DNA of 64,000 bases, taken from positions 248,001-312,000 of the forward strand of contig NZ_FOZV01000003.1 of the NCBI RefSeq assembly GCF_900116065.1, read 5' to 3'. Shown here in pieces: positions 1-64,000 of this stretch (its first letter is position 1; each line of letters begins with the position of its first letter). Made by a program: the position numbers and the translations under genes. Source of the stretch: Brevundimonas viscosa. GTDB taxonomy: Bacteria > Pseudomonadota > Alphaproteobacteria > Caulobacterales > Caulobacteraceae. The notes below the pieces were generated by a model. It was not told where the DNA came from. It worked only from the letters and a program-made list of their open reading frames with translations, and did not search any database.

Positions 1-588
1 GGGCCGCTGCAGACGTGGGTCTTGCCCGCCCTGCTGGGACTGGGACTGGCCTCGGCGACCGGGCTGCGCACCTTCCTGCCGCTGCTCATGCTGGCGCTGG
101 CGGCGAAGTTCGAGCTGTTCGGGGTGCGCCTGATCGACCAGATGGACTGGCTGGTCTCCTGGCCCGCCATCGCGGCGCTGGCCACGGCGACGGTCGCCGA
201 GTTCGCGGGAGACAAGATTCCGGCGGTCGACCATGCGCTGAACGCCGTCGGCTACGTGACCCGTCCCGTGGCCGGGGCGGTGGCCGCGGGCAGCGTGTTC
301 TGGGCGGTCGACCCGACCGCCGCCGCCGTCGCCGGCATCATCGTCGGGGCCCCCGCAGCCCTCGCGTTCAACGCCGCGCAGACCGGCGCCCGGGTGGGCT
401 CGACGGCGACCACCGGCGGACTGGGCAATCCCGTGGTGTCCCTGATCGAGGACGTGCTGGCCGTGCTGACGGTGATCGTCGCCTTCCTGGCGCCGATCGT
501 CGTGCCGGTGCTGCTGATCGTGCTGGCGATCGTGGTGTTCAGGCTGGCGCGGCGGCTGCGCGACGGCCGGACGACCCGCCCGGCCTAG
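1..588 (+). CDS. DUF4126-family membrane protein (5' end possibly outside window)
   Basis: A hydrophobic protein of about 190 residues. It opens with a glycine/leucine-rich membrane segment carrying ATGLRTFLPLL, which I recognise as the start of DUF4126 proteins, followed by three or four more hydrophobic segments and a short basic tail. The first in-frame start visible is TTG at 22, but the frame stays open to the window edge, so the true start may lie upstream. It meets the next gene tail to tail, the two stop codons overlapping at 585-588. The family has no established function. Confidence 0.75.
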   Translation, partial: GPLQTWVLPALLGLGLASATGLRTFLPLLMLALAAKFELFGVRLIDQMDWLVSWPAIAALATATVAEFAGDKIPAVDHALNAVGYVTRPVAGAVAAGSVFWAVDPTAAAVAGIIVGAPAALAFNAAQTGARVGSTATTGGLGNPVVSLIEDVLAVLTVIVAFLAPIVVPVLLIVLAIVVFRLARRLRDGRTTRPA

Positions 589-893
589 AGGGCGCGGCCG
601 ACGATGGCTTTCAGGGTCTCGGCCTTGGCGGGCAGGTCGGCGCTCAGGCGCGAGGCCAGTTCGCGGGCGCCCACGGGGTAGGCGTCGCCGCCGTCGGCGA
701 TCTCCTTCGCCATCGCGGTGGCCTGCAGCAACACCTTCTCCAGCGCCTCGACCTGCTCCACGGCGAGGGCGCGAGCCTCGAGCTGAAGCCGCTTCACGCG
801 CTCGGAGGTGGTCTCCGGCTGGCGCATCAGATCGTAGACGGCGGCCTCGGACGGGACGAGACGGAGATCGGGCTTGGGCGGACTCTTGGGCAT
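585..893 (-). CDS. Small conserved-looking hypothetical protein
   Basis: A 102-residue soluble, mostly helical protein (MPKSPPKPDLRL start) with charged heptad-like stretches around residues 30-75. No domain is recognised. The start at 893 has a plausible GGAGC site just upstream on the minus strand. It is convergent with the DUF4126 gene and stands alone on its strand. A gene is likely because the frame has normal high-GC codon use and the opposite frames show no recognisable protein. Confidence 0.6.
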   Translation of the reverse strand: MPKSPPKPDLRLVPSEAAVYDLMRQPETTSERVKRLQLEARALAVEQVEALEKVLLQATAMAKEIADGGDAYPVGARELASRLSADLPAKAETLKAIVGRAL

Positions 894-1001
894 GGGCGGG
901 CTCCTGTCGAGGCAATGCGAAGCGGCGCCGCAGCGTTCCCGGAGAGCGCGCCGTTAACCGTGGAGGGAGGGTCGGCTGTGTCCTGAAGGCCTCACTCGCC
1001 C

Positions 1002-2012
<1,011 letters not shown>

Positions 2013-2108
2013 CGGGCGGGCTCCATACACCGAAACGGCGGGAGTGCGCCAATCGGGGAACCCTCGCCGTTCCCGCCGTGTTTCCGCGGTCATCCCACGG
2101 AGGAAACC

Positions 2109-2678
2109 ATGATCAGAACGCTTCTCGCCGGCGCCGCGTGCGCCGCCCTTCTGGCCGCGTGTCAGCAGGAACGCAGCCCCGAGGTCGTCGACAAGGCCCA
2201 GGACATGGCCGCCGGGCCGGTCGGCCAGATGTCGGCCGCCACCATGGGCTCCAACACCCAGGCCGGCTACATCTCCAACGCCGCCATGGGCGACATGTAC
2301 GAGATCATGGCCGCCGACATCGCCCTCGAGCGCACCCAGAACGCCCAGGTTCGCGAGCTGGCGACGATGATCAAGACCGACCACACCGCCGCCTCCAACG
2401 CCATGAAGGGCATGCTGCCGCAGGCCGCCCCCGACGCCGAGGCGCCGACCGCGCTCGACGAGCGTCGCCAGGGCCTGATCGACAACCTGCGCTCGGCCTC
2501 GGCCGAGAGCTTCGACCGCACCTGGATCGACCAGCAGGTCGCCGCCCACCAGGAGGCGGTGACGCTGCACAGCGGCTTCCAGGACCAGGACTCGCCGCTG
2601 GCCGCCCACGCGCGCAGCGTGCTGCCCAAGATCCAGGCTCACCTGGAGCGCGCCCAGCAGATCCAGGGCTCGATGTAA
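2109..2678 (+). CDS. DUF4142 lipoprotein
   Basis: A 189-residue exported protein with a short lipoprotein signal peptide: lipobox LLAAC with the modified cysteine at residue 18. The rest is an all-helical DUF4142 domain (a ferritin-like fold in the family) containing the typical DMYEIMAADIALERT and IDQQVAAHQEAV segments. The start follows a GGAGG site at about 2099-2103, and the longer upstream frame lacks such a signal. A rho-independent terminator follows at 2701-2728. The family's role is unknown; members are periplasmic or outer-membrane attached. Confidence 0.88.
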   Translation: MIRTLLAGAACAALLAACQQERSPEVVDKAQDMAAGPVGQMSAATMGSNTQAGYISNAAMGDMYEIMAADIALERTQNAQVRELATMIKTDHTAASNAMKGMLPQAAPDAEAPTALDERRQGLIDNLRSASAESFDRTWIDQQVAAHQEAVTLHSGFQDQDSPLAAHARSVLPKIQAHLERAQQIQGSM

Positions 2679-2700
2679 TCACCTCCGCCTGGCGGAAACC

Positions 2701-2728
2701 GGCCGGCGTCGTCAGGCGCCGGCCTTTT
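2701..2728 (+). terminator. Rho-independent terminator after the DUF4142 gene
   Basis: Perfect 8-bp arms GGCCGGCG (2701-2708) and CGCCGGCC (2717-2724) with an 8-base loop, followed by TTTT. It lies 22 bases past the stop of the plus-strand gene and overlaps the stop of the convergent antiporter gene. Confidence 0.7.
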
Positions 2729-4577
2729 CGCGTGCGTCGTCCTCGGCCAGCGCCTCGGCGGCCTCCTCGTTGAGCGCCCGTCCCTCGCGGCGCGGCCGGA
2801 CCCAGGGCTCCGGGCGGGTGGTGGCGATGTTGCCGCGCATCAGGTGGCGGCCGGCGGTGATGTCGCCCTCCGCCAGTTGCAGGGTGAACCGCTCCTCGTC
2901 CCGCTTCCGCACGTCGGAGATGGTCTCGTCGACCTGGACTTCGGAGAAGCCGAGGTCAAGCAGCACCTCGCGGCCGAAAGCCACGGCGCTCTCGAAGGTC
3001 TCCCGGACCTGGTAGTCGACGCCGGCCTGGACCAGGCGGATGGCGTGGCCGCGGTCGAAGGCGCGGACGAACAGCTTCGTCAGCGGGAACTCGGCCTTGA
3101 CCAGTTCGACGATGCGATCGGCGACCTCTGGTCTGTCGACGCAGACGAGGATGGTCTCGGCCTCGCCGGCGCCGGAGGCGCGCAGCACGTCGAGCCGGGC
3201 GCCGTCGCCATAGTAGACCTTGAAGCCGAAGTCCCCCGCCGCCTGGATCATCTCGACGTCCAGATCGATGATCGAGACATCGACGTCGCGGGCCAGCAGC
3301 GGCTGTGAAACCACCTGCGCGAAGCGGCCGAAGCCGATGATCAGCACCCGCTCGCGCAGGTCGCGGGCGCGGTCGACTCCGTCGGCGGCCTCAGGGTCGA
3401 TGGCGTCCGGCGGCATGAAGCGGCCGACCGCCAGGGTGGTCAGCGGCGTCAGCACCATCGACAGGATGACGATCGCCGTCGCCGAGGCTGCGATCCGGGC
3501 GTCGAACAGGCCGGCTGACAGGGCGGCCGCGTAGAGCACGAAGGCGAACTCCCCGCCCTGGGCGAATAGCACCGCGCGCTCCACCGCCTCGCGTTCCCGG
3601 GCGCGGAAGAGACGGGCGACGCCGTAGATGGCCATCGCCTTGACGGCCATGAAGGCGATGACTCCGCCGAGGATCACCTCCCACCGGGCCAGCACCACGC
3701 CGAGGTCGAGCGACATGCCGACGCTGAGGAAGAACAGGCCCAGCAGGATGGCGCGGAACGGCTCGACATCGGCCTCCAGCTGATGCCGGAAGCTGGATTC
3801 GGACAGCAGCACCCCGGCGAGGAAGGCGCCCATGGCCATGGACAGGCCGCCGAGATTCATCAGCCAGGCCGCCCCGACGACGACCAGCAGGGCCGCGGCG
3901 GTCATCACCTCGCGTCCGCCGTACCGGGCGAGGATGCGGAACACCGGGTTTATCAGGTAGCGGCCGGACACGAAGACCAGCACCACGGCGCCGGCGGCGA
4001 GGCCGAGGGTACGCCAGAGGGGCGGGCCCGCCTCGCCCGCCAGACCCATGGCCGAGGCGAGCACCGCCACCACCGCCAGCAGAGGGACGATGGCCAGGTC
4101 CTCGAGCAGCAGGATGGAGACGGCGCGCTGGCCCTGCGGGCTGGCCAGTTCGCCGCGCTCGTCGAGCATCTGCATGATCACCGCGGTCGAACTGAGCACG
4201 AAGCCGGAGGCGATGACGAACGCCACCGGCGCGCTGAGCCCGGCGGCCATGCCGGTGAAGGTCAGCAGCAGGGCGGCGACCGCCACCTGGGCGGCGCCGA
4301 GGCCGAATATCTCCCGCCGGAGGCCCCATAGGCGCGACGGCCGCATCTCCAGACCGATGATGAACAGGAAGATCACCACGCCGAACTCGGCGACGTGGAG
4401 GATGGTCTCCGGCTCGCGGAACAGGCCGACGCCGAAGGGGCCGATGGCGAGGCCGGCGGCCAGGTAGCCGAGCACCGAGCCCAGCTTCAGGCGGCGGAAC
4501 AGCGGCACGGCGACCACCGCCGCCCCCAGCAGGGCCGCGACATGGCCCAGCTCCAGTCCGCCGGTCGGTTCCGCCAT
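2712..4577 (-). CDS. CPA2-family cation:proton antiporter (Kef type)
   Basis: Predicted inner-membrane K+ (or Na+)/H+ antiporter of 621 residues. Residues about 10-385 are a sodium/hydrogen-exchanger domain of roughly 12 membrane helices (GYLAAGLAIGPFG, FLFIIGLEM, ALLLLED-type segments). Residues about 415-530 form a TrkA-N/RCK NAD-binding domain beginning RVLIIGFGRFAQ. The architecture matches KefB/KefC and YbaL; no KefF/KefG ancillary oxidoreductase is nearby, so glutathione gating is not shown. The start at 4577 is preceded by GGAGGGGG and gives a canonical N-terminus. The open frame continues another 22 codons, which I discard. Confidence 0.9.
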   Translation of the reverse strand: MAEPTGGLELGHVAALLGAAVVAVPLFRRLKLGSVLGYLAAGLAIGPFGVGLFREPETILHVAEFGVVIFLFIIGLEMRPSRLWGLRREIFGLGAAQVAVAALLLTFTGMAAGLSAPVAFVIASGFVLSSTAVIMQMLDERGELASPQGQRAVSILLLEDLAIVPLLAVVAVLASAMGLAGEAGPPLWRTLGLAAGAVVLVFVSGRYLINPVFRILARYGGREVMTAAALLVVVGAAWLMNLGGLSMAMGAFLAGVLLSESSFRHQLEADVEPFRAILLGLFFLSVGMSLDLGVVLARWEVILGGVIAFMAVKAMAIYGVARLFRAREREAVERAVLFAQGGEFAFVLYAAALSAGLFDARIAASATAIVILSMVLTPLTTLAVGRFMPPDAIDPEAADGVDRARDLRERVLIIGFGRFAQVVSQPLLARDVDVSIIDLDVEMIQAAGDFGFKVYYGDGARLDVLRASGAGEAETILVCVDRPEVADRIVELVKAEFPLTKLFVRAFDRGHAIRLVQAGVDYQVRETFESAVAFGREVLLDLGFSEVQVDETISDVRKRDEERFTLQLAEGDITAGRHLMRGNIATTRPEPWVRPRREGRALNEEAAEALAEDDAREKAGA

Positions 4578-4723
4578 CGCCGCCCCCTCCGTCCGAGATC
4601 GTGCATAGTGGGGGCGCGGTCGGCAGCGCGCCAGCCCGGACATCAGGCTTCGTCAGGGGCCAAGGCCACAGTTTGGTCCGATGCTGCGCCGCTGATGAGG
4701 TTTGAAAATCTAGGGAGGTCGGA

Positions 4724-6553
4724 ATGACGCACGATCGAGGAAGGTCCGCTACGGCGGCGCTGCTGTGCCTGGCGCTGGCGGCGCCTGCGACCGTTCAACC
4801 GGCCGCCGCGGCCCCCGCATCGGCGGCGCAGGACGGCGACGCTACGCCCGCCGCCTGCCGCGCCTACGGCTTCGTCCTGCCCGAGGAGCGGTCCGCACCC
4901 CCGCGGCCGGTCCCCCCCTCGGTGACGCGACCGATCCTTCCCACGAAAAAGGAAGACCGTCTCGCCCCCGCCACGCCGCCAACCCCTCCCCCGCCGCCTC
5001 CGATGCCGCCGCCGCCGCCTCCGCCGCCCCCCGTCATGGCGGCTCCGGAGGCGATTGGGGTCACCGGCTCGCGCATCCCGTCCCTGAGCAACTCCACCGT
5101 GCCGGCCCCTGCCCGGATCGACACCGAACGCTACCCGGACGCCACGCCGAACCCGGTCCGTCGGGTCGCCGAAGAGCCGGTGTCGACCTTCTCCATCGAC
5201 GTGGACACGGCCAGCTATTCCAACGTGCGCCGCTTCATCGACGAGGGCCGGGCGCCGCCGGTGGATGCGGTGCGGGTCGAGGAGCTGATCAACTACTTCG
5301 ACTATGGCTATGCGCGGCCGCGGTCGGCCGACGAGCCGTTCGCCATCCACACCACCGTGGCCGCCGCGCCCTGGGCGCCGGGGCGGCAGGTCGTCCATGT
5401 CGGGCTGCAGGGCTACGAGCTGCCGGAGGGCGAGCGGCGGCCGTTGAACCTGACCTTCCTCGTCGACGTCTCGGGCTCGATGAACAGCCCGGACAAGCTG
5501 GCGCTGGCCCAGCGCTCGATGAACCTGATCATCGACCGGCTGCGGCCGCAGGACACGGTGGCGGTGACCTATTACGCGGAAGGGGCCGGAACGACGCTGG
5601 CGCCGACGCCGGGCGACCAGAAGCTGAAGATCCGCTGCGCCGTGGCCAGCCTCTACGCCTCGGGCGGCACGGCGGGGGCGACCGGCATGACCAACGCCTA
5701 CGACCAGGCCCAGGCCAGCTTCGCCCGCGACCGGGTCAACCGCATCCTGATGTTCACCGACGGCGACTTCAACGTCGGGGTCACCGACGACATGCGGCTG
5801 GAGGACTATGTCGCGGCGAAGCGGGAGACGGGCATCTACCTGTCGGTCTACGGCTTCGGGCGCGGCAACTACCAGGACGCCCGCATGCAGACCATCGCCC
5901 AGGCCGGCAACGGAACGGCGGCCTACGTGGACGACCTCAACGAGGCGCGGCGGCTGTTCGGGCCGATGTTCGACCGCGGAGCCTTCCCCATCGCCGACGA
6001 CGTCAAGATCCAGGTCGAGTTCAACCCGGCCCGCGTCGCCGAGTACCGGCTGATCGGCTACGAGACCCGGCTGCTGGACGAGGCCGACTTCGCCAACGAC
6101 CGCGTCGACGCCGGCGAGGTGGGGTCGGGCGCCTCGGTCACGGCGCTGTACGAGATCACCCCGGTGGGCGGACCCAGCCAGATCCCCGAGCGGCGCTACG
6201 ACCAGAACCGCATCGGGGTGGGCGGCGGCGATCCGGCGGGCGAGATCGGCTTCGTTCAGGTGCGTTACAAGCGGCCGGGCGAGGACAGCTCCCGGCTGAT
6301 CCAGCAGGTGGTGGCGAACCGCGCCTCGGGGCCGGTTTCGGCGCAGCCGCCCGAAAGCACGCGTTGGGCGTTGGCGGTGGCGGCCTTCGGCCAGAAGCTG
6401 CGCGCCGACCCGTGGATGCCGGCCGACTACGGCTGGAGCGAGATCCTCGAGCAGGCGCAGGGGGCGCGGGGCGAAGACCCGTACGGCGAACGGGCGGAGT
6501 TCGTGCAGCTGGTCCGCGCGGCGTCGGAGCTGCCGGCGCAGGCGAGGCCGTAG
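4724..6553 (+). CDS. Exported von Willebrand factor A protein (YfbK type, DUF3520)
   Basis: A 609-residue protein with a signal peptide (residues 1-30), a long proline-rich stretch at about 85-105, a YfbK N-terminal region at about 140-220, a VWA domain at about 245-415 and a DUF3520 C-terminus. The metal-ion-dependent adhesion site is intact: D248-x-S250-x-S252, with FTDGDFN later. Residues 113-118 read VTGSRI, a motif usually found at the start of TonB-dependent receptor plugs. A GGGAGG site precedes the start. The following gene starts 13 bases after the stop, so the two may be co-transcribed. Role unknown; VWA domains bind protein partners. Confidence 0.88.
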   Translation: MTHDRGRSATAALLCLALAAPATVQPAAAAPASAAQDGDATPAACRAYGFVLPEERSAPPRPVPPSVTRPILPTKKEDRLAPATPPTPPPPPPMPPPPPPPPPVMAAPEAIGVTGSRIPSLSNSTVPAPARIDTERYPDATPNPVRRVAEEPVSTFSIDVDTASYSNVRRFIDEGRAPPVDAVRVEELINYFDYGYARPRSADEPFAIHTTVAAAPWAPGRQVVHVGLQGYELPEGERRPLNLTFLVDVSGSMNSPDKLALAQRSMNLIIDRLRPQDTVAVTYYAEGAGTTLAPTPGDQKLKIRCAVASLYASGGTAGATGMTNAYDQAQASFARDRVNRILMFTDGDFNVGVTDDMRLEDYVAAKRETGIYLSVYGFGRGNYQDARMQTIAQAGNGTAAYVDDLNEARRLFGPMFDRGAFPIADDVKIQVEFNPARVAEYRLIGYETRLLDEADFANDRVDAGEVGSGASVTALYEITPVGGPSQIPERRYDQNRIGVGGGDPAGEIGFVQVRYKRPGEDSSRLIQQVVANRASGPVSAQPPESTRWALAVAAFGQKLRADPWMPADYGWSEILEQAQGARGEDPYGERAEFVQLVRAASELPAQARP

Positions 6554-6566
6554 TATGTGATCGGGG

Positions 6567-7772
6567 GTGACCGAGACCCTCTCCCCCGCAACCGCCCGCC
6601 GCATCGCCCTGGCCGCCCAGGGCTTCGGCCGGACGCCGCCCGCGGCGCCCGGCCGAAGGCACGTCCGCGACCTCGTCCGCAGGCTCGGCGTGGTCCAGAT
6701 CGACAGCGTCAATGTGCTGGCGCGGACCCATTACCTGCCCGGCTTCTCGCGGCTGGGCGACTATCCGCGCGAGGCGCTGGAGGCCGAGGCCTGGGGCGGC
6801 CGGCGGGGCCTGTTCGAGTACTGGGGCCACGAGGCGTCGCTGCTGCCGGTGGAGAGCCAGCCGCTGCTGCGCTGGCGCATGGCGCGGGCGCAGGCGGGCG
6901 AAGGCATCTGGAGCGGGGTGGCGCGGTTCGGACGCGAGCGGGCGGACTACATCGCGGAGGTGCTGAAGGAGATCGAGCGGCGGGGGCCGGTCACCGGCGG
7001 CGACTTCGCGGAAGGCCCGCGCGGGGCGCCCGGCTGGTGGTCGTGGTCGGACGGCAAGCGGGCGCTGGAATGGCTGTTCTGGGCCGGGCTGATCACCACA
7101 CGAACCCGACGCGGCTTCGAGCGGGTCTATGACCTGACGGAGCGCGCCCTGCCCCGGGCGGTGGTGGAGACGCCGACGCCGGATGAGGCGGACGCCCAGC
7201 GCGAGCTGGTGCGCATCGCGGCGCGGGCGCTGGGGGTGGCGACCGAGGCCGACCTGCGGGACTACTTCCGGCTGCCGCTGGCCGATGCGCGGGGGCGGGT
7301 GGCGGAGCTGGCCGAGGCGGGCGAGCTGGCGCCCGTGCACGTCAAGGGCTGGGGCCGGACGGCATGGCTGTGGCCCGATACACGGCGGCCGCGAAAGGTC
7401 ACGGGCGACGCCCTGCTTTCGCCGTTCGACAACCTGATCTGGACCCGGGACCGCGCCCAGCGGCTGTTCGGCGCGCGGGTGCGGCTGGAGATCTACACCC
7501 CGGCCCACAAGCGGACGCACGGCTACTACGTCCTGCCCTTCCTCGAGGACGAGGCGATCACCGCGCGCGTCGACCTGAAGGCGGACCGGCAGGCCGGCGT
7601 GCTGCGGGTCCAGGCGGCGTGGCGCGAGCCGGACACGACGGCGGAGACGCCGGATCGGCTGGCGGCGGAGCTGCGAAGGATGGCCGGATGGCTGGGGCTG
7701 GAGCGGGTCGAGATGGCCGGAAAGGGCGACCTCGCCGCGGCTCTGCCCTTCATGATTCGCGACGCGGCCTGA
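6567..7772 (+). CDS. YcaQ/AlkX-like winged-helix DNA glycosylase family protein
   Basis: A 401-residue HTH_42 (formerly DUF1006) protein. E. coli YcaQ of this family is a DNA glycosylase that unhooks interstrand crosslinks and some alkylated bases. The N-terminal winged helix carries the catalytic-type Q-x-D motif as Q44-I45-D46, followed by the conserved ARTHYLPGFSRLGDY segment; SPFDNLIW and YYVLPFL occur in the C-terminal half. GTG at 6567 is the only good start after the upstream stop. Enzyme activity is inferred from the family; the substrate range here is unknown. Confidence 0.87.
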   Translation: MTETLSPATARRIALAAQGFGRTPPAAPGRRHVRDLVRRLGVVQIDSVNVLARTHYLPGFSRLGDYPREALEAEAWGGRRGLFEYWGHEASLLPVESQPLLRWRMARAQAGEGIWSGVARFGRERADYIAEVLKEIERRGPVTGGDFAEGPRGAPGWWSWSDGKRALEWLFWAGLITTRTRRGFERVYDLTERALPRAVVETPTPDEADAQRELVRIAARALGVATEADLRDYFRLPLADARGRVAELAEAGELAPVHVKGWGRTAWLWPDTRRPRKVTGDALLSPFDNLIWTRDRAQRLFGARVRLEIYTPAHKRTHGYYVLPFLEDEAITARVDLKADRQAGVLRVQAAWREPDTTAETPDRLAAELRRMAGWLGLERVEMAGKGDLAAALPFMIRDAA

Positions 7773-7929
7773 GCTGTAGGATTATTTTCACATCGACCTC
7801 TTGAGCCACGGTCGGGTCCTGCCCATGTCCGCGGCGTGCGGCGCCTTGGCGTCGGGGGGTCTTTGACAATCTGCGACCGGCGCGACGGGCAGCCGCGCTG
7901 ACGATGATTTCCGATAACGCGGCGACCAC

Positions 7930-8015
7930 CCTGTCACGGTCAGCCGCCACGCCTCTGTTTTTCCAGCGTTCGCCTGTCACGTTGGCACGTTTGGCGCCCC
8001 GAAAATCGTGACAGG
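7930..8015. repeat. Three copies of a CCTGTCACG 9-mer, two forming an inverted repeat
   Basis: CCTGTCACG occurs at 7930-7938 and 7973-7981, and its reverse complement at 8007-8015. The last two could pair as 9-bp perfect arms around a 25-base loop. The 263-base gap 7773-8035 between the convergent YcaQ-like and aldehyde dehydrogenase genes otherwise holds only a hairpin (GAGCCGGT...ACCGGCTC, 8015-8037) at the dehydrogenase stop. Confidence 0.45.
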
Positions 8016-8035
8016 AGCCGGTCGGGGAAACCGGC

Positions 8036-9532
8036 TCACACCTCGAACCGCACCCCCTGGGCCAGCGGCAGGTCGCGGCTGAAATTCACCGTCTGGGTCT
8101 GGCGGCGCATATAGGCCTTCCAGGCGTCGGAACCCGACTCGCGGCCGCCGCCGGTGTCCTTCTCGCCGCCGAAGGCCCCGCCGATCTCGGCCCCCGAGGG
8201 GCCGATGTTGACGTTGGCGATGCCGCAATCGGAGCCCCAGGCGGAGAGGAATTGCTCGGCCTCGCGGACGCTGTCGGTGAAGACGCAGGACGAGAGCCCC
8301 TGCGGGACGGCGTTCTGCATCTGGACGGCCTGGTCGAAGTCGGACCAGGTCAGGACGTAGAGGATGGGCGCGAAGGTCTCGTGCATGACCACCTCCGTCT
8401 GCGCCGGCATGCGCACGATGGCGGGGCGGATGTAGATTCCGTCCCGATCGAGACGGCCGCCGCCGGTGACGACCTCCCCGCCCTGCTCCGCCGCCCGGGC
8501 CAGCGACGCCTCGAAGGCTTCGGCGGCGGCGGCGTCGATCAGTGGGCCGACCAGCACCCCGTCCTCGCGCGGATCCCCGATCGGCAGGCTCTCGTAGGCG
8601 GCCTTCAGGCGGGCCACGAGGGCGTCCGCGACGCTCTCGTGCACCAGCAGGCGGCGCAGCGAGGTGCAGCGCTGACCGCAGGTCCCGACGGCGGAGAAGG
8701 CGACGGCCCGCACCGCCATCTCCAGATCGGCGGAGGGCGCGACGATCATGGCGTTGTTGCCGCCGAGCTCCAGCAGGGAGCGGCCGAGTCGGCCGGCGAC
8801 GGTCTGGGCCACCGCCCGGCCCATGCGGGTCGAGCCGGTGGCGGACACCAGCGGAATGCGCGGGTCGGCGGCCAGCGCCTCGCCGGCGTCGCGACCGCCG
8901 ACGACCACCTGGGACAGGCCTTCCGGAGCGTCGCCGAAGCGGGCCAGGGCGCGCTGGAACACAGCCTGGGTCGCCAGCGCCGTGAGCGGGGTCTTCTCGG
9001 ACGGCTTCCAGATCACCGGGTCGCCGCAGACGAGGGCGAGGCAGGCGTTCCACGCCCACACCGCGACCGGGAAGTTGAAGGCCGAGATGACCAGCACCGG
9101 CCCCAGCGGCTGCCACGTCTCGCGCATGTGGTGACCGGGACGCTCGCTGGGCAGGGTCAGGCCGTAGAGCTGGCGCGACAGGCCGACCGCGAAGTCGCAG
9201 ACGTCGATCATCTCCTGCACCTCGCCGAGGCCCTCGGAGACGATCTTGCCGGCCTCGAGGGTGACCAGGCGGGCGAGGTCGTCCTTCGCGGCGCGCAGCT
9301 CATCGCCGAACAGGCGGACCAGCTCGCCGCGACGCGGCGCGGGGACCCGCCGCCAGGCGTGGAACGCCTCCACGGCGCGGGCGACGACCGGTTCGAGGTC
9401 CGCGGTCTCGGCGAGCCGGCCCGCGGTCGAGCCGTCGATCGGGGACCGGACCTCGAGCCCGTCCGAGCTCCAGATGGGACCGCCGGCGCCCAGCCGCTCG
9501 AGAATGGTCCTCGCCTCGTTCGCAGCCGTCAT
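8036..9532 (-). CDS. Aldehyde dehydrogenase, ALDH7/antiquitin type (AmaB-like)
   Basis: A 498-residue NAD-dependent aldehyde dehydrogenase. The C-terminal signature FGGEKDTGGGRESGSDAW and the LPLAQGV ending are typical of the antiquitin/AmaB group, which oxidises L-2-aminoadipate 6-semialdehyde (piperideine-6-carboxylate) in lysine breakdown. ELGGNN precedes the catalytic cysteine C289 in the GQRCTS motif. The start at 9532 has GGAGGG seven bases upstream and a normal length; the longer frame is discarded. No other lysine-degradation gene is adjacent, so substrate is inferred from family only. Confidence 0.92.
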   Translation of the reverse strand: MTAANEARTILERLGAGGPIWSSDGLEVRSPIDGSTAGRLAETADLEPVVARAVEAFHAWRRVPAPRRGELVRLFGDELRAAKDDLARLVTLEAGKIVSEGLGEVQEMIDVCDFAVGLSRQLYGLTLPSERPGHHMRETWQPLGPVLVISAFNFPVAVWAWNACLALVCGDPVIWKPSEKTPLTALATQAVFQRALARFGDAPEGLSQVVVGGRDAGEALAADPRIPLVSATGSTRMGRAVAQTVAGRLGRSLLELGGNNAMIVAPSADLEMAVRAVAFSAVGTCGQRCTSLRRLLVHESVADALVARLKAAYESLPIGDPREDGVLVGPLIDAAAAEAFEASLARAAEQGGEVVTGGGRLDRDGIYIRPAIVRMPAQTEVVMHETFAPILYVLTWSDFDQAVQMQNAVPQGLSSCVFTDSVREAEQFLSAWGSDCGIANVNIGPSGAEIGGAFGGEKDTGGGRESGSDAWKAYMRRQTQTVNFSRDLPLAQGVRFEV

Positions 9533-9648
9533 CGCGCCCTCCGTGATCCGCCGGGGCGGTCTAGCCCGGGGCGGCCGCCGGCGGAAGCGGAACCGGCTCC
9601 CGTACCGGGGGTTCTGTCGCCGACCCCGACACTCAAGGAGAGGCTGCG

Positions 9649-10059
9649 ATGAAAGTACGCGACGTGATGAGCAAGGACGTGCAGGTGGCGCGGCCCGGCG
9701 ACAGCCTGCAGCAGGTGGCGACACGCATGCGCGACGGCGACTTCGGCTTCATGCCGGTGGCCGACGGGGACCGGCTGATCGGAACCGTCACCGACCGCGA
9801 CATCTGCATCCGGGCCATCGCCGAGGGCGCGGCCAGTTCGGCTCCGGTGGTCGAGTACATCACCCGCGACCCGCACACGGCCCGGGCCGACGACGACCTG
9901 AAGGATGTGCTGGAGGCCATGGGATCGCGCCAGATCCGCCGTCTGCCGGTGCTGGACAAGGACGACCGTCTGGTGGGCGTGGTCTCGCTGGGCGACCTGT
10001 CGACCCGGGTGAAGGAGAAGTACGCCGGCGAGGCGCTGGAAGACATCTCCCGGCCCTGA
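9649..10059 (+). CDS. Two-CBS-domain protein
   Basis: A 136-residue cytosolic protein made almost entirely of a CBS-domain pair (residues about 1-60 and 70-130). It has DVMSKDVQ and YITRDPHTA at the domain starts and GTVTDRDI and GVVSLGDL at their ends. CBS pairs (Bateman modules) bind adenosine nucleotides; stand-alone forms like this one have no assigned partner. An AAGGAGAGG site precedes the ATG. Divergent from the aldehyde dehydrogenase gene. Confidence 0.9.
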   Translation: MKVRDVMSKDVQVARPGDSLQQVATRMRDGDFGFMPVADGDRLIGTVTDRDICIRAIAEGAASSAPVVEYITRDPHTARADDDLKDVLEAMGSRQIRRLPVLDKDDRLVGVVSLGDLSTRVKEKYAGEALEDISRP

Positions 10060-10111
10060 CAAGCGGCGGTTAACCCTGTCGCCAAACCCGGCGTTCACCG
10101 CGACGCGCCAT

Positions 10112-10139
10112 CCTTGTCTCCGCGATAGACGGAGCAAGG
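10112..10139 (+). promoter_or_regulatory. Hairpin covering the Shine-Dalgarno of the next gene
   Basis: CCTTG-T-CTCCG (10112-10122) can pair with CGGAGCAAGG (10130-10139): ten base pairs with one bulged T and a seven-base loop. The right arm contains the GGAG ribosome-binding site and ends one base before the ATG at 10141, so folding would block initiation. Confidence 0.45.
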
Positions 10140-10140
10140 C

Positions 10141-10710
10141 ATGGCGCGCGCGCAATTCCAGAAGGGCCAGAAGGTCTGGGTCGAGTGCGTCGGCGCCTGG
10201 GCCCAGATCGAGAAGGTCCAGCCGGTCTGGGCCAAGGGCTTCGAGGAGCCGGTCCGCGTCACCTACGACGTCGGGCTGGGCCGCGAATTCCTGGGCCATG
10301 AGCTGATGCTGCCGGTCGAAGACCCGGCCGCGGCGGCCGGACAGAGCTGGCGATTGATGCGGGCCCGCAACAAGTGGCAGACGGCCGAGGACACCGCCCA
10401 TCACCCCTTCCCGGGCACCTATCCGGTGGTTGTCACCGACAAGGCCGACTGGGGCGGCTGGCGGGTGCCGGGCGCAGAATACGACCGCGACCCGGAACAG
10501 ATCGAATTCCAGGCGCGCCTGATCGCCGCCGCGCCGCGGCTGATGGCCCTGGCGGAGCGGCTGACCGCGGCCGTGGACGAGTCGCCGGAAGATGCGCCGC
10601 CCGAGGTCCAGGCGATGGCCCGCGAGGCCCGCGAAATCCTGAAGACGGTCACCGACGTTCTGGCGCCGCCCGCCGCCGAAGGCGCGACGCCGACCCATCG
10701 CGCCGCCTGA
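10141..10710 (+). CDS. Hypothetical protein with N-terminal beta-rich and C-terminal helical part
   Basis: A 189-residue soluble protein. Residues 1-60 look like a small beta-barrel (GQKVWVECVGAWAQIEKV, VRVTYDVGLGREFLGHEL); residues 75-120 hold conserved-looking aromatic residues (WGGWRVPGAEYDRDPEQIEFQ is its most distinctive stretch) and residues 120-175 are helical. I do not recognise a named family. The ATG is right after a GGAGCAAGG site buried in a hairpin. It sits between the CBS gene and a membrane histidine kinase on the same strand, without overlaps, so co-regulation is not shown. Confidence 0.72.
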   Translation: MARAQFQKGQKVWVECVGAWAQIEKVQPVWAKGFEEPVRVTYDVGLGREFLGHELMLPVEDPAAAAGQSWRLMRARNKWQTAEDTAHHPFPGTYPVVVTDKADWGGWRVPGAEYDRDPEQIEFQARLIAAAPRLMALAERLTAAVDESPEDAPPEVQAMAREAREILKTVTDVLAPPAAEGATPTHRAA

Positions 10711-10800
10711 AACGGTTGATGGGAGGATAACCGTCCTCGACACGAATCCGCGACGCAGCCTAGATTCAGCCATCGTCGTCGAATCGTCCGGGAGAGCGCC

Positions 10801-12657
10801 TTGCGGGGTGAAGACCGCCGCATAACACCGCAGGGACGACGGGCCGCCGACCGCGAGAAGGGTCCGCCGGCCTGGCTTCGCATCGCCATCTACGCACTGG
10901 TTCTGGCCATCGCCGCCCACGTGCTGCTGGTGGCCCGCGACGTCGCCGGGCCCAGCCCTGACGGCGTCAGCCTCGCCGACCTGTGGGTGCTGGGACCGCC
11001 GGTCGGCATCGGCCTGTTCACCCTCGTCGTCGTCTTCCTCATGGAGCAGCGCCAGCTCGGCATCAGCCGGGAGTGGGCGGCCTCGGAACGGCGCTTTCGC
11101 GGCGCCGTGGAAGCCGCGCGCTGCGGCGTCTGGGAATGGGACGTCGACGCCGGCGTGGTCACCGTCTCCGACTACATGGCCGAACTGATGGGTCTCGAGC
11201 GCAGCGGCCCGGCCCCGGTGCACCAGTTCCTGGACCGCGTGCACCCGCGCTATCGCGACGCCTTCTCCCACGCCCTGCGCCAGGCCCAGACCTACGGGGT
11301 GTTCGAGGTCAGCTTCCCGGTGCCCGATCCGCAGGGGAGAGCGCGCTGGATCGACGCCCGCGGGCAGGCCCGTGGCGATCGCGGCGACGAGGGCTTCTCC
11401 TCCATCCTCGGCATCGCGCTGGACACCACCGAGGCGCGCCGGGCCAAGGCCCAGGCCCAGGCCGCCGAGAGCCGGCTGCGCGACGGCATCGAGAGCGTCT
11501 CGGACGCCTTCGTGCTGTTCGATCGGCACGGCCGGCTGATCCTGTGCAACCAGGCCTTTCAGGACGCCTTCGGCTTCGAGGCCGGGGTGCTGCGCAAGGG
11601 CGCGCTGAAGGCGGACCTGAACCGCATCGCGGCGCTGGCCATTCGCTCGGACCAGCCGGCGACCGGCGGCCGCGCCGGCGCCCGCGAGGTGGAGTTGCAC
11701 GACGGCCGCTGGCTGCAGCTGGTCGAGCGTTTCACCTCCGACGGGGGCTCGGTCGTGTCGGCGGCCGACATCACGGCGATCAAGCAGAAGGAGGCCGAAC
11801 GCCAGCGGGCGACGGAACGGCTCCACGCCACCATTTCGGAGCTGGAGCAGAGCGAGGAGGAACTTTCGCATCTCGCCCGGAAGTACGAGGTGGCGATGAC
11901 GCGGGCCGAGGCGGCCAACCAGGCCAAATCCGAATTCCTCGCCAACATGAGCCATGAGCTGCGCACACCGCTGAACGCCATCAACGGCTTCTCGGAGATC
12001 ATGGCCGGGGAGATGTTCGGGCCGCTGGGCGACCCGCGCTACAAGGGGTACGCCGCGGACATCCTCAAGTCCGGCCAGCATCTGCTCAGCCTGATCAACG
12101 ACATCCTCGACATGGCCAAGATCGAGGCCGGGAAGATGACGCTGCACTACGAGCGGGTGTCGCTGAAAGAGGTGGTCGAGGACGCCGCACGGCTGATGCG
12201 CGGCCGGATCCAGGAGGCGGGGCTGAACCTGGTGGTCGACGCGCCCGAGTTGCCGGACGTGGAGGCCGATCACCGCGGGCTGAAGCAGGTGCTTCTGAAC
12301 CTCGTCTCGAACGCCGTGAAGTTCACGCCCGAGGGCGGCGACATCGTCATCGCCCTGTCGCAACTGGACGACGACCGCATGCGGGTGGCGGTGACCGATA
12401 CCGGCATCGGCATCGCGCCCGAGGATCTAGACCGGCTGGCGCGCCCCTTCGAACAGGTCGAGGGGCAGCATTCCAAGACCACCCAGGGCACCGGGCTGGG
12501 CCTGGCGCTGACCAAGTCGCTGGTCGACCTGCACGGCGGACGGCTGACAATCGAGAGCGAGCCCGGCCATGGAACCACGGTCAGCTTCGAGCTGCCGATG
12601 CGACGCCCCGCCGCCGACCCGTCCGAGAGCGAGGCCCGTACGCGGGCGGCGGCCTAG
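10801..12657 (+). CDS. Membrane PAS-domain sensor histidine kinase (DivJ/PleC-like)
   Basis: A 618-residue hybrid-free sensor kinase. Two N-terminal membrane helices (about 25-45 and 60-80) are followed by a PAS domain (95-210), a second PAS domain (225-330), a short coiled coil, HisKA with the H-box NMSHELRTPLNAI (phospho-acceptor His385) and a HATPase domain with GTGLGLALTKSLV. The DLGD-like FGPLGDPRYKGYAADI stretch after the H-box is shared with Caulobacter DivJ/PleC-type kinases. No response regulator is adjacent, so the partner is unknown. TTG start with GGGAGAG upstream. Its stop overlaps the convergent stop of the metal-sensor-like gene. Confidence 0.88.
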   Translation: MRGEDRRITPQGRRAADREKGPPAWLRIAIYALVLAIAAHVLLVARDVAGPSPDGVSLADLWVLGPPVGIGLFTLVVVFLMEQRQLGISREWAASERRFRGAVEAARCGVWEWDVDAGVVTVSDYMAELMGLERSGPAPVHQFLDRVHPRYRDAFSHALRQAQTYGVFEVSFPVPDPQGRARWIDARGQARGDRGDEGFSSILGIALDTTEARRAKAQAQAAESRLRDGIESVSDAFVLFDRHGRLILCNQAFQDAFGFEAGVLRKGALKADLNRIAALAIRSDQPATGGRAGAREVELHDGRWLQLVERFTSDGGSVVSAADITAIKQKEAERQRATERLHATISELEQSEEELSHLARKYEVAMTRAEAANQAKSEFLANMSHELRTPLNAINGFSEIMAGEMFGPLGDPRYKGYAADILKSGQHLLSLINDILDMAKIEAGKMTLHYERVSLKEVVEDAARLMRGRIQEAGLNLVVDAPELPDVEADHRGLKQVLLNLVSNAVKFTPEGGDIVIALSQLDDDRMRVAVTDTGIGIAPEDLDRLARPFEQVEGQHSKTTQGTGLGLALTKSLVDLHGGRLTIESEPGHGTTVSFELPMRRPAADPSESEARTRAAA

Positions 12658-13163
12658 GACTTCCCGGCCGGGGCCTGCCCGTCGTCGGAACGTGGTCCCC
12701 GCGCCGCGAAGCGGCCCCGCCGGGTCAGGATCGGCGCGAGAACGGTCCGATCGTCCGGCTCGAGGGTCTCCAGCAGGCCCACCGCGTCCGACTCCAGCCG
12801 CGCCCTGCCGCGCAATTCGGCGGCGCGCGACTGCTCGAGCAGGGCGCGGGCACGGACGGGGTCGAAGTCCTCCGAGCGGACCAGGGCGATGGCCTCGCGA
12901 CGCCTGAGGCGAGACTCCTCGAAGTCCGGCCGCGCCGCCCGGGCGGAGGCGCGGAGCGTCTCCTGCACGCGCTGGCGCACGTCGGAATCCACCCCGGCCA
13001 CCATGGCCATCATCGGCGGGCGCTCGCGCGAGGGGCGGTCAGCGGCCTCGATGCGAGCCTGGACAGATCGCACCCAGACGGTGGCGGTGGCTCCCGCCAC
13101 AAGGGCCAGGAGGTTGAGCGCGACCGAGGCGGCGAGCAGGATCTTCAGCGTCCGTCCGCTCAT
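12654..13163 (-). CDS. Periplasmic heavy-metal-sensor-like protein
   Basis: A 169-residue protein anchored by one N-terminal membrane helix (residues 8-30) with a periplasmic helical hairpin rich in arginine and glutamate, resembling the CnrX/CpxP-like metal_resist family. Known members bind metal or misfolded proteins and control an anti-sigma factor. It is the third gene of an operon: its ATG overlaps the anti-sigma stop by four bases (ATGA). A specific metal cannot be named; there are few histidines or cysteines in the periplasmic part. Confidence 0.72.
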   Translation of the reverse strand: MSGRTLKILLAASVALNLLALVAGATATVWVRSVQARIEAADRPSRERPPMMAMVAGVDSDVRQRVQETLRASARAARPDFEESRLRRREAIALVRSEDFDPVRARALLEQSRAAELRGRARLESDAVGLLETLEPDDRTVLAPILTRRGRFAARGPRSDDGQAPAGKS

Positions 13164-13597
13164 CCCAGCACTTCCGTGTCGTCAACACCGAGCAGGGAGG
13201 CCTGGTAAAGGATGGCGTCGGCCTCGACGTCGGCGGTGAGGTGGGCGCCGAGCATGACCCCGGCCGCTACGCCCGCACAGGCCGCTGCGGCCCAGCCGGC
13301 CCCGAGCGCCAGGCCGAAGCGGTCGAGCCAGCGCCGGCCGCCGCGACGGACGTGCAGCCCGGCCTCCACCGCCGACGCCATCACCCGATCCCGCAGCGAC
13401 GCCGACGGCGCCGCGACGCGCGAGGCGTGCAACAGGGCGTCGACCGCGTCGGCCTCGAGCAGGGCGGGACGCGCGACATCAGGCCGGGCGGCCGCGAAGG
13501 CCTCGGCCGCCGCGCGCTCCCCGGCCGGCCAGCGCCGGACGTCGGCGCCCCAGGCGGCGACCAGGGCGAGAAAACGTTCCGCAGTCATCATCCTCAC
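13160..13597 (-). CDS. Anti-sigma-factor-like membrane protein
   Basis: A 145-residue protein with a cytoplasmic helical N-terminal half (RFLALVAAWGADVRRWP is characteristic) and one membrane helix at about 97-120, ending in a short periplasmic tail. Placement between an ECF sigma gene and a periplasmic sensor, with ATGA overlaps on both sides (13594-13597 and 13160-13163), supports an anti-sigma role by analogy with CnrY-type systems. No zinc-binding HxxxCxxC motif is present, so it is not a ZAS anti-sigma. Start could also be one of the nearby methionines (MRMMTAE). Confidence 0.72.
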   Translation of the reverse strand: MRMMTAERFLALVAAWGADVRRWPAGERAAAEAFAAARPDVARPALLEADAVDALLHASRVAAPSASLRDRVMASAVEAGLHVRRGGRRWLDRFGLALGAGWAAAACAGVAAGVMLGAHLTADVEADAILYQASLLGVDDTEVLG

Positions 13598-14157
13598 GCT
13601 CCTTCAGTCCCCGGCCGCAGGTCGGCCAGGGCGATCCTCAACGCCCGCCGTCCACGCGACAGCAGGCTCTCCAGCGCCTCGACGCTGACCTCCATCAGGG
13701 CGGCGGCCTCGATGTTGGTCAGCTCCTGGTAATGGCACAGCACGATGGCCTCCCGCTGACGGTCCGGCAAACGCGCCAGCGCGGCGTCGACGCGGAACCC
13801 CGTCTCCGCGGCGAGCAGGCCCCGGTCGGGGGCAGGCCCCGGATCCGGGCGATCCGGCGGCGCATCGGTCGGGACTTCCCGGCGGCGGCGCAGGCGATCG
13901 TAGCAGAGGTTCAGGGCCACCCGGTGCAGCCAGGTGTCGAACTTCGCCTTGCCCGGCGTCCAGCGCGGCGCCTGTCGCCAGGCGCGCAGCATCGCCTCCT
14001 GGGCGACGTCCTCGGCCTCGACCGGATCGCCCAGCATGCGTTGGGCCAGCGCCAGCATGCGGGGCAGCTTGCGCGCCACCATGGCCTGGATGGCCGCGGG
14101 GTCGCCCTGACCCACGCGGCGCACCAGATCCTCGTCCGGGTCGGCGATCGGCGCCAA
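13594..14157 (-). CDS. ECF-type RNA polymerase sigma factor
   Basis: A 187-residue sigma-70-family protein. Region 2 (residues about 25-95) contains AEDVAQEAMLRAWRQ and KFDTWLHRVALNLCYDRLRR; region 4 (about 130-180) contains LPDRQREAIVLCHYQELTNIEAA and a helix-turn-helix ending LLSRGRRALR. It should direct polymerase to a small stress regulon, held by the downstream membrane protein. Start is TTG at 14157 behind GAGGGA with short spacing; a later GTG is possible. First gene of a three-gene overlapping operon. Confidence 0.92.
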   Translation of the reverse strand: MAPIADPDEDLVRRVGQGDPAAIQAMVARKLPRMLALAQRMLGDPVEAEDVAQEAMLRAWRQAPRWTPGKAKFDTWLHRVALNLCYDRLRRRREVPTDAPPDRPDPGPAPDRGLLAAETGFRVDAALARLPDRQREAIVLCHYQELTNIEAAALMEVSVEALESLLSRGRRALRIALADLRPGTEGA

Positions 14158-14222
14158 ACGTCCCTCGTGCGACAGTCATCGTGAGGGCTGCGAGGTCGCT
14201 GACCGCCGGGCCCGCCATCTCC

Positions 14223-14813
14223 TTACTCCGAAGACGGCGCCGGCGGCGACGCCTGCGGAGCCATGTGGCCGCGCCCATGCCCGCGCATGCCGTGCCGACC
14301 GACCCGGCGCTCCTCGACCGCCAGATAGCCGTCACGGTCGGCGTCGAGGCGGGCGAAGGCCTCAACGGCGCGGGATTCGATCCCCGCGATCTCGACCGGG
14401 CCGGCCGCGCGCATGCCGGCGTGGGCGCCGCCGCCGTGACGGCCGCGCATGCCGCGCGGGCCGCGGTCGCCGCTCGCGGCGTGGGCGGCATCGAACTCGG
14501 CGCGACTGATGGCTCCGTTGTTGTCGGCGTCCAGGCGGTCGAAGCGGGCGTCGGCGCGGGCGGCGCGGTGCGCCTGACGCATCGCCTGGCGCTCCTCCAT
14601 GCTGACCGAGCCGTCGCCGTTCGCATCGGCGGCGCGCAGCCGGTCGAGGCGACGACCGACGAACTCCGCCTGGCTGAGGCGGCCATCGCCGTCGGCGTCG
14701 GCGCGCATGGTCGGAGCGGCGGGACGGTTCGTCGCCTGCTGGGCGACGGCGACGCCGCCGACGGCGATGAGGGCGAGGGCGGCGAGGCCGCCGAGCAGTG
14801 AAGTCCTGTTCAT
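14223..14813 (-). CDS. Secreted EF-hand protein with four calcium-binding loops
   Basis: A 196-residue exported protein: signal peptide (residues 1-25, VAVAQQ cleavage region) followed by four EF-hand-type loops at about 39-50 (DADGDGRLSQAE), 63-74 (DANGDGSVSMEE), 96-107 (DADNNGAISRAE) and near 160 (DADRDGYLAVEE), separated by a glycine/histidine/arginine-rich linker. Probably periplasmic calcium binding. The start at 14813 has GGAG nine bases upstream; the five-codon-longer ATG at 14828 would place that site inside the gene. It is 65 bases upstream of the sigma gene on the same strand and may share its transcript. Confidence 0.85.
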   Translation of the reverse strand: MNRTSLLGGLAALALIAVGGVAVAQQATNRPAAPTMRADADGDGRLSQAEFVGRRLDRLRAADANGDGSVSMEERQAMRQAHRAARADARFDRLDADNNGAISRAEFDAAHAASGDRGPRGMRGRHGGGAHAGMRAAGPVEIAGIESRAVEAFARLDADRDGYLAVEERRVGRHGMRGHGRGHMAPQASPPAPSSE

Positions 14814-14864
14814 TCCGATGATCTCCATGGCCGCCGCGGCGGCCGGTCATCCCTGTCTGGAGGA

Positions 14865-17771
14865 TCAAACGGACCGAGGCGGAGTCTCCGTCGCGGGCGG
14901 CGGAAGAGCCCTTTCGAAAGCCGTTCTCGCCGCGCCCCGCACCTCGGCCAGCCGCGCCTCGAGGGCCTCGAAGCTGTCGAAGCCGGCCGCGCGGGCGAGG
15001 CGCTGGCGGAACCCTGAAGGCTCGGCCAGCGGATCAGGTCGCTCGTCGAAAGCGGCGGCGAGGACCTGGCCTATGGCCTGCTGCAGCCGCCACGCTTCGG
15101 CCAGTTCCGGCTCGCCGGCCAGCGCCTCGAGCGTCGAGACCGTCAGCGGGCCGCCGGCGGGTGCGCGGGTCAGCTGGTGGACCTGGGCGACGAACTCGGC
15201 GTCGACCTGGCCGCCGGGAACCAGCTTGAGATCCCAGGAACCGCGTGCGGGCCGCTCGCGCGCCATCAGGTCGCGCATGCGCCGGGCGTCGCCGGCGATG
15301 TCCACGCCCGGCCGGGGACGACGGAGGATGGCCTCCAGCGTCGCGGTGACGCGCGCCGCGAAGTCGGCATCGTCGCTCCACACCGCCCGGGCCCGCGTCA
15401 GGGCCATGAACTCCCAGGTGTCGGCCTCGGTCGCGTAGTATTCTTCGACGGCGGACAGGCGCAGCGAAACCGGTCCCTTGGCCCCAGTCGGCCGCAGGCG
15501 CATGTCGACCTCGTAGAGCCCGCCCTCGGCGGTGTGCGCCGAAAGGGCGGCGATCAGCCGCTGGGTGAAGCGAGGATAGAACACGCCGGCGGACCAGCCC
15601 TTGCCCTCGGAGACCGCATCGGGCGGCGCATCGTAGAGCGTCATCAGGTCGAGGTCGGAACTGGCGGTCATCTCGCGCGAGCCGGCCTTGCCCAGCGCCA
15701 CCACCGCCACCGCGCCCCCGGCCAAACCCCCACCCTGGCGGACGGTTTCGGACATGGCGGCGGGAGCGAGCGCGCGCAGGCAGGCGTCGGCCAGCACGGC
15801 GTAGCCGCGGCCGGCGGCCTCCGCGTCGGAGCGGCCGGTGATGACCTGCACGCCGATGCGGAACATCTGCTCGCGGTGGATGCGGCGGACCACGTTCATG
15901 GCCGCCTCGAAGTCCGGCGCCGCGGCGGCGTCGGCGAGCATCTGGGCGACCACGCCGCTGTCCTCATCCAGGGCGCGGGCGAAGCGGGCGTCGAGCATGC
16001 TGTCCAGCGCCGCCGGATAGCGCCCGAGCGCCCGCGCCAGGCGGGGCGCGAAGGCCATGACGCCGACCACCAGCTCGAACAGCCTGGGCTGGGCGAGGAA
16101 CAGGGCCTGGACCTGCACTCCGGCGCTGAGGGCGGAGAAGAAGACGGCGAAGCGGCGGAAGGCGGCGTCCGGGGCGCCGGTGCCGGCCATGGCGTCGAGC
16201 AGCCTGGGGGCGAGACGGGTGAACAACTCGCGGCCGCGGGCGGTGCGGGTGGCCGGGATGCGGCCGTGGTGCCAGCTGCGGATGGCGTCCGCGACGCCCG
16301 AGGGGTCGGAAAAGCCCATGCGCGACAGGGTCCGCAGGGTCTCGGGATCGTTCTCCACCCCGGTGAACACCAGCGAGCCGTAGGGAGAAGAGAGCTCCTC
16401 CTCGCCCTCGAACAGCTCGCCATAGCGGCGGTTCACCCCGGCCAACAACGCCTCGACGCCCGCGTCGAAGCGGGCGAGGTCGCCTTCGCCCGCCAGGGCG
16501 GCCACGGCGCCGCGGCGCGCGGGGTCGAGCGGCAGGTCGTGGGTCTGCTCGTCGTCGAGCATCTGCACCCGGTGCTCAAGGGCGCGAAGTTCGACGTACG
16601 CACGGGTGAGCGCCGCACACACCTCGGCCGAGACGTGGCCGGCGTCGCGCAGGGCGGCCAGGGCCTCGACCGTGCGGGATCGGCGCAGGCCCGGGTTGCG
16701 GCCGCCGAGGATCAGCTGCTGGGTCTGGGCGAAGAACTCGATCTCGCGGATGCCGCCGCGGCCAAGCTTGAGGTTGGCGCCGGCGGCCTCCAGCCCTTCT
16801 CCGGTCTTGTGGACGTGGATCTGACGCTTGATCGACTGGATGTCGAGGATGGCGGGATAGTCGAGGCTGCGCCGCCAGACGAAGGGCCGCAGCGCCTTCA
16901 GGAAGGCCGCGCCGGCGGCGATGTCGCCGAGCATCGGGCGGGCCTTGATGAAGGCGGCGCGCTCCCAGTTCTGGCCGACGCTCTCGTAGTAGGTCAGGGC
17001 GAAGGGGACGGCGACGACCGGCGGGGTCGAGGACGGGTCGGGGCGGAGGCGCAGGTCGACCCGGAAGACGTAGCCCTCGCCGGTGCGCTCCTGCATCAGG
17101 CCGGCGAAGGCCTGGGCCAGGCGGTCGAGGAAGCGCTGCGGTTCGACGCCCGGGGCGAGCGCGCCGGTCAGCACATCGGGATCCCAGAACAGGCTGACGT
17201 CGATGTCGGAGGAGTAGTTGAGCTCGTCCGCCCCGTGCTTGCCCATGGCCAGGCCGAACAGGCCGGGCAGCGGGCCGCGCGGATCGTCCGGGGCGCCGAC
17301 GATCTTTCCGCGCTCGCGCTGGTCGTGAGCCACCGCGGCGAGGGCGGCCCGGGCGGCGACGTCAGCGAAGCGGCTGAGGGCGTCGGTGACGGCGTCGAGG
17401 TCCCAGACGCGCCCGAGATCCGCGAGGGCGGTGAGCAGGTGGAGTTCGCCCTTGAGCCGGCGCAGCGGGGCGCGGAGGTCGTCGGCGCCGCCGCCCAGGG
17501 CCGCAGTGCGGGCGAGGATATCCGCCAGACGCGCGTCGGGGTCGTCGACGAGGACGTTCCGCAGGATGTCGGGCCAGCGGCGGGCGAGGCCGAACAGGTA
17601 GGGGGAGGCGGCGAAGACGGGGACGAGACTCGGCCACGCCGCATCGAGCAGGTCGGACCAGCCGCCCTCCGCGGCCGACTCCGCCAGCCGCTCGCGGGCG
17701 CGCCCGGCGGCGGCGGAGTCGACCACGGGGCCGCAGGCGGCGAGGCGCGTGTGAAGGGGGCCGGGGTTCAC
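14865..17771 (-). CDS. glnE: Bifunctional glutamine synthetase adenylyltransferase/deadenylylase GlnE
   Basis: A 968-residue enzyme that adds AMP to, and removes it from, glutamine synthetase in response to PII signalling. The N-terminal half (deadenylylase) has the nucleotidyltransferase motif NYSSDIDVSLFWDPD and the C-terminal half (adenylyltransferase) has TASSDLDLMTLYD, each followed by a helical regulatory region; length fits the family. GTG start at 17771 overlaps the upstream kinase stop by four bases (GTGA), so it is translationally coupled to a degP-regulator-kinase operon rather than to nitrogen genes. Confidence 0.96.
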   Translation of the reverse strand: MNPGPLHTRLAACGPVVDSAAAGRARERLAESAAEGGWSDLLDAAWPSLVPVFAASPYLFGLARRWPDILRNVLVDDPDARLADILARTAALGGGADDLRAPLRRLKGELHLLTALADLGRVWDLDAVTDALSRFADVAARAALAAVAHDQRERGKIVGAPDDPRGPLPGLFGLAMGKHGADELNYSSDIDVSLFWDPDVLTGALAPGVEPQRFLDRLAQAFAGLMQERTGEGYVFRVDLRLRPDPSSTPPVVAVPFALTYYESVGQNWERAAFIKARPMLGDIAAGAAFLKALRPFVWRRSLDYPAILDIQSIKRQIHVHKTGEGLEAAGANLKLGRGGIREIEFFAQTQQLILGGRNPGLRRSRTVEALAALRDAGHVSAEVCAALTRAYVELRALEHRVQMLDDEQTHDLPLDPARRGAVAALAGEGDLARFDAGVEALLAGVNRRYGELFEGEEELSSPYGSLVFTGVENDPETLRTLSRMGFSDPSGVADAIRSWHHGRIPATRTARGRELFTRLAPRLLDAMAGTGAPDAAFRRFAVFFSALSAGVQVQALFLAQPRLFELVVGVMAFAPRLARALGRYPAALDSMLDARFARALDEDSGVVAQMLADAAAAPDFEAAMNVVRRIHREQMFRIGVQVITGRSDAEAAGRGYAVLADACLRALAPAAMSETVRQGGGLAGGAVAVVALGKAGSREMTASSDLDLMTLYDAPPDAVSEGKGWSAGVFYPRFTQRLIAALSAHTAEGGLYEVDMRLRPTGAKGPVSLRLSAVEEYYATEADTWEFMALTRARAVWSDDADFAARVTATLEAILRRPRPGVDIAGDARRMRDLMARERPARGSWDLKLVPGGQVDAEFVAQVHQLTRAPAGGPLTVSTLEALAGEPELAEAWRLQQAIGQVLAAAFDERPDPLAEPSGFRQRLARAAGFDSFEALEARLAEVRGAARTAFERALPPPATETPPRSV

Positions 17772-19186
17772 GCGTTCGCCGCCGGCGGCAGCACCAGGGC
17801 CACGCGCAGGCCGGGGCCGAAGCCGCCATACGCGCCGGGGCCCTCGTCGAGCTGGATGCGGCCGCCGTGGGCTTCCATCACCGCCCCGACCAGCGACAGG
17901 CCGAGGCCCGAACCGGGCTCGGTGCGACTGTTGTCGAGACGGACGAAGCGTTCGATCACCCGCCCCCGGTCGCCCTCGGGCACGCCGGGGCCGGTGTCGG
18001 TGACGGAGAACTCGATCTCGCCGGACGACCGGCGGCGGGCGCGCAGCATCACGGCTCCGCCCGTCGGCGTGTACTTGATGGCGTTGTCGATGATGTTGGC
18101 CAGGGCCTGCGCCAGGAACGGACGGTTCGCCTCGATCATCAGGCCGCGCTCGATCTCGGCCGAGAACTCCAGTCCCTTGTCCTCGCTCGCCGGCTCGTAG
18201 AGTTCGGCCATGTCAGCGGCGAGATCGGCGGCGTCGAACAGGGTGGGATCGGGCGTGCGGCCCGCGCCGGCGGCGGCCTGCAGGCGGGCGATGGCCAGAA
18301 CGGTGTTGAAGGTCTTGAGCAGGGTGTCGGCCTCGTCCAGCGCCACCTGGAGGGCGTCGACGCCGTCGATCCGGCCCGCCTCGGCGTCGATCAGGGCGAC
18401 CTCCAGCTTGGCCCGCATGCGGGTGAGCGGCGAGCGGAGGTCGTGGGCGATGGCGTCGCCGGCGTGACGGATCGAGGCCATGGAGCCTTCGAGCCGGTCG
18501 AGCATGACGTTGAGGCCCAGGCCGAGCTCGTCCAGCTCATCTCCGGAATTGCGCACCGGCGCGCGGGCCTTGAGATCGCCTTCCTGAACGGCGGTGACCA
18601 CCTTGTTGAGCCGTCCCATCGAGCGCTCGAGATCGCGGCTGACCAGCAAGCCGCCCGCGAGCCCGAGGAGCAGAACGATGCCCATGGCCGCCCAGAGCGC
18701 CTGGGTCAGTCGGGCGAGGTAGGCCTCGGTGTCGCCCATGGAGCGGGCCACGAACAGCATCTCGCCGGACGCCAGCCGCACCTGCACCCCGCGCGCCTGC
18801 GGCCGCGTCACCCGCCCTTCGGGGTCCGTGTCGGTATAGGGATAGGTGATCCACTGCTCGCCCTCGGCGTAGTCCGAGATCGGCGAGGCGTTGAGCGAAC
18901 CGGTGATGACGCTGCCCTCGGCATCCATCAGCAGGTAGAGATAGGGGCTGTCATTCAGCGCGCGGTCGACCAGGGCGCGATTCAGGGCGTCCACCCCCCG
19001 CTCCTTGTAGATGCCCGTCAGGCTCTCCAGCTCGCTGCGCACGGCGGTCTCGGCCCGGGCCCGAGCTTCCGAGGCCGAGGCGACATAGACGTAGCCGAGA
19101 ATGGCGCTGGCCGCCGCCGCGAACAGGGCCAGGAACAGCAGGGTGAGCCGGAAGGGCGTCCGGCGAAGAATGGAAGGGAGGCGCAT
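17768..19186 (-). CDS. Two-component sensor histidine kinase
   Basis: A 472-residue inner-membrane kinase: membrane helix at about 10-32, a periplasmic sensor of roughly 130 residues, second helix at about 165-185, HAMP (about 185-240), HisKA with H-box AIAHDLRSPLTRM (His248), and HATPase with DTGPGVP and GSGLGLSLV. It overlaps its response regulator by one base and glnE by four, and lies downstream of a DegP-type protease, so envelope stress sensing is likely but not proven by the sequence. Confidence 0.92.
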   Translation of the reverse strand: MRLPSILRRTPFRLTLLFLALFAAAASAILGYVYVASASEARARAETAVRSELESLTGIYKERGVDALNRALVDRALNDSPYLYLLMDAEGSVITGSLNASPISDYAEGEQWITYPYTDTDPEGRVTRPQARGVQVRLASGEMLFVARSMGDTEAYLARLTQALWAAMGIVLLLGLAGGLLVSRDLERSMGRLNKVVTAVQEGDLKARAPVRNSGDELDELGLGLNVMLDRLEGSMASIRHAGDAIAHDLRSPLTRMRAKLEVALIDAEAGRIDGVDALQVALDEADTLLKTFNTVLAIARLQAAAGAGRTPDPTLFDAADLAADMAELYEPASEDKGLEFSAEIERGLMIEANRPFLAQALANIIDNAIKYTPTGGAVMLRARRRSSGEIEFSVTDTGPGVPEGDRGRVIERFVRLDNSRTEPGSGLGLSLVGAVMEAHGGRIQLDEGPGAYGGFGPGLRVALVLPPAANA

Positions 19187-19857
19187 CAGGCCTCCAGTCT
19201 GTATCCCGCCCCGCGCACCGTCTGCAGCATGGCCTTGTCGAAGCCCTTGTCGATCTTGGCGCGCAGGCGGCTGATGTGGACGTCGATGACATTGGTCTGG
19301 GGATCGAAGTGATACTCCCAGACCTTCTCCAGCAGCATGGTGCGGGTCACCGACTGGCCGGCGTGGCGCATCAGGAACTCGAGCAGCTGGAACTCGCGCG
19401 GCTGCAGGTCGATCTCCTGACCGGCACGGTGCACGGTGCGGGCGATGAGGTTCATCTCAAGATCGCCGACCTTGAGCATGGTGGCCACCGAGCCGGTCTC
19501 GCGGCGGCGCGACAGGGCCTCGACGCGGGCGATCAGCTCGGAGAAGGCGTAGGGCTTGACCAGGTAGTCGTCGGCTCCGGCCTTGAGGCCGGTGACGCGG
19601 TCCTCGACCTCGCCCAGGGCCGACAGGAACAGCACCGGGGTCTGGTCGCCGTCCTTGCGCAGGGTCTCGACCATGCCGATGCCGTCCAGCCGCGGCATCA
19701 TGCGGTCGACGACGTAGACGTCGTAGCCGCCCTTCTGCGCCTCCAGCAGGCCGAAGGCGCCGTCAACGGCGTGGGTCACCTCGTGCCCCGCCTCAGTCAG
19801 CCCCCGGACCATGGCGGTCGCGGCGTCGGCGTCGTCCTCGACCACCAGAATGCGCAT
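19186..19857 (-). CDS. OmpR/PhoB-family response regulator
   Basis: A 223-residue regulator. The receiver domain (1-115) has the acidic pair at residues 7-9, phospho-acceptor Asp51 in VVDRMMPRLDG and the LKAGADDYLVKPY segment. The C-terminal winged helix (about 125-220) has RTVHRAGQEIDLQPREFQLLE-type sequence and NVIDVHISRLRAKID. It is encoded just before its kinase with a one-base overlap, and 89 bases after the DegP gene. Confidence 0.94.
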   Translation of the reverse strand: MRILVVEDDADAATAMVRGLTEAGHEVTHAVDGAFGLLEAQKGGYDVYVVDRMMPRLDGIGMVETLRKDGDQTPVLFLSALGEVEDRVTGLKAGADDYLVKPYAFSELIARVEALSRRRETGSVATMLKVGDLEMNLIARTVHRAGQEIDLQPREFQLLEFLMRHAGQSVTRTMLLEKVWEYHFDPQTNVIDVHISRLRAKIDKGFDKAMLQTVRGAGYRLEA

Positions 19858-19946
19858 GAAATCAGCCCCTCTAACGAGAATCGCCGCCGATGTTAGCGCA
19901 TCGGCGGCGGTTCCGGCAGTTAAGGGTTTGTCAGAGTGACAGCCAT

Positions 19947-21518
19947 CTAGTCTTCGGATTCAAAGGGCAGCGCCACCGGCGCGGCGCCCTGCGGCGTCCG
20001 GATGAACAGCAGGATGCTCGGGCGACCGCTGCGCTTCACCGCCGCGACGGTGTCGCTCAGCTCCTTCGCGGTGCGGACCTGCGTCCGGTCCGCCTGCGTG
20101 ACGACGAAGCCGGGGCGGATGCCGAGTCGGGCGGCCGGGGCGCCGGCGGCGACGCCGGTGATCAGCAGACCGTCCAGATCGTCGGGCAGGCTGTACCGCG
20201 CGCGCAGCGCGGGCGTGAGCGGGACCACCGTGAGCCCTTCCACCACCGCGCCGCCGACGGCTGGCGCTTCGTCCGGGGTTGGCGCGCCGCGCCCTGCGCC
20301 GTCCGCGGCAAGAAGCTCCTCCTCGGACGGACGGGCGCCGGAGCGGACGTTCAACGTCCGGCGCCGGCCGTCCCGGATCACCTCGAGACGAATGGTGTCG
20401 CCCGGGCGAGCCGCGCCGACGAGACGCGTGGCTTCAGTCCCGTCCTCGACCTGATCGCCGTTCACGGCCACCAGCAGGTCGCCCGCCCTGGCCCCGGCCT
20501 GATCGGCAGGACCGCCCGGCGTGACGCTCTCGATGTAGGCGCCGTCGAAGTCACGCGGCAGGCCATAGGCTTCCCACATGTCCGGCGAGAAGGTTCGCAG
20601 GCCGAGGCCCACGTAGCCGCGCTCAACCCGGCCGTTGCGCATCAGCTGGTCGACCACAGGCTTGGCGATCGTCGCGGGAATGGCGAAGCCAATGCCGACC
20701 GAGCCGCCCAGCGGGTTGCCGTAGATGGCCGAGTTCACACCGATGACGCGGCCGTAGATGTCGAAGGTCGGGCCGCCCGAGTTGCCGCGGTTGATGGCGG
20801 CGTCGATTTGCAGGAAGTCGACATACTGCGAGGTGCTCGGGTCGATGTTCTGACGCGACACGGCCGAGACGATGCCGGCGGTGGCGGTGCCGCCGAGGCC
20901 GAAGGGATTGCCGACGGCGATGACCCAGTCGCCGACCCGCGGCTGGGCGTCTTCCTCGAAGCTGACGAACGGGAAGTCCGAGCCCTCGACCTTGATCACC
21001 GCCAGATCGGTGGCGGGATCGCGGCCGACCACCTCCGCCTTCAACTCGCGCTCGTCGGCGAGGCGGACGGTGATCTCGGTGGCGTTCTCGACCACGTGGT
21101 TGTTGGTGACGATGAAGCCGTCGCCGGAGATGAAGAAGCCGGAGCCGGCGCCGAGGGCGGTGGCGCCTTCTTCCTCGCCCTCCTCGCCTTCCGGCGCCTG
21201 GCCCTCCGGAACCGGGATGCTGAAGCCGGGGAAGCCCGGAAGTTCCAGGGTGCGGGGACGCGGCACGCGCGTGGCGACGTCGATCTGAACCACGGCCGGC
21301 GCGACCTGCTGGAAGATGTCGGCGAAGCTGAGCGGGGCGCCCTGCGGCGGGGCGAAGGCGAGGCCGGCGGCGCCGGCGCTGGGAGCGAGACGGCCGGAGA
21401 CCCCGGCGACCGGGCCCGCTTGGGCGGTGGGCCAGTCGATGACGCCGCCGGCGGTGGCGGCGGCGGCGAAGGTCAGGCCGGCGACGGCCCCGAGCATGAA
21501 CTCCTTACGCTTCATCAT
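19947..21518 (-). CDS. Periplasmic DegP/HtrA-family serine protease
   Basis: A 523-residue Do-like protease/chaperone that degrades damaged envelope proteins. Signal peptide or anchor at about 8-30, trypsin-like domain at about 60-290 with intact catalytic triad His141 (NNHVV), Asp171 (ATDLAVIKV) and Ser247 (GNSGGP), then two PDZ domains (about 300-390 and 430-515). A sigma-70-like promoter lies at 21570-21597. Two in-frame ATGs begin the gene (21518 and 21515). Same strand and order as the following regulator, kinase and glnE, and downstream of ccmIEFH. Confidence 0.93.
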   Translation of the reverse strand: MMKRKEFMLGAVAGLTFAAAATAGGVIDWPTAQAGPVAGVSGRLAPSAGAAGLAFAPPQGAPLSFADIFQQVAPAVVQIDVATRVPRPRTLELPGFPGFSIPVPEGQAPEGEEGEEEGATALGAGSGFFISGDGFIVTNNHVVENATEITVRLADERELKAEVVGRDPATDLAVIKVEGSDFPFVSFEEDAQPRVGDWVIAVGNPFGLGGTATAGIVSAVSRQNIDPSTSQYVDFLQIDAAINRGNSGGPTFDIYGRVIGVNSAIYGNPLGGSVGIGFAIPATIAKPVVDQLMRNGRVERGYVGLGLRTFSPDMWEAYGLPRDFDGAYIESVTPGGPADQAGARAGDLLVAVNGDQVEDGTEATRLVGAARPGDTIRLEVIRDGRRRTLNVRSGARPSEEELLAADGAGRGAPTPDEAPAVGGAVVEGLTVVPLTPALRARYSLPDDLDGLLITGVAAGAPAARLGIRPGFVVTQADRTQVRTAKELSDTVAAVKRSGRPSILLFIRTPQGAAPVALPFESED

Positions 21519-21569
21519 GGGCAGACTGCGTTCCCTCTGGTCGGGCGTCCACGCGCCCGTAAGGCGATC

Positions 21570-21597
21570 AATATAGGGCGTTCGGCCACAGGACCAA
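21570..21597 (-). promoter_or_regulatory. Candidate sigma-70 promoter for the degP operon
   Basis: On the minus strand TTGGTC (21597-21592) and TATATT (21575-21570) are separated by 16 bases, about 52 bases before the degP start. Just upstream an 8-bp hairpin CGGGAGGC-TG-GCCTCCCG (21607-21624) follows the ccmH stop but lacks a T run, so read-through from ccm genes is also possible. Confidence 0.5.
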
Positions 21598-21629
21598 CGC
21601 CTTGGGCGGGAGGCTGGCCTCCCGACCCG

Positions 21630-22148
21630 TCAGTCGTCCGACGGCTTTGCGTCAGGATCACGGCGCTCGGCGAGGATTTCCGCCAGCCGGGCTTCCTCCT
21701 CGGCCGACAGGGGCGCTGTCTCGGGACGTCGCCGACGGGCGAAGGCGAGCAGCGCGGCCGCGACGCCCAGCAGGACGACGAAAGGGCCGAACCACAGCAG
21801 CCAGGTGCCGGCACGCACCGGGGGACTGAACAGGACGAAGTCGCCGTAGCGGCGGACGAGGTCGTCGCGGATCTGGGCGTCCGAGCGGCCGGCGGCGATC
21901 TGCTCGCGCACCAGCTGGCGCATGTCGGCGGCGATGCCGGCGGGACTGTCGGCGATGGCCTCGTGCTGGCAGACGACGCAGCGGATGTCGTCGAAGAGGG
22001 CCTGGGCGCGGGCCTCCTGGCGGGCGTCGGCCAGCGGCCGGTCGGGGGCGGGCGGCGGCTCCTGGGCGACGGCGATGGAGGCGGCGAACAGACCGAGCAG
22101 AGCCAGCAGCGTCCGGACCACGCCTCGCACGCGGGACGGCGCGGCCAT
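21630..22148 (-). CDS. ccmH: Cytochrome c maturation protein CcmH (CycL)
   Basis: A 172-residue inner-membrane thioredoxin-like reductant for apocytochrome c haem ligation. Signal peptide at 1-29, the redox motif RCVVCQ with C57 and C60, helical region including YGDFVLFSPP, and a C-terminal membrane helix at about 115-137. ATG at 22148 overlaps the ccmF stop by one base. Last gene of ccmI-ccmE-ccmF-ccmH, the cycHJKL order of alphaproteobacteria. Confidence 0.95.
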   Translation of the reverse strand: MAAPSRVRGVVRTLLALLGLFAASIAVAQEPPPAPDRPLADARQEARAQALFDDIRCVVCQHEAIADSPAGIAADMRQLVREQIAAGRSDAQIRDDLVRRYGDFVLFSPPVRAGTWLLWFGPFVVLLGVAAALLAFARRRRPETAPLSAEEEARLAEILAERRDPDAKPSDD

Positions 22149-24133
22149 CACGCGGTCTTCGCCTTGCGGGCGCCCGCGCCGAGGCGCAGGCGGCGGTCCA
22201 GCAGCGACAGCACGCCGCCGAGGGCCATGATGGCGGGGCCGAGAAAGATCAGACGGGCCCAGGGGTTCCACCACACGCGCACGCTCCAGCCGGGCGCGCC
22301 GCCCGGGGTCGGGCCGCGCTCGCCCAGCACCACATAGACGTCGTCCAGGCCGCGGAAGTCGAGCCCCACCTCGGTGGTGGTCTGGCCGCCGGCGGGGAAG
22401 AACCGGCGTTCGGCCGTGACCTCGCGCGTCGCGCCGCCGGGGACGGCGACGGTCAGCCGGCCCTGCTCGGCCAGATAGTTGGGCCCCTCGACGATGCGGA
22501 CGTCCTTCAGGGTTACGGTCCACTTGCCCGCCTGCAGCGATTCGCCGACGGCCAGAGGGCGGGCGGCCTCGACGCGGAAGCCGGTCTCAACCACCGCGCC
22601 CAGCACGAAGACGCCGAGGCCGGCGTGGGCGAGGGTCATGCCCCAGGCGGCGAGCGGCAGGCCCCGGGCGCGGCGCAGGGTCTCGGCGAAGGGGGCGCGG
22701 AACAGGCGGATGCGCTCGGCGGTCTCGGCCAGCGCCCCGAGAATCAACCAGGCGCCGAGGCCGATGCCGAGGGCGGAGAGGATCTTGCGCGGCTCGAAGG
22801 CGAACCAGCCGGCGACGGCGAGCAGCAGGGCGAGGCCGAAGGCGACGGCGAGGCGCTGGACCACGCCCCGCAGGTCGGCCCGTTTCCAGGCGAGGAAGGG
22901 ACCCGCGGGCAGGACGATCAGGGCCACGGCCATCAGCGGCGTGAAGGTCAGGGCGAAATAGGGCGGACCGACCGAGATGGTCGCCCCCGTCGCCGCCTCG
23001 AGGATCAGCGGATAGAGGGTGCCGAGCAGGACGGTGGCGGCGGCGGCGGTCAGGAACAGGTTGTTCAGCACCAGGCCGCCCTCGCGGCTGACGGGCGCGA
23101 ACATGCCGCCGCCCTTCAGCTGGGGAGCCCGCCATGCGAACAGGGCGAAGGCGGCCCCGGCGGTGACGCCGAGAATGGCCAGCAGCATCATGCCGCGCTG
23201 GGGATCGACCGCGAAGGCGTGGACGCTGGTCAGCACGCCGGAGCGGACGAGGAAGGCGCCCAGCATGGAGAAGGTGAAGGCGAGGAGGGCGAGGAAGGTC
23301 GACCAGCCGGCCAGGGCCCCGCGCCGCTCGGTGACGATCGACGAGTGCAGCAGGGCCGCACCGGCCAGCCACGGCATGAAGCTGGCGTTCTCGACCGGAT
23401 CCCAGAACCACCAGCCGCCCCAGCCCAGCTCGTAGTAGGCCCAGAAGGCGCCGAGCGCGATGCCGAGCGTCAGGAAAACCCAGCTGGCCAGCGCCCACGG
23501 CCGCACCCAGCGACCCCAGGCGGGCCAGAAGGCGGCGTTGGCGCGGCCTTCCACCAAGGCCGCCACGGCCAGCGAGAAGCACACCGAGAAGCCGACGTAG
23601 CCCGCGTAGAGGAAGGGCGGGTGGAAGGCGAGCGCCGGGTCCTGCAGCAACGGGTTCAGGGAGGCGCCCTGGAAGGGGACCGGGTCGAGGCGCTCAAACG
23701 GGTTCGAAGTGAAGACGGCGAAGGCGAGGAACAGGGCGCCGAGCAGGCCCTGAACCGCGACGGCGGAGGTGCGCAGGCCGAAGGGCAGGTTTCGGGCGCG
23801 GGCCAGCGCGGCGCCGAAGCCGGTCAGCACCAGGCACCACAGCAGCAGCGAGCCCTCGTGGCTGCCCCAGGCGGCGGCCACCTTGTAGAGCATCGGCTTG
23901 TCGGTGTGGCTGTTGGCGGCGACGTTGGCGACGGAGAAGTCGGAGGTCGCGAAGGCCTGGATCAGGGCCGCGAAGGCCACGGCGACGGCGATGGCCGACG
24001 CGAGGGCCGCCCCGTCGGCGGCCCCGGCGAGGACCGGGCTGCGACGCAGCCGGCCGGCCGCCGCCATGCCGGTCTGCAGCACGGCCAGGGCGAAGGCGAG
24101 GACGAGGGCGAAGGCGCCCGCTTCGACGATCAC
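22148..24133 (-). CDS. ccmF: Cytochrome c haem lyase subunit CcmF (CycK)
   Basis: A 661-residue multi-span membrane protein of the system I cytochrome c maturation complex. It contains the tryptophan-rich WWD domain (ELGWGGWWFWDPVEN) that presents haem to apocytochrome c, plus about 15 hydrophobic segments. GTG at 24133 overlaps the ccmE stop by four bases (GTGA) and gives the canonical MIVEAGAFAL start. The upstream open frame of about 250 further codons is a shadow of ccmE and ccmI. Confidence 0.96.
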   Translation of the reverse strand: MIVEAGAFALVLAFALAVLQTGMAAAGRLRRSPVLAGAADGAALASAIAVAVAFAALIQAFATSDFSVANVAANSHTDKPMLYKVAAAWGSHEGSLLLWCLVLTGFGAALARARNLPFGLRTSAVAVQGLLGALFLAFAVFTSNPFERLDPVPFQGASLNPLLQDPALAFHPPFLYAGYVGFSVCFSLAVAALVEGRANAAFWPAWGRWVRPWALASWVFLTLGIALGAFWAYYELGWGGWWFWDPVENASFMPWLAGAALLHSSIVTERRGALAGWSTFLALLAFTFSMLGAFLVRSGVLTSVHAFAVDPQRGMMLLAILGVTAGAAFALFAWRAPQLKGGGMFAPVSREGGLVLNNLFLTAAAATVLLGTLYPLILEAATGATISVGPPYFALTFTPLMAVALIVLPAGPFLAWKRADLRGVVQRLAVAFGLALLLAVAGWFAFEPRKILSALGIGLGAWLILGALAETAERIRLFRAPFAETLRRARGLPLAAWGMTLAHAGLGVFVLGAVVETGFRVEAARPLAVGESLQAGKWTVTLKDVRIVEGPNYLAEQGRLTVAVPGGATREVTAERRFFPAGGQTTTEVGLDFRGLDDVYVVLGERGPTPGGAPGWSVRVWWNPWARLIFLGPAIMALGGVLSLLDRRLRLGAGARKAKTA

Positions 24134-24612
24134 GACTCCGAGGCTCCGTCGACGAGCGTCGCCTCGGGCCGCCACTCGCCCTTGTCCTTCAGCCCCTCGG
24201 CCACCTCGCGCGGCATGTAGTTCTCGTCGTGTTTGGCCAGCACCTGGGTGGCGCGGAAGCTGCGGTCGGGGAGGAAGGCGCCCTGGGCCACCACCCCCTG
24301 CCCTTCGCGGAACAGGTCGGGCAGGTCGCCCTGATAGACGACGCGGGTCGTGGCGACGGAGTCGGTCACCACGAAGGCGACTTCGCCGGTCGGGGCCCGC
24401 TCGATGCTGCCGACCTCGACCAGTCCGCCGAGGCGGACCACCCGGCCGGGCGGCGCCTTCTCGACCGTGGCCTCGGACGGGGTGAAGAAGAAGGTGACGC
24501 TGTCGCGCATGGCGAACAGGGACAGGCCCACCGCCAGGGCGAGGATCGGCGCGACGGCCAGCACCACCCACAGCCGGCGGCGGGCCTTGGGGGATTTCGG
24601 CATCCAGCTCAT
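24130..24612 (-). CDS. ccmE: Haem chaperone CcmE (CycJ)
   Basis: A 160-residue membrane-anchored periplasmic beta-barrel that carries haem covalently to CcmF. Anchor at about 13-35, OB-fold with VRLGGLVEVGSI, and the haem-binding histidine H128 in LAKHDENYMP with Tyr132. The ATG at 24612 overlaps the ccmI stop by four bases (ATGA), which decides the start over the ATG at 24603. Confidence 0.95.
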   Translation of the reverse strand: MSWMPKSPKARRRLWVVLAVAPILALAVGLSLFAMRDSVTFFFTPSEATVEKAPPGRVVRLGGLVEVGSIERAPTGEVAFVVTDSVATTRVVYQGDLPDLFREGQGVVAQGAFLPDRSFRATQVLAKHDENYMPREVAEGLKDKGEWRPEATLVDGASES

Positions 24613-25430
24613 CGGGCGTCTCCGGACGGCAGGCGGGCCTCGAGGTCGGCGCGACGCGGATCGCGGGGATCGAGGGCGGCGATGAGCGGCAGCCACATCT
24701 CGCGCACGGCGGCGGCGTCGCCCCGGGCGAAGGCGGCCTCGCCGAGGAAGTAGCGGGCCCCGAGCTGGTTCGGATCGCGGCGCAGCGCCTGGCGGAAGGC
24801 AGCCTCGGCGTCGCCGTCGACGGCCCCGCCGTTGGCGCGCACCAGACTCTCGCCGAGCCGGCTCCAGCTCTGCGCGTCATCGGGGCGGAGGGCCAGGGCG
24901 CGGCGGAAGGCGGAGACGGCGCCGATCGGATCGCCGGCCTCGAAACGGGCGGCGCCGAGCATGGTCAGGGCTTCGTGATCGTCCGGTCGCTCGGCTACGA
25001 CGCGGGCGGCGACGGCGGCGATCTGGGGCGCCTGCAGGGTGTCCAGCCGGGTCGCCCATTCGTCGACGCGGCGTTCGTACGCCTGGTCCGGCGCGCCGGG
25101 CGAACCCAGCACGGCGTAGAGGCCGAGGGCGGCCGCCCCGGCGGCGGCGAGTCCGCCGAGAACCCAGAAGCGGTCGCGGCGTCCGGCGACCAGCGGCGCG
25201 GCGCGGCGTTGGCCGGCGAGGATGCGGCGGCCGGCCTCGGCCCGGGCGGCGGACCACGAGGCTTCATCCATCAGGCCGCGGGTCTTCAGGCGGTCGAGAT
25301 CGGCCAGTTCGGCGTCGGCGGCGGCGAGCTCCACCGCCTCGCCGGCGTCGGCGCCGCGGCGAGCCCCCGCCAGCACGGGCAGGCCGGCCAACGCGGCGAG
25401 CACGGCCGTCATGATCCAGAACACCATCAT
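24609..25430 (-). CDS. ccmI: Cytochrome c biogenesis protein CcmI (CycH)
   Basis: A 273-residue apocytochrome c chaperone: membrane helices at about 3-23 and 90-110, with a cytoplasmic linker between and a periplasmic TPR region (about 150-260: EALTMLGAARFEAGD, SWSRLGESLV, LGARYFLGEAAFARGD). It binds apocytochrome c and delivers it to CcmF/CcmH. First gene of the four-gene operon; start chosen at the MMVFWIM double methionine. Confidence 0.92.
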   Translation of the reverse strand: MMVFWIMTAVLAALAGLPVLAGARRGADAGEAVELAAADAELADLDRLKTRGLMDEASWSAARAEAGRRILAGQRRAAPLVAGRRDRFWVLGGLAAAGAAALGLYAVLGSPGAPDQAYERRVDEWATRLDTLQAPQIAAVAARVVAERPDDHEALTMLGAARFEAGDPIGAVSAFRRALALRPDDAQSWSRLGESLVRANGGAVDGDAEAAFRQALRRDPNQLGARYFLGEAAFARGDAAAVREMWLPLIAALDPRDPRRADLEARLPSGDAR

Positions 25431-25449
25431 CGCGGCGCGATGTAGCCTA

Positions 25450-26817
25450 TCAGGCGGCCTGGGACGAGGGGCCGTCCTGCGACCCGGAGCCGCCGGCCAC
25501 TGCGGCGCGGCGACGCACGGTCCGGGCGGCGGCGCGAGCGCCGATCTCCTCCAGGTAGCGGGCCGCGACGGCGACGAGGCGAAGCGCGTGATCCTCGTCG
25601 GGGGCTTCGCGGTCATTGACCATCAGCAGGACCTGGTCGGCGTAGTCGGTCAGACGGGCCTGCAGCGCCTCCTCGAGGGCTCGCCGGTCGGATTCGCAGC
25701 CGAAGGTGGCGCTGGCGCCGCGCGCCGCCCCCACGAGGCGCAGCAGGGCGAGCGCGACGTCGGCCTCGTCGCCGCGGCCCGGGGCGGTCAGCAGGGGCGC
25801 CATACGGCTCATGCGTCCGACGATCTGCACCCGGGTCAGCGGCAGCGCCTTGTCCACCGCCCTGTCGGCGGCGCGCATCAGACCGGAGAGCCAGTCCGCC
25901 AGCTTCAGGCGGGCGTCGCGCACCGCCTTGCCCCACGGGGAGCCCGGGTCGAGCGTCAGCGTGACGTCCAGTTCGGCCAGCACATTGGCACACCAGTCGA
26001 GGTCTCGCAGCACGGAGCGCAGTTCCTCTGCGTCGAGGCGAGGCGTATACGCCGCGAGGCGTCCGGCCCGGAGCGCGACGCCGTCGAGCAGGCGATCGAC
26101 GAAGTCCGCCAGCTCGGAAGCGCTGAGGAAGCCTTCCCGCTCGGCGACGCCCGAGGTGCGCGTGACGATGCGCAGCACCAGAACCGCGTCCTCAAGGTGG
26201 GCGAACAACATCTCGATCAGGCGTCGCGCACCGTCGGCGTGGATCGCCGCGGCGTCTTTCACCAGCAGGCGAAGCTCGGCCAGCTGGTCGCCGTCGGGCC
26301 GCTTCAGCCAGACCTCGATCGAGGGCATGGCGCGGCGCGCCACATGGGCGAGATCGAGACAGGCGGCCAGATCGGCGAGACCGCTCTCGCGCGTGTCCGG
26401 CTCGACCCCCGCGGGCCAGACCAGCTCCGGGCGATCGCGCACGACCGAGGCGGCCGCCTGACATATGCGATTGGCGACGGCGACGGCGTCGGAGTCCTCG
26501 TCCTCGTCGTCGAGCCGGGGCAGGAGGTGGGGCTCGCGTTCGCTGGCGATCCGCCAGAGACGCGGAAGAACCTCGGCCGGGAAGGTCATGGCGGCCACGC
26601 CATCGGCGCGGGAACGGAACATCGGCGCGAGCGGCGCGAAAACGAGGCCGCGGCGTCGCCGGTCGCGCATCTCGCCGCTCAGCATGGCCCGCAGTTCGAT
26701 CGCGCGCTCGCCCGGCAGCCGGGCGATAGCGCCGCCCACGGCCCTGAGCACAGGGTCGCCGCAGCGGGCGAGGAGGGCCGCGAGCGCACTACGATGGGCG
26801 GCGGAAAGCCCGGCCAT
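25450..26817 (-). CDS. Unknown helical protein, about 455 residues
   Basis: I do not recognise this family. The product is soluble, almost entirely alpha-helical, rich in alanine, leucine, arginine and acidic residues, with an acidic cluster RLDDEDEDSD near residue 120 and a glycine/serine-rich C-terminus. No signal peptide, membrane segment or catalytic motif is evident. The start at 26817 (MAGLSAAHRS) follows an AAGGTGA site; a TTG 18 codons upstream is the alternative. It lies on the same strand between a PhoQ-like kinase and ccmI, with only 19 bases before ccmI, so it could head the ccm transcript. Confidence 0.7.
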   Translation of the reverse strand: MAGLSAAHRSALAALLARCGDPVLRAVGGAIARLPGERAIELRAMLSGEMRDRRRRGLVFAPLAPMFRSRADGVAAMTFPAEVLPRLWRIASEREPHLLPRLDDEDEDSDAVAVANRICQAAASVVRDRPELVWPAGVEPDTRESGLADLAACLDLAHVARRAMPSIEVWLKRPDGDQLAELRLLVKDAAAIHADGARRLIEMLFAHLEDAVLVLRIVTRTSGVAEREGFLSASELADFVDRLLDGVALRAGRLAAYTPRLDAEELRSVLRDLDWCANVLAELDVTLTLDPGSPWGKAVRDARLKLADWLSGLMRAADRAVDKALPLTRVQIVGRMSRMAPLLTAPGRGDEADVALALLRLVGAARGASATFGCESDRRALEEALQARLTDYADQVLLMVNDREAPDEDHALRLVAVAARYLEEIGARAAARTVRRRAAVAGGSGSQDGPSSQAA

Positions 26818-26901
26818 TGGGTCACCTTCGAGACCGGCCACACCGCCGGACCGGGACGCAGACTGTCCCAAATCGGGTTAACAGCGCCTCTCCGCCCTGG
26901 C

Positions 26902-28350
26902 TCAGGCTTCGGCAGCGGGCAGTTCCAGCACGGCCTTGAGGCCGCCCATCTCGCTGTCGCCGAGGGTGACGCGGCCGCCGTAGGCGCGGGTCAACTCGAC
27001 CACGATCGACAGGCCCAGGCCCGAGCCCGGCGTGGTTTCGTCCATCCGCATGCCGCGCTGGAGCGCCGCCTCGCGCTGGGCCTCCGGCAGGCCGGGGCCG
27101 TCGTCCTCGACCACGACGACCATCTGGCCCAGCCCTGTGGCGCCGGCGGAGACCCGCACGCGCCGCTTCGCCCATTTGCAGGCGTTCTCCATCAGGTTGC
27201 CGAGGATCTCCTGCAGATCCTGCCGCTCGCCCCGGAAGGCCAGGTCGTCGGGCGCGCGCCAGTCGATCTCGACGCCTCGAGTTTCGAACACCCGCTCCAG
27301 CATGACCGCCAGTTCGTCGAGAACCTCGGCGATGGGGGTGCGTTCGCCGAGCATCTGGGCGCGCGCGGCCGCGCGCGCGCGGCGCAGGTGGTGATCGACC
27401 TGGGCCTGCATGATCGCGGTCTGCCGGCGGACGATGTCCGGCAGGGGGCCTTGCCGGGTTCCCGCTTCGGCGAGCATGACCGACAGGGGCGTCTTCAGCG
27501 CATGCGCGAGGTTGCCGACGTGGGTGCGTTGCCGCTCGACCGTCTCCTGGTTGTGGTCGAGGAGGCGATTGACCTGTTCCGCCAGCGGCTGGATCTCCAG
27601 CGGATAGCTGCGGGCGATGCGGGCGCTCCGGCCCTTGCGAACGTCGGCGATCTCGTTGCGCAGGCTGTAAAGCGGACGCAGGCCGATCTGGACCTGCAGG
27701 AAAACTGCGACCACCAGCCCGAGGCCGAGGATCAGCAGGGCCGCCCAGGTGAAGGTCGCGAACTGCTGGGTGTCGGCGTCGATGGTCGACCGGTCCAGGC
27801 CGGCCATGAACACGACAGGCTCCGTCCGGCCGGGGAGCTGCTTCATGCTGGCGGCGACGCGCAGGCGCTTCTGCAGCGGGCCCCAGGCGTTGTAGCTGAT
27901 GGTCTCGCCGCGGGCCGCGCGCAGACGGTCCGGCAGTTCGCGGGGAATGACCAGGTTCTCGCCCGCGAGCGAGGGCGAGCGCACGACGATCCGCAGCCGA
28001 CCGTCCGCCGTCGGAACAGCCACGGCCCAGTATTTTCCGGACAACGCGCGAAGGGTGCGTTCATCCTTCACCTCGCTCACCGCAAGGCTCCCGTCCGGCC
28101 CCGCGTTGGTGGCGAGAACCACCTCGTCGATGGTGTTGGACAACACGGCGCCCAGGCGCCTGAGCGAGGATTCCTCGTACTGGGTGGTGAGGGTCCAGCC
28201 GGTGACCAGCAGGGCCAGGACGATCCAGATCGAGGCCAGCCAGATCAGACGGCGGGTCAGGCTGCGGCCCGGACGGCCCAGCCAGCGGCTCCAGCCTCTC
28301 GACCGGGTCGCCGCCTGCCTGTCCGACCTGCCCCCCGGATCGGCCGTCAC
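26902..28350 (-). CDS. PhoQ-like sensor histidine kinase
   Basis: A 482-residue inner-membrane kinase with helices at about 34-57 and 195-217 bracketing a periplasmic domain, a HAMP-like linker, H-box NLAHALKTPLSVM (His283) and a HATPase domain with DDGPGLP and GSGLGLSIVVE. The ALKTPL form of the H-box is typical of the PhoQ branch. GTG start overlaps the regulator stop by four bases. The first gene of the operon encodes a PepSY-like periplasmic protein that may modulate the sensor. Confidence 0.92.
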   Translation of the reverse strand: MTADPGGRSDRQAATRSRGWSRWLGRPGRSLTRRLIWLASIWIVLALLVTGWTLTTQYEESSLRRLGAVLSNTIDEVVLATNAGPDGSLAVSEVKDERTLRALSGKYWAVAVPTADGRLRIVVRSPSLAGENLVIPRELPDRLRAARGETISYNAWGPLQKRLRVAASMKQLPGRTEPVVFMAGLDRSTIDADTQQFATFTWAALLILGLGLVVAVFLQVQIGLRPLYSLRNEIADVRKGRSARIARSYPLEIQPLAEQVNRLLDHNQETVERQRTHVGNLAHALKTPLSVMLAEAGTRQGPLPDIVRRQTAIMQAQVDHHLRRARAAARAQMLGERTPIAEVLDELAVMLERVFETRGVEIDWRAPDDLAFRGERQDLQEILGNLMENACKWAKRRVRVSAGATGLGQMVVVVEDDGPGLPEAQREAALQRGMRMDETTPGSGLGLSIVVELTRAYGGRVTLGDSEMGGLKAVLELPAAEA

Positions 28351-29027
28351 GCCGCCTCGGACTCCCCGGCGAGCGGCGTCAGGCGATAGCCGAGGCCGCG
28401 CACCGTCTCGATGCGCTCGGCGCCGATCTTCTTGCGCAGGCGACCGACGAACACCTCGATGGTGTTGGAATCGCGGTCGAAGTCCTGGTCGTACAGGTGC
28501 TCGACTAATTCGGTGCGGCTGATGACCCGGCCCTGGTGCATCATCAGGTAGTGCAGCAGCCGGTACTCGAGGGAGGTCAGGCGCAGCGGTTCGCCGTTGA
28601 CGCTGGCGCGGGCGGCGCGCGGATCAAGGCGCAGGCCGCCACAGGTCAGGGTCGCCGAGGCGATGCCCGCCGAGCGGCGCAGCAGGGCGCGCAGGCGGGC
28701 CAGCAGCTCCTCGGTATGGAACGGCTTGGTCAGGTAGTCGTCGGCGCCGGCGTCGAAGCCCGACACCTTGTCCGACCAGGCCCCGCGCGCGGTCAGGATC
28801 AGCACCGGGGTCGTGCGCCCCTCGCGCCGCCAGCGCTCCAGCACCGAAACGCCGTCGATCTTCGGCAGGCCGAGGTCCAGCACGATCACGTCGTAGGGTT
28901 CGGTGTCGCCGAGGAAATGGGCTTCCTCGCCGTCGGCGGCGTGATCGACGGCGTAGCCGGCGTCCGACAGGGCCGTCTTGAGCTGGCGGGAAAGGTCAGC
29001 GTCGTCCTCGACGAGCAACACGCGCAT
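28347..29027 (-). CDS. PhoP-like OmpR-family response regulator
   Basis: A 226-residue regulator: receiver domain with Asp51 (IVLDLGLPKIDG) and DYLTKPF, then a winged helix with EYRLLHYLMMHQGRVISRTEL and SNTIEVFVGRLRKKIG. Regulators of this group bind tandem half-sites spaced 11 bases; such repeats occur just upstream of the operon at 29346-29366. The ATG immediately follows the PepSY gene's stop without gap. Confidence 0.94.
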   Translation of the reverse strand: MRVLLVEDDADLSRQLKTALSDAGYAVDHAADGEEAHFLGDTEPYDVIVLDLGLPKIDGVSVLERWRREGRTTPVLILTARGAWSDKVSGFDAGADDYLTKPFHTEELLARLRALLRRSAGIASATLTCGGLRLDPRAARASVNGEPLRLTSLEYRLLHYLMMHQGRVISRTELVEHLYDQDFDRDSNTIEVFVGRLRKKIGAERIETVRGLGYRLTPLAGESEAA

Positions 29028-29321
29028 TCAGCGTTCTCCGATCACGCGGCCGGTGCGGCCGTCCACCAGGATATCGGCGACGCGGCCGCCGGGATATTCC
29101 CATCGCACAATGATCATGTCTCCCCGGTTGCTGGCCCCGAGGAAGCGGCCGGCTCGTCCGGCCGAGGCGCGCTGAACCGCCTGCGCCATGCTCACGCGAG
29201 GGCGATCCTCGGCCTGTTCCCGCCGGTCCGGCCGCTGCGGGCGTTCGCGGTCCTGCGCGACAGCAACCATGGGAGCGGCGGCGACCAGGGCGGCGGCGAT
29301 AAGGGCTGACGTCCGTTTCAT
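29028..29321 (-). CDS. Small periplasmic PepSY-like protein
   Basis: A 97-residue exported protein with a signal peptide (cleavage near AVAQD, residue 23) and a C-terminal PepSY-type strand pattern (GDMIIVRWEYPGGRVADILVDGRTGRVI). PepSY proteins often inhibit proteases or sit next to two-component systems. Its stop TGA directly abuts the ATG of the response regulator, so it is the first gene of a three-gene operon. Start at MKRTSAL (29321) is preferred because the longer frame lacks a signal peptide at its N-terminus. Confidence 0.8.
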   Translation of the reverse strand: MKRTSALIAAALVAAAPMVAVAQDRERPQRPDRREQAEDRPRVSMAQAVQRASAGRAGRFLGASNRGDMIIVRWEYPGGRVADILVDGRTGRVIGER

Positions 29322-29345
29322 GGGGCGGGATGTAGGCCTCAGGCT

Positions 29346-29366
29346 CTGAACGTCGGCTGAACGTCG
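29346..29366. promoter_or_regulatory. Direct repeat CTGAACGTCG x2, 11-bp phase (candidate regulator site)
   Basis: CTGAACGTCG occurs at 29346-29355 and again at 29357-29366, exactly one helical turn apart, about 25-45 bases upstream of the PepSY-regulator-kinase operon start. This spacing is the classic layout for OmpR/PhoP-family dimers. Confidence 0.55.
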
Positions 29367-29415
29367 ACGGTGATCATATTTCACGAAAGCGCCCCACGAA
29401 GCGACCCGACGTACG

Positions 29416-29471
29416 GTTCAGGATGATGAACGCGGGCTGACGGGAGCCGTTCAGCCACGGCTCAGCCGTCC
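29416..29471. promoter_or_regulatory. Second cluster of TGAAC/GGCTGA half-sites
   Basis: An inverted pair GTTCA (29416-29420) and TGAAC (29427-29431) is followed by TCAGCC at 29451-29456 and 29462-29467, again 11 bases apart. The minus-strand reading is GGCTGA..GGCTGAACG, matching the 29346 repeats in opposite orientation. It lies upstream of the plus-strand gene at 29532. Confidence 0.5.
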
Positions 29472-29531
29472 GGTGGTTTTCTGCTCCCCAACGCGGCCCG
29501 AACGGCTGCGGCGAACGCCAAGGAGACCCCG

Positions 29532-29906
29532 ATGTTCAAGAAAGCCCTCATCCCCGCCCTCGCCCTGGCCGCGGCTTCCGTCGCGGTCCCGGCGGCGGCC
29601 CAGTCCTACGGTTATGGCCATGATCGCGGCGACCGCTACGAGCGGGACTTCCGCGGCTGGCAGTCGATCGCCCAGCGCAAGTACAATCTCGATCGCCGCA
29701 TCGACGTCGGCATCCGCAACGGCCAGCTGAGCCGCCGCGAGGCCACCCGTCTGCGGTCCGAACTGGATCGCCTGGTGCGGCTCGAATACCGCTACCAGCG
29801 CGGCGGTCTGAGCTGGCGCGAGCGCCAGGAGCTCGACCGGCGCTACGACCAGCTGGCCCGCCAGGTGCGCCATGAGCGGCGCGACCGCGACGGACGTCGC
29901 TGGTAG
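29532..29906 (+). CDS. Small exported arginine/tyrosine-rich protein
   Basis: A 124-residue protein with a clear signal peptide (residues 1-23, cleavage after VPAAAQ) and a highly charged helical mature part containing repeated YxxRRID / RRE / LDRLVRLEYRY patterns; no cysteines. Proteins of this look are common in alphaproteobacterial periplasms but I know no function. CAAGGAGAC precedes the ATG. Its upstream region carries half-sites like those before the divergent two-component operon, so joint control is plausible. A strong terminator follows. Confidence 0.8.
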   Translation: MFKKALIPALALAAASVAVPAAAQSYGYGHDRGDRYERDFRGWQSIAQRKYNLDRRIDVGIRNGQLSRREATRLRSELDRLVRLEYRYQRGGLSWRERQELDRRYDQLARQVRHERRDRDGRRW

Positions 29907-29932
29907 GCCGCGCCTTCTCTCCCCGGAAGGCC

Positions 29933-29966
29933 AAGGGGCGCGATCCGCGAGGGTCGCGCCCTTTCT
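29933..29966. terminator. Bidirectional-looking rho-independent terminator
   Basis: Arms 29933-29943 (AAGGGGCGCGA) and 29954-29964 (TCGCGCCCTTT) pair over 11 positions with one G-T, around a 10-base loop. It lies between the convergent 29532 gene and the phzF-like gene. Confidence 0.75.
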
Positions 29967-30781
29967 CATGGGCGCAGGCGAAGCCGGCTCTCGATCACCG
30001 TAACCGCGGCGCCGCGCAGGAGCACCCGGTCGCCGCGGGTTTCCGTGACGATGTCGCCGCCGCGGCCGGGGAAGAGCTGCCGGAAGCGCACCTCGGCCCG
30101 GCCCAGCCGTCCGGCGTAGAGCGGCCCGAGGATGCAGTGCGCCGACCCGGTCGCCGGATCCTCGTCGACGCCGCAGCCCGGGGCGAAGAAGCGGTCGACC
30201 ACGTCGACGTCGTCGCCGGGGTCGGCGTCGGCGCAGACGATGACCTGCCCCCGCTCGCCGGCCTCGCCCTGGAGGACGGCGAGGGCGCGGATGTCCGGCG
30301 TCACGGCCCCGACGGCGGCGGCATCCGGGAGGACGGCGACCAGGTAGCGGCCGGCGAGGACCCGCAGGGGCTCGATTCCGAGCGCCGCCGCGAGGCCCCC
30401 GGGTGTCGCAGTCGGACGCGGCGGGTCGGCCGGGAAGTCCATCTCGTACCCCCCGGCCGTGCGGCGAACGACCAGCGACCCGGACCGGGTGTCGAAGGTC
30501 AGGGCGTCGGCCTCGACGCCGAGCTCGCGCAGCAGCACGTGGCCCGAGGCGAGGGTGGCGTGGCCGCAGAGATCGACCTCCATGCCGGGCGTGAACCAGC
30601 GCAGGTCGAAGCGGGCAGGGTCGGTCGTGCGGCGCAGGAAGGCGGTCTCGGCCTGGTTGTTCTCCTTCGCCAGCGCCTGCATCCAGCCGTCCTCCGGCCA
30701 GGCGTCGAAGGGCTCGACCACGCAGGCGGGATTGCCGCGGAGGGGCTCGGCGGCGAAGGCGTCGACGGTCCACTGCCTCAT
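29966..30781 (-). CDS. PhzF-family isomerase/epimerase
   Basis: A 271-residue member of the PhzF / diaminopimelate-epimerase fold family. It keeps the catalytic glutamate E45 in NNQAETAF, the NPACVVE start, [12 protein letters not shown] and the DPATGSAHC loop. Family members isomerise or close small metabolites; the substrate here cannot be named, and the phenazine genes are absent. ATG overlaps the stop of the upstream nucleotidyltransferase gene by one base (TGATG). The long upstream frame is a shadow. Confidence 0.9.
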
Positions 30782-31362
30782 CAGGTCCGCTCCGGTTCGA
30801 TAATCGTCAGCTCCGGCCAGCGCGCGCGGGCGTTGGCCACGACCCGGTCCCAGCCCCGGGCGAGCCCGCGTCGCGGGTTGGGCCGCAGCGTAAGCGAGAA
30901 GATGTCGTCCAGCCCGAAGGGCGCCGCCACGCTGATCGCGTCGTCCTCCTCCAGACGCACCCCGACCGCGAAGGCCGGGGCGACGAAGCGGGCCAGCGCC
31001 TCGTCCGTGCCGGCGAGCGCCTCGTAGGACTCGCCGAACTTGCCCTCGAACCAGAGGTGGACGCGGGCCTGGTTGCGGACCTCGACCATCTCGCGGAACG
31101 GCGGCTCGAAGGCGGCGGCGACGCGCCGGATGACCACGTCCTCCGCGTCCCAGGAAACGTCCGGGTCGAAATAGCCGAGGTCGTAGTCGCGGACGCCGTA
31201 GCCGGCCGGGCGACCCGTGACGGCGTTCCAGACGGACTGGTAGACGGCGCCGGAGAAGACCCGCCAGTCGGACAGGCCGAGCCCGCGCACGGTCGTCAGG
31301 ACGTGCATCAGGCCGGGATCGGCGCGGACGATGTCCGAAAGGCGGCGCTCGAGCTCGCTCAC
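30781..31362 (-). CDS. Nucleotidyltransferase-family protein (DUF925 type)
   Basis: A 193-residue protein with the [14 protein letters not shown] and [21 protein letters not shown] segments typical of the DUF925 group of predicted nucleotidyltransferases; the DYD pair is the likely metal-binding motif. [17 protein letters not shown] follows. Biological substrate unknown. Start overlaps the thiD stop by four bases and its stop overlaps the PhzF start, so the three are translationally linked. Confidence 0.85.
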
Positions 31363-32165
31363 CGGCGCGCCTCGCGCAGCGGCCAGCCGTGGTCCAGCGG
31401 ACCGTGCCCCTGCCCCAGCCCCGGCGCGCGGCGGATGGCCTCGGCGACATAGGCCCAGGCCTCGGCTACCGCGACTTCCAGCGGCAGGCCCTTGGCCAGT
31501 CCGGCGGCGCAGGCGCTGGCCAGGGTGCAGCCGGTGCCATGGGTGTGGCGGGTCTCGACCCGCTCGCCCTCGAGCACGGTCTCGCCGGACGGGGTGAGCA
31601 GCAGGTCGACGACGGTCTCGCCGGGCACGTGGCCGCCCTTCATCAGCACCGCCCTGGCGCCGAGCGCCAGCAGGGCCTCGCCGGCGCGGCGCTGGCCGTC
31701 GAGGTCGGCGACCGGGACGCCGGTCAGGGCCTCGGCCTCGGGCGCGTTGGGGGTCAGCAGGGCGGCGCGCGGAACCATCAGCCGGCGCACGGCCCCGACC
31801 GCCGCGTCGGGCAAGAGGGGATGGCCGCCCTTGGCGATCATCACCGGGTCGACCACCGCGGGAACATCGGCGCTGTCGAGGATGGCGGCGACCCGCTCGA
31901 CCACCTCGACCGAGCCCAGCATGCCGGTCTTGATCGCGTCGGCGCCGATGTCGTCAAGGACCGCGCGGGCCTGGGCCTCGATCAGATCGAGCGGCAGCGG
32001 ATGGACGTCCTGGACCCCGAGCGTGTTCTGGACCGTGATGGCGGTGATGGCGGTCGCCGCGTAGCCGCCCATGGCGGTGACGGCCTTGATGTCGGCCTGG
32101 ATGCCGGCCCCGCCCCCGGAATCGGAACCGGCGATGATCAGGACGCGTGCGGCGGAAGAGGTCAT
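31359..32165 (-). CDS. thiD: Hydroxymethylpyrimidine/phosphomethylpyrimidine kinase ThiD
   Basis: A 268-residue ribokinase-fold enzyme that phosphorylates HMP and HMP-phosphate in thiamine synthesis. It has [14 protein letters not shown] at the N-terminus, [14 protein letters not shown] and the anion-hole motif [11 protein letters not shown] near residue 215. Start at 32165 gives the standard N-terminus [15 protein letters not shown]; the longer frame runs into folP. No TPP riboswitch is visible upstream. Confidence 0.95.
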
Positions 32166-32179
32166 GCGCGGCAGATGGC

Positions 32180-33022
32180 TCAAACCGGGCGCACGGACAA
32201 GCCGGCGCCGGTCACCGCCGCCTGGAGCTTCAGCGCCTGCACCGTCTCGCGCACGTCGTGGACGCGGATGATCGCCGCGCCGCGGCGGGCGGCCTCCAGC
32301 CCCAAGGCCAGCGAACCGCCGAGGCGGTCGAGCGGATCGGTCGCGGTCGGATCGACGCTCTGGATGGTGCGCTTGCGGCTCGCGCCGTAGAGCACGGGGA
32401 AGCCCGTCACGACGAGGCGGTCGAGGTGCGCCGTCAGGGCGAGATTGTGCGCCGCGGTCTTGCCGAAGCCGAGGCCGGGGTCGAGCCAGATCCGCTCGCG
32501 GTTGACGCCGGCGGCGACGGCGGCTTCGGCGCGGGCGACCAGCCAGCCGGTCACCTCGGCCACCACGTCCTCGTAGTGCGGATCGGCCTGCATGGTGCGG
32601 GGTTCGCCCTGCATGTGCATCAGGACAACGTCGCAGCCCAGTTCGGTGGCGGTCGTCAGACTGTCCGGCGCGAAACCGAGGGCGGCGACGTCGTTCCACA
32701 TCGTGGCGCCGGCCGCGACGGCGGCGCGGGCGACCGCCGGCTTCATGGTGTCGATGCTGATCGGTCCGTCCCAGACCGCGCGCAGACCCTCGATCACGGG
32801 AACGACGCGCGCGATCTCCGCGTCGGCGTCCACAGGCTCGGCGCCCGGGCGGGTGCTCTCCCCCCCGATGTCGAGGATGTCGGCCCCCTGCTCCACCAAC
32901 CACAGGCCGTGGGCGACGGCGGCCGCGACTCCGGCATGGCGTCCGCCGTCCGAGAAGCTGTCGGGGGTGACGTTGACGATGCCCATGACGCGCGGGCGGC
33001 CGGCCGATCCGGGGGTGTTCAT
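32180..33022 (-). CDS. folP: Dihydropteroate synthase FolP
   Basis: A 280-residue TIM-barrel enzyme joining p-aminobenzoate to dihydropterin pyrophosphate in folate synthesis. Signatures: MGIVNVTPDSFSDGG, DIGGESTRPG, WLDPGLGFGKT and ASRKR. The start at 33022 has GGAGG ten bases upstream; the seven-codon-longer start at 33043 would include that site. First gene of folP-thiD-nucleotidyltransferase-phzF; 14 bases separate it from thiD. Confidence 0.95.
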   Translation of the reverse strand: MNTPGSAGRPRVMGIVNVTPDSFSDGGRHAGVAAAVAHGLWLVEQGADILDIGGESTRPGAEPVDADAEIARVVPVIEGLRAVWDGPISIDTMKPAVARAAVAAGATMWNDVAALGFAPDSLTTATELGCDVVLMHMQGEPRTMQADPHYEDVVAEVTGWLVARAEAAVAAGVNRERIWLDPGLGFGKTAAHNLALTAHLDRLVVTGFPVLYGASRKRTIQSVDPTATDPLDRLGGSLALGLEAARRGAAIIRVHDVRETVQALKLQAAVTGAGLSVRPV

Positions 33023-33126
33023 TTGACTTCCGCCTCCGTCCATCCCAGCTTCAGGCCGTCATGTTCCGGCCGTCCGACATCGCTCGACAGCAGAATCACG
33101 CGGGTCGCCTCGTCGCAGGCGATTAA

Positions 33127-33164
33127 CCCGGGACGGAGGCGTGCGCGCGATCGTCCGTCCCGGG
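33127..33164. promoter_or_regulatory. Large inverted repeat in the folP/rnk-like divergent region
   Basis: Perfect 11-bp arms CCCGGGACGGA (33127-33137) and TCCGTCCCGGG (33154-33164) around a 16-base GC-rich spacer, in the middle of the 227-base gap between folP (minus) and the GreA/Rnk-like gene (plus). No T run on either side, so an operator or cruciform is more likely than a terminator. Confidence 0.45.
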
Positions 33165-33249
33165 CGACGCCGATCCCCCTCCCCGACACACCGACATCCC
33201 TGAACCCGGAGCGCGCGCCCTTGCGACGCTCCCTGACCGGAGGCGCGAG

Positions 33250-33675
33250 ATGACCGCTGCCGAGACCTTCACTTCCCGCACGTCCGCCGCGGACCTGCCC
33301 GAAATCTTCCTGACCCCCGCCGAGCACGACCAGCTGTCGCGGCTGGTCGGCGACCATGAGGCGAGCGGCGTCGCCGGCCTGCTGCAGCAGGAGCTGGACC
33401 GCGCCACCGTGGTCGAGGAGCGCCCGGCCCACGCCGTCGGCCTCGACCGCTGGGTGCATTACAGCGACGGCCGCGCCGGCGACCTGCGCCGGGTGATGAT
33501 CGTGCTGCCGCAGGCGGCCGACATCGACGCCGGCCGGATCTCGGCCCTGTCCTATGTCGGCGCCGGGCTGATCGGCCTGCCCGAAGGCCAGAGCATCCTG
33601 TGGCCCGACCCGTCGGGCGCGGTGCGCAAGCTGACCCCCGTGCTGGTCGAGGATCCTGACCCGCTGGAGATCTGA
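33250..33675 (+). CDS. Rnk/GreA-C-domain protein
   Basis: A 141-residue protein. Residues about 65-135 (VHYSDGRAGDLRRVMIVLPQAADIDAGRISALSYVGAGLIG region) form the FKBP-like C-terminal domain of GreA/GreB, and the N-terminal 60 residues form a short helical part as in Rnk. Rnk-type proteins bind RNA polymerase and were first named regulators of nucleoside diphosphate kinase. The long GreA coiled coil is missing, so transcript-cleavage activity is not expected. CCGGAGGCG precedes the ATG. Confidence 0.85.
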   Translation: MTAAETFTSRTSAADLPEIFLTPAEHDQLSRLVGDHEASGVAGLLQQELDRATVVEERPAHAVGLDRWVHYSDGRAGDLRRVMIVLPQAADIDAGRISALSYVGAGLIGLPEGQSILWPDPSGAVRKLTPVLVEDPDPLEI

Positions 33676-33707
33676 ACCGGACGGCCGGCGCGTCGCGGGC
33701 GTGCCGG

Positions 33708-34013
33708 TCACTTCGGGGCCTTGCCGATCAGGCCGGCGATGGCGTCGAGGTAGGCGGCGAAGGCCGCGCGGCCTTCGGGCGTGATCGACACCCGGGTCAG
33801 CGGCTTGTTGTTCACGAAGCTCTTGACGATGGCGACGTAGCCGGCCTCCTCGAGCTTCTTCAGGTGCACCGACAGGTTGCCCTGGGTGGCCTCGAGCACG
33901 GTCTTGAGCTCGGTGAAGTCGGCCGTCTCGGCGTCGGCCAGATAGACCATGATCCCCAGCCGCATGCGGCCGTGGATGACGTCGTCGATCCGTCCGAGAT
34001 CCTTCAGGCCCAT
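33708..34013 (-). CDS. Winged-helix transcriptional regulator (HTH_34-like)
   Basis: A 101-residue stand-alone winged-helix protein: MRLGIMVYLADAETADFTELKTVLE, then QGNLSVHLKKLEEAGYV as recognition helix and VSITPEGRAAFAAYLDAI as wing and C-terminal helix. This small MarR-like type is usually encoded with a membrane protein, and here it starts seven bases after one (34021-34662), so it probably regulates that operon. No ligand site is visible. Confidence 0.88.
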   Translation of the reverse strand: MGLKDLGRIDDVIHGRMRLGIMVYLADAETADFTELKTVLEATQGNLSVHLKKLEEAGYVAIVKSFVNNKPLTRVSITPEGRAAFAAYLDAIAGLIGKAPK

Positions 34014-34020
34014 GGCGCGG

Positions 34021-34662
34021 TCAGGCCCTCGCGGCCGTAGCGTCGCGGTACATGATCCAGCCCGGCAGCGCGAACAGGCCGAACAGGGCGAGGGTGCAGA
34101 CGCCGAGGTACCATTGCGGCTCGCGCACCAGCAGGCCGAGCGCGACGGCCGTGACCCAGCCGCCGAGCGAGGTGGCCAGCATCCAGCCCTTCTTCTTGAG
34201 GTTCCAGGCCATGAACCAGGCGGCGCTCTGCAGGGCGAAGATCATCGCCGGATAGTAGAGCCAGACGCCGAAGTCCTGGTCGCGCACGGCGCCGACGCCG
34301 AAGACGATGAGAATCGCGGCGTTGGCCATGCCGGCGCCGCTGAGGCCGGCGCTCATGGCGCGCGAGGCCAGCGGCCCGCGACGGCCGGCCGCCTCGTCGC
34401 GCCGGTCCCGGCGGATGGCCCAGACCAGCACGGCGAGGAAGGCGGCGCTGATCGCCGTCACGAAGGCGAGGTTTGCCAGGTCGGGCCAGCGGAGCACGCC
34501 GAAGGCTTGTCCGACATGGAACAGGCACTGCAGGCCGTAGAGCAGGCCGCCGGCGAGGTAGCAGATCGCCAGCGTCAGCGACGGCCGGCCGCCGCCCTCG
34601 ACGATCGAGCGCATGAAGGCGAGGTCGGCCTCGACGGACGGGGTGCGGGGGTTGGCGGACAT
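34021..34662 (-). CDS. Multi-span membrane protein paired with the winged-helix regulator
   Basis: A 213-residue protein with about six hydrophobic segments (about 40-60, 65-90, 110-135, 145-165, 170-190, 195-210). The cytoplasmic N-terminus SVEADLAFMRSIVEGGG is typical of membrane proteins encoded with HTH_34 regulators. Function unknown. Start at 34662 (MSANPRTPS) has GGAGA at suitable spacing; the longer frame is discarded. Confidence 0.8.
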   Translation of the reverse strand: MSANPRTPSVEADLAFMRSIVEGGGRPSLTLAICYLAGGLLYGLQCLFHVGQAFGVLRWPDLANLAFVTAISAAFLAVLVWAIRRDRRDEAAGRRGPLASRAMSAGLSGAGMANAAILIVFGVGAVRDQDFGVWLYYPAMIFALQSAAWFMAWNLKKKGWMLATSLGGWVTAVALGLLVREPQWYLGVCTLALFGLFALPGWIMYRDATAARA

Positions 34663-34720
34663 GGGGAGTCTCCGGAACCGGCTCGCCCGAGGCGTGGACG
34701 AGCCGGCGGGGGTTGGCAAG

Positions 34721-35938
34721 CTATTCGGCGGGGACCGCGGCGGCGGCCTGCGGAGCGCGACGCCATGGGACGCGACGGCCGTTGAGGAAGCGGCCGAGGA
34801 AGCTGTGGCGGACGAGCAGTTCGTAGGTGACGAGACAGACGGCGAACACGCCCGCCGACACGCCGGCCAGCTTGGCCCACCACGGGCCGGGCCAGTCCTG
34901 CACCCAGACCTGGGCGAGCATGACCAGCGGCAGGTGCAGAATGTAGATCCAGTACGAGGCGTCGGCGAGATAGCGCCGCACCGGGCTGCGGCCCGACAGG
35001 AAGCGCAGGCAGAGGCCGACGGCGGCGAGCGCCGAGCTGTAGACCGCGAGAGCCATGACGGCGGCCGCGAGCGCCTTGGCGGCGGTCGGCTCGACCATGG
35101 GCGTGAGGCGCGGGCCGCCGGCGAGCCCCCAGGCGGCGACGCCGGAAAGGACGGCCATGGCGAGGAACAGCGGCGACCAGCCGGCGATGCGGTCCAGCAG
35201 GTCCCGCCGCCGATCGAGCAGGAAGCCGAGGCCGAAGGCGAGGCCGAAGCCGACCAGGGCCGCCGCGTCGGGGATCAGCCCCTCGTCCGGGGTCGGCACG
35301 GCGAAGAAGGCGATCCACGCCGGGTCGAGCCACAGGGCCAGCGCCAGCGGGGCGGCCAGCAGGACCGGGGTCCAGGGGCCGACCAGCGCGCCCGTGGTCC
35401 GGTCGACGATCCGGCCCCAGCCGCCGCCCCGGTCGAGGGCGGCGAACGGCGCGCGGAGAAGCAGCGCGGCCGCGTAGAACAGCAGCAGGACCCAGAGGAA
35501 CCACAGATGGGTCAGGGGGAAGTTGGTCCAGTCGTAGGTCGGCGGCGGGGGCGGCGGCGCGCCCGGGACGATCAGGCCGGAGGCGTGGGCGTTCCACACA
35601 AGGGCCGTGACGATGCCGGCCATGACCGGCAGCCAGAAGGCGGCCAGCGGTCCGGCGATGCGGACCAGCCGGTCGCGGGCGAAGCCGGCCCAGCCCCGCC
35701 GCGCCAGCATCATGTGGGCGAACAGGCCGGCGATGAGGAAGAAGGCGGTCATCCGGAACAGGTGGATGGCGAAGAACACGACCGCCGCGCCGATGGAGCG
35801 GCTGTCGTCGGCGACGATCCAGGCCTGCTGCGGAAAGAAGGACAGGCTGGCGTGGAGGACCACGCCCAGCAGGAGCGCCCCCGCCCTGAGGGCGTCGAGG
35901 CCGTGCAGGCGGTCGGTCGGCGTTGCGGTGGACGTCAT
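34721..35938 (-). CDS. Acyltransferase-3 family membrane protein (MdoC/OpgC-like)
   Basis: A 405-residue integral membrane acyltransferase with about ten helices. It has the family start RLHGLDALRAGALLLGVVLHASLSF with the conserved histidine, and SYWIYILHLPLVM near the C-terminus. Such proteins O-acylate glycans or glucans in the envelope; OpgC succinylates osmoregulated glucans. The acceptor is unknown here. Start at 35938 has GGGGAGA eight bases upstream. An inverted repeat GTTTG-AATTG-CAAAC lies 45 bases upstream (35983-35997). It is 58 bases downstream of nothing else on its strand, so likely monocistronic or leading into the regulator pair. Confidence 0.85.
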   Translation of the reverse strand: MTSTATPTDRLHGLDALRAGALLLGVVLHASLSFFPQQAWIVADDSRSIGAAVVFFAIHLFRMTAFFLIAGLFAHMMLARRGWAGFARDRLVRIAGPLAAFWLPVMAGIVTALVWNAHASGLIVPGAPPPPPPTYDWTNFPLTHLWFLWVLLLFYAAALLLRAPFAALDRGGGWGRIVDRTTGALVGPWTPVLLAAPLALALWLDPAWIAFFAVPTPDEGLIPDAAALVGFGLAFGLGFLLDRRRDLLDRIAGWSPLFLAMAVLSGVAAWGLAGGPRLTPMVEPTAAKALAAAVMALAVYSSALAAVGLCLRFLSGRSPVRRYLADASYWIYILHLPLVMLAQVWVQDWPGPWWAKLAGVSAGVFAVCLVTYELLVRHSFLGRFLNGRRVPWRRAPQAAAAVPAE

Positions 35939-35982
35939 CGGCGAGGTCTCCCCTTCGGATACTCCACCATTACGATAGACAT

Positions 35983-35997
35983 GTTTGAATTGCAAAC
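35983..35997. promoter_or_regulatory. AT-rich inverted repeat upstream of the acyltransferase
   Basis: GTTTG (35983-35987) and CAAAC (35993-35997) flank AATTG, in one of the few AT-rich patches of the window and about 45 bases before the acyltransferase start. Candidate operator; no clear -35/-10 pair could be assigned. Confidence 0.3.
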
Positions 35998-36117
35998 TTG
36001 TTGGCGCGCAGCCCGCGGCTGGACGAGTCCTGCGGGCGGGGGGATGCGGCCGATGCCCGCTGTCCGGCGGGATGAGCCCGGGCCGGCGGCCGCACCCGGC
36101 CGCCGGGACCCTGCTGC

Positions 36118-36146
36118 AAAAAACCCCCGGACCTTGGGTCCGGGGG
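36118..36146 (-). terminator. Rho-independent terminator after ftsH
   Basis: On the minus strand CCCCCGGACC (36146-36137), loop CAA, GGTCCGGGGG (36133-36124), then six T (36123-36118). Textbook terminator six bases past the ftsH stop. Confidence 0.93.
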
Positions 36147-36152
36147 CTCTGG

Positions 36153-38077
<1,925 letters not shown>

Positions 38078-38081
<4 letters not shown>

Positions 38082-39439
38082 GCTCGTCTCGGTTCCCCGG
38101 GGCGCGGCGGCGGCCCCTCGTTCATGATGTCAGCCGAAAATAGGTGCTTCCGGGACGCCGCGCCATGGAAGACCGCATCCCGATCGCTTTCGTGCGTCAT
38201 TCGGTCCAGCGCCCGCGCCAGCCGTTCACCGACCAGCGCCTGCGCCTTCCCACCCTTCCCTGCAAGAACCGTCGCAGGCGGATCGTTCCGGATCAGCACA
38301 GGGCGGGCGGCGCGGAGGCCCGCCGGCAGGGACTTCAGCGCCGCCCGATCGGCGTCGGAAAGGCGCGCCATCCGGCCGTCGGCGGCGGCGACGGACCAGC
38401 CGGGCTCGTCGACCCGCACCAGCCAGCGGCCGTCCCAGACCGTTTCCGCATGCGGCGGGAGCGGCAGCGGCGCGGCGCCGCCGCGGCGCAGCTCGCCCGC
38501 CTCGCGGCAGATCCGGATGCAGGCCTGGTCCGCCTCGAGCCGCGCCCCGGCGAGGATGGCGACGAAGGCCTCGCCCGCGCGCAGGCGCGACAGCAGGACC
38601 GCCAGACGGTCGCGGCGCGGGGGCCGGTCGCCGCCGCCGGCGCAGACAAGGGCGGCGGCCAGCGCGCGGGTGGAGGCGTCGCGTGCGACAAGAACCTGGT
38701 CGTCTTCCACGACGAGCACGCCGCGGGCCGGGCCGGCCGGCGCCTCGGTGGATGTCGCCGGGCTCCCGTCGGCGGCCAGCGCGCGGCGGGCCCGGGCGCG
38801 GGCGAACCGGGGGTCGGCGTTGGCGGGGTCCTCGATCCAGTCGCAGCCCGCGGCGACCAGCCAGTCCCGCAGCTCGGTCCGGCGCGCCGCCAGCAGCGGC
38901 CGCAGGAGCATGAGCCCGCGCCCCTCCGGCCACGCCGGCGACGGCGCCCAGGCGCGCAGCCGGCCGAGGGTGGAGCCTTCAGCCTGCATCCACGCCCCCT
39001 CGGCCGCGTCGTCGGCGGTATGGGCCATCAGGATGACCCGCGCCCCGGCGAGGCGGGCCGCGTCGGCCAGCAGCCGGTGCCGGGCGCGGCGGGCGGCGGC
39101 GGGAAGGCCCGACGCTGGCTTCGGGCCGGTCCAGCGCAGCAGCTCCCAGTCGGCCCCGACCGCACGGGCCGCCTGTTCGGCGAGGGCGTTCCAGCGGGCG
39201 CTGTCGGGGTTGAGACCGTGATCGACGGTCACGGCGAGCAGCTTGCGGCCGCGGCGCCGGGCCCAGGCCGCCGTCAGGCGCAGCAGGGCCATCGAATCGC
39301 CGCCGCCGGACAGGGCGACGACCAAGGGACGGTCCACGTCGGACTCGAGACGGGCGTCGAGGACGGCCCCGGCGGCCGCGACCCAGGACGGGGCCGGACC
39401 GGTCAGCCGCCTCTCCGCGCGCTCCGCGGGGCGGGGCAT
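38078..39439 (-). CDS. tilS: tRNA(Ile)-lysidine synthetase TilS
   Basis: A 453-residue enzyme that converts C34 of the AUA-reading tRNA(Ile) to lysidine. The PP-loop ATPase motif S44-GGGDS49 is intact, followed by [14 protein letters not shown] and [14 protein letters not shown]. The C-terminal part is longer and less conserved, ending with basic residues. The start at 39439 overlaps the cpoB 3' end by 37 bases and has no clear Shine-Dalgarno, so re-initiation from cpoB translation is likely. Followed by ftsH, a common pairing. Confidence 0.92.
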
Positions 39440-40287
39440 TCGAAGCGGGTGCGCAGCTCGGCCGCGCGCGTGCGCAGGGCCGGGCTGGCGGCCTCGGCGT
39501 AGCGGTTGGCGAATTCGGTCAGCGCCCCGCAGGCCTGGGTCTTGCGGTCGGTCTCGTTCAGGGCGGCGGCCAGTTCGAGGGTGGTGGCGGCGGCCCACGG
39601 CGTGGTCGGCCAGCCCTGCAGCGAGGAGGCGTAGGCCGAGACGGCGCCGGCGTGGTCGCCGGCCGAGACGCGCAGATCACCCAGCCGGCTGTGGGCCTCG
39701 CGCGCCTGCGGCGTGTCGGGCCAGGCGGCGATGACCGTCTGCAGGGCGCGATCGCCGCGGGCCGGATCGCCGGCGGCGAGACGCACGGCGGCGGCGAGGT
39801 CGCGGGCGGCGTCGCCCGTCGGCGAGGTGGTCGGGATCGGCGAATTCAGTTCGGCTTCGCGCTCGGCGGCGGCCTCCAGCGTCCGCACGCGGCCTTCCGC
39901 GTCGCGCAGGCGGGCGCCGAGGGCGGCGTTGTCACGATTGGCCTCGTCGAGGGCGAAGGTGAGGCGCTCGAGGTCGGCGTTCACCCGCCGGACGGTGGCT
40001 TCCATGTCCTCGAGTCGGCGATCCATGATGCCGACGCGCCCCTGCAGGGCGACGACCTCGGGATCGGGCTCGACCAGCACCGGCTGGCCGGCGGCGTTGC
40101 GCTGGGTCACGGCGCGTTCGAGGCGGCGGACGTTGCGGTCCAGCTGCTCGAGCCGGCGGCGATCCCACTGGATCGGCTCCATGGGCGCAGTCTGGGCGAC
40201 GACCACCGTGCCGCCGCCCACCAGGGCGACGCCGAGAGCGGCGGCCATCAGCTTGCGGGAACGGAGGGCGGAGGAGAACTTCAGCAT
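39403..40287 (-). CDS. cpoB: Cell division coordinator CpoB (YbgF)
   Basis: A 294-residue periplasmic protein of the Tol-Pal system that couples peptidoglycan synthesis to outer-membrane constriction. Signal peptide at about 10-32, a trimerising coiled coil at about 45-135 (RRLEQLDRNVRRLERAV, RRLEDMEATVRRV), then TPR-like repeats at about 160-285. It is separated from pal by a DUF3667 gene, unlike the usual tolB-pal-cpoB order. Its 3' end overlaps tilS by 37 bases. Confidence 0.88.
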   Translation of the reverse strand: MLKFSSALRSRKLMAAALGVALVGGGTVVVAQTAPMEPIQWDRRRLEQLDRNVRRLERAVTQRNAAGQPVLVEPDPEVVALQGRVGIMDRRLEDMEATVRRVNADLERLTFALDEANRDNAALGARLRDAEGRVRTLEAAAEREAELNSPIPTTSPTGDAARDLAAAVRLAAGDPARGDRALQTVIAAWPDTPQAREAHSRLGDLRVSAGDHAGAVSAYASSLQGWPTTPWAAATTLELAAALNETDRKTQACGALTEFANRYAEAASPALRTRAAELRTRFECPAPRSARRGG

Positions 40288-40327
40288 GGTCGTTGTGGTC
40301 CCATCGATTTGCGGCCGTCGCAAGGCG

Positions 40328-41449
40328 TCAGACCCCCAGGCCGAGCCAGATCACCGCCCAGAGAAACAGGCCGAGGACGATGTTGCAGAACACGACCAGG
40401 AAGACGAACCGCCACAGGGCCGAGAACCACGACAGCGAATAGGCGCCCTTCAGCTGGGCGAAGATGTGGGCCGGCACGAGGAAGCAGGAGGCGATCCACG
40501 CCAGACCGCCCAGCCAGCCGTTGAGCATGGCCAGCGCCCAGACGGCGAGACCCAGCAGGGCCATGAAGGTCAGCGAGTAGAGGACGAAGACGCCGTGGTC
40601 GTACAGGCTGACCCGACGGCGGTGCAGGAACAGGATCGCCATGAAGGGGATCGACAGCGGCACCAGCAGGAAGGCGAATTTATAGAGCGTCTGCTGCAGC
40701 TTGTAGACGGCCAGGTCCGGGTTCTGGAGCTTCTTGGCCATCTTCTTCGCGGTCGGACCGGCGTCTTCGGACTGGTAGATTCCGGCCGCCCAGTCCTTGA
40801 GTCCGGCCTGCCAGCTGCCGGGCGCAAGGCCGTCGGCGCGGTTGTCCGGCCCCGCCGCGGCGGTCAGTCGCTCTATGTCGCCGACCAGTTCGTCGCGATC
40901 GGCGGTCGCCTCCGCGAGGGCGGCGCGCGCCTCGGCCAGGGCGCCGGGCTCCGGCGTCGCCTCGCTTTCGAGTGCGGCGACGCGTTGGCGGGCCTGCTCG
41001 GCCTCGGCGGCGGCCTCGTCCAGCGCGGCCTCGGCCGTCGCGCGCTGGCTGGCGAGGCTCATCACCGGCTCGGGCATGCGCACGAAGCTGAGGATGAAGA
41101 AGGTCACGAAGATCGTGAACAGGAACAGCGCCAGCGGCGAGACGTAGCGGGTGCGCGCGCCCTGCACCCATTCGCGGGTCAGCCGCCCGGGGTTGAGCGC
41201 GAGCAGCGGCAGGGTGCGCCAGATGCGGGCGTCGAAATGCATGACGCCGTGCAGAAGCTCCTCGCCGAGGTGCAGCAGGGTGCGGTGGACATGGGTCGGC
41301 TGGCCGCACTCGGCGCAGAACTTGCCGGTCGCCTCCGCGCCGCAGTCGGAACAGGTCTCGTGATGCTCGCCGGCGCTTCCCGTCGGCCGCTCCAGCGCGC
41401 CGGCGACGAGACCCGCGCTGACCGCCGCTCCGGCGTCCTCCATGCTCAT
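40328..41449 (-). CDS. DUF3667 zinc-ribbon membrane protein
   Basis: A 373-residue protein. An N-terminal zinc ribbon CxxC-x8-CxxC (CSDCGAEATGKFCAECG, residues about 33-49) leads to DUF3667-type sequence with LHLGEELLHGVMHFDARIWRTL. Membrane helices lie at about 105-125 and four more in the C-terminal 130 residues. Between them is a long charged coiled coil (about 135-190) in what should be one loop. Function unknown. It sits between pal and cpoB on the same strand, after a terminator, so it may start its own transcript with cpoB-tilS-ftsH. Confidence 0.85.
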   Translation of the reverse strand: MSMEDAGAAVSAGLVAGALERPTGSAGEHHETCSDCGAEATGKFCAECGQPTHVHRTLLHLGEELLHGVMHFDARIWRTLPLLALNPGRLTREWVQGARTRYVSPLALFLFTIFVTFFILSFVRMPEPVMSLASQRATAEAALDEAAAEAEQARQRVAALESEATPEPGALAEARAALAEATADRDELVGDIERLTAAAGPDNRADGLAPGSWQAGLKDWAAGIYQSEDAGPTAKKMAKKLQNPDLAVYKLQQTLYKFAFLLVPLSIPFMAILFLHRRRVSLYDHGVFVLYSLTFMALLGLAVWALAMLNGWLGGLAWIASCFLVPAHIFAQLKGAYSLSWFSALWRFVFLVVFCNIVLGLFLWAVIWLGLGV

Positions 41450-41503
41450 GCGAAAGCCCCCTTTCCCTCGCCTTTCTAGCCAGCGCCGCCCGCGCCGGAA
41501 ACG

Positions 41504-41535
41504 AAAAAGGGCGCCCGCGCGAGGCGGGCGCCCTT
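41504..41535 (-). terminator. Rho-independent terminator after pal
   Basis: Perfect 12-bp arms 41507-41518 (AAGGGCGCCCGC) and 41524-41535, five-base loop, with a T run on the minus strand (41508-41504). It closes the ybgC-tolQRAB-pal unit. Confidence 0.9.
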
Positions 41536-41557
41536 CAGGATGGCCCGGCCGGCGCGA

Positions 41558-42118
41558 TCAGCGCACGGCGCCGGAGACGATGGCGGTGTGGGCGTTGCGG
41601 TTGCGGGCCCAGGCTTCCTCGTTGGAGCCGGCGGCGATCGGCCGCTCCTTGCCGTAGCTGATGGTGTCGATGCGGGCGGCGTTGACGCCGCGCTCGACGA
41701 GGTAGGTGCGGACCGACTCGGCGCGACGGGCGCCGAGGGCGAGGTTGTACTCGCGGGTGCCGCGTTCGTCGGCGTTGCCCTCGATACGGACGGTGACGTT
41801 CGGGTAGCGCTGCAGCCAGGCCACCTGGGCGTCGAGTCGCGGATAGGCCTCGGGGCGGACCTGATAGCTGTCGAGGTCGAAGTAGACCCGGTCGCCGACG
41901 TTGACGACGAAGTCCTGCTCGGAGCCCGGCGCGGCCGCGCCCAGCGCCCCGCCGTCGACGTTCCCGGCCCCCGCGCCCGGATACTGCGGATTGGCGTCGG
42001 CCGCGGGGATGTCGTTCCCGGACGGCGAGTCGGCGGCCGGGCGCGGGGTGCAGGCGGCGAAGGCCGCGGCGGCGGCGCCGATCGCCGCGAGGCGAAGGAG
42101 GTTCGAGGGCTTCATCAT
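41558..42118 (-). CDS. pal: Peptidoglycan-associated lipoprotein Pal
   Basis: A 186-residue outer-membrane lipoprotein that ties the outer membrane to peptidoglycan. Lipobox ending at Cys23 (AAFAAC), then an OmpA-like domain at about 75-185 with VYFDLDSYQVRPEA, IEGNADERGTREYNLALGARRA and the diaminopimelate-binding aspartate/arginine residues. Start at the first of two ATGs with GGAGA six bases upstream. Downstream of tolB and followed by a terminator. Confidence 0.96.
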   Translation of the reverse strand: MMKPSNLLRLAAIGAAAAAFAACTPRPAADSPSGNDIPAADANPQYPGAGAGNVDGGALGAAAPGSEQDFVVNVGDRVYFDLDSYQVRPEAYPRLDAQVAWLQRYPNVTVRIEGNADERGTREYNLALGARRAESVRTYLVERGVNAARIDTISYGKERPIAAGSNEEAWARNRNAHTAIVSGAVR

Positions 42119-42240
42119 CGGTCGTCTCCAGGATGCCGGGCCAGCGGCCCCTCGGCTTTGCTGTAAGGGTTGGGTACTGTCGCGCCAGCCCATTCGCCAG
42201 TCGCGATAACGCAGGTTTGAGCCCGGAGGCTCCGTCAGGA

Positions 42241-43599
42241 TCAGGTCGGACAGGCGTCCGGTCCGGTGGCGGCGAGGCGGGCGGGCTGTTCGTCGAGCAG
42301 CGGCGACCAGGCGGGGTCGGACCCGCGGCCGGGGTAGCCGGCCTGGCTGACGACCCGTCCCGAGAGGTCTACTGTCCACAGGCGGGTGTCGCCACCCGGC
42401 GCCTGGCGCGCGAACATGATGTAGCGGCCGTTGGGCGCCCAGGACGGACCTTCCTCGAAATAGCTGGACGACAGGATGCGCTCGCCCGAGCCGTCGGTGC
42501 GCATGACGCCGGTAGAGAAGCGGCCGCCGGCCTGCTTGGTGAAGGCGATCAGGTCGCCGCGCGGGCTCCACGCCGGGGCGGTGTAGATGCCGCCGCCGCG
42601 GCTGATCGGACGCTGGCCCGAGCCGTCGGCGCGCATGGTGTAGAGTCGCGCCGAGCCGGACCGGTCCGAGGTGAAGACGATCTGGGAGCCGTCGGGGCTG
42701 AATGAGGGCGAGGTGTCGATGCCCGGGTCCGAGGTCAGGCGGCGCAGCTGCCGGCTGGCCAGGTCCATGACATAGACGTCGGTGTTGCCGCCGCGGATGA
42801 TCGAGAAGGCCAGCTTCGAGCCGTCGTTGGAGAAGCGGGGAGCCAGCACCTGGCCGTCGAACTCGCCGAGCGATTCCGTCCGGCCCGTCTGCAGGTTCCT
42901 GAGGTAGATGCGGCTGTAGTCGCGGCCCAGCGCGACGTAGGTGATCTCGTTGGGGTCGCTCATCGAAAAGCGCGGCGACATGATGATCTCGTCGCCCTGC
43001 GTGAGGAACACCGGGTCGTGGCCGTCCTGGTCGGAGATGGCGAGGCGGGACAGGCGGTTCAGCTGGGTGCCGCTTTCCGAGACGAAGACCACGCGGCTGT
43101 CGAAGAAGCCGCTCTCGCCGGTCATCCGCTGGTAGACCAGGTCGGCGATCTTGTGCCCGATGCGCCGCCACTGCAGCGGGGTGGCGGTGAACTTCCACGC
43201 CACCAGCTGGCATTGGCGATAGGGGTCGTAGAGCCGGAAGCCGTAGTCGTTGCGGTTGTCGGGCCGGGGGGTGACCTCGCCGTACAGCACCGCCTGGGCG
43301 CCGATCGAGGTCCACTGCGGGAAGTTGGGGGCGTTGGCCAGGGTCAGGCCGGTCTCGATGAAGCTGGCCGGGTCGAGCGGCTCGAAGTAGCCCGAGCGGC
43401 GCAGGTCGTCGCGGATCACGCCGGACAGCTCGGCGCCGTTCTGGCCGGTGAAGCTGACGACGGCGATGGGCAGGGGACGCAGCACGCCCTGGTCGACGAC
43501 GACCTCTTCCTGCTGCGGCTGCGGCTCCTGGGCCGTCGTCGCCGAGGGACCGGCGAGGGCGAGGGCGGCGACCGAAGCCAGCAGAATCGTCAGACGCAT
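42241..43599 (-). CDS. tolB: Tol-Pal system periplasmic protein TolB
   Basis: A 452-residue periplasmic protein: signal peptide (1-23), a mixed N-terminal domain (about 30-170) and a six-bladed propeller (about 180-440) built from repeats such as PRFSNDGSKLAF, PSFSPDGSQIVFTSDRSG and PAWSPRGDLIAF. It shuttles between TolA and Pal. GGAGG lies six bases before the ATG at 43599, so the 11-codon-longer frame is discarded. Confidence 0.96.
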   Translation of the reverse strand: MRLTILLASVAALALAGPSATTAQEPQPQQEEVVVDQGVLRPLPIAVVSFTGQNGAELSGVIRDDLRRSGYFEPLDPASFIETGLTLANAPNFPQWTSIGAQAVLYGEVTPRPDNRNDYGFRLYDPYRQCQLVAWKFTATPLQWRRIGHKIADLVYQRMTGESGFFDSRVVFVSESGTQLNRLSRLAISDQDGHDPVFLTQGDEIIMSPRFSMSDPNEITYVALGRDYSRIYLRNLQTGRTESLGEFDGQVLAPRFSNDGSKLAFSIIRGGNTDVYVMDLASRQLRRLTSDPGIDTSPSFSPDGSQIVFTSDRSGSARLYTMRADGSGQRPISRGGGIYTAPAWSPRGDLIAFTKQAGGRFSTGVMRTDGSGERILSSSYFEEGPSWAPNGRYIMFARQAPGGDTRLWTVDLSGRVVSQAGYPGRGSDPAWSPLLDEQPARLAATGPDACPT

Positions 43600-43713
43600 C
43601 GAATACCTCCAGATCGGGTCGTTGAAGCCCACCTTGGCCCCGCCCCGTCGTCGAAGCCAGCTTGAGCGTGATTGCGGCGACTTTCAGGCCCGCAGACTGA
43701 CAGTCGGTTTCCG

Positions 43714-44511
43714 TCAGCCGCCGCACATGGTCGCGGTGCGGAAGGAGAACGGGATCTCCTGCTGTTCGTATCCCGAGGGCATGTCGAAAGGCGCAGCGGC
43801 GCGGATCGCCCGCACCACTCCATCCGAAGCCGCCCGCCATGCCGGGTCGCCGCGGCTCTGGGTCAGGCGGGGGGAGCCGACGATGCGGCCGCTTTCATCG
43901 AGGGTGACGCGCACGCCGATGGTCAGGTCGTCGGCCCCGGGCAAGTCGCAGTTGACGGTCCAGTGCGGGGTGACCTGCGCCGCCAGCGCCTGCAGCGAGG
44001 CGCGGCCCACCGCCTGCGGGGCGCTGCCGCGGCCCTGCTGGCCGGTGGCGGGGCGCTGGCCCGGACGCGTCGACGGACGTGGCGGGCCGGCGAGGGCGTC
44101 GAGGTCGAGACCCTGCTCGCGCGGCGGGGCCGGCTGCGGACGCGGCGGGGTGGGTCGTGGCCGCGGCGGCGTCGGCCGGGGCTGCGTCTTCTCCGGCACG
44201 GGCGCCGGGCGCCGCGGCGGGGTGGGATCGGGCCGGGGCGCCGGAGGCGTCGGCGTCGGCTCGGGCGGGACAGGCTCGGGCGGGCTTTCCACCGGGGCCG
44301 TGGCCGCGTCCTCGGTGACGAGCTCTTCCGACGGATTGTCGGGCGCCGCCGCCTCGATCACCACCGTCTCCGAGACGATCGACACCGGCACGGCGCTGTC
44401 CATGTCCAGCGGCTCGCGCTCGCTCCAGGTCAGCAGGCCGAGCGCCATCACGCCGACCACGGCGGCGTGGACGACGATCGATCCGACCAGGGCGGCGCCG
44501 GGACGGTCCAC
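43714..44511 (-). CDS. tolA: TolA-type energy-transducing protein
   Basis: A 265-residue inner-membrane protein with one N-terminal helix (VGSIVVHAAVVGVMALGLL), a long proline-rich central domain of PEP/PTPP/RPxPxPP repeats (about 75-165) in place of the alanine/lysine helix of enterobacterial TolA, and a C-terminal TonB/TolA domain with a Cys pair (VNCDLP, ATMCGG). I prefer GTG at 44511, nine bases after GGGGAGG and just after the tolR stop. A GTG at 44544 would overlap tolR by 29 bases. Confidence 0.85.
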   Translation of the reverse strand: MDRPGAALVGSIVVHAAVVGVMALGLLTWSEREPLDMDSAVPVSIVSETVVIEAAAPDNPSEELVTEDAATAPVESPPEPVPPEPTPTPPAPRPDPTPPRRPAPVPEKTQPRPTPPRPRPTPPRPQPAPPREQGLDLDALAGPPRPSTRPGQRPATGQQGRGSAPQAVGRASLQALAAQVTPHWTVNCDLPGADDLTIGVRVTLDESGRIVGSPRLTQSRGDPAWRAASDGVVRAIRAAAPFDMPSGYEQQEIPFSFRTATMCGG

Positions 44512-44515
44512 CCGC

Positions 44516-44992
44516 TCAGCCCTCCCCGGCCGCGGCGGCTTCACCCGTGGGCGCGGTGTCGGTGATCAGGTTCAGCTTGGTGAAGCCGGCCCCGGACAGC
44601 CGCGCCATGACCCGGGCCACGGCCTGGTAGGGGGCCCGGCCATCGCCGCGCACGAACACCGGGTTGTCGCGGGCGCCCTCGCCGCCCTCCTCGGCCACGG
44701 TGAGCACCAGCCGCTCCCACTCGACCTCGCTCTCGCCGACGAAGATGGCCCCGTCGCGGTCGATGGAGACCGTCACCGGCTGGCTCTCGGTGTCGACCGC
44801 GCTGGCCTCGGTCTTCGGCAGCTCGACCTCCACGCCGGTGGTCAGCAGCGGAGCCGAGATCATGAAGATGATGAGCAGCACCAGCATGACGTCCACCAGC
44901 GGGGTGACGTTGATCTCGCTCAGCGGGCGTTTGCGGGCCCGTCTGCGGCCGCGGACGTGTCCGCCGCCTCCGGCAGCGCCTCCGAGGGCCAT
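44516..44992 (-). CDS. tolR: Tol-Pal proton-channel protein TolR (ExbD family)
   Basis: A 158-residue ExbD/TolR protein. The single membrane helix at about 32-52 begins [17 protein letters not shown] with the essential aspartate in PLVDVML; the periplasmic domain follows, and the C-terminus is alanine/glycine-rich. With TolQ it forms the proton-driven motor that acts on TolA. Starts three bases after the tolQ stop. Confidence 0.94.
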
Positions 44993-44995
44993 GGC

Positions 44996-45706
<711 letters not shown>

Positions 45707-45834
45707 TCGGCGTCCTTCCGACTTGCCCGCCCTGTGCAGCGGACGGAGGTGGCGGATATGTGGCGGTTCCGGCGTGCTCTAGCGGGCCGCGGCAGGGTGG
45801 TCGACTGTCTGCACGTGACAGGCTGGAAAAGCGG

Positions 45835-46284
45835 TCAGTCTTCACCCGTAAGCCAGGGCCGCACGCGCCGCACGAGCAGGGCCGTCGGCCGCCGCGGACG
45901 GCCGTCCAGATGGATGCAGACGGCCTCCACCTCCGCCCGGCAGAGGACATCCTCGCCGCGGACGACCTCCTGGTCGATCAGCAGGCGGGGCCCCTTCACG
46001 GCGCGATAGCGGGTGCGCACCACCAGCTCGTCGTCGATGCGGGCCGGCTTCAGATACCTCAGGTGCAGTTGCGAGACGACGAAGGCCATCGGCTGGTCGC
46101 CGTCCAGCAGCTCGGCGTGGCCGACGCCCATCAGCCGCAGGGCGTCGGACCGGCCGCGCTCGAGGTAGCGCACGTAGTTGGCGTGATAGACCAGGCCGGT
46201 GAAGTCGGTGTCCTCGTAGTAGACGCGGATCGGCAGGCGATGCTCTCGGCCCTCGAAGCGGCCGGCCGTGGGACGGTCGGTCAT
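45835..46284 (-). CDS. ybgC: Tol-Pal-associated acyl-CoA thioesterase YbgC
   Basis: A 149-residue hot-dog-fold thioesterase. The catalytic aspartate lies in VYYEDTDFTGLVYHANY (D27 by the family pattern). YbgC proteins hydrolyse acyl-CoA/ACP thioesters and are almost always encoded with tol genes. Start at 46284 overlaps the upstream gene's stop by four bases (ATGA). Confidence 0.93.
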   Translation of the reverse strand: MTDRPTAGRFEGREHRLPIRVYYEDTDFTGLVYHANYVRYLERGRSDALRLMGVGHAELLDGDQPMAFVVSQLHLRYLKPARIDDELVVRTRYRAVKGPRLLIDQEVVRGEDVLCRAEVEAVCIHLDGRPRRPTALLVRRVRPWLTGED

Positions 46285-46652
46285 GGGCGGGCCGCCGGGG
46301 CTGGGCGGGTCAGGAAGCCCGGACAGAAGTCCCTCTGCATCTGCTCGTACTCGGTGCGCAGCGGGTCGGTGGACAGCATCAGGCGATTGGGTCGGGAGAT
46401 GAAGGCGATGGTCTGGCCTCCGTCCTCGACATAGCCGCACACCGCCAGCCGCCGTCCGGGCTCGGTGTAGCGGACACGCGCATCCGGGCCGAGGATGTCG
46501 CGGACCTGGGCCACCGCGCGTTCCTCCGGCGTCGGCCCGGCCGGGGCGAAGGCGTTGCGACTGACCAGCCACAGGATCAGCGCCCCCAGCGCCAGCACGG
46601 CGACGCCGAGGATCAGGATCAGGCGGTCGGTGGAGAGGCGCCGGCGGGACAT
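46281..46652 (-). CDS. Small single-span membrane protein between ruvB and ybgC
   Basis: A 123-residue protein with one N-terminal membrane helix (about 11-30, LILILGVAVLALGALILWLV) and a small periplasmic domain with two cysteines (AVCGYVED and RDFCPGF) that could form a disulfide. No family recognised. It overlaps ybgC by four bases and follows ruvB by 37, so it belongs to the ruv-tol transcript. Confidence 0.78.
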   Translation of the reverse strand: MSRRRLSTDRLILILGVAVLALGALILWLVSRNAFAPAGPTPEERAVAQVRDILGPDARVRYTEPGRRLAVCGYVEDGGQTIAFISRPNRLMLSTDPLRTEYEQMQRDFCPGFLTRPAPAARP

Positions 46653-46689
46653 GGCGCGACCATGCCGGGCTTCGGCCGCCGGGTGAAGC

Positions 46690-47724
46690 CTACTTGCCGC
46701 TGAACAGGTCCCCCGCCTGCGGCGCCCGCGGCGGTTCGGTCAGGCCGAGGTGGCTGTACGCCCGGGCGCAAGCCATGCGGCCGCGGGGGGTGCGCTGGAT
46801 GAAGCCTTGCTGCAGCAGGAAGGGTTCAATGACGTCCTCGACCGCGTCGCGGGCCTCGGCGATGGCGGCGGCGAGGGTGTCCATGCCGACCGGGCCGCCG
46901 CCGTAGTTCTCGATCAGGGCGCGCAGGAAGCGGCGATCCAGGCTGTCGAGACCGGCCTCGTCGACCTCCAGCCGGGCCAGCGCCCGGGCGGCCTCCAGCT
47001 TGCCGATGGTCGCCGCGCCCTCGGCCGAGGCGAAGTCCCGTACCCGGCGCAGCAGGCGGCCGGCGACGCGCGGTGTGCCGCGGGCGCGGGCGGCGATCTC
47101 CAGCGCCCCCTCCTCGGTGATCGGCGCGCCCATCTTGCGGGCCGCGCCCATGACCACCCGGGTCAGTTCTTCCGGCGTGTAGAACTCCAGCCGCAGCGGG
47201 ATGCCGAAGCGGTCGCGCAGCGGCGTCGCCAGCAGGCCGGCGCGGGTGGTGGCGCCGACGAGGGTGAAGGGGGCCAGATCGATCCGCACCGAGCGGGCCG
47301 AGGGCCCCTCGCCGATGATCAGATCCAGCACATGGTCCTCCATGGCCGGATAGAGTATCTCCTCCACCTGCGGGTTCAGGCGGTGGATCTCGTCGATGAA
47401 CAGGACGTCGCGCGGCTCGAGATTGGTCAGGATGGCCGCGAGGTCGCCGGCCTTGGCGAGGATCGGCCCCGAGGTGGCGCGGAAACCGACGCCCAGCTCG
47501 CGAGCGACGATCTGGGCCAGGGTGGTCTTGCCCAGGCCGGGCGGGCCGAACAGCAGGACGTGATCCAGCGCCTCGGACCGGGCGCGGGCGGCGTCGATGA
47601 AGACCTTGAGATTGCCCCGGGCCTGCTCCTGGCCGACGAACTCCGCCAGCGTCTGCGGCCGCAGGGCGCGGTCGTAGGCCTCGCCGGGGGCGGGTTCGGC
47701 CGAGATGATGCGGTCGTCGGTCAC
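46690..47724 (-). CDS. ruvB: Holliday junction branch-migration helicase RuvB
   Basis: A 344-residue AAA+ motor. Walker A GPPGLGKT at residues 60-67, Walker [16 protein letters not shown] sensor and a C-terminal winged helix with [15 protein letters not shown] start at 47724 overlaps the ruvA stop by four bases. Works with RuvA to drive branch migration in recombination repair. Confidence 0.97.
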
Positions 47725-48338
47725 CGCCCCAGCTCCTGCAGGGCGGCGCGGATCACGGCGGAGAGGTCGGCTTCGTCGCCGAGGCGGATCAGCGCCTGGT
47801 CGACGGAGCGGCGGGCGACGACCTCGGCGACGCCGAGGCCGAGCAGGGCGGAGACGGCTTCCCCGGTAAGGCTGGGGACGGGCGCCGCCGGTTCGACATG
47901 CACGCCGGGCGCCGAGGGCGTGAAGGACGGCTCGCCCAGCGGCTTGCCCTTCAGCTCGGTGACGATGCGCAGGGCCAGCTTGGGACCGACGCCATTGGCA
48001 CGGGCCACGGCGGCCTTGTCCTCGCGGGCCACGGCGGCGGCCAGTTCGCCCGGCGGCAGCACGTCCAGCACGCTGAGCGCGGCCTTGGGCCCGACGCCCT
48101 GGATGGTCAGCAGGGTGGTGAAGGCGCGGCGTTCGTCCCGGCCGAGGAAGCCGTACAGGCGCGGTCCGCTCTCGGCGCTCCAGGTGGTCTCGATGAACAG
48201 GGTGGCCTCGTCGCCCGGCGCCGGCAGGCGGCCGAGGGTGCGCGCGCCGCAGGCCACGACATAGCCGACCCCGGCGCAGTCGATCAGGCAGTGGTCCGGC
48301 TCGACCTCGGCCAGCACGCCTCTGAGACGTCCGATCAC
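47721..48338 (-). CDS. ruvA: Holliday junction DNA-binding protein RuvA
   Basis: A 205-residue RuvA: OB-fold N-terminal domain beginning [11 protein letters not shown], helix-hairpin-helix domain with [13 protein letters not shown] and [11 protein letters not shown], and a RuvB-binding C-terminal domain ([17 protein letters not shown]). The GTG start at 48338 overlaps the ruvC stop by four bases, and its upstream region is the palindromic repeat at 48347-48466 rather than a normal Shine-Dalgarno region. Confidence 0.96.
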
Positions 48339-48961
48339 CACGCGATCCTCCCCCTCTGGGGGAGGGGGACCGCGAAGCGGTGGAGGGGGCCTGACCCCGC
48401 CGCCGCAGCTTGCCGATGACCCCCTCCACCATGCTTCGCATGGTCCCCCTCCCCCTGCGGGGGAGGACTGAGCAAGGCCCGCTTCCGCAGCTGCGCGTGG
48501 GTGATCGCCACCGCCAGGGCGTCGGCGGCGTCCGCCTTCGCGTCGCCGGCCGCGGGCAGCAGACGCTTCACCATGAAGGCGATCTGGCTCTTGTCGGCGT
48601 GGCCGGCGCCGACCACGGCCTTCTTGATCAGGTTGGGCGCGTACTCGGCGACGGACAGGCCGCAGCGGGCCGGCGCCAACATGACCGCCGCGCGGGCGTG
48701 CCCCAGCTTGAGCGTGGAGGACGGGTTCATGTTGACGAAGACCTCCTCGATCGCCGCCTCGTCGCAGGCGTGGGCGGCGCAGACCTCCGCCACCGCCTCC
48801 AGCAGGAACAGCAGGCGCTCGCTGAACGGCGCGGCCTCGGGCGGCGTCACCACTCCATGGGCGATCCAGCGCAGCCGCGAGCCCTCGGCCGCCACGACGC
48901 CCCATCCGGTGCGCCTGAGCCCGGGGTCGAGACCGAGAATTCGAGTCGCTTCGTTCGCCAT
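48335..48961 (-). CDS. ruvC: Crossover junction endonuclease RuvC with repeat-derived C-terminal extension
   Basis: Holliday junction resolvase. Residues 1-164 are normal RuvC: catalytic D12 in [32 protein letters not shown]. The normal protein would end near RKRALL, but here about 44 extra residues (glycine/histidine/proline-rich) are encoded by the palindromic repeat at 48347-48466. The extension ends on a TGA that overlaps the ruvA start. The core catalytic acids are intact, so activity is expected; the tail is probably disordered. Confidence 0.95.
48347..48466. repeat. Inverted pair of bipartite palindromic repeats within ruvC 3' end
   Basis: Two units in opposite orientation. Each has a hairpin CCTCCCCC-nnn-GGGGGAGG (48347-48365 and 48448-48466) and an inner hairpin (ACCGCGAAGCGGT at 48369-48381; ACCATGCGAAGCATGGT at 48428-48444) followed by GGAGGGGG-type sequence. 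A 31-base stretch of the left unit (48358-48388) matches 55140-55170 exactly on the opposite strand. Confidence 0.88.
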
Positions 48962-49020
48962 CCGTTCCGTTCATGCCCGATAGATGGCTAACGGACAATG
49001 ACCGGCGCGAAGGCGGCCTC

Positions 49021-49416
49021 CTACTCCGTGGTGGTTCCGTCGAAATGCTCTTCCGACGCGTCGGCCTCGGCCTTGGTCCGGTGCACCACGCCCTCGCGGT
49101 GATCCGGCGGGCCGTAGAGGGTGTACAGGGTCAGCGGCTGGTCGCCAGTGTTGGTCACATTGTGCCGCGCGCCGGCCGGAACGATGACCGCGTCGTCGTC
49201 CTTGATCGGCGTCCGCACCCCGTCGATCAGCACCTCGCCGGAACCGCTCTCGATGCGGAAGAACTGGTCGTGGTCCTCGTGGACCTCCTCGCCGATCTCC
49301 TCGCCTGGCTTCAGGGTCATCAGCACCAGCTGGAGGAACTTGCCGGTGTAGAGCACGCGGCGGAAGTCGGTGTTGGAGGTCGTGAGGTCCTCGATGTCGG
49401 CGATGAAGCCCTTCAT
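49021..49416 (-). CDS. Cupin-domain protein
   Basis: A 131-residue single-domain cupin. Metal-binding motif 1 is [25 protein letters not shown] and motif 2 is [13 protein letters not shown], with histidines suited to hold a divalent metal. No substrate can be assigned; related proteins act as small-molecule isomerases, dioxygenases or sugar-binding proteins. GGAAGG lies seven bases before the ATG at 49416. Downstream of the MgtC-like gene on the same strand by 72 bases. Confidence 0.88.
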
Positions 49417-49488
49417 GGGATTGCCTTCCTGTCCTTGGGGTTGCGGTTTCAGAGATGTGCCGGCGCCGGCCGCGGTCAAGGCCGGGGC

Positions 49489-50187
49489 TCAGTCGTCGCG
49501 CGGGTCGAGGCGGTAGCCGACCACCCCTTCGATGCTGCGCAGGCGGGCGGCGAGGCTCTTCAGCGTCGGTTCTCCGTCGACGCGCAGGCGGAAGCTGCGA
49601 CGCACCGCCGCGCCGCCATCGACCAGTTCGAACCGGTCCGCGCGACCGCGCCGGTCGATTCCGGCCAGCGCGGCCTCCACCCGATCCTCGGCGGTCGCAG
49701 CCTCCCGCCGCCAGACCACCTCGGCGTCGACCACCATCGACTGCGGCACACGCAGGTTGATCAGCCGCAACAGGGTGAGGACGGCCACGGTGAGGACCGT
49801 CCCCGCCAGACCGAGCAGGAACAGACCGGCGCCGAACAGCATGCCGATGGCGGCGGTGATCCAGAGCGAGGCCGCCGTGGTCAGGCCGTGGATCGAGAAG
49901 CCGGCGCGGAAGATAACCCCCGCACAGAGGAAGCCGATGCCGGTCAGCACTCCGTGGGCCATGCGCGTGGGGTCGCTCATGACGCCGCCGCCGGCGATGC
50001 CGTTCCAGTCCCAGGAGCCCTGCGACACCGCCGCCTCCATCAGCAGGGCCGAAGAGAGGCAGACAAGGATGTGGGTGCGGAAGCCGGCGGCGCGGCCGCG
50101 CCACTCGCGCTCGAACCCAATCAGACCGCCAGCCGCCATCGCGGCGAGCAGCGGCAGGATGAAGTCGGGAAGGTCGCTCAGGTACAT
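49489..50187 (-). CDS. MgtC/SapB-family membrane protein
   Basis: A 232-residue protein with about five N-terminal membrane helices: GGLIGFEREWRGRAAGFRTHILVC is the MgtC signature, then GIGFLCAGVIFR and a soluble ACT-like C-terminal domain (about 150-230). MgtC proteins modulate ATP synthase or K+/Mg2+ homeostasis in low-magnesium or host conditions. ATG at 50187 (MYLSDLPDF) fits family N-termini; ATG at 50226 is the alternative and neither has a strong ribosome-binding site. Confidence 0.87.
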   Translation of the reverse strand: MYLSDLPDFILPLLAAMAAGGLIGFEREWRGRAAGFRTHILVCLSSALLMEAAVSQGSWDWNGIAGGGVMSDPTRMAHGVLTGIGFLCAGVIFRAGFSIHGLTTAASLWITAAIGMLFGAGLFLLGLAGTVLTVAVLTLLRLINLRVPQSMVVDAEVVWRREAATAEDRVEAALAGIDRRGRADRFELVDGGAAVRRSFRLRVDGEPTLKSLAARLRSIEGVVGYRLDPRDD

Positions 50188-50331
50188 CGCAGCGGCAACG
50201 CTTGCCAGGCCGGCGGCGTTCCGCATGTCCCGGCCCGCGCCGACCGGTCGACCTTGGCCTTATGAAACCGCCGCGGCGAAGGCCCGTTGCTTGCGCGCGG
50301 GAGCTCGGATCGTCCCGCGAGGAGACGTCGC

Positions 50332-50538
50332 ATGTCCGCCCATGCGCACCGCGAACTGCCGCCGCCGGCCTACGTCGCGCTGAAGACCGAGGTCGTCCGC
50401 GCCGCGGTCGAGCTGTCGGACGAGCAGCTCATGGATCTCGCAGACGCCCTGCACAGCCTGATGCGCCTGCGCCGGCCGGGCCGGCCCATCGGGCGGCCGG
50501 ACGGATGGCTGGAGGCCGAGTCGCCGTCCTTCAGGTGA
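50332..50538 (+). CDS. Small hypothetical protein (68 residues)
   Basis: A 68-residue soluble protein with one amphipathic helix (VVRAAVELSDEQLMDLADALHSLMRLRR) and a basic, proline-rich tail. No family known. GGAGA eight bases upstream of the ATG supports translation. Convergent with yebC and divergent from the MgtC-like gene. Confidence 0.6.
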   Translation: MSAHAHRELPPPAYVALKTEVVRAAVELSDEQLMDLADALHSLMRLRRPGRPIGRPDGWLEAESPSFR

Positions 50539-50544
50539 GGCGGC

Positions 50545-51318
50545 TCAGCCGGCGTACTTCGCCGCGTCCTCGTCCGAGATCTCCTCGTTCGAATAGACCT
50601 GCTGCACGTCGTCCTCGGCGTCGAGCGCGTCCATCAGCTTCATCAGGGTGCCGACCTGGTCGCCGGTGACCGGCACGGTCGACTGCGGCTTCCAGACGAT
50701 GGCGGTGGACTTCGGGTCGCCGAGGGTTTTCGACATGGCGTCGGCGACCTCGTTGAGATCCTCGAAGGCGGTCCAGATGGTGTGGCCCGGGGCGTCCTCG
50801 TAGATGTCCGGCTTGACCAGGTCGCTCTCGACGTCCTGGGCCCCGGCCTCGATCGCGGCCTCCATGACCGCGTCTTCCGAGCCGGCTTCGGCCGGATAGA
50901 CGATCTTGCCGACGCGGTCCCACATGAAGGTCACCGACCCGGTCTCGCCCAGCGCCCCGCCGTACTTGGTGAAGGCTGAGCGCACGCCGGAGGCGGCGCG
51001 GTTGCGGTTGTCGGTCAGCACCTCGACCACGAACTGGACGCCGCCGGGCCCGCGGCCCTCGTAGCGGATCTCCTCCATGGCGTCGATTTCGCCGCCCGAG
51101 GCCTTCTTGATCGCCCGGTCGATGTTGTCCTTGGGCATGGACTCGGCCTTGGCGTTGTTCACCGCCAGGCGCAGGCGAGGGTTCATGGCGGGGTCGGGCA
51201 GGCCCGACTTGGCCGCCACGGTGATCTCGCGCGACAGGCGCGAGAACAGCTTGGAGCGGACCGCGTCGGCGCGGCCCTTGCGGTGCATGATGTTCTTGAA
51301 CTTGGAGTGGCCGGCCAT
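50545..51318 (-). CDS. yebC: YebC/PmpR-family protein
   Basis: A 257-residue protein with the invariant start [53 protein letters not shown] and [12 protein letters not shown]. Long described as a transcriptional regulator; recent work on the family (YebC/TACO1) indicates a ribosome-associated factor that eases stalls at proline runs. Often next to ruvC; here it is 1.6 kb away with MgtC and cupin genes between. Confidence 0.95.
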
Positions 51319-51441
51319 GAGCGGTCTCTGGGTCTGGCGAAAGGGAAGGCGGGCCGTCTAGCCGATGGCGACGCCGCTGTCACCGGGGCCGGAACCGGGG
51401 CCGCGGGGCAGGTGTTCTGCGAGCGTAACCGGAGCCGCACC

Positions 51442-51642
51442 ATGACCGCCGACGACGCCATCTACGAGGCCGAGGGCAGCCTCGACGACGACCTGCACGA
51501 CGCCGACATCGTCGAGTGGTACGAGGCCCGGCCGATGACGGTGTCGACCTATGTCGCCACCGGCGCCGTGGTCGGGGCCTTCGCGCTCGGCGTGCTGACC
51601 GCCGTCGGCGCGCTGGCGCTGATGGGCCGGCTGGACGACTAG
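51442..51642 (+). CDS. Small single-span membrane protein (66 residues)
   Basis: A 66-residue protein with a very acidic N-terminal half (DDAIYEAEGSLDDDLHDADIVEW) and one C-terminal membrane helix (about 36-60, ATGAVVGAFALGVLTAVGALALMG), the look of a tail-anchored small protein. CGGAG precedes the ATG. Divergent from yebC; its stop overlaps the thioesterase stop tail to tail. Function unknown. Confidence 0.7.
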   Translation: MTADDAIYEAEGSLDDDLHDADIVEWYEARPMTVSTYVATGAVVGAFALGVLTAVGALALMGRLDD

Positions 51643-52076
51643 GTCCGCAAGCCCTCCAGGAAGCCGCGCATCTTCTCGTCGATCGGCGCCGGTCGCTTGC
51701 TCTCGCGGTCGACGTAGACGTGGACGAAGTAGCCGACCGCGGCGGCCTCGGGCTCCTTGTTGCGGAACAGGCCGATCTCGTAGCGCACCGAGCTGGCCCC
51801 GATGTGGGCGACGCGGACGCCGGCCTCGATCTCGTCGGGGAAGGCGGTGGGCGCGAAGTAGCGGCAGCCGGTCTCGGCCACCAGGCCGATCACCGGCCCG
51901 TGGTGGATGTCGAGCAGGCCGTTGACGACCAGCAGCCGGTTCACGGCGGTGTCGAACCACGAGTAGTAGACCACGTTGTTGACGTGGCCGTAGACGTCGT
52001 TGTCCATCCAGCGCGTGGAGATGGCCTGGAAGCGGCTGTAGTCGCCGCGCTTGGTCCGCTCGATGGTGCCCGTCAT
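51639..52076 (-). CDS. 4HBT-family acyl-CoA thioesterase
   Basis: A 145-residue hot-dog-fold thioesterase with the catalytic motif RWMDNDVYGHVNNVVYYSWFD (D27 by the D-x-x-G-H-x-N-N pattern). It is distinct from the ybgC product in this window. AAGGGAGT lies four bases before the ATG. Divergent from the alcohol dehydrogenase gene, across a 151-base gap; the substrate is unknown. Confidence 0.9.
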   Translation of the reverse strand: MTGTIERTKRGDYSRFQAISTRWMDNDVYGHVNNVVYYSWFDTAVNRLLVVNGLLDIHHGPVIGLVAETGCRYFAPTAFPDEIEAGVRVAHIGASSVRYEIGLFRNKEPEAAAVGYFVHVYVDRESKRPAPIDEKMRGFLEGLRT

Positions 52077-52227
52077 CGTAACTCCCTTGTCGGTGCGCTA
52101 CCGCTCGGCGCGCGGCGCCTCGCTGCTTGAGCGCACGGTGTTGGCGTTTCCCCGGCGTGTCTGCGCACGCTCGCAGGCCGACGGTCGGGGTTGGCGGACG
52201 CGGCGTCAAGCGCCTAGCGTCCCGGGC

Positions 52228-53355
52228 ATGATCACGACCCGCGCCGCCGTCCTTCGCGCCATGGGCGCGCCCCGCCCGTACGCCGACAGCCGGCCCCTGG
52301 CCATCGAGACGGTGACGCTGGACCCGCCCGGGCGCGACGAGGTGCAGGTGCGCATCCGCGCCGCCGGCCTGTGCCACTCGGACCTCAGCGTCATCAACGG
52401 CGACCGGCCGCGGCCGATGCCGATGGCGCTGGGCCATGAGGCGGCGGGCGAGGTGGAAGCGGTCGGCGGCGGCGTCGACGACCTGAAGCCCGGCGACCGC
52501 GTGGTGATGGTGTTCATGCCCTCCTGCGGCCATTGCAGCCCCTGCGCCGGGGGCCGGCCGGCCCTGTGCGAGCCGGGGGCGGCGGCCAACGGCAAGGGCG
52601 AGCTGCTGGGCGGGGGACGGCGGCTGCACCTGGGCGCCGAGATGCTGCACCACCACCTCGGCTGCTCGGCCTTTGCGGAGCGGGCGGTGGTGTCGCGGCG
52701 CTCGCTCGTCCGCGTGCCGGACGACCTGCCGTTCGAGCACGCCGCCCTGTTCGGCTGCGCGGTGCTGACCGGGGTCGGGGCGGTGGTCAACACGGCGCAG
52801 GTGCGGGCCGGACAGTCGGTCGTGGTGGTCGGCCTCGGCGGCGTCGGGCTGGCCAGCGTGCTGGGGGCGCTGGCCAGTGGGGCCAGCCCGGTGGTGGCGG
52901 TCGACCTCAGCGAGGACAAGCTGGCGCTGGCGCGGAGCCTCGGGCCGGTGCGGACGGTCAACGCCGCCGACGCCGACGCGGTGGAGCAGGTCCGCGCCCT
53001 GACCGGCGGCGGGGCCGAGGTGGCGCTGGAGATGGCCGGGTCGGCGCGGGCGCTGGAGGCGGCGTGGCGGATGACGCGGCGGGGCGGGACCACGGTCACC
53101 GCCGGGCTGCCGCCGCCGGAGGCGGCGCTGGCGGTCAACATCGTCTCGCTGGTGGCCGAGGAGCGGACCCTGAAGGGGTCGTACATCGGGACCTGCGTGC
53201 CCTCGCGCGACATCCCGCGCTTCGTCGGCCTGTTCCGCGAGGGCCGACTGCCGGTGGACCGGCTGCTCAGCGGGACCGCAGCGCTGGAGGCGATCAACGC
53301 CGCGTTCGACGCGCTGGCGGACGGGAAGGCGGTGCGGACGGTCATTTCCCTCTGA
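52228..53355 (+). CDS. Zinc-dependent class III-type alcohol dehydrogenase
   Basis: A 375-residue medium-chain dehydrogenase. Catalytic zinc ligands include C49 (GLCHSD) and the histidine of GHEAAG; structural zinc cysteines are in SCGHCSPCAGGRPALC; the Rossmann fold has GLGGVGLASVLGA. Family members oxidise long-chain or S-linked alcohols (adhC/AdhB-like); a specific substrate is not evident. The start at 52228 gives a normal N-terminus; the upstream frame is non-coding. Confidence 0.92.
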   Translation: MITTRAAVLRAMGAPRPYADSRPLAIETVTLDPPGRDEVQVRIRAAGLCHSDLSVINGDRPRPMPMALGHEAAGEVEAVGGGVDDLKPGDRVVMVFMPSCGHCSPCAGGRPALCEPGAAANGKGELLGGGRRLHLGAEMLHHHLGCSAFAERAVVSRRSLVRVPDDLPFEHAALFGCAVLTGVGAVVNTAQVRAGQSVVVVGLGGVGLASVLGALASGASPVVAVDLSEDKLALARSLGPVRTVNAADADAVEQVRALTGGGAEVALEMAGSARALEAAWRMTRRGGTTVTAGLPPPEAALAVNIVSLVAEERTLKGSYIGTCVPSRDIPRFVGLFREGRLPVDRLLSGTAALEAINAAFDALADGKAVRTVISL

Positions 53356-53366
53356 GCGCCCTCCCC

Positions 53367-54161
53367 CTACGCCTTGTCCCTGACCCGCATCTGGCCGCCG
53401 GAGCCGGTCTGGACGTCGAAGCGGCCGGTGGCGCGGATCAGGTCGGAGAGCTTGGCGTAGCCGTAGGTGCGCTGGTCGAAGTCGGGGTAGGCGTTGCGGA
53501 GCCGGTTGGCGATGCCGCCGGCGTTGACCCAGCCGTCGCCGTCCTCGTCCATGTCGGCGATGACGGTGGCGATCAGGCGCGCCGCCTCCGACGGGGGCCG
53601 CTTGCCGGCGGCGGCCGCGGCGGGCTCGGAGCGGGCGGCGGAGGACGCGGGGCCGGCGGCGCCGCGGCGGCCGCGCTTCGGGGCGGCGGCCTCGTCCGTC
53701 GTCTCGGCGGCGGGGAGGCTGAGGTTCTCGGTGTAGATGAAGCGGGTGCAGGCCTGGCGGAAGCTCTCGGGCGTCTTGCGCTCGCCGAAGCCGTAGACGT
53801 CGACCCCCTCCTCGCGGATGCGCGACGCCAGCCGGGTGAAGTCGGCGTCGGACGAGACGAGGCAGAAGCCGTCGAAGCGGCCCGAATGCAGCAGGTCCAT
53901 GGCGTCGATGACGAGGGCGATGTCGCCCGAGTTCTTGCCCTTCGTGTTGGCGAAATTCTGCTGCGGCTGGATGGCGAAGCGGGCCAGCACCCGCGTCCAG
54001 CCCTGGATCTGGGCCGAGGCGAAGTCGCCGTAGATGCGCCGCGCCGAGGCCTCGCCGAGGGTGGCGATCTCGGTGAACAGGGCCTCGGCGATCTTCGGCG
54101 AGGCGTTCTCGGCGTCGATCAGCACGGCGAGTCGGGGGGCCTTGGCGGGGTCGGCGGGCAT
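53367..54161 (-). CDS. NYN-domain (LabA/DUF88-like) protein with C-terminal OST-HTH/LOTUS-like domain
   Basis: A 264-residue protein. Residues 10-140 form an NYN ribonuclease-like fold with its acidic residues (LAVLIDAENAS with D16; GDIALVIDAMD; CLVSSDADFTRLA). An alanine/arginine-rich linker (about 150-185) leads to a C-terminal OST-HTH/LOTUS-like winged helix (about 190-260, YAKLSDLIRATGRFDV). NYN proteins cleave or process RNA; the LOTUS part binds RNA. Targets unknown. The start at 54161 lies inside the 3' end of the upstream small gene. Confidence 0.87.
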   Translation of the reverse strand: MPADPAKAPRLAVLIDAENASPKIAEALFTEIATLGEASARRIYGDFASAQIQGWTRVLARFAIQPQQNFANTKGKNSGDIALVIDAMDLLHSGRFDGFCLVSSDADFTRLASRIREEGVDVYGFGERKTPESFRQACTRFIYTENLSLPAAETTDEAAAPKRGRRGAAGPASSAARSEPAAAAAGKRPPSEAARLIATVIADMDEDGDGWVNAGGIANRLRNAYPDFDQRTYGYAKLSDLIRATGRFDVQTGSGGQMRVRDKA

Positions 54162-54454
54162 GGGCGGGCTTTCGTTGCGCGGGCGGCCATGATGGCGGGG
54201 TTCGGCGGCGGTGTCTCGACGCATCGGTCGGCGGCGATCCCGAACTCGGCGCGGGCGGCCTCGAACAGCAGGCCGGGCAGGACGAAGGCGGCCGGATTGG
54301 CCCGGCCGTTCAGGCGCAGGGTCCACAGATAGAGATGCTCGTGCGGGAAGTGCGGCTCGAGCGTCCGGGCGGCGATGGCCGCCAGCCGCAGGCGCTGGAC
54401 GCCCCACAGCACGCGGTCGCGGCGACGCGGACGGGCGCAACGTCGGGGCTTCAT
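54119..54454 (-). CDS. Small basic hypothetical protein upstream of the NYN gene
   Basis: A 111-residue basic protein (MKPRRCARPRRRDRVLW) with a middle helix and a proline-rich end. No family recognised. A near-perfect AAGGAGGT lies six bases before the ATG at 54454, which is the best ribosome site in the window, and a hairpin GCGGATGC...GCATCCGC (54476-54504) stands just above it. It overlaps the NYN gene by 43 bases, so the two are co-translated. Confidence 0.68.
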   Translation of the reverse strand: MKPRRCARPRRRDRVLWGVQRLRLAAIAARTLEPHFPHEHLYLWTLRLNGRANPAAFVLPGLLFEAARAEFGIAADRCVETPPPNPAIMAARATKARPCPPTPPRPPDSPC

Positions 54455-55018
54455 GGGCGGACCTCCTTCGGACACGCGGATGCGGCCTCCGGCGGAGCAT
54501 CCGCCGGCAGGGTGGGAAGGGCGCGGGGCGCCGGGCCTCGCCCGGTCTGTGAGTGTGTGTACCGTTTCGACGAAGCTGACGCCCCGCGTAGCCGTTGTGC
54601 GCGCGCTCTCCGGCTGGCGGCCCTGACATTCGAGCCTTGCCGGATCTCCGCCGGGACCGTTGCCGGGCCCGACGCGGGGCGGACATGACGGCCCTCTTCA
54701 GGGGACGTCAGCAGCCCGCAGTCCAGCGGCGCGCGGCGAGCAAGCGGGCAGGATCCACTCCCTGCCCGACGAGGACCCCGGGACTCTCCGTCGCCCCGGC
54801 TTCATCGCTCGACCACAGCCCGCCGTCGTCGAGGTCGTGGATCCGACGCCCTCCCCATCGACGGGATGGGAGAAGTGTGGGGGCGGTTGTTCCCATGGCG
54901 TGAAAATGACGCTGCCTGCCGGTGTTTGTTCAATGAAAACAGCGGGCGATGCGCGCGAGATAGGGGACTTAAACATTAACTCCCGGCGCCCGGGCGGGGT
55001 CTGGCGCCGCTGGTTCAT

Positions 55019-55055
55019 CACGAAGGACACGAAGGAGGCACGAAGGACACGAAGG
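55019..55055. repeat. Tandem repeat CACGAAGGACACGAAGG x2
   Basis: A 17-base sequence occurs at 55019-55035 and 55039-55055, a 20-base period. Each copy itself contains CACGAAGG twice. This is a kind of short intergenic repeat seen in many proteobacterial genomes. Confidence 0.8.
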
Positions 55056-55139
55056 GGCCGGCGTGTTCTGCGGCGGCATCGCACCCGACTGCAGGCCTTC
55101 GGCCCGCGGGCTGCGGAAACAGGCGCGCTCCCGGCCTCG

Positions 55140-55170
55140 CCCCTCCACCGCTTCGCGGTCCCCCTCCCCC
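55140..55170. repeat. Copy of the ruvC palindromic repeat, opposite strand
   Basis: 31 bases identical to the reverse complement of 48358-48388, including the inner hairpin ACCGCTTCGCGGT. It continues into a degenerate CCTCCCC..GGGGAGG hairpin up to about 55189. Confidence 0.85.
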
Positions 55171-55211
55171 CGCCTGCGGCGCGGGGAGGAAACGTCGTCG
55201 CCGCCCCCGCG

Positions 55212-55240
55212 TCTCCTCCCCATCGCAGATGGGGAGGAGA
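55212..55240. repeat. Long perfect hairpin, related bipartite repeat unit
   Basis: TCTCCTCCCCATC (55212-55224) and GATGGGGAGGAGA (55228-55240) form 13 perfect base pairs around GCA. The following ACCATGC...GCATG (to about 55264) resembles the inner hairpin of the ruvC units. No T run follows, so not a terminator. Confidence 0.8.
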
Positions 55241-55350
55241 CCATGCCGAGCGCAGCGCAGCATGCTCGAAGCTTCCCAGCACAGACGCTTCGCTAGGCAC
55301 CACAGTCGATTATTGGCGCTTGATCGCTTGGCACCACCTCCGGACCCATG

Positions 55351-55396
55351 CCTACTTGGGGTAGGTAGTCGGGGCCGCCCGCCTACCGCTGGTAGG
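55351..55396. promoter_or_regulatory. Two CCTAC..GTAGG palindromes, second masks the start site
   Basis: CCTAC-TTGGG-GTAGG (55351-55365) and CCTACC-GCT-GGTAGG (55382-55396), centres 31 bases apart. The right arm of the second overlaps the AGGAGG Shine-Dalgarno (55394-55399) of the gene starting at 55410. Confidence 0.55.
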
Positions 55397-55409
55397 AGGG
55401 GAACCCGGC

Positions 55410-56501
55410 ATGCCTCTACGTGACACACTTCAATCCATCGTATCCCTGCAATCCGCCCATACGTCAGTTATGTCTCCCGCCATGGCGGAACGAGGAGAGC
55501 TAGTCCGACATCGGCTGAGAGAAGAGATTCTCGACTTTCGTTTCGAGATTTCGGCTGCACTTGGGAGGTATGGCGACGATCTAGCCGTTGAAGGAAGCGA
55601 CGGCATTGGCCGAAAGGCCTTGGTGCCATGGACTCGGTACTTCTCCAGGCGGATGTCGCCATCTGCAACGCAGGGCTGGTACGTAGTATACCTCTTTCAC
55701 CCTGACGCCACCGGGGTGTCGCTCTGTTTGAGCCACGCCTCCACGGTGCCCCAAGAGGGGAACTTCAAAGGCATCTCCCATCAGGAAACCGCCGAGCTCG
55801 TCCAATGGGGCCGGGCGGTTCTAGCAGGTGAGTTCGTGGGAGATGCTACAGTGAAGACTGGGGTCAGCCTCGGGGGAAAACGGCTCGCGGCTGCCTACGA
55901 GAAGACCACGTTGTTCTCAAAATTTTATCCCTCTGGAAACATCCCTGACGACCGTGTCTTGGGAGATGACCTGGTCGATTTCGCTCGGGCACTTGCGAAA
56001 CTCTATCGCGCCGAGGAAACGGGCTTGGTTCCGGGAACCAATAGCTCAGAGATCGTCCAAATCCTTCAATTCGCTGAAGAGATTGCTTCTCCTGCAAAAT
56101 TTCCGGCCGCTGGGCAAGGCTGGGGATTGGACCATGCCGCTCGGACGGCGGTCGAACTTCGAGCGATGGAAGTAGCGGAGGCTTGGCTCACGGAGAATGG
56201 CTTTGTCGCCAAAGACGTCTCGGCAACTGAGAGCTGCGACTTTCTCGGAGAACGTGACGGGCTCAGCTGGGTCGTTGAGGTCAAGGGCACCACCGGGGGC
56301 CCGAAGAGCGTGCTTTTGACTCGAAATGAGGTGCAGCTTCACCGCGAGTCCTACCCGCGTAATGCCCTACTCATCGTGCATGGAATTAGACTCAGCAAAG
56401 AGGGTCCCACGGCTTCTGGGGGCGCGCTCATGGCAATTTGTCCTTGGAAGCTGGACGAGGATCGACTTGAGCCGACCTCTTATGAATACCGAGTCTCTTA
56501 A
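55410..56501 (+). CDS. McrB-N-like (DUF3578) plus DUF3883 nuclease-like protein, candidate restriction/defence factor
   Basis: A 363-residue protein with two recognisable parts. Residues about 10-190 match the MrcB N-terminal domain (DUF3578), with PWTRYFSRRMSPSATQGWYV and the YLF..DGVSLCLSH pattern; in McrB this region recognises modified DNA. Residues about 240-350 are a DUF3883 (NOV C-terminal) domain with the PD-(D/E)xK-like set D277, E290, K292 in CDFL..VEVKGT and LLTRNEVQLH after it. There is no AAA or GTPase motor and no McrC nearby. GC is clearly lower than its neighbours. AGGAGG is ten bases before the ATG. Defence role is inferred from domains. Confidence 0.82.
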   Translation: MPLRDTLQSIVSLQSAHTSVMSPAMAERGELVRHRLREEILDFRFEISAALGRYGDDLAVEGSDGIGRKALVPWTRYFSRRMSPSATQGWYVVYLFHPDATGVSLCLSHASTVPQEGNFKGISHQETAELVQWGRAVLAGEFVGDATVKTGVSLGGKRLAAAYEKTTLFSKFYPSGNIPDDRVLGDDLVDFARALAKLYRAEETGLVPGTNSSEIVQILQFAEEIASPAKFPAAGQGWGLDHAARTAVELRAMEVAEAWLTENGFVAKDVSATESCDFLGERDGLSWVVEVKGTTGGPKSVLLTRNEVQLHRESYPRNALLIVHGIRLSKEGPTASGGALMAICPWKLDEDRLEPTSYEYRVS

Positions 56502-56746
56502 GACCGCTTGAACCGGATCAGGTCGTACTTCTCCGCGAACCACACTACGAAGTCCGCCGGCGTCTCCCCGTAGCCCCAGTAGCGAAGCACGTCCTCTCGG
56601 TCCCAGCCGGCGTTAGCGGAGTCGATGCACCAATCGCGACGCAGGATGCGGTCGACTTCGGCAAGCCAGCGGCGACAGGCACGAGTGAGGGAGGCAGCGC
56701 GGGGCATGGCGGAAGTCTTGGCGCGAGCGCTCTCCCACGCAACCAT
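56498..56746 (-). CDS. Small hypothetical protein convergent to the DUF3883 gene
   Basis: An 82-residue soluble protein (a shorter 69-residue form starting at 56707, MPRAASL, is possible). It has an aromatic-rich C-terminal half: WCIDSANAGWDREDVLRYWGYGETPADFVVWFAEKYDLIRF. No family recognised with confidence. Its stop overlaps the preceding gene's stop by four bases, so the pair may be functionally tied or just a tight junction. No strong ribosome site. Confidence 0.55.
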   Translation of the reverse strand: MVAWESARAKTSAMPRAASLTRACRRWLAEVDRILRRDWCIDSANAGWDREDVLRYWGYGETPADFVVWFAEKYDLIRFKRS

Positions 56747-56775
56747 CCCGAGGTTGATCGCGGCGCTGAGGCCCC

Positions 56776-57552
56776 CTACTTCACCTTCACCCCCACCCCG
56801 TCCGCGCCGCCGGGCTTGCTCACCGCCACGTCGAACACCTCCTGGCCGAACTGGAGGCCGCGGACGGCGCGTTCGATGAGGGCGACGACCTCGTCGGCGG
56901 GCTGGTCGGTGCGGACGTCGAGGTGCCAGCCCATCATCTGCGCCTCCATCCAGCGGGCGCGGGCCAGCCAGGCGGCCTTGACGTCGAGGCCCTTGAAGGC
57001 CTCGTTGAGGCGGCCGATGAGGGCGATCGGGTGCTGGGGTTCGGGGACGTCGGCGAGCTCGACCGTGCCGGTGGGGCGGCGCGCGTGGGTCGGCGGGACC
57101 GGGGTCTGCTCCAGCACCTCGCGGATCTGGTCGGGGTTGAGCAGCAGGCCCTTGCCGTCGGCGGGGTTGAGCAGGACCACCGCGTCCTTCAGGATCTGCA
57201 GCAGGTTGCGGCCCTTCATGGCGATGATGCGGGCGCCCTCGCCGAACATCTGCGTGGCGCGGCGCGGGTCGGTGAACAGGGTGACGGTGTTGCGGCCGTC
57301 GTTGAGCACGACGCCGCGCAGGACCAGCTGCTCCCCCGGGCGCAGCACCTTGGGGCCGTCGTCGCCGGGGGTTCCGCCGGGGCTGTCGGGCTCGGGCACG
57401 GCGTAGAGGTCGGCCTCGAGCATCAGCCGCTCGAACACGCCCATCTTCGTGTGATCGGCGAGGCCCTCGTAGAGCGCCACCTCCAGCGGGTTCATCGGAT
57501 TGTCGGTGAAGCGCAGCGGCTGGGGAGCGGCGGCGGTCGAGGCGTCGGTCAT
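56776..57552 (-). CDS. SseB-family protein
   Basis: A 258-residue cytosolic protein with an SseB N-terminal domain (about 20-150, NPLEVALYEGLADHTKMGVFERLML and VTLFTDPRRATQMFGEGARI) and a C-terminal SseB domain (about 165-255, PIALIGRLNEAFKGLDVKAAWLAR). The domain family is named after E. coli SseB (enhanced serine sensitivity), whose role is unclear. It marks the return to normal high-GC backbone after the lower-GC segment. Confidence 0.85.
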   Translation of the reverse strand: MTDASTAAAPQPLRFTDNPMNPLEVALYEGLADHTKMGVFERLMLEADLYAVPEPDSPGGTPGDDGPKVLRPGEQLVLRGVVLNDGRNTVTLFTDPRRATQMFGEGARIIAMKGRNLLQILKDAVVLLNPADGKGLLLNPDQIREVLEQTPVPPTHARRPTGTVELADVPEPQHPIALIGRLNEAFKGLDVKAAWLARARWMEAQMMGWHLDVRTDQPADEVVALIERAVRGLQFGQEVFDVAVSKPGGADGVGVKVK

Positions 57553-57644
57553 GGTCGGCTCACGCGGGAAAACGGGCCGACACAGGAGCGGAGCGGGGGC
57601 GCGACGTCAACGCCGGCCCCCGACGCTTTTTTAGGCGTCGCGCC

Positions 57645-58196
57645 TCAGACGAGGACGACGATCGAGACGCGGCGGTTCTGCGAGCGGCCTTCCGGGGTCT
57701 CGTTGGGAGCCACCGGCGAGGCTTCGCCGTAGGAGATGGTGGCCATGCGGTTCAGGGCGATGCCCTGCTGGCTAAGGAAGCGGCGCACCGCCTCGGCGCG
57801 GGCCTCGCCGAGCTCCTCGTTGTAGCCTTCGTCGCCGGTGGCGTCGGTGTGGCCCTGGATCTCGAGGTAGACGTTGCGGTTCTCGGCCTTGAGGCGCTGG
57901 GCCAGTTCGGCGAGGCGCTGCTCGGCCTCGGGCGACAGGGCGTGGCGATCGGTGGGGAACTTCACCGAATCGTCCGAGAGCACGACCTCGTAGAGGAACT
58001 TGCCCTCGGCCAGCTTGTGGGCGGCGTTGGCGCGTTCGAGCGCCTGGCCGGCGAGACCCTCGACGCCGGTGACGCGGGTGTCGACGACGGCCACCTGATC
58101 GCGCACGAAGCGATGGCTGGCGCAGCCGCTGGCGACGACGCCGACGGCGAGAAGGGCGCCGGCGAGGGCGGCCCGGGAAAGGGTGGTTCTGGTCAA
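57645..58196 (-). CDS. OmpA-family lipoprotein
   Basis: A 183-residue outer-membrane lipoprotein: lipobox VASGC with Cys25, a short helical stalk (about 35-75) and an OmpA C-terminal peptidoglycan-binding domain (about 80-180: LEIQGHTDATGDEGYNEELGEARAEAVRRFL, QNRRVSI). TTG at 58196 has GGAGAA about seven bases upstream and gives the correct lipoprotein signal; longer frames do not. Not the tol-linked pal, which is at 41558. Confidence 0.9.
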   Translation of the reverse strand: MTRTTLSRAALAGALLAVGVVASGCASHRFVRDQVAVVDTRVTGVEGLAGQALERANAAHKLAEGKFLYEVVLSDDSVKFPTDRHALSPEAEQRLAELAQRLKAENRNVYLEIQGHTDATGDEGYNEELGEARAEAVRRFLSQQGIALNRMATISYGEASPVAPNETPEGRSQNRRVSIVVLV

Positions 58197-58407
58197 GGAA
58201 GTCTTCTCCGTCTTCGGGACGCCACTCCCGGATAACCCCGAGCCCTTAGCCAGCCCGGCCGTAACGGCGAAGTCATGACCGGGTTGCATCCGTATTTCGG
58301 CAGCTTGGCCGTAGTAGAGAGCGAACGCTGTTCCGGGACTGATCTGAAAGCGCGGCCGCAGCGGTCTTGCCGGGGCGCCACGATCCTGACGCGAGCGGCG
58401 GATCAAC

Positions 58408-59271
58408 ATGGCGCCGATGCGGTTCGACCGGACAGGCGGAGGCGGGACGGCGCGCGGGCGAAGGCTGGCGGCGATCGCGCTGAGCGTGGCCGCGCACCTG
58501 GTGCTGCTGCCGGCGCTGTTCCTGGCCTCGGGCGGCGGGTCGGGGCCGACGCCGTTCGCGCCGCCGCCGATGCTGATCGAGCTGGAGCCGCCGCCGGTCC
58601 CCGAGCCGCCGCCCGCCGAGCCGCCGCCGGGGCCGGTCGCCGACTCCGCCCCGCCCGAGGGCCCGCCGGCGGAGGCGGCGGCCGCCGCCGCGCCGACGGA
58701 GCGCCCGGTTCCCGCACGGGTCCCGCCGCCGCGTCCCCGCCCGGCCGTGCGCCCGCCGCCGCCGGAGGTCCTGCCCCTGACCGCCGCCCCCGCCGCGCCG
58801 GCGCCGCTGCCGGTGTGGGCGACCGTGGGCGAGGCCGAGCTGGCCGGGGCGCTGCGGGCCGGGCGCGGGAGCGGGGCCGGCGCGGGAGCCGGGGGCGGCG
58901 GCGCGGGCGCGGGGAGCGGCGGGCCGTGCGACATGGTCGGCCGGCTGGAGCGGGCCCTGCGCGACGACGCCGAGGTGGCGACGGCGGCGCAGCGCGCGCT
59001 GGCCGGAAGCGGGCGCGGCCGGGCGCTGCTGGTGTGGAACGGCGACTGGGTGACCAGTCCGGGCGAGGCCGGCAAGGGGCTGGCCGGGGTGCGGCAGGCC
59101 ATCGCGGTGGAGGTGGCCTTCGCCCCCTCCGCCTGCCGCGCCGAGGCGGTGCGCGGCTACGCCGTGCTGGCGCTGGGCGACGGGCCGGGCGCGCCGCGGC
59201 TGGCGCTGGGGCCGGGGACGTGGCGCTGGGGCGACCTGACGGGGGCGCGGCGAGGCGGCGGCCCCGGCTAG
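58408..59271 (+). CDS. TonB-like proline-rich single-span protein
   Basis: A 287-residue protein: membrane helix at about 20-42 (LAAIALSVAAHLVLLPALFL, a TonB-like start), a periplasmic proline/alanine region (about 55-135) and a glycine-rich run, then a C-terminal domain of about 110 residues with two cysteines (GGPCDMV and PSACRAEAV). The usual TonB C-terminal motif YPxxA is absent, so energy transduction is uncertain. Divergent from the OmpA lipoprotein over 211 bases. Start may also be the ATG at 58417. Confidence 0.72.
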   Translation: MAPMRFDRTGGGGTARGRRLAAIALSVAAHLVLLPALFLASGGGSGPTPFAPPPMLIELEPPPVPEPPPAEPPPGPVADSAPPEGPPAEAAAAAAPTERPVPARVPPPRPRPAVRPPPPEVLPLTAAPAAPAPLPVWATVGEAELAGALRAGRGSGAGAGAGGGGAGAGSGGPCDMVGRLERALRDDAEVATAAQRALAGSGRGRALLVWNGDWVTSPGEAGKGLAGVRQAIAVEVAFAPSACRAEAVRGYAVLALGDGPGAPRLALGPGTWRWGDLTGARRGGGPG

Positions 59272-60254
59272 CTGACCTCGATCATCCAGCCGGCCCAGCG
59301 CCGGACCGCCGCGGCGACGGCGTCCTCGCCGGTCTCGGCCACGGATCGGCGGTAGGCGCCGGCCGGCTGGCCGTAGGCCTGTTTGAAGCGGCGGTTCAGG
59401 TGGCTCTCGTCGGTGAAGCCGTGGGCGAGGGCGAGGGCGGACAGGGGTTCCGTCGCGCCGCCCTCCAGGGCGCCGCGCACCGCGCCGAGGCGCCGGCTCA
59501 TGATGAAGCGGGCGACGCCGCCGTCCTCGGCGAACAGGCGGTAGAGGGTGGAGCGGGAGGCGCCGATGCCGGCGGCCACCGTGGCCGCGCCCAGGTCGCG
59601 ATCGTCCAGATGGGCGAGGATGAAGCGCTCGGCCGCCTCGCGACGCGCCTGGTCGAGCCGCAACAGCACGGCGGACGAGGTCGACAGGTCGGCGAGCGTG
59701 GCGTTGAGCAGCTCCTGGAAGGCCCGGCGCAGGCTGGGCAGCACGTCGTCGCGGAAGCCGTCGGCGTTGCGCACCACCGACTGCATCAGGTCGCGCAGCA
59801 CGAAGGTGCGGGGCGCGCCGATGATGCGTCCGTGCAGGCCGTCCAGCGCGCCGCAGGCGGCGGCGATGGCGGCGCGCGGCACGCTGGCGGTCAGGACATG
59901 CAGCTCGCGGGCCTCGGTGCGGGAGGCCCGCCGGGTATCGACCAGCAGCAGGTCGCCGGGGCCCGCCCGGTCGAAGCGGCTCTCGCGCCCGCCCTCGAGT
60001 TCGCCGGAGAGCACCAGGTGCAGGGCGAAATGGTCGAACCGGTCGCGCCCGGCGCGGGCGCTGCGCGAGTGCACGACGCCGTCGAGGCGGCGCTCGAACA
60101 GGATCAGCCCGTCGAGCCGCACCGCCCGCACCCAGGCGAAGAACGGCCCGGCGCCGCGGCTGACGTCCGAGCCCACGGCGTAGAGGCGGCGGTAGGCGTC
60201 GAAGGCCTGCCCCGGCGGCAGGGCGTCGCTGTCGAAGCGGAACTGGTCGGTCAT
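59268..60254 (-). CDS. AraC-family transcriptional regulator
   Basis: A 328-residue regulator: N-terminal AraC-binding-like beta domain (about 30-175) and C-terminal double helix-turn-helix (about 210-310) with ASRSTLYRLFAEDGGVARFIMSRRL and ALAHGFTDESHLNRRFKQAYGQPAGAYRR. ATG overlaps the MFS stop by four bases, so it is the second gene of an MFS-regulator operon and probably controls it. Confidence 0.92.
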   Translation of the reverse strand: MTDQFRFDSDALPPGQAFDAYRRLYAVGSDVSRGAGPFFAWVRAVRLDGLILFERRLDGVVHSRSARAGRDRFDHFALHLVLSGELEGGRESRFDRAGPGDLLLVDTRRASRTEARELHVLTASVPRAAIAAACGALDGLHGRIIGAPRTFVLRDLMQSVVRNADGFRDDVLPSLRRAFQELLNATLADLSTSSAVLLRLDQARREAAERFILAHLDDRDLGAATVAAGIGASRSTLYRLFAEDGGVARFIMSRRLGAVRGALEGGATEPLSALALAHGFTDESHLNRRFKQAYGQPAGAYRRSVAETGEDAVAAAVRRWAGWMIEVS

Positions 60255-61567
60255 GCCGGCGTCTCCGACAGCGCGGGGCGCCACAGTCGCCCGCTGGCGA
60301 CCGCGAGGGCGAGGGCGACGACGCCGGCGCCGCCCGCCGCCGCCGCGATGGCCTCGGCCAGCCCGGCCCCGGCGCCCGAAGCGGCGCGCAGGTCGCTGAG
60401 CAGGCCGGTCAGCCACGGTCCCCCGGCCACGCCGGCCACGGAGATCACCGCCAGGAACAGGGCCCCCATGGCCGGCCGCTGCGGCGCGGCGGTCATCGCC
60501 TGCACGCCGATCAGCACCGATGCGGCCGCCGTCCCGCCGGCGGCGGTGAGGCCGGCGATCAGGAAGAGGGCCTCGATCCGGTCGGCGACGGGCAGGAAGG
60601 CGGCGCAGGCCGCGGCCACGGCTGCCGCCCCGGCGACGAAGGGCGCCGGTCCGCCGCCCCTTGCGGCCGCCATCAGCCAGCCCGCCGACAGGTGGCCGAG
60701 GGGGGCGAAGACCAGCACGATCAGGCCGAAAACGAGCGCGCTCGCGCCCGGATCGAGGTCGAAGGCGCGATGGAGCAGCGAGGGCGCCCAGGCGCCGGCG
60801 GCCTGGACGACGAAGACGCAGGCCCCGCCGGCGGCGGCGATGCTGAGGTAGGCCAGCGGCCGCCGGGCGACGACACCGAGCGCCGCGCCGAGACCGCCGT
60901 GGCGTTCCGGCGGGTACGGGGGCGGCGCGGTCGTTCCGGCCCGGACCAGCAGGGCGGCGAGGATGAGGTTGGGCGCCATCAGCGCCAGGCTGGCCGCGCG
61001 CCAGCCCTCCAGTCCGGCCACGCCGGCGCCCAGCCAGACGAGGGCGGCGCCGCCCAGCAACAGGGCCCCGCTGCGTCCGGCGGCGGACCCGGTCGTGAAC
61101 AGGGACAGCCCGCGCGCGCGCCGCCCCGGTTCCGCCTGTCCCGCGATCAGCATCAGCGCGGCAGGGACGAAGACGGCCTGGCCGGCGCCGAGCAGAACCC
61201 GGCCGACGACCATCCCCCCATAGTTCGGGGCGAGAGCGAAGATCGCGGCGCCGAGGGTCCAGATCGTCAGGCAGGCGAGCGACAGCCTCCAGGGGTTTGC
61301 GGCCCGGGCCCAGTGGCCCGCCGCCAGCAGACCGATCACGTAGAGGGCGACGAAGGCCGGCCCCTGCAGCCCGCCGATCTGCGCGTCGCTGAGGCCGAGT
61401 TCGTCGCGGATCAGCGGGGCCGTCACGGCCGGCAGGGCCCGGTCCACATAGGCGGCGAACTGCACCGCGCACAGCAGCGCCACCGCGGCCCACGGCAGTC
61501 GCGCGTCCGCCGCCTGGCGAGGGGCGGCGGGTCGCAACGCAGACACGGACGGCGGGGAAACGGCCAA
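60251..61567 (-). CDS. Major facilitator superfamily transporter
   Basis: A 438-residue inner-membrane transporter with about 12 helices. FAAYVDRALPAVTAPLIRDELGLSDAQIGGLQGPAF in helix 1-2 and GVVARRPLAYLSIAAAGG mid-protein resemble the anion:cation symporter/hexuronate-like branch. Substrate unknown; the AraC gene behind it suggests an inducible carbon source or drug. TTG start at 61567 is weak; a GTG eight codons in is possible. Confidence 0.88.
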   Translation of the reverse strand: MAVSPPSVSALRPAAPRQAADARLPWAAVALLCAVQFAAYVDRALPAVTAPLIRDELGLSDAQIGGLQGPAFVALYVIGLLAAGHWARAANPWRLSLACLTIWTLGAAIFALAPNYGGMVVGRVLLGAGQAVFVPAALMLIAGQAEPGRRARGLSLFTTGSAAGRSGALLLGGAALVWLGAGVAGLEGWRAASLALMAPNLILAALLVRAGTTAPPPYPPERHGGLGAALGVVARRPLAYLSIAAAGGACVFVVQAAGAWAPSLLHRAFDLDPGASALVFGLIVLVFAPLGHLSAGWLMAAARGGGPAPFVAGAAAVAAACAAFLPVADRIEALFLIAGLTAAGGTAAASVLIGVQAMTAAPQRPAMGALFLAVISVAGVAGGPWLTGLLSDLRAASGAGAGLAEAIAAAAGGAGVVALALAVASGRLWRPALSETPA

Positions 61568-61933
61568 GACGAACTTTCAGGATTTTTCCCGTTATGGGAG
61601 CACGGGTCAGGCCGCGTCAAACCGCGGCGGAATTCCCCAGCGGGGGTTGGGATAACTGTGCGTCGTTTTGGGACGCCGCGCCATGGCGGTTCGAACGGCG
61701 TTTGACCAACCTGCTGCGGGCCTGTCCGTCGGGGCGGCGGGCGCCTTTGGCGTGATCTTAACAGGGGGAGCGGACGGCGAAGAGCCGTCCGGCGTTGCAG
61801 AATGTCGAGTAGCGTATCCAGTCGGCCGGCCATCGCGGCCGACGGCGAAGAGGCGGGGCGCATCACAGCGCCGATCCGCTGGGGTCAAAGGCGCGTCGCC
61901 ACGCCGTCGGCGAACTCCGATCTGCTGCCGCCG
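61568..61933. other. Intergenic region, 366 bases, no supported gene
   Basis: Between the MFS start and the first small gene. A frame from ATG 61802 joins the small gene at 61934 in phase, but its first part has arginine/serine-rich, non-conserved-looking sequence and no ribosome site. Several CGGCGG-rich short palindromes are present; no clear promoter pair. Confidence 0.4.
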
Positions 61934-62128
61934 ATGAGATGGGACCAGCTGGAAGCGGTGCTGACGGCCATGGCGAGCACCTCCGACCGCGCCCTCATGG
62001 TCCGGCACCTGCTCGCCGGGGCGCGGCGCGACGCCGACCGACTGCCTGTGGAAGAGACTATCCGCGACATCCTGTGCATCGGCGCCGCCGCCGCCACGGG
62101 CGAACCGGCCGTCCGACCCGCCGCCTGA
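61934..62128 (+). CDS. Small hypothetical protein (64 residues)
   Basis: A 64-residue helical protein starting MRWDQLEAVLTAMASTSDRALMVRHLL, with many arginine and acidic residues, soluble. A 108-residue form from ATG 61802 exists in the same frame. No family known. It is the first of three small plus-strand genes in 550 bases. Confidence 0.45.
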   Translation: MRWDQLEAVLTAMASTSDRALMVRHLLAGARRDADRLPVEETIRDILCIGAAAATGEPAVRPAA

Positions 62129-62154
62129 CCGACCTCCAACCGACCGACCTTCTC

Positions 62155-62298
62155 ATGCTCAAAGTCCTGAAGCGCCTGATCTGCAGGCACCAGTTCTGGT
62201 GGTCCGAACGCCGCAAGGCCGAGGTCTGCTACCGCTGCGGCCTGAGCCGCAAGGTCTTCGATTCACCCCAGGGAGGCGCCGGTGCTGGTCCGCTTTGA
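62155..62298 (+). CDS. Very small zinc-ribbon-like protein (47 residues)
   Basis: A 47-residue basic protein, MLKVLKRLICRHQFWWSERRKAEVCYRCGLSRK..., with one CxxC (CYRCG) plus a C-x-H (CRH), a layout that could hold one zinc ion. It begins 26 bases after the previous gene and overlaps the next by 17 bases. No family recognised; could be a rapidly evolving small regulator or nucleic-acid-binding protein. Confidence 0.5.
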   Translation: MLKVLKRLICRHQFWWSERRKAEVCYRCGLSRKVFDSPQGGAGAGPL

Positions 62299-62476
62299 AC
62301 TGGAGCGAAAGGCGCTCGCACGGCTGTTCCGCGTCGATTTCGTCGGCGTCAGCGGACAGACCTGCGGCAGCCGCTTCGAGGTCCACGGGCCGACGGTCGA
62401 AACCTTCTTCGATCTCGACGCCGCCCGCGCCCGACTGGACCAGGTGTCCGGCCTCGGCTCGCCCGCCGCCGCCTGA
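62282..62476 (+). CDS. Small hypothetical protein (64 residues)
   Basis: A 64-residue protein with a beta-alpha look (VRFELERKALARLFRVDFVGVSGQTCGSRFEVHG, then TVETFFDLDAARARLDQV). GTG start at 62282 has GGGAGG six bases upstream, which overlaps the end of the preceding zinc-ribbon gene. Function unknown. Confidence 0.52.
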   Translation: MLVRFELERKALARLFRVDFVGVSGQTCGSRFEVHGPTVETFFDLDAARARLDQVSGLGSPAAA

Positions 62477-62621
62477 AGTCTTTCGCCGGCGGATCCTCCG
62501 CCAGCCATCGCCATGACCGGGTCGCCCCCCCGGTCGGGGCGGCCCGACCGCCGGAAATCCACCTGCCGGGCCGGCCGGGCCGCCTCCTCGTTCGCAGTCG
62601 CCCCTCCCCCGCAGCGTCGCG

Positions 62622-63431
62622 TCAGGCCGGATCGTCCGGGCCCGCTTCCGGGCGCCGACGGGTGAAGTGGAAGCGGTCGCCGCAGGAGAGGACGTGCATC
62701 CGCACGTCGAAGATCGACAGCGGGCGCTCTGCGCGCGCCTCGGCGATGTTCGAGTGGCTGGCCTCCTCCCCGTCGACGACATAGACCGCCCCGGCCCCGA
62801 TCACCCGGCCCTCGTCGCCCTGGACGAGCAGGGCGGTGTCCTCGTCGATGCCGACCCCGAGGAGCCGCGGGTTGTGCGCGACCGCGCCGAGCAGTCGGCC
62901 GTAGCGGCCGCGCTCGGCGAAATGCTGGTCGATGATGACGTCCCTGATCAGCCCCAGCCCCGGAGCCATGTGCAGCTCGCCGATGCGGTAGGACTCCGCG
63001 CTGGGTCCCTTGACCAGCATGGTCTCGCTCATCACCGCCGCGCCGGCCGAGGTGCCGGCGATGAGGCCGCCGGCGCGGTGGATCTCGTGGATGCGATGCT
63101 CGACCGGGGTGTCCCCGATCTGGCTGGAGATGCGCAGCTGGTCGCCGCCGGTGAAGAAGACGCCGGCCGCCCCCTCCAGCTTCTCCAGCGTCCCGGGATC
63201 AGAGCCGTCTGATCGCTCATGGACGTAGAGCTCGACCATGTCGGTGACGCCGAGGGCGGCGAAGGCCTTTTCGTAGGCGTCGAAGTAGCCGTCCGGCTGA
63301 TGCGAGGCGACGGTGGCGAGCACCAGCTTACCGCCGTCCAGCAGCCGGGCGAGGGTCGACAGGATGACCTTGTCGCCCTCCCGATCCTCGTGCCCGCCGA
63401 TGATCAGCAGCGGCCCCATGCGATCAGCCAT
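62622..63431 (-). CDS. cphB: Cyanophycinase (CphB-like)
   Basis: A 269-residue serine peptidase of the S51 family that releases beta-Asp-Arg dipeptides from cyanophycin. The nucleophile is S128 in AGTSAGAAVM; GGHEDREGDKVIL at the start, FFTGGDQLRI and LGVGIDEDTALLV are also conserved. ATG at 63431 overlaps the cphA 3' end by eight bases, so the pair forms one operon. Length and motifs fit intracellular cyanophycinases. Confidence 0.92.
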   Translation of the reverse strand: MADRMGPLLIIGGHEDREGDKVILSTLARLLDGGKLVLATVASHQPDGYFDAYEKAFAALGVTDMVELYVHERSDGSDPGTLEKLEGAAGVFFTGGDQLRISSQIGDTPVEHRIHEIHRAGGLIAGTSAGAAVMSETMLVKGPSAESYRIGELHMAPGLGLIRDVIIDQHFAERGRYGRLLGAVAHNPRLLGVGIDEDTALLVQGDEGRVIGAGAVYVVDGEEASHSNIAEARAERPLSIFDVRMHVLSCGDRFHFTRRRPEAGPDDPA

Positions 63432-64000
63432 GCGGCGGCTCCAGCACGATCTCCTTCGGTCCCGGCTCGGCGGCCCGTTGCGGGCGGAACGCCTGGATAA
63501 TTCCCCACACCGCCTCGACCCGGGTCGGGGTGAGCACGACGAGGTCGCCCGGCTCGGCCAGCCGCAGGCACAGTTCGGCGGCTTCGGATTCCTCGTGCAC
63601 CTCGTGGATGCGGCCGGGGGCGCAGCCGGCGGCGCGCGCGCCCTCGGTCATCAGCCGCATCACCTCGCCCTTCCCGCGACCGCGGTTGTCGGGCGCCTCG
63701 CGGAAGACGAGGGTGTCGAAATACTCCGCCCCGATCTCGCCCATCTGTCGGATATCGGCCTCCCGGCGGTCGCCGGGAATGCTGATCATGCAGATGCTGC
63801 GCTGGCCGGACGGCCGGAGAGCCGAACAGACGCGGCCGAGCGCGCGCAGGGCTTCCGGGTTGTGGGCGTAGTCGAGGATGACGCGGAAGCCGTGATCCTC
63901 GTGCAGGTTCATCCGCCCCGGATTCTGATCGAAGGTCGAGCGGAACGAGCCCAGCGCCTCGCCGATGGCGGCCGGCGGAACCCCGGCGCCCCAGGTCATG
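63424..64000 (-). CDS. cphA: Cyanophycin synthetase CphA, C-terminal fragment (cut by window edge)
   Basis: The last 191 residues of a large protein. The fragment has the Mur-ligase C-terminal domain pattern of CphA: GRMNLHEDHGFRVILDYAHNPEALRALG, MISIPGDRREADIRQMGEIGAEYFD, DLVVLTPTRVEAVWGIIQAF. CphA polymerises aspartate and arginine into cyanophycin granules. The N-terminal ATP-grasp and central ligase parts lie outside the window. Upstream of cphB with an eight-base overlap. Confidence 0.9.
   Translation of the reverse strand, partial: MTWGAGVPPAAIGEALGSFRSTFDQNPGRMNLHEDHGFRVILDYAHNPEALRALGRVCSALRPSGQRSICMISIPGDRREADIRQMGEIGAEYFDTLVFREAPDNRGRGKGEVMRLMTEGARAAGCAPGRIHEVHEESEAAELCLRLAEPGDLVVLTPTRVEAVWGIIQAFRPQRAAEPGPKEIVLEPPHG

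Follow-up and report, generated by a model that had tools for sequence, protein, structure and literature searches.

A predicted single-chain, modification-dependent nuclease with a McrB-type reader domain in Brevundimonas viscosa, and the small protein family encoded beside it

Introduction

Can a McrB-type reader of modified cytosine work in a single chain with its own nuclease, and without a motor? The question is raised by an open reading frame of Brevundimonas viscosa, here called P0001, that lies within the window, the whole stretch of 64,000 nucleotides of DNA that was analyzed. A first-pass annotation described P0001 as a stand-alone, candidate compact type IV-like enzyme in a lower-GC segment with flanking repeats, having a DUF3578-like N-terminal half and a DUF3883 C-terminal half. 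We have examined its domains, homologues and chromosomal setting, together with a small open reading frame, P0002, that abuts it. The features of the locus are summarized in Table 1.

Table 1. Features of the P0001 locus, in window coordinates
Feature	Position	Strand	Size or basis
P0001, single-chain MrcB_N + NOV_C (DUF3883) protein, predicted modification-dependent nuclease	55410..56501	+	363 aa
MrcB_N reader domain, residues 45-198	55542..56003	+	Pfam, PDB profile and fold search
NOV_C / PD-(D/E)XK-like nuclease domain, residues 249-325; E249, D277, E290, K292	56154..56384	+	Pfam, alignment, model
P0002, putative partner ORF, convergent with P0001, stop codons overlapping	56498..56746	-	82 aa
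Conserved flanking gene at hotspot edge, presumably SseB-like; 98% identical in sister genome G010	56776..57552	-	
Conserved flanking gene at other hotspot edge, which we take to be of NYN-domain type	53367..54185	-	
Dispersed intergenic repeat DNA upstream of P0001, many copies in sister genome	~54514..55265	.	

Results

The P0001 gene and its reader domain

P0001 is a real open reading frame, as first annotated. It has an ATG start with a good ribosome-binding sequence upstream, the Shine-Dalgarno-like AGGAGGGG. The gene has a GC content of 0.571 and GC3 of 0.602, while the conserved neighbour genes have GC contents of 0.68-0.77. The two 1-kb bins at P0001 have GC contents of 0.62-0.63, and that of the whole window is ~0.72. 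The lower-GC segment is therefore confirmed, and by its composition (57% GC against ~72%) P0001 is a foreign, horizontally acquired gene. Pfam identifies MrcB_N and NOV_C as the only domains in the 363 amino acids, and an AAA+ GTPase domain was not found there. PADLOC, NCBIfam and PHROGs returned a meaningful family for neither P0001 nor P0002. The AlphaFold model of P0001 has a mean pLDDT of 83.

The proposed DUF3578-like character of the N-terminal half was borne out by profile search. PF12102 (MrcB_N) matches P0001 with E = 5.6e-24 and 85 bits (cut-off 25), and the domain is also matched in homologues L002 and L009. When the family profile was compared with the PDB it matched the DNA-binding domain of E. 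coli McrB (3ssc, E = 8.9e-6), and in this alignment W74, Y91 and L95 of P0001 correspond to McrB W49, Y64 and L68. In McrB, Y64 and L68 touch the 5-methyl group (PMC3874153), and the equivalents of these methyl-contact residues, Y91 and L95, are kept in P0001. The position of McrB Y41, described as non-conserved (PMC3874153), is I66. Fold searching with the P0001 model gave DNA-bound McrB DNA-binding domains (3ssc, 6gcd, 8ik8) as most of the top PDB matches, with probabilities mostly 0.9-1.0 and target-normalised TM values of 0.4-0.5. The whole chain was searched with both domains together and E-values were just above 0.001, so the fold assignment rests on the probabilities near 1 and on the agreement with sequence.

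The predicted nuclease domain

The C-terminal half matches PF13020 (NOV_C, formerly DUF3883), in agreement with the first-pass annotation. The score is only slightly above the cut-off (E = 2.5e-6, 27.9 bits against 22.1). The profile also matches L002, and in L009 falls just below the cut-off (20.9 against 22.1). The acidic and lysine residues singled out earlier, D277, E290 and K292, do not vary among the five full-length sequences, and the D / E-x-K motif recurs in DUF3883 relatives and in two further single chains (L193 and L194, below).

The suggestion that these residues form a PD-(D/E)XK-like set gains support from the structural model. The C-terminal region is predicted to have an alpha-beta-beta-beta-alpha-beta arrangement (helices 242-262 and 305-314; strands 278-282, 285-293, 300-303 and 318-328), with D277 and E290-x-K292 carried on the predicted core as in PD-(D/E)XK enzymes. 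After McrB, the fold matches are Hjc Holliday-junction resolvases, aligned with the C-terminal half with probability up to 0.98 and TM 0.4-0.53. The modelled domain thus has both the fold and the active-site residues expected of a PD-(D/E)XK nuclease, and P0001, which joins a reader from a known modified-base family to a predicted nuclease, has the domain make-up of a type IV enzyme.

Homologues and related single chains

Full-length homologues of P0001 were found in two other genomes of the genus (58% identity) and in two Mesorhizobium records (50-51%). The gene is present in 3 of 101 genomes of the genus, including that of the window (G000, G016 and G029), and no further full-length homologue was found in 385 genomes of the class or 399 of the phylum. 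Pairs of homologues have dN/dS values of 0.09 and 0.31, and the gene is therefore maintained under purifying selection. A profile of the five sequences found no relative in viral contigs, and phage records gave weak partial matches only. Matches in plasmids either spanned a single domain or reached 64% of the query, with 26% identity. We rejected these as relatives; the two that were checked by annotation were a full McrB beside McrC and a larger DUF3578 protein.

Related single chains point to exchange of modules between readers and nucleases. In L193 (928-1914) and L194 (994-1905), DUF3427 is fused to a NOV_C tail in proteins of 303-328 amino acids, making these candidates for another motor-free type IV enzyme, and in L196 (1243-2172, minus strand) MrcB_N lies ahead of HNH in a protein of 309 amino acids. 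DUF3427 is the proposed substrate-recognising domain of the 5mC-dependent SauUSI. Nuclease tails of one kind are thus joined to two different families of modified-cytosine reader, known or proposed, and this is the strongest indirect sign that P0001 is modification-dependent.

Comparison with known systems

P0001 is related to McrBC of E. coli K-12 through the family of its N-terminal domain (PF12102), the equivalents of W49, Y64 and L68, and the best fold match of its N-terminal half. It differs in having neither the AAA+ GTPase nor McrC, and in having NOV_C as a nuclease fused to the reader. Single-chain reader-nucleases include the EVE-HNH enzyme VcaM4I, the SRA-HNH enzyme TagI, PvuRts1I and MspJI (PMC7897488, PMC6212794, PMC12707154). 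P0001 is likewise small and motor-free, with a modified-base reader and a nuclease, but McrB-N takes the place of EVE or SRA as its reader, and its nuclease belongs to NOV_C and not to HNH or to the types found in PvuRts1I and MspJI. DUF3883 was described as a novel REase domain in 2013 (PMC3710099). In the DUF3883/NOV_C nucleases described there, the same domain family is attached to a SNF2 helicase and belongs to systems of several genes, whereas in P0001 it is joined to McrB-N and there is no motor. SauUSI (PLD-helicase-DUF3427) is linked to P0001 by its proposed reader, which is found fused to the same kind of NOV_C tail in L193 and L194, but P0001 has MrcB_N and neither helicase nor PLD domain. 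Our literature search found no paper naming DUF3578 and DUF3883 together. The combination with McrB-N therefore appears to be new, although single-chain reader-nucleases are already known.

A restriction hotspot downstream of lepA

The lepA gene lies 12 kb from P0001, just past the end of the window. The corresponding slot of the closest relative, G010, where the flanks are 91-93% identical, is occupied by EcoRII together with a C5 methylase and a Vsr-like protein (L054, 1864-4791). This EcoRII system shares the chromosomal position of P0001, but its enzyme is unrelated and is of type II with its own methylase. Comparison with close relatives thus shows presence or absence at a variable slot, and not a gene at the same place in all relatives with backbone GC.

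We surveyed the stretch 3' of lepA across the genus, where 81 genomes were usable (loci L110-L189). Classes were called by tblastn with representatives, an approach by which other defence genes there would be missed. Type IV-like nucleases are present in 30 of the 81 intervals (21 DUF3883, 3 MrcB_N-NOV_C, 3 HNH, 2 EVE-like HNH and 1 GmrSD), C5 methylase, EcoRII or Vsr genes in 14, and one or other kind in 42. The interval between lepA and the presumed NYN-domain gene is therefore a genus-wide restriction hotspot of which P0001 is one alternative occupant, and within this single genus it supplies a natural set of restriction enzymes that are alternatives to one another. The DUF3883 genes of the hotspot seem to be broken into two pieces in L161 (G518) and L152 (G491), which suggests that some lineages have lost the nuclease.

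We could not sustain the earlier statement that repeats flank the gene. The repeat DNA upstream of the gene is intergenic and dispersed, a 17-nt tandem repeat is present only upstream, and no pair of terminal repeats bracketing P0001 was found. The repeats were therefore rejected as the boundary of a mobile element.

Alternative functions of P0001

The reading that we favour, and consider likely, is that P0001 is a single-chain, motor-free, modification-dependent (type IV-like) restriction nuclease, acquired horizontally into the lepA hotspot, with P0002 as a shared partner. The McrB-type domain would flip out and read a modified cytosine, for which 5mC, 5hmC and 4mC are natural candidates, and the fused PD-(D/E)XK domain would cut near the modified base, probably by forming a dimer or by engaging two sites. 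Cutting would require neither an AAA+ GTPase motor nor McrC. The gene would have been gained into the hotspot by horizontal transfer, and P0002, shared with other type IV-like nucleases, would restrain or assist the enzyme. Defence of the cell would be the expected outcome. P0001 would then be a McrB-type base reader that works without a GTP motor, in a compact protein that could serve to detect cytosine modifications. The compact type IV-like single chain that was first proposed agrees with the domains, the catalytic set, the modelled folds, the methyl-contact residues and the patchy distribution; its description as stand-alone and repeat-flanked had to be given up.

DUF3883 is also listed, as presumed, among archaeal type IIR restriction enzyme families (PMC10609329), so P0001 could read an unmodified site. 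It might then be an orphan type II enzyme reading unmodified (or hemimodified) sequence, with its cognate methylase elsewhere in the genome. We regard this as unlikely. The B. viscosa genome does have one C5 methylase, away from the gene, and if P0001 is active it must therefore leave that mark uncut. Yet such methylases are nearly universal, at least one being found in 97 of 101 genomes of the genus, against three that carry P0001. The counts in these three carriers are 1, 1 and 0, the genome with none found being G029, in a genome-wide search confined to C5 methylases. Next to the gene itself there is no methylase in four of five loci (G000, G016, G029 and L009). The fifth, from Mesorhizobium (L010), has an N6/N4 methylase at 6145-7821, 180 bp upstream of the P0001 homologue, which would suit a type II enzyme, but this methylase is fused to an Mrr catalytic domain of its own and is probably a separate system. 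Retention of the methyl-contact residues in P0001 also argues against an unmodified target. The L010 homologue lies near a tRNA-Thr-like sequence. Across the genus, a possible tendency of type IV-like nucleases to exclude C5 methylases (mean 1.9 versus 2.7 hits, p = 0.014, uncorrected for relatedness) was too weak to be used.

It is still less probable, and in our judgment very improbable, that P0001 is a degraded or non-nuclease binder of modified DNA, or the motor-less remnant of a larger system. The low NOV_C score might be taken that way, as might the missing motor and McrC. The latter agree with the first-pass annotation, since Pfam shows MrcB_N and NOV_C alone, no McrC was seen in the flanks of P0001 loci, and PF10117 was unmatched in G000, G016 and G029; its controls matched in 1 of 14 genomes, so that this is moderate evidence. 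A remnant would not be expected, however, to persist as five full-length homologues across two distant genera, with invariant catalytic residues and evident purifying selection, and nuclease tails like this one are present in further single chains of comparable size.

P0002, a small protein family next to type IV-like nucleases

P0001 does not stand alone. It abuts the conserved 82-amino acid P0002 ORF, the two genes meeting head-to-head with both stops sharing TTAA. P0002 belongs to an undescribed family of ~50-120 amino acids (window, L059-L075, L079 and L206-L212), and this is a less expected result than the compact nuclease. It has no Pfam family and matches no PDB entry by sequence or by fold, and its model is all-alpha with a pLDDT of 75. 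All 136 pairs within the family have pN < pS, indicating purifying selection. Matches in plasmids were weak (E ~0.3) and were not used, and L076 and L077 (E ~3e-4, lacking a nuclease neighbour) were treated as chance.

There are 18 clear members in the 101 genomes of the genus, and the gene on the 3' side is a type IV-like nuclease in every case, with class representatives confirmed by Pfam and the DUF3883 type by PF13020 matches. Profile searches of the class and order revealed eight more, of which seven come from outside the genus. Each of the eight adjoins a nuclease: HNH_2 in G454, G952, G947, G1000 and G919, NOV_C in G095 and, judged by sequence, in G941, and EVE-like HNH in G926. G454 was seen first, so the other seven form an out-of-sample test of the association, in which 7/7 adjoin type IV-like nucleases. 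In total, 26 of 26 clear members neighbour NOV_C, HNH_2, EVE-like HNH or GmrSD; they come from several bacterial families and show three gene orders. The arrangement is mostly convergent in the genus, while the nuclease precedes P0002 on the same strand in L207-L211 and follows it in L063, L071, L079, L206 and L212. A nuclease with P0002 also adjoins lepA in a different family of the order (L208-L210).

P0002 is most likely a partner of type IV-like nucleases, an accessory that would restrain or assist them. The main competing explanation, which we find rather doubtful, is that it is a mere resident of the lepA hotspot, functionally unlinked to nucleases that simply inserted beside it. Closely similar copies of P0002 do adjoin differing nuclease classes (G060 versus G499, and G027 versus G492), as would be expected either of a general accessory or of a neighbour retained while nucleases were exchanged, and the GC3 of P0002 is 0.80 compared with 0.60 for P0001. 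Moreover 17 of the 30 nuclease-bearing lepA intervals have no P0002, nor was it found with the Mesorhizobium homologues of P0001, which speaks against a strict requirement. Yet in the lepA intervals P0002 is present in 13 with a nuclease and in 0/51 without (Fisher 3e-7, uncorrected for shared ancestry). Outside the genus, members also adjoin nucleases where lepA is not in view, and in same-strand tandem (L079, L207, L211 and L212).

A broader role for the partner can be put forward tentatively, at somewhat less than even chances. P0002 may found a new family of small partners dedicated to type IV-like nucleases that lack a motor and are unrelated in fold (NOV_C, HNH_2, EVE-like HNH and GmrSD). 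It might be, for instance, an inhibitor, licence or adaptor common to them, and enzymes regarded as single-component would then be two-component in these bacteria. The family may bear on how cells tolerate nucleases when they have no protective methylase, and its adjacency to nucleases is a new, testable claim. One member, that of G947, contains two stop codons.
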